Virus record (IMG/VR): IMGVR_UViG_3300027733_001413
Span: 1 to 20,358 of that record
Origin: a virus
Strand: one strand, 5' to 3'
Length of the DNA: 20,358 bases
This document shows, piece by piece, positions 1-20,358 of the stretch. The notes under the pieces are model-generated. The model saw only the letters and a list, made by a program, of their open reading frames with translations, was not told the origin of the DNA and searched no databases. Position numbers and translations under genes: made by a program. Each line of letters opens with the position of its first letter. Position 1 is the first letter of the stretch.

Positions 1-974
1 TCGTTGCATTAAATCAAGATGGTACAAGATATACAGTATTTACAGGTGCGACTTTTGGAGCAGGAAGTAGTATCCAAACTATTGAAATTCAATCAGATAA
101 TAAAATAGTTGTTGGTGGTTTATTTAATTACCTCAATAATGATCCATCTAAAGGTATGGGTAGATTTAATACTGATGGATCAACAGACACGTCATTTAAT
201 GTAGGAACTGGTTTTGATAATTTTGTAAGAGATATTGAAATTATGAGTGATGGTAAAATTGTTGCAGGTGGATTTTTTACCAATTTTAATGGTACTACTC
301 AAAATAAAATAGCAATGTTAAATACTGATGGTTCAAGATATACAGGATTTAACTCAGGAACAGGATTTTCTAATGGAATTTATAATACAGATGTTAATGA
401 TTTAGGTTTATTATCAACTGGTAAAATTGTAGTTGGGGGTACTTTTAGTTCGTATAGTGGAATAACATCTTCAAATTTAATTATACTAAATACTGACGGT
501 ACTGTTTATCAAGCAATTACAGGATTTATAAGTATATCAGATATAGTTTATAGTGTTAATGTTCAATCTGATGATAAGATTATTGTTGGTGGTAAATTTA
601 CTAATTTCCAAGGAAATGCTTGTAATGGTATATTTAGATTAAATACTGATGGTACTTTTGATAATACATTTACATCTCCATTAGTTAGTGGTTATATAGT
701 AACTGATGCTAAAATCCAATTAGATGGTAAAATTATTGTAACATATAACACATCAATTCCAAATGGTATAATTAATCGTTTAAATTCTAATGGTAGTTTC
801 GACACATCATTTAATAGTAAAAGTCTTAATTTTGTGGGTGGATCTGTTAGTGAAACAATAGCTATACAATCTAATAGTCAAATAATGGTCGGTGGTATTT
901 TTACCCTTGTAGATGGTATTAGTGCTAATAGATTAGTAAGATTAAAATCAAATGGTGACTTTAATAACTGTTAA
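1..974 (+). CDS. Delta-60 repeat beta-propeller-like protein, 5' end missing
   Basis: The frame is open from base 3 and runs through to the stop at 972-974, so the gene begins upstream. The first internal ATG, at 156, lies inside a repeat and is not a credible start. The visible part is about 323 residues, nearly all of it repeats of about 45-50 residues. Each repeat has a strand like 'SDGKIVAGGFFTNF' followed by 'LNTDGS.DTSFN'. This is the pattern of the delta-60 repeat family (TIGR02608), which is thought to fold as beta-propeller blades. At least six blades can be counted. In phages such proteins usually belong to tail tips, fibres or adhesins, and its place before the tape measure gene supports a virion or host-contact role, which is inference. 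No catalytic residues or signal peptide are visible in the part present. The next gene starts 38 bases later. Confidence 0.85.
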   Translation, partial: VALNQDGTRYTVFTGATFGAGSSIQTIEIQSDNKIVVGGLFNYLNNDPSKGMGRFNTDGSTDTSFNVGTGFDNFVRDIEIMSDGKIVAGGFFTNFNGTTQNKIAMLNTDGSRYTGFNSGTGFSNGIYNTDVNDLGLLSTGKIVVGGTFSSYSGITSSNLIILNTDGTVYQAITGFISISDIVYSVNVQSDDKIIVGGKFTNFQGNACNGIFRLNTDGTFDNTFTSPLVSGYIVTDAKIQLDGKIIVTYNTSIPNGIINRLNSNGSFDTSFNSKSLNFVGGSVSETIAIQSNSQIMVGGIFTLVDGISANRLVRLKSNGDFNNC

Positions 975-1012
975 TTTCACTATCCAAATAAGAAAAAAGA
1001 ATATTTATAAGT

Positions 1013-2176
1013 ATGAAGAAATATATAGGTCAACTTAATTCAGATAATTTCATATACCCAAATAACACATTGTATGAATATGATGTGGATATTATACACG
1101 AGATTAACAATAATGGTGTGTCGGGTGATGTAACTAATTTTGATTTAGCTAAAAGTGGCCCAAATATCAATGTAACATTTGATTACGTATGGAATAAGAA
1201 TAGTGCAGAACCATTTATAGACTCAAGTAGTAATCTACATCTATTCTCAGTTCACATGATGAGTGACTCACAAAAGTATTTTAAACCTTGGATGTGTGTA
1301 GGATCGAAGACAACAACAGGAACAACTCAAACAACAGTTTCAGGAGCCTTTGCGGTTAGTGTAACACCAGCAATGGTTGGAGTTAGTTCATTCGGTAATG
1401 GTAATTATTATTTTGAAATAAGATTTATAGGTCATAGAGGAATTGATCCTGTACTTATAAGTGAACCATTTAATGTAAGTACACCAACACCTACACCTAC
1501 TCCAACATCAACAACAGGAGCACCAGCAGCAAGTCCAACACCAACCGCATCACCAACATCATCACCTCTTGCACCAGGAGCAACAAGAACACCAACTCCT
1601 ACACCAAGTTATACTCCTACATCTACACCATTAACTCCTACATACTCATTTAAATTGGGTACAGGGGTTACATCAACAGCAGCATGTATTAATTATGATC
1701 CAGCATTAAACAATAACTACTATTCTTATGATAGTGCTTTAGATAATGGAACAGAATTATATTCTGTTGGAGATTACCCATTAAGTGGAACACCACCTGA
1801 TGGATATTACTCAGATGGAACAACGGTTTGGTTTTTAACCTCAGGAATATTGGTTGGAGGTACAATGTGTACGTTCACTCCTACACCTACTCCTACACCT
1901 ACAATGTTAGGCGTTGGTTATGGTATTAATACAGGAACAACATTTGTTAATTCAACATTAGCTTGTGCTGCAGCGTTATATCCAGGTCCAACGATCTATT
2001 TAACAGCAGGAGACACAACACCATCTGTTGGAGACTTTTTCTATTTAGACCAATATACAACACCAGGAAATACATTCGTTGGTAATGGTAATTATTATTG
2101 TGTAAGAAAGGGTGGAACATTATACGCAATACAAATAAATTCTTATGGAGGAATAAACGCAGTAACAACTTGTTAA
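1013..2176 (+). CDS. Pro/Thr-linker modular virion surface protein
   Basis: The protein has 387 residues. Residues 1-155 form a beta-rich N-terminal domain. A low-complexity linker of Thr/Pro/Ser/Ala covers about 157-210, then a module at 211-287, a short Thr-Pro linker at 289-297, and a last module at 298-387. The two C-terminal modules look like diverged copies: each has a Gly-rich opening, a Cys about 13-20 residues in, a 'VGD' turn, a 'YY' pair near the end, and a closing Cys. PT linkers joining small beta modules are typical of extracellular binding proteins, so I infer a fibre or decoration protein that binds the host surface. No signal peptide is present, as expected for a virion protein. 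The gene sits between the delta-60 gene and the tape measure gene. The start is clear: ATG behind AATATTTATAAGT. I do not recognise a named family. Confidence 0.7.
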   Translation: MKKYIGQLNSDNFIYPNNTLYEYDVDIIHEINNNGVSGDVTNFDLAKSGPNINVTFDYVWNKNSAEPFIDSSSNLHLFSVHMMSDSQKYFKPWMCVGSKTTTGTTQTTVSGAFAVSVTPAMVGVSSFGNGNYYFEIRFIGHRGIDPVLISEPFNVSTPTPTPTPTSTTGAPAASPTPTASPTSSPLAPGATRTPTPTPSYTPTSTPLTPTYSFKLGTGVTSTAACINYDPALNNNYYSYDSALDNGTELYSVGDYPLSGTPPDGYYSDGTTVWFLTSGILVGGTMCTFTPTPTPTPTMLGVGYGINTGTTFVNSTLACAAALYPGPTIYLTAGDTTPSVGDFFYLDQYTTPGNTFVGNGNYYCVRKGGTLYAIQINSYGGINAVTTC

Positions 2177-2195
2177 AATATATATAAATTAAATT

Positions 2196-4889
2196 ATGGC
2201 TACTAAAGAAATAAATTTTGTAATTAAAGTAAATAATAAACAAGTTGATTTAAGTAAAACCTCGTTTGAACAATTTGATAAGGTTATTAAACAAGCTAAG
2301 AAAGATTTACAATCATTACCATTAACAGATCCGAGATATAAGGTTTTAAGTACAGATATTAAAAATGCTGAAGCCTCTTGGAAAGCTGCTCAAAAGGCGG
2401 CTAATGGAATGAACGATGAGATGGATGATGGTGAAGAAAAAATTAAATCCTACACAGCTGAAATTAAGAAATTAAACTTAGCCAATAGAGAATTAGAAGA
2501 ACAAGGTAAGAAAAATTCAAAAGAGTATGAGGATAATGTAGCAAAGATTAAACAATTAAAGGATGCTCAAGAAGAGATGAGTAGAAGTACCCAAAAATTG
2601 GATGATGCTTTATCTAATATTCCAGGCCCTATTGGTCAGATCGGTTCTTCAATGCAACAACTTGAAAGTATTAGTGGGTCAGCACAATCCGCATTTAAAT
2701 CATTGGGATTAGGATTTGAGACTTTTGATAAGACAATTAAAACAAGTTTAGTTGGATTTTTAGTTGGTTTATTGGTTACTTTAGTAAGTGCTGTGATGGA
2801 AGCTGCTAAGTCTTTCCAACCTTTAAAGGATGCTTTTGCTAAGATGGGTGATGCGGTTGGAGCTTTATTTAATGCTTTAAAACCAGTTACAGATTTTTTA
2901 TTAAATGTATTTGTTTCAGTAGTTACATCAGTTGCTCAAGCTTTAAGTAGTGTAGCTGAGTTTTTTGGTGGAACAAACAACCATCTTGCTGAAACTACAG
3001 CAAAAATGGATAAGCAACTTGCTAATCAAGAAAAAGCAATTAAAGCTTATACAGGAGCTTTAAGTGAATATGCTCAAGCATATTCTGAAGCATTATTACA
3101 ATTTACAAAAGATGAAAATGAAGCAACTAAAGCTGTTAAAGCAAGTGAGATGACTATGGCTGAATTTTACGACACTATGTACTTTTTGAATGTTCAAAAA
3201 AATAATAAATTATCTGATTTAGCTCAAGAATGGGCTAAAAAACAAGCTATTCAATTAAATGAACTTGGAAAATTACAAGCAGATAATGAAGATGAAATGA
3301 TTGTTTCAGCTATTGAACGTCAAAAAGAACAATTAAAAAGTGAAGAAGTATTTAATGAAAATTTATTAAGATTAGATAGACTTTCAGCTAAATCTAAAAA
3401 AGAACAATTAGAACAAAATAGATATGCATTAGAAAAATCTGATGTTCAAGATAAAGATGCAGCATTAGCGGCATTAGATCAATCTATATCAGATCAAACA
3501 ATATTAATAGCTTATTACGATGATAAGTTAGTATTATCAAAACAACACCTTAATAATCAACTTAGTTTAATAGACAAAGAACAAGCGAGAGATGCACTAC
3601 ACGCAAAAAATGATGCTAATTTAAAGAGCCAAGAACTTACACAGTATATGATTAAAAATGATGCTGAAAGAGAAGTTAAAGCTGCAAAAGATGCAAAAAA
3701 TCGTTTAGCATTAACTCATAGTGAAGAGTTGGATGAAATTAAAAGAAACCAAGGAGAAAAAAGTGATGTATATAAATATGCTTTAAATAGACAAGCAGCA
3801 GAAATTGCGGCAGAACAAGATAAAATTAGAGTTGCAGAACTTAATAGAGATGTGTCTTATTATACTGATGCAATTGAACTTGAAAAATCATTCTTATCAA
3901 CTAAATCAGAAAATACATTAGCCTATTACCAAACCCAAGAACATCTTGTTCAAATGGAATATGATAAAGCAATTATAGCTGCTGATGGTAATAAACAAAA
4001 ACAATTAATTGCTGAGAATGAAAGAGATAATAAATTATATCAATTAAAAGTAGATTATTTAAACTCAATTGCTGAACTTCAAGAAAGACACGCACAGACA
4101 TTAAACGACCATACAACAGCTTATTTTGAAGCGGAAAGATTAGCTGAAGAGACAGCCTACGCCGCAAGACTTAAAGCAGCAAAAGACAATACAGATTTAA
4201 TATTAGTTATTGAGGAAGAACATCAAAAGAAATTAAGAGATTTAAAAAAATCAGAATTACAGGCTTATGGTGAAACTGCATCAGCTGTATTAGATAGTAT
4301 TGCAGCCGTAGGTAATGCGATCGCATCAACTTATGATGAGGAAGCTAAAACAAGTGAAAGTGCGTTTAATAAACGTAAAGATTTACAAATTGCAACAGCA
4401 AAAATGTCTGCAGCTTCAGGTATTATTCAAATTTTAACACAACCATCAACATTACCTTCACCATTCGATTGGATTACAAAAGGATTAAATGCTGCAGCTT
4501 TACTAATAGCAACAACTGCTCAAATTAATACTATTAAAAAGACACAATTTAAAGGTTCAGAGTCAGGAAATAAACCTAACTATGGTGATGGTGGTATGAT
4601 TGATGGAGCAAGACACGCTCAAGGTGGTGTTGCAATCAATGCTGAAGGTGGAGAAGCAATTATGAGCCGAGGTTCTGTGACCATGTTTAAACCATTATTA
4701 TCAATGATGAACCAAATGGGTGGTGGTACTTCTTTCAGTAGAGGTGCTGTAGGACAAGCAAACTTCGATAATCCATCAACAAATACAGGATCATCAGAAC
4801 AACCAATAATAAAGACCTATGTAGTTTCAAATGAATTAACAACTGATGCACATAGAGCTGCAAGATTAAAAGACTTATCAACATTATAA
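2196..4889 (+). CDS. Tail tape measure protein
   Basis: This 897-residue protein is the longest in the window. Residues 1-145 are charged and helical, with coiled-coil-like Lys/Glu/Leu runs. Residues about 180-265 hold hydrophobic segments such as 'LVGFLVGLLVTLVSAVMEAA' and a second one near 'FLLNVFVSVVTSVAQ'. A long charged helical region fills about 270-700. Residues about 705-785 are Ala-rich and hydrophobic. The C-terminus has 'GGMIDGARHAQGGVAINAEGG', close to the Gly-rich signature seen at the end of many tape measure proteins. The family sets tail length and is threaded through the tail tube, its hydrophobic parts perhaps helping DNA cross the membrane. About 900 residues would imply a tail of roughly 130 nm at 1.5 angstrom per residue, an inference. 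It argues for a siphovirus or myovirus; no sheath gene is seen here. The ATG lies behind an A/T-only leader. Confidence 0.87.
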   Translation: MATKEINFVIKVNNKQVDLSKTSFEQFDKVIKQAKKDLQSLPLTDPRYKVLSTDIKNAEASWKAAQKAANGMNDEMDDGEEKIKSYTAEIKKLNLANRELEEQGKKNSKEYEDNVAKIKQLKDAQEEMSRSTQKLDDALSNIPGPIGQIGSSMQQLESISGSAQSAFKSLGLGFETFDKTIKTSLVGFLVGLLVTLVSAVMEAAKSFQPLKDAFAKMGDAVGALFNALKPVTDFLLNVFVSVVTSVAQALSSVAEFFGGTNNHLAETTAKMDKQLANQEKAIKAYTGALSEYAQAYSEALLQFTKDENEATKAVKASEMTMAEFYDTMYFLNVQKNNKLSDLAQEWAKKQAIQLNELGKLQADNEDEMIVSAIERQKEQLKSEEVFNENLLRLDRLSAKSKKEQLEQNRYALEKSDVQDKDAALAALDQSISDQTILIAYYDDKLVLSKQHLNNQLSLIDKEQARDALHAKNDANLKSQELTQYMIKNDAEREVKAAKDAKNRLALTHSEELDEIKRNQGEKSDVYKYALNRQAAEIAAEQDKIRVAELNRDVSYYTDAIELEKSFLSTKSENTLAYYQTQEHLVQMEYDKAIIAADGNKQKQLIAENERDNKLYQLKVDYLNSIAELQERHAQTLNDHTTAYFEAERLAEETAYAARLKAAKDNTDLILVIEEEHQKKLRDLKKSELQAYGETASAVLDSIAAVGNAIASTYDEEAKTSESAFNKRKDLQIATAKMSAASGIIQILTQPSTLPSPFDWITKGLNAAALLIATTAQINTIKKTQFKGSESGNKPNYGDGGMIDGARHAQGGVAINAEGGEAIMSRGSVTMFKPLLSMMNQMGGGTSFSRGAVGQANFDNPSTNTGSSEQPIIKTYVVSNELTTDAHRAARLKDLSTL

Positions 4890-4890
4890 T

Positions 4891-5013
4891 ATGGCTAAAG
4901 GAAAATCAAACTCAAACAAGGTCTCTTTCGGTAAGAGAAAATGTGGAAAATACAAAAAGACCAGTGGTCCTAAAGATAAAGCAACTAAACCCTACAACAG
5001 GCAGGGTAAATAA
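4891..5013 (+). CDS. Small basic Lys/Gly-rich protein (40 aa)
   Basis: A 40-codon frame starts with ATG one base after the tape measure stop and ends with TAA at 5011-5013, 14 bases before the protease gene. It begins MAKGKSNSNKVSFGKRKCGK and ends in KPYNRQGK. About a third of the residues are Lys or Arg, with one Cys and almost no hydrophobic core. The exact fit between two genes and the strong amino-acid bias argue that it is real rather than a chance frame. Very short basic proteins in virion gene blocks are common in Bacteroidota phages, but their role is unknown. DNA or RNA binding, or acting as an internal head protein, are guesses. Confidence 0.65.
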   Translation: MAKGKSNSNKVSFGKRKCGKYKKTSGPKDKATKPYNRQGK

Positions 5014-5027
5014 TATATATTTATACT

Positions 5028-7118
5028 ATGATTAAGAACAATAAAGAAAAAATATTTGAATTAAAAATTGAAGAAGATGATGATGTGTCTGGAATAGACT
5101 CTATCTCTTTAGTAGATGAACCAGCAATCGAGGTTAATTGGGTCGCCTTCAAAAAGGAACAAGAACATGAATTTCATATTCCTGATGGTGAGGATGAAAC
5201 ATACTTAGAAAAATTATTATCTAAAGGACAACCTGAAGAAGAATTATTAGCTGAGGGTTGGGAAATAGATAGAATTGAAAGTGTTAAAGAAAACTTTGCA
5301 ACATCTCCAAATGATAATTCATATCAAGATAATTCATTTTATAGAGTTAGATATAAGTACGCACTTAATCAAAATATCAAACAATCAGCAATTATCCCTA
5401 CAACTCGTCAATTTTGTAGACAATTAATTAGTAAGAATTATGTATGGAGAATAGAGGAAGTTGAGAATGAACTTAATTCATTTGGTCAATCAGCTCAATT
5501 TTGGAGAGGTGGTTATAATTGTCGTCACGAATGGTATAGAATATTCTATAAAAAATCTGCTGATATTATCAATAAGGCTTCAATCAATAAGGGTAAAATT
5601 ACCGATGGTGAGTTTCCTGTTGAATTAAGTCCTGAGTGGGTACAACCAAGTACGATTACAGATAAAACGGCATCAAATCCATCACCTTCAACTATTAGAA
5701 ATTTAGGTCTATCTAAAGAGGATTTTGATGGTCAAAAGGTTTCAATAGATTACGACGACACTTTATCAACATTAAGAGGACAACAATTGGCTAAAAGATT
5801 AATGAATGAAGGAAAAGATTTATATATCGTTACAAGACGTTTAAAGAGTGATTTAGGACCTGTTTATAGAGTAGCTGATCAATTAGGTATATCACACGAT
5901 AAAGTCTATGCAACGAACGGAAAATTGAAATGGGAGACCATCAAGAGATTGGGTATTAAAAAACATATTGATAATAACCCTGATGAGTTAAAAGCAATTC
6001 AAGATAATTTGGAAGGTGTTATAACTGAGAAGTTTGAAGTAGGTGTTCCTCATTATACAGAAGACGGTAAATTATACGAAGGTCCTACACATATAAGTAA
6101 TGGTAAACTAATGACTGGTGCTGTTCATACAAAAGATAGTGTATATCTATATCATGAAGACGAATTAGAGATTACTCCTAACCCTTGTTGGGAAGGATAT
6201 GAACCAATTGGTCTAAAAGACGATGGTAGTCCTAATTGTGTTCCTATTAAAGAAAATATGGAAAGTGTTTCTGATTATCCTGATAGTGTTAAGAACAATG
6301 CTAAAGCGGTATTGAAATATGTTGATGAAAATGGATGGGGTTCTTGTGGAACTGAGGTAGGTAAGATTAGAGCAAATCAACTTGCTAATGGTGAAACTAT
6401 TAGTTTGGAGACGGTTAAGAGAATGTATAATTATCTATCAAGACATAAGGTAGATTTAGATAGTAGTAAAAGTTATGATGATGGATGTGGTAAATTGATG
6501 TATGATAGTTGGGGTGGTTTATCTGCGTTAAGTTGGGCTAAATCAAAATTAAATGATTTTGGTTATGATGTTGGTAGTCTTCCTTCATATGTTGACCAAT
6601 TACCAAAAAAGAAAAAGAAAGATTTTGAATATCTATTACCAAAAGAAGATATGTCCAAACAACACTTCGCAACAGATAATGAGAAACATATTGTATTAGG
6701 ACCAGCAATGATCCCTGATCAAAAGATATTCCGTAAGGATGGTCAAGGAAACCCTTATTATGTTTATTTCACTTCTGAGACTATTAAGATGATTGCTGAG
6801 AAGTATATGAGAAACAAATATACAGACAACAACGACACAATGCACGATGGTAAAGCAATTAAAGATATTCACGTATTGGAAAGTTGGATTAAAGAGGATG
6901 TTCAAGATAAGTCAAGTAAGTACGGATTTGAAAATCTTCCTGTTGGAACTTGGTTTGTTTCTATGAAAGTAAATAATCCCAAGGTTTGGGAGGAAGTTAA
7001 ATCAGGGAAACTCAATGGATTTAGTGTTTCAGGGTTCTTTTCAGAGGTAGCAGCCTTCACAAAAGAGGAGATGTTCCTTTATAAAGTAGCTGAAGTATTA
7101 AAGAATATTAAAGAATAA
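5028..7118 (+). CDS. Multi-domain head protein with XkdF-type prohead protease and HAD-like domain
   Basis: A 696-residue fusion. Residues 12-40 ('SGIDSISLVDEPAIEVNWVA') match the N-terminus of XkdF-like proteins. Residues about 100-175 carry 'RQFCRQL' and 'WRGGYNCRHEWYRI', a Cys/His-bearing module that recalls C-terminal parts of phage head morphogenesis proteins. Residues about 236-325 look like a HAD-fold phosphatase: 'IDYDDTLST' (Asp241, Asp243), 'IVTRR' (267-271), Lys301 and 'HIDNNPDEL' (313-321). Residues 387-408 hold a 'PCWEGYEPIG..PNCVP' motif, and 412-510 a module with 'ENGWGSCGTEVGKIRANQLA'. Residues 553-675 match the XkdF-like serine protease domain, with candidate catalytic His606 and Ser666 or Ser668 in 'GFSVSG'. 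The protease matures the prohead; its place just before scaffold and capsid fits. The HAD activity is inferred from motifs only. TATATTTATA (5016-5025) lies directly before the ATG. Confidence 0.85.
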   Translation: MIKNNKEKIFELKIEEDDDVSGIDSISLVDEPAIEVNWVAFKKEQEHEFHIPDGEDETYLEKLLSKGQPEEELLAEGWEIDRIESVKENFATSPNDNSYQDNSFYRVRYKYALNQNIKQSAIIPTTRQFCRQLISKNYVWRIEEVENELNSFGQSAQFWRGGYNCRHEWYRIFYKKSADIINKASINKGKITDGEFPVELSPEWVQPSTITDKTASNPSPSTIRNLGLSKEDFDGQKVSIDYDDTLSTLRGQQLAKRLMNEGKDLYIVTRRLKSDLGPVYRVADQLGISHDKVYATNGKLKWETIKRLGIKKHIDNNPDELKAIQDNLEGVITEKFEVGVPHYTEDGKLYEGPTHISNGKLMTGAVHTKDSVYLYHEDELEITPNPCWEGYEPIGLKDDGSPNCVPIKENMESVSDYPDSVKNNAKAVLKYVDENGWGSCGTEVGKIRANQLANGETISLETVKRMYNYLSRHKVDLDSSKSYDDGCGKLMYDSWGGLSALSWAKSKLNDFGYDVGSLPSYVDQLPKKKKKDFEYLLPKEDMSKQHFATDNEKHIVLGPAMIPDQKIFRKDGQGNPYYVYFTSETIKMIAEKYMRNKYTDNNDTMHDGKAIKDIHVLESWIKEDVQDKSSKYGFENLPVGTWFVSMKVNNPKVWEEVKSGKLNGFSVSGFFSEVAAFTKEEMFLYKVAEVLKNIKE

Positions 7119-7183
7119 TGAGAAAATATATATAAATCTATATTTATAGATAGGAAATAATAAATAAAAACTAAAAAACGATT

Positions 7184-7933
7184 ATGTCTAATTCAAAAAG
7201 TGCTATTAAAGAAATTAAAAGTCTTATGGTACAGTTTGGTTTCTTAAAGAATGACGAGGTTGAATTATTATCTTTTAAATTAGAAGACGACACCATCCTT
7301 AATACTGAAAAGTTAGAAGTTGGTGCTAAAATCTACAAAATTAACGAAGCGTTTGATCAAGTTAGTTTAGAAGATGGGTCTTACAAATTGAAAGAGAATT
7401 TTGATATTGAAGTTGTTGCAGGAGAAATTAAGTCTGTTAAAGAGATTTTTGTCGATGCAAAATTGGTTGACGGTACAGTAGTTAAAGTTGCTGGTGATAG
7501 TTTAGTTGAAGGTGCTAAAGTAGTTGTAGTTACAGAAGATGCGGAAATACCCGCGCCAGACGGAACACATGAACTTGAGGACGGAACTAAATTAGAAACT
7601 AAAGACGGAATTATTGTAAAGGTTATGGAAGTTGCTAATGATGCTGAAGGTGGTGAAGTACCTGAGGCTCCTGAGGCTGAAGTACCTGCTGTTGACGCTC
7701 CAATGAATATGTCCTCAGAAATGTTGGATATGTTAAAAGAGTTTGTTTCTAAAATGGGAGAGAAAATGTCTCAAATGGAACAATCTTATTCTACATTACA
7801 AGATGAATTTAATTCATTCAAAAAACAACCAGCAGCTAAGAAAATAGCTGACGGTAAAACAGATTTTAATAAAGAGGTTGAAGATGTATTATCCGCAAGA
7901 ATAAATGCTCTTAAATCACAAAAAAATAAATAA
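7184..7933 (+). CDS. Probable capsid scaffold protein
   Basis: This acidic protein has 249 residues and sits between the prohead protease and the major capsid gene, the usual place for a scaffold. Residues about 25-145 are beta-like and repetitive, with turns such as 'LEDGSYKL', 'LVDGTVVKV' and 'LEDGTKLETKDG'. Residues 150-172 form a flexible Pro/Glu/Ala/Val segment. Residues about 174-215 are Met-, Glu- and Lys-rich and look like a coiled coil ('MLDMLKEFVSKMGEKMSQME'). The C-terminus is Lys-rich, as in scaffolds that bind capsid subunits. A coiled coil with a basic tail supports a scaffolding role, but the beta repeats are unusual and I infer the function mainly from position. A 65-bp leader with TATATTTATA at 7139-7148 precedes it and may hold a promoter. 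The gap to the capsid gene is 21 bp. Confidence 0.65.
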   Translation: MSNSKSAIKEIKSLMVQFGFLKNDEVELLSFKLEDDTILNTEKLEVGAKIYKINEAFDQVSLEDGSYKLKENFDIEVVAGEIKSVKEIFVDAKLVDGTVVKVAGDSLVEGAKVVVVTEDAEIPAPDGTHELEDGTKLETKDGIIVKVMEVANDAEGGEVPEAPEAEVPAVDAPMNMSSEMLDMLKEFVSKMGEKMSQMEQSYSTLQDEFNSFKKQPAAKKIADGKTDFNKEVEDVLSARINALKSQKNK

Positions 7934-7954
7934 AAAATTAAAAAATATTACAAA

Positions 7955-8956
7955 ATGAGTAATTTAAAAAAACAACAATTTGCGTATGACGTATCTAACA
8001 TTGGTGGTTATTCTGACCAAGTAGGTGGTGAGTTATTAGCAAAAGCACTTATCGGTGGAACTACAGCTTCTGTCGTAAATGTACGTACCGGTATTAAAGG
8101 TACACAAGCGTTAAACTTATTGGATTCAACTCCAGTCTTCCAAGCGGGAAACTGTTCTTTGTCTCCATCAGGTACAACAACTTTCACACAACATTCAATC
8201 ACAACTTGTCCTGAGACATTGTATGAGACTTTATGTTATAAAGATTTATTCGACACATATCAATCAATGTTGATGAAAGCGGGTCAAACTCAAGAGGAAG
8301 TTCCTTTTGAAGCAATGATTATGGATTTGAAAAGAAAGCAAATTGAGCAACGTGTTGAAAGAGCTTTATGGGGTTCAACAACTGGTTCAACTAACAACGC
8401 TTATTCAAGTATAACAGGTCAATGTTTTAACGGTTTTGCAACATTAATTTCTACAGGTTCAACTTTCGCAAGTGCAATTGGAAACTCAAGCGGTACTGCT
8501 TTTGGTACACAAGCTTACGGAACAGCTGGCAACCCTATTACAGAAATTGATAATTTAATTAACACTTTAGATGCTGACGCTTTATCTCGTGAAGATTTAG
8601 TAGTGTTTATGTCTTATGCAAACTTCCGTAAATATGTACAAGCTTTAACTAAGGCTAACTTCTTTACTAACTACATTGGTTCTGCCGACATTACATCAAA
8701 TATGTCTGCTGTACATCCAAATACTAACATTAAAGTTCTTCCAACTTTAGGTTTGAACGCTTCTAATCAAGTAACTATTGGACCAGCTGAATATATGGTT
8801 TATGGTGTGGATTTACTATCAGATGAGTCTCTAAGAGCTTGGTATAGTATTGACTTTGACCGTATTGGTATGAGAGCTAACTATAACTATGGTGCAACTA
8901 TTGCGACTTTTGGAACTACCAAATATTTCGCTTATAATGGTTTAGGTTTAGTCTAA
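7955..8956 (+). CDS. Major capsid protein
   Basis: The protein has 333 residues and follows protease and scaffold genes directly. It has the mixed Gly/Ser/Thr/Asn-rich composition and even length of HK97-fold capsid proteins. A long charged helix lies at about 118-142 ('MIMDLKRKQIEQRVERALWG'), like the spine helix of that fold, then a Gly/Ser/Thr-rich segment, and a C-terminal part with 'ADALSREDLVVFMSYANFRKY' and 'SMSAVHPNTNIKVLP'-like P-domain text typical of Bacteroidota phage capsid proteins. It builds the icosahedral shell. An intrinsic terminator directly behind the gene (8971-8996) and a codon choice slightly richer in GC-ending codons fit high expression. The start is the only ATG near the open frame and follows an A-rich leader without a Shine-Dalgarno site. 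Confidence 0.85.
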   Translation: MSNLKKQQFAYDVSNIGGYSDQVGGELLAKALIGGTTASVVNVRTGIKGTQALNLLDSTPVFQAGNCSLSPSGTTTFTQHSITTCPETLYETLCYKDLFDTYQSMLMKAGQTQEEVPFEAMIMDLKRKQIEQRVERALWGSTTGSTNNAYSSITGQCFNGFATLISTGSTFASAIGNSSGTAFGTQAYGTAGNPITEIDNLINTLDADALSREDLVVFMSYANFRKYVQALTKANFFTNYIGSADITSNMSAVHPNTNIKVLPTLGLNASNQVTIGPAEYMVYGVDLLSDESLRAWYSIDFDRIGMRANYNYGATIATFGTTKYFAYNGLGLV

Positions 8957-8970
8957 TTATATTAAAAAAA

Positions 8971-8996
8971 CTAAAGGGGTGAAAGTCCCCTTTTAA
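8971..8996 (+). terminator. Intrinsic terminator after the capsid gene
   Basis: AAAGGGG (8973-8979), a 7-base loop, and CCCCTTT (8987-8993) form a perfect 7-bp stem followed by T. The stem lies 16 bases after the capsid stop. An A-run at 8963-8970 on the other side would give a T-run on the reverse strand too, so it could work in both directions. Confidence 0.85.
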
Positions 8997-9025
8997 TAAA
9001 AAACAAAAAAATAAATTTAAACAAT

Positions 9026-9565
9026 ATGAGTTGTTATATATCTTCAGGCTTACAGTTAGGTTGTTCAGATGGTATTGGTGGTATTAAAAAAATCTACATC
9101 GTTGGTGGTGCAACAGGAGAAATTACTGGTGTTACTTCAAGTGCAGATGGTTCTATCACTGGTTTCACATCAGCATCAGGTACTACTGTTTATGGATTTG
9201 AATTAAAAAGAAATACATCTTCTCTTGCTCAAAATACAACTAAGAATTTTGAGAACGGTACTATCTATTGGGAACAAGTTTTAACAGCTGTTTTCTATAA
9301 GTACGATCAAGATAAGAGAAACCAATTAAAAATATTAGGTCAAAACGACCAAATACAAATTATTGCTGTCGATCAAAACGACACAAACTATTACTTAGGT
9401 CAAGTTAATGGTATGTATTTAAGTGGTGGTTCTGCTGGAACTGGTACTGCTTATGGTGATAGAAATGGTTTTGAGATGATCTTCACAGGTCAAGAACCTT
9501 TACCAGCTAATGTAATTTCGGTTTCTTTAGCTACAGCGTTTGGTGCTACACCAATCGTAGGATAA
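9026..9565 (+). CDS. Probable major tail tube protein
   Basis: The protein has 179 residues, mostly beta-like and Gly/Thr/Ser-rich. It starts with 'SCYISSGLQLGCSDGIGGIK' and has 'FELKRNTSSLAQNTTKNFENGTIYWEQVL' (given as key text, residues about 67-95), then a charged helix 'YDQDKRNQLKIL' and a late 'FEMIFTGQEPLPANV'. This layout resembles a structural family in Bacteroidota phages that is usually taken as the tail tube subunit. The length (150-200 residues) and the central beta-helix-beta arrangement also fit tail tube folds. Terminators on both sides (8971-8996 and 9607-9637) make it a single-gene unit, as expected for a very abundant protein. Position between capsid and portal is unusual for a tail tube gene. 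A different virion role, for example a head decoration protein, cannot be excluded. Confidence 0.6.
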   Translation: MSCYISSGLQLGCSDGIGGIKKIYIVGGATGEITGVTSSADGSITGFTSASGTTVYGFELKRNTSSLAQNTTKNFENGTIYWEQVLTAVFYKYDQDKRNQLKILGQNDQIQIIAVDQNDTNYYLGQVNGMYLSGGSAGTGTAYGDRNGFEMIFTGQEPLPANVISVSLATAFGATPIVG

Positions 9566-9606
9566 TATATGTTCGTCCTTTAGGACAATTTCTATATCTA
9601 AATCTA

Positions 9607-9637
9607 AGAAAAGGGGGCTTTATGTCCTCTTTTTTTT
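9607..9637 (+). terminator. Intrinsic terminator after the tail tube gene
   Basis: AAAAGGGGGC (9609-9618), loop TTTAT, and GTCCTCTTTT (9624-9633) form a 10-bp stem with two G-T pairs, followed by more T to 9637. A small hairpin, GTCC-TTTA-GGAC at 9575-9586, lies just upstream of it. Confidence 0.85.
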
Positions 9638-9655
9638 GTATTTACCCTGTTCAAC

Positions 9656-9684
9656 TTGACTTTTTCTATATTTATAGGTATAAG
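9656..9684 (+). promoter_or_regulatory. Candidate promoter for the portal/neck operon
   Basis: TTGACT (9656-9661), a 17-base spacer and TATAAG (9679-9684) resemble a sigma-70 promoter. The spacer includes TATATTTATA (9667-9676), which also resembles the Bacteroidota -7 element TAnnTTTG with A as last base. It lies between a terminator and the next gene start at 9699. Which element is used cannot be told from sequence. Confidence 0.5.
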
Positions 9685-9698
9685 ATATATATATTATT

Positions 9699-10070
9699 AT
9701 GCTTTATTTAAATAAAGGAGAAGAAAATACATTGGTGTTGAATATTAATAATAACTCAAGGGATGTATTTACAGGTTATACTTTAGTTTTTACTCACATC
9801 ATGAGTAAAGAAGTAAAATCATATAGTGTTAGTACATCAAATACTGCTGTGTTTTTTGAGAACATTAGATATTGTACAATCACTTTAGATTTTGCAACTA
9901 ATGATTTAAACTACGAGGGTCAATACCAACTGAATATTTATGGTCAACCCAATAATCAATTAGTATTTATTGGTATGGTGGTTCTTGATGGAACTGCTGA
10001 AGCTAATCCATTTACAGAGTATATCTCTCAAAATGAAACTAATGAAAATTATATATACATACAAGACTAA
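9699..10070 (+). CDS. Small beta-rich structural protein
   Basis: The protein has 123 residues with alternating hydrophobic and polar positions suggesting a beta sandwich: 'MLYLNKGEENTLVLNINNNS', 'GYTLVFTHIMS', 'CTITLDFATND', 'YEGQYQLNIYGQ' and 'FIGMVVLDGT'. The C-terminus is acidic and Tyr/Asn-rich. It is the first gene of a unit that continues with the portal after only 2 bases, so it is likely co-translated with it. Small beta proteins of this type lie next to portal or capsid genes in Bacteroidota phages and are usually taken as minor virion or fibre-like proteins. I cannot assign a precise role. The start ATG sits 14 bases after the candidate -10 box, in an A/T-only leader with no Shine-Dalgarno site. 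Confidence 0.6.
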   Translation: MLYLNKGEENTLVLNINNNSRDVFTGYTLVFTHIMSKEVKSYSVSTSNTAVFFENIRYCTITLDFATNDLNYEGQYQLNIYGQPNNQLVFIGMVVLDGTAEANPFTEYISQNETNENYIYIQD

Positions 10071-10072
10071 TT

Positions 10073-11227
10073 ATGAGTGATTTAAAAAAATTTGATTTAA
10101 AGAAAATAGATTTTACACAGGCTTCATTACCTGTATTTGCTGAAGTTGTACAACGTGTACCTTGGGTATTTTATGGTTTGGATAATCTATTACCACAATA
10201 TTTCATTAGACTATACGACAACTGTGCTATTCATAAGGCTGTAATTACTTCAAAAGTAAATCAGATTATGGGAGATGGTGTTGTTTCAATAAACAACCCA
10301 ATGGCAACAATTAATTTAATTAATGAAAGTGAGAATGTTTCTGAAGTAATGAGAAAAGTTGCTTTAGATTATATGATTTTCGGTGGATTTGCATTAAATG
10401 TTATTTGGGCAAAAGATAGAAAAAGTATTTCTGAAATATATCATGTTGATTTTAGTAGAATTAGAAGTGGTAAATTGAATGAAGATGATAAAATTGATTG
10501 TTATTATTACTCACCTGATTGGTCTAATGTAAGAAAATATCAACCAGAAGAAATTAAAAGATTTTCTCAACAAGAAAATGACCCATCTCAATTATTATAT
10601 TTTAAGAATTATATACCTTCTATGACTTATTATCCTGTACCTGATTGGTCAGCAGGACAAAGAGCAATAGAAATTAATGTGGAAAGTCTTAACTACCATA
10701 TGAATAATCTTCGTAAAGGTATGAACCCAAGTTTATGGATTAACTATAACAATGGCATCCCTGGTGAAGAAGAACAACGTATTATAGTTCGTGCATTAGA
10801 AAGTCAATATTCAGGTACAGACAATGCGGGACAAGCAATTATATCCTTCAATGAAAGTAAAGAACAATCTCCTGAAATTACACAAATACCTCGTGACGAC
10901 CACGACAGTTACTATCAAACATTAAACGATGATATTACAAGAACAATATTATCTTCACATAGAGTTTCAAGTGCGGAGTTATTCGGTATTGCTACAGCAG
11001 GTAAATTGGGTGGAAGTGATGAGATTGTACAACACTCAGAATATTTCCGTAAGATGGTTATTCAACCATACCAAAAACAAATATTACCAGTCTTTAATAA
11101 ATTATTATCATTGAAATTTGAAAAACCAACTACATTGGAAATTAAACCATTATCGTTATTCTTAACGGGTGATGTTCAAGAAAAGCCAGTAGTAGATGAT
11201 AAACCTATAACTCCAACACAAATATAA
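10073..11227 (+). CDS. Portal protein
   Basis: The protein has 384 residues and matches the phage portal family of the PBSX/HK97 type. Near the N-terminus 'WVFYGLDNLLPQYFIRLYDNCAIHKAVITSKVNQIMGDG' (residues about 31-69, quoted in key parts) is the typical opening. Then come 'DYMIFGGFALNVIW' and 'HVDFSRIRSG' in the core. In the C-terminal half are 'YPVPDWSAG', a long helix 'SLNYHMNNLRKGMNP', 'GTDNAGQAIISF' and 'RTILSSHRVSSAELFGI', features of the clip, stem and wing of this family. The portal forms the dodecameric gate in one capsid vertex, through which terminase pumps DNA and to which the neck attaches. The stop overlaps the next start by one base (TAATG), which implies translational coupling. 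The protein is slightly short of the 400-500 residues common in the family. Confidence 0.87.
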   Translation: MSDLKKFDLKKIDFTQASLPVFAEVVQRVPWVFYGLDNLLPQYFIRLYDNCAIHKAVITSKVNQIMGDGVVSINNPMATINLINESENVSEVMRKVALDYMIFGGFALNVIWAKDRKSISEIYHVDFSRIRSGKLNEDDKIDCYYYSPDWSNVRKYQPEEIKRFSQQENDPSQLLYFKNYIPSMTYYPVPDWSAGQRAIEINVESLNYHMNNLRKGMNPSLWINYNNGIPGEEEQRIIVRALESQYSGTDNAGQAIISFNESKEQSPEITQIPRDDHDSYYQTLNDDITRTILSSHRVSSAELFGIATAGKLGGSDEIVQHSEYFRKMVIQPYQKQILPVFNKLLSLKFEKPTTLEIKPLSLFLTGDVQEKPVVDDKPITPTQI

Positions 11228-11862
11228 TGGGCGTATTATTAATTTCAGAAGTTAAATTAAAAAACTTCACCAACATCAATAAAAATGTCGACATGGACGT
11301 TCTTAAAGCGGAAGTTCAAGTTGCTCAGGATATTGATTTACAAACAATATTAGGATCAAAATTCTATAATGAATTATTATCTAAGGTACAAGCTACAGGT
11401 AATACATTCAATTCGGATGAATTAACTTTAGTTAATGAGTATATTCAACCATATCTTATTCAAACAGCGTACTTTAATGCTATACCACATCTAATGTATA
11501 GAACATTAAATCGTGGCATCCAAGAAGGTAATAATGAATTTGGTGCTCCTGTTGAAATTGAGACAATGAAATATCTTCGTTCATTACAAAAACAACGTGC
11601 AGATTTTTATTCACAAAGATTAATTGATTATCTATTAACAGGTCGTGGTCAGAATTTATTTCCGTCTTATAATAATTCTTCAACGATAGATGGTATGGTT
11701 CCAGATCGTGTACAAAAATATAATAACGGAATATTCCTAAGACATTCAACTCGTAAGGGTTGGAACTTTAATCAAATAACAAACTTAAACGGTGGTGGTG
11801 GAGCAATGCAAGCATATTCAGAACAAGGTGCTAATTGGTGGAACTGTCCCGATTGCTTCTAA
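11227..11862 (+). CDS. Head-tail adaptor-like protein
   Basis: The protein has 211 residues. Residues about 1-140 are mostly helical: 'NVDMDVLKAEVQVAQDIDLQTILGSKFYNEL', 'ELTLVNEYIQPYLIQTAYFNAIPHLMYRT' and 'ETMKYLRSLQKQRADFYSQRL' in key parts. The alternating helices with an early 'DLQTILGSKFY' motif match a family found next to portals in Bacteroidota phages (DUF6712-like) and recall gp6/gp15-type connector proteins that bind under the portal. The C-terminus ends in a Gly-rich segment and 'CPDC', a Cys pair that might bind metal or contact the tail. Translation is likely coupled to the portal through the TAATG overlap. Function is inferred from position, fold pattern and length. Confidence 0.6.
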   Translation: MGVLLISEVKLKNFTNINKNVDMDVLKAEVQVAQDIDLQTILGSKFYNELLSKVQATGNTFNSDELTLVNEYIQPYLIQTAYFNAIPHLMYRTLNRGIQEGNNEFGAPVEIETMKYLRSLQKQRADFYSQRLIDYLLTGRGQNLFPSYNNSSTIDGMVPDRVQKYNNGIFLRHSTRKGWNFNQITNLNGGGGAMQAYSEQGANWWNCPDCF

Positions 11863-11877
11863 AATATATATATTAAT

Positions 11878-12237
11878 ATGGAATTAAATCAATTCGTTTC
11901 AACGCTGTGGCAATCAAGAACACAAGCACACGTTTTTCATCATGAAACAAGTTCATACTCTGAACATAAAGCATTAAGAAATTACTATGAAAGTATTGTA
12001 CCATTGGTGGATGGGTTTGTGGAATCGGTTCAAGGAAAATATGGAATTATTCTTTCTTACTCTACTTATCCTCTTTCTGATTGGAAAGAAGGTGCTTCAA
12101 TGGAGTATTTTCATATGTTATGCGTGTTTGTCGAAGATGGTAGAAAAACTTTACCACAAGAAAGTTACATCCAAAATCAAATAGACACAATCGTTGAACT
12201 ATTATACGAAACTAAATATTTACTAACTCTTAAATAA
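11878..12237 (+). CDS. DUF5856-like (ferritin-like) phage protein
   Basis: The protein has 119 residues and is almost fully helical. Residues 8-45 read like the opening of a ferritin/Dps-type bundle: 'TLWQSRTQAHVFHHETSSYSEHKALRNYYESI', with His and Glu at spacing suited to metal binding, followed by 'LVDGFVESVQGKYG'. This fits the DUF5856 family, which occurs in many Bacteroidota phages including crAss-like ones and is of unknown function. Whether it binds iron, or is only a helical bundle reused as a virion or neck protein, cannot be told. It lies 15 bases behind the adaptor gene, in an A/T-only leader, and one base before the next gene, so it is a member of the portal operon. Confidence 0.65.
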   Translation: MELNQFVSTLWQSRTQAHVFHHETSSYSEHKALRNYYESIVPLVDGFVESVQGKYGIILSYSTYPLSDWKEGASMEYFHMLCVFVEDGRKTLPQESYIQNQIDTIVELLYETKYLLTLK

Positions 12238-12238
12238 T

Positions 12239-12460
12239 ATGGATTTAAATCAATTACGAAGGATTAGAGTAGAATTATCTAAACAGATTGAACCACCTAT
12301 GGTTCCTGCATTAGCAGTGGACGAGAAATTCATCATACCTTTACCCGAAAAAGGTGAGGAAGAAGACAAATACATCAATAGGTGTATATCGTCAATTATA
12401 GACGAATATGGTCAAGATCAGTCATACGCTATATGTATTTCCCAATGGGAGAACAAGTAG
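12239..12460 (+). CDS. Small protein with DQ..AIC.SQW motif
   Basis: The protein has 73 residues. A Pro-rich middle (residues 18-40) leads to 'KYINRCISSIIDEYGQDQSYAICISQWENK'. The pattern of a 'FI.RC' segment, an acidic stretch, 'DQ..A.C' and 'SQW' is often seen at the ends of phage head proteins and in small proteins of portal/protease operons, with an unknown role. The two Cys residues are conserved in that pattern and could form a metal or disulfide pair. It is the last gene of the forward structural block. The start ATG lies one base after the previous stop. A strong terminator follows at 12489-12518. Confidence 0.65.
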   Translation: MDLNQLRRIRVELSKQIEPPMVPALAVDEKFIIPLPEKGEEEDKYINRCISSIIDEYGQDQSYAICISQWENK

Positions 12461-12488
12461 TCTAAAAACGTCTTAAAATAACAAATAT

Positions 12489-12518
12489 AAAGGTTCTATG
12501 TGGAACCTTTTTTATTTT
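12489..12518 (+). terminator. Intrinsic terminator ending the structural block
   Basis: AAAGGTTC (12489-12496), a 6-base loop and GAACCTTT (12503-12510) form a perfect 8-bp stem followed by a T-rich tail. It lies 28 bases after the last structural gene's stop. Confidence 0.9.
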
Positions 12519-12663
12519 AATTTAGTTAGACGGTTTAATTTATATAATACTACAACTGTAATAATGAAATAAGGTAGGATTGATAAAGTATGTAACATAT
12601 TTTTTGGTTTTGTTACACAAAGATATGTAGGTATAATTTACCCACCAAATCTTTTTTATAAAC

Positions 12664-12683
12664 TTATCCACACTTTATCCACA
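12664..12683 (+). promoter_or_regulatory. Two tandem DnaA boxes
   Basis: TTATCCACA occurs at 12664-12672 and again at 12675-12683, in the same orientation with starts 11 bp apart, about one helical turn. This is the high-affinity DnaA box sequence. Both lie in gene-free DNA next to AT-rich stretches. A weaker match (TTTTCCACA) is at 13688-13696. Confidence 0.7.
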
Positions 12684-12684
12684 T

Positions 12685-12716
12685 AAAAAACCCCGTAAGT
12701 GGAAACAAACGGGGGT
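12685..12716 (-). terminator. Intrinsic terminator for the reverse-strand operon
   Basis: Read on the reverse strand, ACCCCCGT pairs with ACGGGGT around a 12-base loop with one bulged C, followed by TTTTTT (complement of 12685-12690). It lies about 150 bases beyond the last reverse-strand gene. On the forward strand the same stem is followed only by TCTTT, so it is weaker that way. Confidence 0.75.
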
Positions 12717-12761
12717 CTTTACCTTTTCTCTATATATCTGGAAGAACAATAGACTAAATAA

Positions 12762-12828
12762 AAGAACGGGGTTGTATAACAAACAATATTTCCAATGGCA
12801 ATCAGCAATAAATTTCTTCCCCGTTCTT
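12762..12828. repeat. 10-bp inverted repeat enclosing 47 bases, possible structured RNA
   Basis: AAGAACGGGG (12762-12771) and CCCCGTTCTT (12819-12828) are perfect reverse complements. The enclosed 47 bases contain a small TTGT-ATA-ACAA hairpin at 12772-12782. The element would be in the 3' untranslated part of the reverse-strand transcript, between its last gene and its terminator. The ACGGGG/CCCCGT core is shared with that terminator, so alternative pairing is possible. Confidence 0.6.
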
Positions 12829-12867
12829 ATTATAAATATAACTAAAAGAATTTGTAATTCAAAATAA

Positions 12868-13140
12868 TTATATAACTTTATCTTCAGCTAATGGACTTTT
12901 TCCTTTAGTCTTATCATGAAGGGTTTTAAATACTTTTGTTTCTCCTGTCTCAAGGTAGTTGAACATCTCTGATTGAATATTAAATAACTCAACAACAGAA
13001 ACATTAATAGCAAACATTTTAATCAATTCAATCGATTGTGTTAATGCGGATGTTCTAATGATGATCGGTTGGGTATATTCTTTAAACCCTTGTGTTCTTT
13101 CATATGTATTACACATATCCATCCAATTTTTATTCGCCAT
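12868..13140 (-). CDS. Small hypothetical protein, reverse-strand operon
   Basis: The protein has 90 residues and no family I recognise. It is mainly helical by eye, with a hydrophobic middle ('IELIKMFAINVSVVELFNIQ', residues about 37-56) and a basic, charged end. No Cys pair beyond a single Cys10, no signal peptide and no clear DNA-binding motif. It follows the winged-helix gene after 5 bases, so the two are surely co-transcribed from the promoter at 13649-13656 and end at the terminator at 12685-12716. As partner of a regulator gene on the only reverse-strand operon it may take part in the same control or early function, which is inference. The start ATG (complement 13138-13140) is the only one near the open frame's beginning. 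Confidence 0.6.
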   Translation of the reverse strand: MANKNWMDMCNTYERTQGFKEYTQPIIIRTSALTQSIELIKMFAINVSVVELFNIQSEMFNYLETGETKVFKTLHDKTKGKSPLAEDKVI

Positions 13141-13145
13141 TTTGT

Positions 13146-13610
13146 TTAGTTTTGATTTTTTAATTTTAATACTTCTTTTGCTGAATTGAACTTTGCGTTG
13201 AATGTCTTTAACATCTCAGAATAGTTTAAATCTCTTGTACCATCAGGGTTGTCTATGAAAACTAAATTAACGTCAACCTTTTTTGGTAAAGCCTTTTTAC
13301 ATTGAGGAGGATTTGGGTTTAATTTATATAAGTAATTACCTACTCCCTTTTCTCCTTTTTCTTTACCTACAATAACTAAATAACCTTTAGCACTTAGATT
13401 ACGTAATACCCTACCTAAAGATAAATCACTTAATTTTTTACCTTTATATAATCTATCATGTATTTTTTGTATTGGCCATCTTGAGATTACTTCATCAGGG
13501 ATGGTATTAAAAATACATAATACTCTTTCATCTTGGCTTTTAGCCATATTAATTAACGGAGCAAGTTCATCAAAATTTATTTCGATGTTGTTGTGAAAAA
13601 AATCTGCCAT
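13146..13610 (-). CDS. Putative winged-helix DNA-binding regulator
   Basis: The protein has 154 residues. Residues about 27-97 look like a winged helix: helix 'DERVLCIFNTI', helix 'WPIQKIHDRLY', then 'LSDLSLGRVLRNLSAKGYLVIVG' as recognition helix and first wing strand, and 'GVGNYLYKL' as second strand. The C-terminal 55 residues are basic and helical, perhaps for dimerisation. Such proteins bind DNA and in phages often act as repressors or switch regulators. It is transcribed away from the 364-bp spacer in front of the forward operon that begins at 13975, the classic place for a regulator that controls both directions. The upstream -7 element TAAGTTTG (complement of 13649-13656) suggests host polymerase transcribes it. 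The fold is inferred from sequence pattern only. Confidence 0.55.
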   Translation of the reverse strand: MADFFHNNIEINFDELAPLINMAKSQDERVLCIFNTIPDEVISRWPIQKIHDRLYKGKKLSDLSLGRVLRNLSAKGYLVIVGKEKGEKGVGNYLYKLNPNPPQCKKALPKKVDVNLVFIDNPDGTRDLNYSEMLKTFNAKFNSAKEVLKLKNQN

Positions 13611-13648
13611 AATAATATTGTTTTAATTGTTTATAATAGATAAATATA

Positions 13649-13656
13649 CAAACTTA
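13649..13656 (-). promoter_or_regulatory. Bacteroidota -7 promoter element for the reverse operon
   Basis: The reverse strand reads TAAGTTTG here, a perfect match to the Bacteroidota -7 consensus TAnnTTTG. It lies 38 bases upstream of the winged-helix gene's start. I see no clear -33 TTG at the usual distance, so strength is uncertain. Confidence 0.55.
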
Positions 13657-13840
13657 TCTCAAAAGTAGGAAATATATATGTATATAGTTTTCCACATACT
13701 TAAAAAAAATAGTTGAAAGATAATTTGGCTTTTCGGAAAATCTTTTGTATTTATTATGTATAGAAGTTGCGGAGACTTAAAACCCACTTGAAACTATTTT
13801 TAATAGAAGAATATCAAGCACTATTTCTATGCCCTTCTAT

Positions 13841-13858
13841 GGGGGGGACTAGGGGGGG
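13841..13858 (+). repeat. G7-ACTA-G7 tract, potential G-quadruplex
   Basis: GGGGGGG (13841-13847), ACTA, GGGGGGG (13852-13858). Each run can be split as G3-G-G3, so one strand holds four G3 tracts with loops of 1, 4 and 1 bases, the standard intramolecular quadruplex pattern. It stands out in an otherwise AT-rich sequence. Confidence 0.6.
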
Positions 13859-13875
13859 TTGTTACTAGTACAACC
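13857..13875 (+). promoter_or_regulatory. GGTTGT/ACAACC inverted repeat
   Basis: GGTTGT (13857-13862) and ACAACC (13870-13875) frame TACTAGT, which itself contains the palindrome ACTAGT. It may be a dyad operator or an RNA hairpin in the leader. It shares its first two G with the G-tract, so the two structures exclude each other. Confidence 0.5.
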
Positions 13876-13899
13876 TGTTGAGTTAATTGTTAAAAAGAA

Positions 13900-13931
13900 A
13901 ACAGACCAGTATATACTGGAAACAATCTGTT
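13900..13931 (+). promoter_or_regulatory. Nested palindrome, candidate operator or RNA element
   Basis: CCAGTATATACTGG (13906-13919) is a perfect 14-bp palindrome. It is framed by AACAGA (13900-13905) and TCTGTT (13926-13931), a second pair of inverted arms with a 6-base bulge on the 3' side. CTGTTGA also occurs at 13875-13881, so the AACAG arm has two possible partners. It lies 44 bases before the first forward gene. Confidence 0.6.
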
Positions 13932-13974
13932 GAAGTATTTCTTTTAATAAATAATTTTTAATATATTTATATAT

Positions 13975-14190
13975 ATGGAAAAAGAAATAAAGGGATGGAA
14001 ATGGCGCAACAATGAAATATCGTTGAAGCAATTTTATAACCTACCCTCAACAAAAAGAAATGAATATATTGCAATGCTGGAGCAATTACCCTCAACAGAA
14101 CGAAGTTCTTGTGATAATATTATTCTTAGCCAATATTCAAGAATTATTGAAAAGACTAAACAATTTCTATCTCTTGAAGAAATAGATTAA
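13975..14190 (+). CDS. Small hypothetical protein, first gene of the forward operon
   Basis: The protein has 71 residues and no recognisable family. It is hydrophilic and mainly helical, with an imperfect internal repeat: 'YNLPSTKRNEYIAMLEQLPSTERSS', in which 'LPST.R' occurs twice 18 residues apart. No Cys pair, membrane segment or signal peptide. It is the first gene after the structured leader, with TATATTTATA (13962-13971) ending three bases before the ATG, so this motif cannot act as its -7 element unless the transcript is leaderless. A small regulator or accessory protein is possible but not shown. A 100-base gap with an imperfect terminator follows, so this gene may be expressed apart from the rest. 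Confidence 0.55.
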   Translation: MEKEIKGWKWRNNEISLKQFYNLPSTKRNEYIAMLEQLPSTERSSCDNIILSQYSRIIEKTKQFLSLEEID

Positions 14191-14233
14191 TTAGTTTATA
14201 TTTATTTATTATCATACCTGATAATGCTACTCA

Positions 14234-14275
14234 GACCCAACTTCTTGCCTAAAGAACAAGATTTTGGGTTTTCTT
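14234..14275 (+). terminator. Imperfect intrinsic terminator
   Basis: ACCCAA (14235-14240) pairs with TTGGGT (14264-14269). Inside, CTTCTT and AACAAG extend the stem with one C-C mismatch and a 3-base bulge. A TTTTCTT tail follows. It lies 44 bases after the previous gene's stop. The bulge lowers certainty; partial read-through or attenuation is possible. Confidence 0.5.
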
Positions 14276-14290
14276 AAACTATTTATAGAT

Positions 14291-14881
14291 ATGATAGATA
14301 TATTCCAAGAAGAAGAATTAGACCAACCAGAGGACTTAAAATCACAACCAGACATACTGGAGGAGTATAGGGTATGTAAAGATTGTTTAGTGTATAAACC
14401 TCTTAGTAAATTTCATAAGAACACACAAGGAAATAGAAATTATTATTATAAGAATTGTAAGCCTTGTTATTCAATTGCACAAAATAAAGGGAAACAAAAT
14501 CAAGATCCATTTGGTAGAATATATAGACCCAAACCAAATGAGTATTACAATGATTATCAAAAGGAAAAGACATTTGAATTGATGATTGCTCTTGGTTGGA
14601 TATTTGATGAGACAACAAATGTATGGAACAAACCTGGTATTAAAGAAGATGGAAAGTTCCTCAACGTAGTACCTGGCATAAAGAAACCACATAAAAGAAT
14701 TAATTGGTCAAATACACCATATGTATATAATAATTTAATGAAGAATATAGAACAAATATTACAATATAGAGAAGATGGAATGTCTTTTGATGATTTAGAA
14801 CATATTTATGATTGTTCCCACACCACAATAAGGAAGGCAATACACGACTATAATTATGAAAAGAAAAGAAGAACACATTGA
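14291..14881 (+). CDS. Zinc-ribbon and HTH DNA-binding protein
   Basis: From the ATG at 14291 the protein has 196 residues. A TTG start nine codons earlier would lie inside the terminator hairpin, so I prefer the ATG, which follows CTATTTATAGAT. Residues 29-59 hold Cys29-x2-Cys32 and Cys56-x2-Cys59 with 'KPLSKFHKNTQG' between, the zinc-binding pattern seen at the N-terminus of endonuclease VII-like and other phage HNH-related proteins. I do not see a complete HNH active site. Residues about 155-190 ('YREDGMSFDDLEHIYDCSHT', then 'TIRKAIHDY') form a helix-turn-helix like those of resolvases. The middle is Tyr/Trp/Pro-rich. It probably binds DNA, as nuclease, regulator or small-terminase helper; which one is not clear. 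Its 3' end overlaps the next gene by 26 bases. Confidence 0.6.
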   Translation: MIDIFQEEELDQPEDLKSQPDILEEYRVCKDCLVYKPLSKFHKNTQGNRNYYYKNCKPCYSIAQNKGKQNQDPFGRIYRPKPNEYYNDYQKEKTFELMIALGWIFDETTNVWNKPGIKEDGKFLNVVPGIKKPHKRINWSNTPYVYNNLMKNIEQILQYREDGMSFDDLEHIYDCSHTTIRKAIHDYNYEKKRRTH

Positions 14882-15125
14882 ATTGGGGTGGATTGATGTT
14901 CCAATTAACTATTTCAAATTAGGTGATGATGTTAAGAAAGTTTTATGTAATAAATTGATTGATGTATTGTATGAAAATATTGATAGGGATTTAGATCCAG
15001 AAATAAACCGTATTACATTCTTAGATGAAGTATTAGAAAGTAGTATAATTACAAATGAACAACTCGAGCAATATGTTATTTGCCAGGTCTTGTTGGATTG
15101 TAGAAAGAACTTACATGAAGATTGA
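14856..15125 (+). CDS. Small acidic hypothetical protein
   Basis: The protein has 89 residues, is acidic and looks helical, with Cys31, Cys75 and Cys81 spread through it. Key text: 'WIDVPINYFKLGDDVKKVLC' and 'RITFLDEVLESSIITNEQ'. I do not recognise the family. It begins 26 bases inside the zinc-ribbon gene and ends 11 bases inside the sigma-like gene, so it is translated as part of a tightly packed operon. The large overlaps on both sides and preserved frame argue that it is a true gene. A partner of the neighbouring DNA-binding or sigma-like protein is a reasonable guess, but nothing in the sequence proves it. Confidence 0.55.
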   Translation: MKRKEEHIELGWIDVPINYFKLGDDVKKVLCNKLIDVLYENIDRDLDPEINRITFLDEVLESSIITNEQLEQYVICQVLLDCRKNLHED

Positions 15126-15633
15126 AATAGATCAGTACATAAATAAGAATTACTACAAGTTATTAATAATAGCAAAGAAATATACCAAGAATGATGATTG
15201 GGCTTCAGAATTGTTGCACGAGGTTATACTTCAACTTTATGATAAAAAAGATTATAATAACATAAGAACGGATGATGAGAGTCTAAAGTTTTATATTGTA
15301 AAAATGATTATGGTGAATTGGTGTTATCCATCCTCACCATTCTATAAGAAATATAAAAAAGAAAACTTCACCCACGTTGAATTGAATGATGCGGTTCACA
15401 TATTAAAGGATGAAACGGAGATGGATGAACATAGATTTATGGATATAATGGAACAAGAGTTTCAGGATCAATCATGGTTTTTGAAGCATATCTTCGAGTT
15501 GTACCTTATTAAAGGATCATTAAAGAAGGTGGCAATTGAAACGACAATATCATTACCATCAATAGGAAGATATATTAAAGAGACAAGGACACAAGTTAAA
15601 TTAAATACATTTAAAAGATATAACAATGAGTAG
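15115..15633 (+). CDS. Sigma-70/ECF-like RNA polymerase sigma factor
   Basis: The protein has 172 residues from the ATG at 15115. The frame is open 20 codons further up, but an earlier start would lengthen the overlap with the previous gene from 11 to 71 bases. Residues about 10-80 resemble sigma region 2: 'YYKLLIIAKKYTKNDDWASE' followed by 'LLHEVILQLYDK' and a helix 'LKFYIVKMIMVNW'. Residues about 115-165 resemble region 4, with a helix-turn-helix 'KKVAIETTISLPSIGRYIKE'. Sigma region 4 binds the -35 element and region 2 melts the -10. Similar short proteins are found near the terminase in Bacteroidota phages. I infer that it redirects host polymerase to phage promoters, perhaps the TATATTTATA elements. 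It is diverged, so binding could also be to another target. Confidence 0.6.
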   Translation: MKIEIDQYINKNYYKLLIIAKKYTKNDDWASELLHEVILQLYDKKDYNNIRTDDESLKFYIVKMIMVNWCYPSSPFYKKYKKENFTHVELNDAVHILKDETEMDEHRFMDIMEQEFQDQSWFLKHIFELYLIKGSLKKVAIETTISLPSIGRYIKETRTQVKLNTFKRYNNE

Positions 15634-15859
15634 CTCAGCATATAGAAGAACAAAAAGAAAGTTTGAAAGAGATAGAAGATTGGGAAAATTGGGAAGATAT
15701 GTTGAACCCGTTGAATCCAAGGTGATAAATTCGTGGGGAGAAAGAGAATTAGATTTACCAACTCCAAATGATGTTGAAGAATATATATTAGATAAGACAA
15801 GAGAACTAAGGATGGAATATAAACCAATTAAAATAGAAAAAAATGGGTTGCAATTGTAA
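15626..15859 (+). CDS. Small basic hypothetical protein
   Basis: The protein has 77 residues. The N-terminal 25 residues are strongly basic ('SAYRRTKRKFERDRRLGKLG'), and the rest is acidic and helical with 'DVEEYILDKTRELRMEYKPI'. The basic arm suggests nucleic acid or ribosome contact, but no family is recognised. It starts 8 bases inside the sigma-like gene (ATGAGTAG) and ends 17 bases inside the next gene, so it is part of the same translationally coupled string. Packing of this kind, with frames changing at each junction, is strong support for it being translated. Confidence 0.55.
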   Translation: MSSSAYRRTKRKFERDRRLGKLGRYVEPVESKVINSWGERELDLPTPNDVEEYILDKTRELRMEYKPIKIEKNGLQL

Positions 15860-16052
15860 GAAACCAGAACCAAAAGCAGTAATACCATCAATAGAATCAG
15901 TACACAGTATGGATAATATAGATGAGTTTTTTATACCAGACACACCTGATGGATTATTGGCGAGGGAATTAAATAAATGGAATGAAGAAGAACATAAAAA
16001 ACTAATGGACTTATTAAAAGACGAGGATGAATATCCTCTAATACATGATTAA
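15843..16052 (+). CDS. Small Cys-pair acidic protein
   Basis: The protein has 69 residues and begins MGCNCKKPEPK. Cys3-x-Cys5 lies at the very N-terminus with Lys behind it, and the remainder is acidic and helical ('LARELNKWNEEEHKKLMDLL'). Openings of this type recur in small proteins of Bacteroidota phage operons; the function is unknown. The two close Cys could bind a metal with a partner, or the Gly2 could be modified, which are both guesses. It overlaps the gene before by 17 bases and ends 9 bases before the methyltransferase gene. Confidence 0.55.
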   Translation: MGCNCKKPEPKAVIPSIESVHSMDNIDEFFIPDTPDGLLARELNKWNEEEHKKLMDLLKDEDEYPLIHD

Positions 16053-16061
16053 AATAGATAT

Positions 16062-17489
16062 ATGATAGATTTAAGATTAGGAGATTGTTTAGAGGTATTA
16101 AAAACTATACCAGATAATTCAGTAGATAGTATTGTAACGGATCCACCATATCATTTAACATCAATTGTTAAAAGGTTTGGTAAAGAAGGTTCAGCGCCAG
16201 CACAATATGGAACTGATGGTGCGTTCAGTAGAGCATCAAAAGGATTTATGGGAAAGACTTGGGATGGTGGTGATATAGCACAACGTCCTGATGTATGGAT
16301 AGAATGTCTAAGGGTATTAAAACCTGGTGGTCATATGGTTGCGTTCAGTGGTAGTAGAACCTATCATAGAATGGCTGTGGCAATTGAAGACGCAGGGTTT
16401 GAGATAAGGGACCAGATTATGTGGGTGTATGGTTCAGGGTTTCCTAAATCACATAACATCGGTAAGGCGGTGGATAAATTACAAGGGAATGATAGGGAGG
16501 TTGTTGGTATAGAAAAAACATCATATAAAGTTAATAATACCGCAGCAAATTCAAATTGTATTGAAGGTTCAATTAATGGTGACTTTTCAAAACAAGTTGA
16601 TGAAAATGGTTATAGAGTTAAAGTAATTGAAAAAGGTAATAGTGAATGGGAAGGATGGGGAACGGCGTTAAAACCATCCCACGAACCAATCGTTATGGCA
16701 CGGAAACCATTAAGTGAAAAGACTGTGGCGGAGAATGTATTACGATGGGGAACGGGTGGATTAAATATAGATGAGAGTAGGATACCAGGTATTGACCCTG
16801 CTAACGCTAAAAGAATAGGTAGAAGTTATAAAACAGATGAAAGTAATTTAGGTAATTCATATAACTTATCAAATGAAAAATATAGGGATAATATTACGGT
16901 TAAGGTTGGTGGTAATTTAGAAGGTAGATGGCCAGCAAACATCATATTTGACGAAGAGGCGGGACAAGTATTAGACCAACAATCGGGGATTAGTACAGGT
17001 AAGGTTGGTATGACCCAACAATCAAGTCCTAAAAATCTATATGAAGGATTTAAATCAAAAGGGGACACAAAAGTAAATGATGGTAAAACTGATAAAGGTG
17101 GTGCGAGTAGGTTTTTCTATTGTCCCAAGGCGTCCAAGAAAGATAGAGATGAAGGGTTAGATGGATTTGAGAATAGACCATCACAACTTAATTCAGGTGG
17201 AATAGGAAGAAAAATTAGTGTAGAGAAAAGATTAATAGAGAATGGTGAGAACGCACCAACTATGAAGAACAATCACCCAACAGTTAAACCAACAGCACTA
17301 ATGTTATACCTAATTAAATTAGTAACACCAGTTAATGGAACCGTATTAGATTGTTTCCTTGGTAGTGGTTCAACAGGTAAAGCAGCAATCAGGGGTGGAT
17401 TTGATTTTATTGGAATTGAGAAGGAAGAAGAATATTTAAAGATAGCTGAAGCAAGAATAAACAATGAATTAATATGGAAAAAGAATTAA
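16062..17489 (+). CDS. DNA adenine or N4-cytosine methyltransferase, beta class
   Basis: The protein has 475 residues and transfers a methyl group from S-adenosylmethionine to an amino group of A or C in DNA. The catalytic motif IV, 'TDPPYH', is at residues 26-31 and the SAM-binding motif I, 'DCFLGSGSTGKAA', at 430-442, preceded by 'NHPTVKP' (404-410). The order IV before I is that of beta-class N6/N4 methyltransferases. The middle, about 130-400, is long and Gly/Asn/Lys-rich and probably holds the target-recognition part. No restriction endonuclease gene is beside it, so it is an orphan enzyme that may protect phage DNA from host restriction or mark it for packaging; the latter is suggested by its place just before the terminase genes. 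All motifs look intact. The ATG follows AGATAT. It overlaps the next gene by 16 bases. Confidence 0.9.
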   Translation: MIDLRLGDCLEVLKTIPDNSVDSIVTDPPYHLTSIVKRFGKEGSAPAQYGTDGAFSRASKGFMGKTWDGGDIAQRPDVWIECLRVLKPGGHMVAFSGSRTYHRMAVAIEDAGFEIRDQIMWVYGSGFPKSHNIGKAVDKLQGNDREVVGIEKTSYKVNNTAANSNCIEGSINGDFSKQVDENGYRVKVIEKGNSEWEGWGTALKPSHEPIVMARKPLSEKTVAENVLRWGTGGLNIDESRIPGIDPANAKRIGRSYKTDESNLGNSYNLSNEKYRDNITVKVGGNLEGRWPANIIFDEEAGQVLDQQSGISTGKVGMTQQSSPKNLYEGFKSKGDTKVNDGKTDKGGASRFFYCPKASKKDRDEGLDGFENRPSQLNSGGIGRKISVEKRLIENGENAPTMKNNHPTVKPTALMLYLIKLVTPVNGTVLDCFLGSGSTGKAAIRGGFDFIGIEKEEEYLKIAEARINNELIWKKN

Positions 17490-17797
17490 AAGATAAAATT
17501 AATAGTTTAAAGTCAGATGGTAAGAAGAAGAAAGGTTGTACATCTTGTAAGAAGAAAAAACCTATAACAGAACTACCACCAATTATTGAGGATGAAGATT
17601 ATATCCCATATATCCCAACAATGGATGAGATTAAACTTGCTTATGTTGAATTGAATAGAAAAGATAATTCTAAACGACAGTTTGTAAATAAGGTATATAA
17701 TTTCTTATTTAATGAGGATTTTGACTGGGGATGTATGTCTTGTGCAAACTCTCAAGCAAATAAGTTAAAAATATATATTACAGAAAATTTTAAATAA
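17474..17797 (+). CDS. Small two-Cys-pair protein, possible zinc ribbon
   Basis: The protein has 107 residues. A Lys-rich start leads to Cys22-x2-Cys25 in 'KGCTSCKKKKP', then an acidic Pro/Tyr/Ile segment 'PPIIEDEDYIPYIP', a helical part, and Cys87-x2-Cys90 in 'WGCMSCANSQ'. Two CxxC knuckles 60 residues apart could form one zinc site. Similar small 'CTSCKKK' proteins occur in Bacteroidota phages without known function. The gene starts inside the methyltransferase gene and ends 6 bases before the small terminase gene, so a role in DNA modification or packaging is possible. This is inference from position. Confidence 0.6.
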   Translation: MEKELKDKINSLKSDGKKKKGCTSCKKKKPITELPPIIEDEDYIPYIPTMDEIKLAYVELNRKDNSKRQFVNKVYNFLFNEDFDWGCMSCANSQANKLKIYITENFK

Positions 17798-17803
17798 AAT
17801 ATT

Positions 17804-18202
17804 ATGGCTAAAGCAGGAAGAAAAACCGATGAGTTGGAATTTGAAGCAAGAATGAGTAGAGTATATGAAATGATGTTATACGAACATTTGGGTTATAATG
17901 AGTTTGCTGAACGAGCATCAAAAGAATTTGGTGTGTCTGTTCGTCAAGGTGAGAACCTATGGGCGGAAGCAAGAAAAAGATTAAAGGAAAGATATACTCA
18001 AAACCAAGAGGAGATATTAGAAAATCATTTAAACCAACTATATGACTTACTTAAAAGATGCAGAGAAGACAGAAATAAAAGAGTTGAAAGAGAAGTTCTT
18101 GCGGATATTGCAAAAATACATTCTTTGGAAGGTACGAAGAAGATTGATATTACTTCGAACGGAAATGAAATAAACTTGAACATTGTATTAGACAGGGATT
18201 AA
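17804..18202 (+). CDS. terS: Terminase small subunit
   Basis: The protein has 132 residues. The N-terminus 'MAKAGRKTDELEFEARMSRV' and residues about 17-60 with 'HLGYNEFAERASKEFGVSVR' form a helix-turn-helix of the kind that recognises the packaging site. Residues about 60-112 are a long charged helix for oligomerisation ('RLKERYTQNQEEILENHLNQ'), and the C-terminal 'TKKIDITSNGNEINLNIVLD' matches the beta-strand end of small terminases, which contacts the large subunit. It forms a ring that selects phage DNA and regulates the large subunit. The large terminase follows after one intervening gene. Length is normal for the family. Confidence 0.75.
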   Translation: MAKAGRKTDELEFEARMSRVYEMMLYEHLGYNEFAERASKEFGVSVRQGENLWAEARKRLKERYTQNQEEILENHLNQLYDLLKRCREDRNKRVEREVLADIAKIHSLEGTKKIDITSNGNEINLNIVLDRD

Positions 18203-18227
18203 GCCTGTAAAATTTCGTTTTTGACCT

Positions 18228-18776
18228 ATGAACACTGAATATTATAGAAGTAAAGATAAGGACGAGTATTACACACCATCAATATTGGTTGAACCAATCT
18301 TACAATTTATTAAACCGAATAGTATTGTGTGGTGTCCATTTGATAAATTTGAATCAGAGTTTGTACAACAAATAATCAAACAGGGTCATAAAGTGATTTA
18401 CGGACACATAGAAGATGGTTATGACTTTTTTGAGTATGAACCTACATACTATGATTGTGTGGTCTCAAATCCACCCTTCACTCGTAAGTTAGAAGTATTG
18501 GATAGATTATATAAATTGGGGAAACCATTTGCAATGATATTAGGTCTACCAATATTAAATTACCAAGAGGTAGGTCAATTCTTTTTGGATAAGGACTTAC
18601 AATTATTAATAGTGGATAAGAAAGTTTCATTTGATGGGAACACATCATCATTCAATAACTCTTACTTCTGTTCTAAATTCTTACCAAGGGATTTAATGTT
18701 TCATCACTTGGAACATAATAACTCTAATAAGAATTATAAACCATCATCATTATATGCCAGATATAAAATTAACTAA
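18228..18776 (+). CDS. Methyltransferase-like protein with NPPF motif and altered SAM motif
   Basis: The protein has 182 residues. It starts 'YYRSKDKDEYYTPSILVEPI' with the Thr-Pro often seen in N6-adenine methyltransferases. Motif IV is present as 'SNPPF' at residues 80-84. Where a FxGxG motif I would stand there is 'IVWCPFDKFESEF' (33-45), and 'GHIEDGYDFFEYEP' follows at 59-72, so the SAM pocket is not standard. This small, altered type recurs in phages of Bacteroidota and Firmicutes. It could be an active enzyme of an unusual type, or a DNA- or nucleotide-binding relic. It lies between the two terminase genes and overlaps the large one by 23 bases, which ties its expression to packaging. 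Confidence 0.65.
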   Translation: MNTEYYRSKDKDEYYTPSILVEPILQFIKPNSIVWCPFDKFESEFVQQIIKQGHKVIYGHIEDGYDFFEYEPTYYDCVVSNPPFTRKLEVLDRLYKLGKPFAMILGLPILNYQEVGQFFLDKDLQLLIVDKKVSFDGNTSSFNNSYFCSKFLPRDLMFHHLEHNNSNKNYKPSSLYARYKIN

Positions 18777-20082
18777 GAGACAAACCATCGCATGGGATTA
18801 TCTTATGGACAACACGACCAATGAATTAGTTTTTGGGGGAAGTGCTGGTGGTGGGAAGAGTATGTTAGCGTGTTTATGGTTAATGACGATGTGTTTAAAG
18901 TACAAGGGGATAAGAACTTTACTTGGACGTACAACTTTATCATCTCTAAAACAAACGTCTCTAAACACCTTATTTGAGGTTTTAAAGATGAGTGGGATGG
19001 AAGCAGAAAAACATTATAACTATAACGGACAATCAAATACAATTACATTCTATAATGGTTCAGAAATTATCCTAAAGGATTTGGAAGCAAAACCATCTGA
19101 CCCAAACTTCGATAGTCTTGCGGGTATAGAGATTACTTGTGCGGTAATAGAAGAAAGTTCCCAAGTAACAAGGACGGCCTATAACATTGTTAAGTCCCGT
19201 CTAAGATTTAAATTGAACGAACACAATTTGATTGGCAAGATATTAATGACCACCAACCCATCACAGGGATTTATTAAGTCAGAGTTTTATATCCCTTATG
19301 TTGAAGAAAGATTGCCAGACAATATTAAGTTCATTCCAAGTCTACCACACGACAACCCACATTTACCAAAATCTTATTTGGATATGTTAAACTCATTACC
19401 ATCAGAACAACGCAAGAGATTGTTAATGGGTGATTGGAACTATAATGAATCGTTGGATGCTCTATACGATTTTGATAGTATAGCAGCATCATCATTTAAG
19501 TTTGCTCCAAACCCATCAGATAAGAAATATATATGTATTGACGTTGCTCGTTTCGGTGGTGATAGTACAGTTATATCAATTTGGGTGGGATTAACTATTG
19601 TAGAAATAATAAGATATAATAAGATAGACGGAGACACATTGTATAATCATATAAGAGATTTAATATCCAAACATGGAATCCATCCATCTCAAGTCATAGC
19701 AGATAGTGATGGAGTAGGAGGTTTCCTTGTAGACAGATTAAGATGTACATCATTTGTAAACAACTCAAGACCATTACACGAACAGAACTTCACCAACTTA
19801 AAGTCTCAATGTTATGTTAAACTATCAGACCTATTCAAGGATGGTAAGATTAGTATTAATGTATTAGATCCAGGTTTAGTGGATGAACTAACTCAACAAC
19901 TATTAGCAATCAAACTAAAGGATGTAGAGAAAGATGGTAAGGTAGGTGTAATCGGAAAGGACGTAATGAAGAAGATGTTAGGGGTCAGTCCCGATATTGC
20001 TGATAGTATAATGTTAAGAATGTATTATGAGGTTAAGAATTTAAAATCAACAGGGCGTTATAGTATTGCCTTTGTGAGATAA
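18754..20082 (+). CDS. terL: Terminase large subunit
   Basis: The protein has 442 residues, the normal length. The ATPase part has Walker A 'GGSAGGGKS' at residues 28-36, Walker B ending in 'AVIEES' (130-135) with Glu as catalytic base, and the coupling motif 'MTTNPS' (165-170). The nuclease part, RNase H-like, has 'CIDVARFGGDS' with Asp263, 'ADSDGVGG' with Asp317 and Asp319, and 'SPDIADS' with Asp414 and Asp417. The enzyme cuts concatemeric DNA and pumps it through the portal into the prohead using ATP. The type resembles the PBSX/Terminase_6 group. The start is set by the ATG at 18754, inside the preceding gene's 3' end. All key residues are present. Confidence 0.93.
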   Translation: MPDIKLTKRQTIAWDYLMDNTTNELVFGGSAGGGKSMLACLWLMTMCLKYKGIRTLLGRTTLSSLKQTSLNTLFEVLKMSGMEAEKHYNYNGQSNTITFYNGSEIILKDLEAKPSDPNFDSLAGIEITCAVIEESSQVTRTAYNIVKSRLRFKLNEHNLIGKILMTTNPSQGFIKSEFYIPYVEERLPDNIKFIPSLPHDNPHLPKSYLDMLNSLPSEQRKRLLMGDWNYNESLDALYDFDSIAASSFKFAPNPSDKKYICIDVARFGGDSTVISIWVGLTIVEIIRYNKIDGDTLYNHIRDLISKHGIHPSQVIADSDGVGGFLVDRLRCTSFVNNSRPLHEQNFTNLKSQCYVKLSDLFKDGKISINVLDPGLVDELTQQLLAIKLKDVEKDGKVGVIGKDVMKKMLGVSPDIADSIMLRMYYEVKNLKSTGRYSIAFVR

Positions 20083-20100
20083 AAAGTGTATATTATTTAT

Positions 20101-20313
20101 ATGGAAATAGGACACAAACAAAACAAACTAACACTAATCAAACGTACAGGATATATTAAATCAGGTAAGAGATATTTTAAGACTGGTCTATTCCAATGTG
20201 ATTGTGGTAATGAGAAGATGATTATAGTACAGAATGTAGAAAGTAATAATACTAAATCGTGTGGATGTAATTACAAGATTAGTAATAAAGATAAAAGATA
20301 TGGTAGAAAATGA
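20101..20313 (+). CDS. Small zinc-ribbon protein, AP2/HNH-associated type
   Basis: From the ATG at 20101 the protein has 70 residues; a GTG five codons earlier is less likely because the ATG follows the A/T leader typical here. Residues about 35-62 contain 'FQCDCGNEKMI' and 'NTKSCGC', giving four Cys in the pattern CxCG...SCGC. This zinc ribbon is known from the N-terminus of phage AP2-domain and HNH homing endonucleases, where 'LTLIKRTG' type openings are also usual. Here the nuclease or AP2 part is missing, so it may be a stand-alone DNA-binding protein or a remnant of a homing endonuclease that inserted next to the terminase gene. The stop overlaps the next start (ATGA). Confidence 0.6.
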   Translation: MEIGHKQNKLTLIKRTGYIKSGKRYFKTGLFQCDCGNEKMIIVQNVESNNTKSCGCNYKISNKDKRYGRK

Positions 20314-20358
20314 TAGAATTTAATTTATATGGAAAAGATTATGAGATAAAAGAATATC
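20310..20358 (+). CDS. Start of a further gene, cut by the window end
   Basis: An open frame starts with ATG at 20310, overlapping the previous stop as ATGA, and runs 16 codons (MIEFNLYGKDYEIKEY) to the end of the window. The ATGA junction and the amino-acid content suggest a real gene in the same operon. Nothing can be said about function from so few residues. Confidence 0.45.
   Translation, partial: MIEFNLYGKDYEIKEY

Follow-up and report, generated by a model that had tools for sequence, protein, structure and literature searches.

The window analysed here, which is 20,358 nt long and represents a whole virus record, belongs to a tailed phage, as judged by its terminase, portal, and protease, and the terminase is closest (44%) to those of Cellulophaga phage phi10:1 and Flavobacterium phage 11b. 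Its structural genes end at position 12460 on the plus strand, and two leftward genes (90 and 154 aa; 12868-13610, minus strand), for which no family match was found, end at 12868. Between these blocks lie two perfect copies of TTATCCACA, both on the plus strand (12664-12672 and 12675-12683), with starts 11 bp apart and a gap of 2 bp, just as a preliminary description of this DNA had reported. Both fit the high-affinity DnaA box consensus TTATNCACA and are presumably bound by DnaA; as a same-strand pair spaced by 2 or 3 bp, here 2 bp, they also constitute a double DnaA box. A 119-aa gene (11878-12237) matches PHROG 858, named starvation-inducible transcriptional regulator, and relatives of this gene are common beside structural genes in many viral contigs.

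Read along the minus strand, the boxes appear as TGTGGATAA and stand in a defined order of elements: a hairpin followed by T6 (12716-12684), TGTGGATAA, 2 bp, TGTGGATAA, 14 nt, TTTG, 20 nt, TATCTTTG, a short leader, an ORF, and a further hairpin. TTTG (12646-12649, minus) and TATCTTTG (12618-12625, minus) correspond to the -33 and -7 elements, TTTG and TAnnTTTG, of the main sigma factor of Bacteroidota, sigma-ABfr, whose spacer measures about 19-20 nt (PMC7366714). This promoter, TTTG-N20-TAtcTTTG (12649-12618, minus), is the only match to TTTG-N18-21-TAnnTTTG in the whole window, and the boxes lie directly upstream of it on the same strand. Counting the linker up to the TTTG plus the spacer, the proximal box (12664-12672) is 14+20 nt from the -7 element and falls into distance class 34, while the distal box (12675-12683) is at 25+20 nt, class 45.

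The promoter faces a 28-aa ORF, MLHTLSILPYFIITVVVLYKLNRLTKLK (12512-12598, minus), with a hydrophobic middle and a basic tail. As this ORF is present at six separate loci (the window, L005, L137, L151, L397, and L416), is 28 aa long in all of them, and shows dN < dS in 15 of 15 pairs, we take it as a real gene, and the region, which had been described as gene-free, contains both a minus-strand promoter and a conserved ORF downstream of the boxes. At all of its loci the ORF follows a boxed promoter directly, except in L151, where another gene intervenes first. Just past it, the hairpin AAAGGTTC...GAACCTTT (12489-12510) is a probable terminator, clearest on the plus strand. On the other side of the unit, the G+C-rich hairpin and its T6 (12684-12716, minus), read from the sequence and with its stem recovered in the predicted fold, is not reported by a simple hairpin scan with a loop limit of 8; it probably terminates the leftward genes located upstream, and its T run touches the distal box. 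Further towards these genes, the inverted repeat AAGAACGGGG ... CCCCGTTCTT (12763-12831) encloses a loop of about 46 nt and gives a stable fold on either strand. A structured RNA was rejected as an explanation of the box region, which has no Rfam match and no tRNA.

By its number alone, TTATCCACA is weak evidence and only mildly unusual: the window holds just these two copies against 0.39 expected by chance, and two copies were reached in 5 of 100 shuffles. The copies are not scattered over coding sequence; what makes the boxes significant is their placement and their conservation across phages. A related sequence with one mismatch, TTTTCCACA, occurs at 13688-13696 in the upstream region of the leftward 154-aa gene.

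This placement recurs far beyond chance in related phages. In a comparison set retrieved by protein similarity and not by the box (84 loci, 757 kb), a perfect TGTGGATAA lies upstream and on the same strand in 17 of 64 distinct promoters, where 0.09 would be expected from the 31 boxes of the set; related phages are non-independent samples, so that p-values overstate this excess. By comparison, the box was found in the opposite orientation at 3 of these 64 promoters and downstream on the same strand at none. Strict promoters fall into two sets, with a perfect box in 16 of 31, three or more mismatches in the remaining 15, and no case with one or two. A scan of all viral contigs with the pattern box, 3-33 nt, TTTGG, 18-19 nt, TAnnTTTGTG retrieved 48 stretches, versus 2 for a control with the box written backwards. 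It replaced a looser scan allowing any base at the free box position, in which the matches listed were mixed with matches in coding sequence.

Furthermore, the boxes keep a constant helical phase to the promoter. The summed linkers from box to -7 element fall into the classes 24-26, 34-38, and 45-50, about one helical turn apart, with a single exception at 31, and the 84 protein-fetched loci give the same classes. At a period of 10.5 bp the Rayleigh R is 0.74 for 60 distances, which take in distal boxes of pairs as well as related phages and therefore overstate its significance. Such a fixed phase is what one would expect if the bound protein touched the polymerase always from the same side of the DNA. 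Where boxed units carry a same-strand pair, the second box is 2 or 3 bp away in 11 of 12 cases, and E. coli DnaA likewise prefers box pairs with a 2- or 3-bp gap (PMC11317965); we regard this match as the best argument for DnaA being the putative binder. In two phages the second box varies precisely at the free position of the consensus (L413, TGTGTATAA; L414, TGTGAATAA).

The genes behind these promoters are exchangeable. First ORFs downstream of boxed units range from 24 to 259 aa and sort into more than 25 groups unrelated to one another, and a terminator was detected downstream in part of the units only. The units reside mainly at two sites, either between the protease gene and the 249-aa gene, where they run against the structural genes, or past the structural block, as in the window. 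The first site (site I, a 65-nt gap at 7119-7183) is vacant in the window, holds a unit in many relatives, and is occupied for instance in L109 and L421; the second is occupied in L005, L095, L151, L154, L248, L402, L405, L417, L426, and the window. In the loci read that cover both sites one is occupied per locus, exceptions apart: L231, L422, and L430 contain two boxed units, and L116, L193, and L424 divergent pairs. L003 and L087/G405 have portals 92-93% identical to that of the window, and no boxed unit was found in them; the boxed promoter is also absent from several near-complete relatives, most relative records being fragments. The boxes are thus kept in many related phages but not in all. 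These changing sites, doublings, and absences argue for a portable accessory cassette and not for an origin.

Phage accessory genes that occur singly with their own promoter and terminator are known as morons. The units described here resemble them in their own promoter, short gene, terminator-like hairpins, strand opposite to the structural genes, and presence and position that vary between relatives; unlike morons, they share a DnaA-box promoter even though their genes are unrelated. A family search with ten of the downstream proteins (mostly their first 75 residues) gave matches for one only, all to families of unknown function. A cassette family represented by L407 (also L398, L415, and L433), encoded immediately behind the boxed promoter, has PHROG matches, all without a known function, and displays an HEIAH motif as in SprT-like metallopeptidases, a naming made by eye. 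Before unrelated genes, e.g. in L083, L109, L138, and L402, a recurring leader CGGGGACAG(C)GTATCTGAACA is followed by an A-rich stretch and AGTTATG.

We consider it likely that host DnaA, seated on a phased pair of boxes, activates a sigma-ABfr promoter that serves an accessory cassette. According to this model, the host-type minus-strand promoter with two DnaA boxes just upstream would drive a short cassette, consisting in the window of the 28-aa ORF flanked on both sides by terminator-like hairpins, whose product would presumably have an accessory function. Host DnaA would probably occupy the two boxes as a dimer, on the helix face that permits contact with RNA polymerase, and then activate transcription, making the cassette responsive to how much host DnaA is present or to its state. 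We infer activation rather than repression because the boxes are located upstream and in phase. Against this model, an activating DnaA at such promoters is not known as routine in these hosts.

That the site is regulatory does not by itself name its binder, and the 9-mer might instead belong to another phage or host regulator that matches the DnaA box by coincidence, the promoter architecture remaining as described. Flavobacterial phages can encode a protein with a DnaA-C (box-binding) domain, as shown by Cellulophaga phage phi10:1, in which gp034 (L462:16259-16720) is annotated as DnaA and carries the C-terminal DNA-binding domain, and other regulators probably act on units with a dyad over the -7 element (13 of 51). 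No DnaA-C domain was found, however, in 24 phage records of the family, of which the missing parts could harbour a phage-coded binder, whereas Bacteroidota DnaA retains the box-binding motif. Together with the exact DnaA consensus, the variation of second boxes at its free position, and a pair gap of 2-3 bp as known for DnaA, this renders a different regulator unlikely.

Somewhat less probable still is that DnaA represses the promoter or that the boxes titrate DnaA, by which the cassette would be shut off or host replication control disturbed. DnaA does repress some promoters, and at nrdAB it plays both roles depending on its nucleotide state (PMC8203912), but here the boxes lie upstream of the promoter elements and not over them, two spacing classes that differ by one helical turn agree with contact to the polymerase, and one to three boxes would probably be too few to titrate DnaA well.

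The least probable reading, rejected as the main one, takes the boxes as a phage replication origin at which DnaA opens AT-rich DNA and loads the replisome, the promoter being incidental or used for origin transcription: the box identity, the AT-rich surroundings, and the precedent of phage lambda, where origin transcription is stimulated by DnaA (PMC8203912) and both roles are hence combinable, speak in its favour, but box strand and phase are fixed to the promoter, the boxes are single or paired rather than in a larger cluster, cumulative GC skew in the window has no lasting sign change, at the boxes or elsewhere, and in related genomes, as far as their partial records extend, the unit occupies different sites, is doubled in some, and was not found in others. 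From the two functions proposed in the preliminary description, the transcription signal is therefore borne out by a strand and phase fixed to the promoter in dozens of phages, whereas the replication start is not supported, given the variable sites, the absences, and the lack of a skew change.

Activation by host DnaA has a counterpart at the lambda promoter pR. There, DnaA stimulates transcription via contact with the beta subunit of RNA polymerase, and in both cases, here by inference, a phage uses host DnaA as a transcription factor. In contrast to pR, the boxes of our phages stand upstream of a Bacteroidota promoter and in helical phase with it, and the genes served by the units are small and exchangeable ones instead of replication genes. 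The double DnaA boxes detected by ChIP-seq in E. coli are likewise tandem with a 2- or 3-bp gap (PMC11317965), yet those are chromosomal, while the ones reported here are predicted DnaA sites at phage promoters in another phylum. With ordinary sigma-ABfr promoters the units share the same two elements and the 19-20 nt spacer (PMC7366714), but they add an upstream DnaA-box element that is rare on host chromosomes.

Indeed, across Bacteroidota chromosomes the box-promoter arrangement was found in 14 of 395 genomes, compared with 2 for a reversed-pattern control. Given this rarity we do not claim a general host regulon, and the arrangement is better understood as a habit of these phages, built from host parts. 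Among the Bacteroidota matches listed in the scan of genome contigs, the distance from box to -7 element is concentrated at one fixed value, and nucleotide-metabolism genes follow some of the matches listed, as judged by eye.

Searches of open-licence literature found no report of this arrangement in Flavobacterium phages; lambda already provides a case of DnaA use at phage promoters, and the phased, paired, and portable form of such use appears to be new. If activation by host DnaA is true, DnaA-controlled phage transcription would reach beyond lambda into phages of another phylum, accessory gene expression in phages would be tied to the host replication cycle, and accessory genes, most of them without a known family, could be found from their promoter alone, with box pair, strand, phase, and promoter providing a clear testable rule. 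More tentatively, and with rather less confidence than for the single promoter, we speculate on a regulatory code shared within this phage family, in which host DnaA, via phased box pairs, would switch on exchangeable accessory genes and allow the virus to read the replication state of its host.

Some units may be subject to additional control. The dyads mentioned above are perfect inverted repeats of 9-11 bp covering the -7 element and start region, for which about none would be expected after shuffling; units with such a dyad include L154, L399, L407, L409, L108, and L398, and the window's own dyad over the -7 element measures 5 bp only. Likely, they add a second regulatory layer in some units, possibly as operators of a dimeric repressor. 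Between phages, both arms of these repeats change together.
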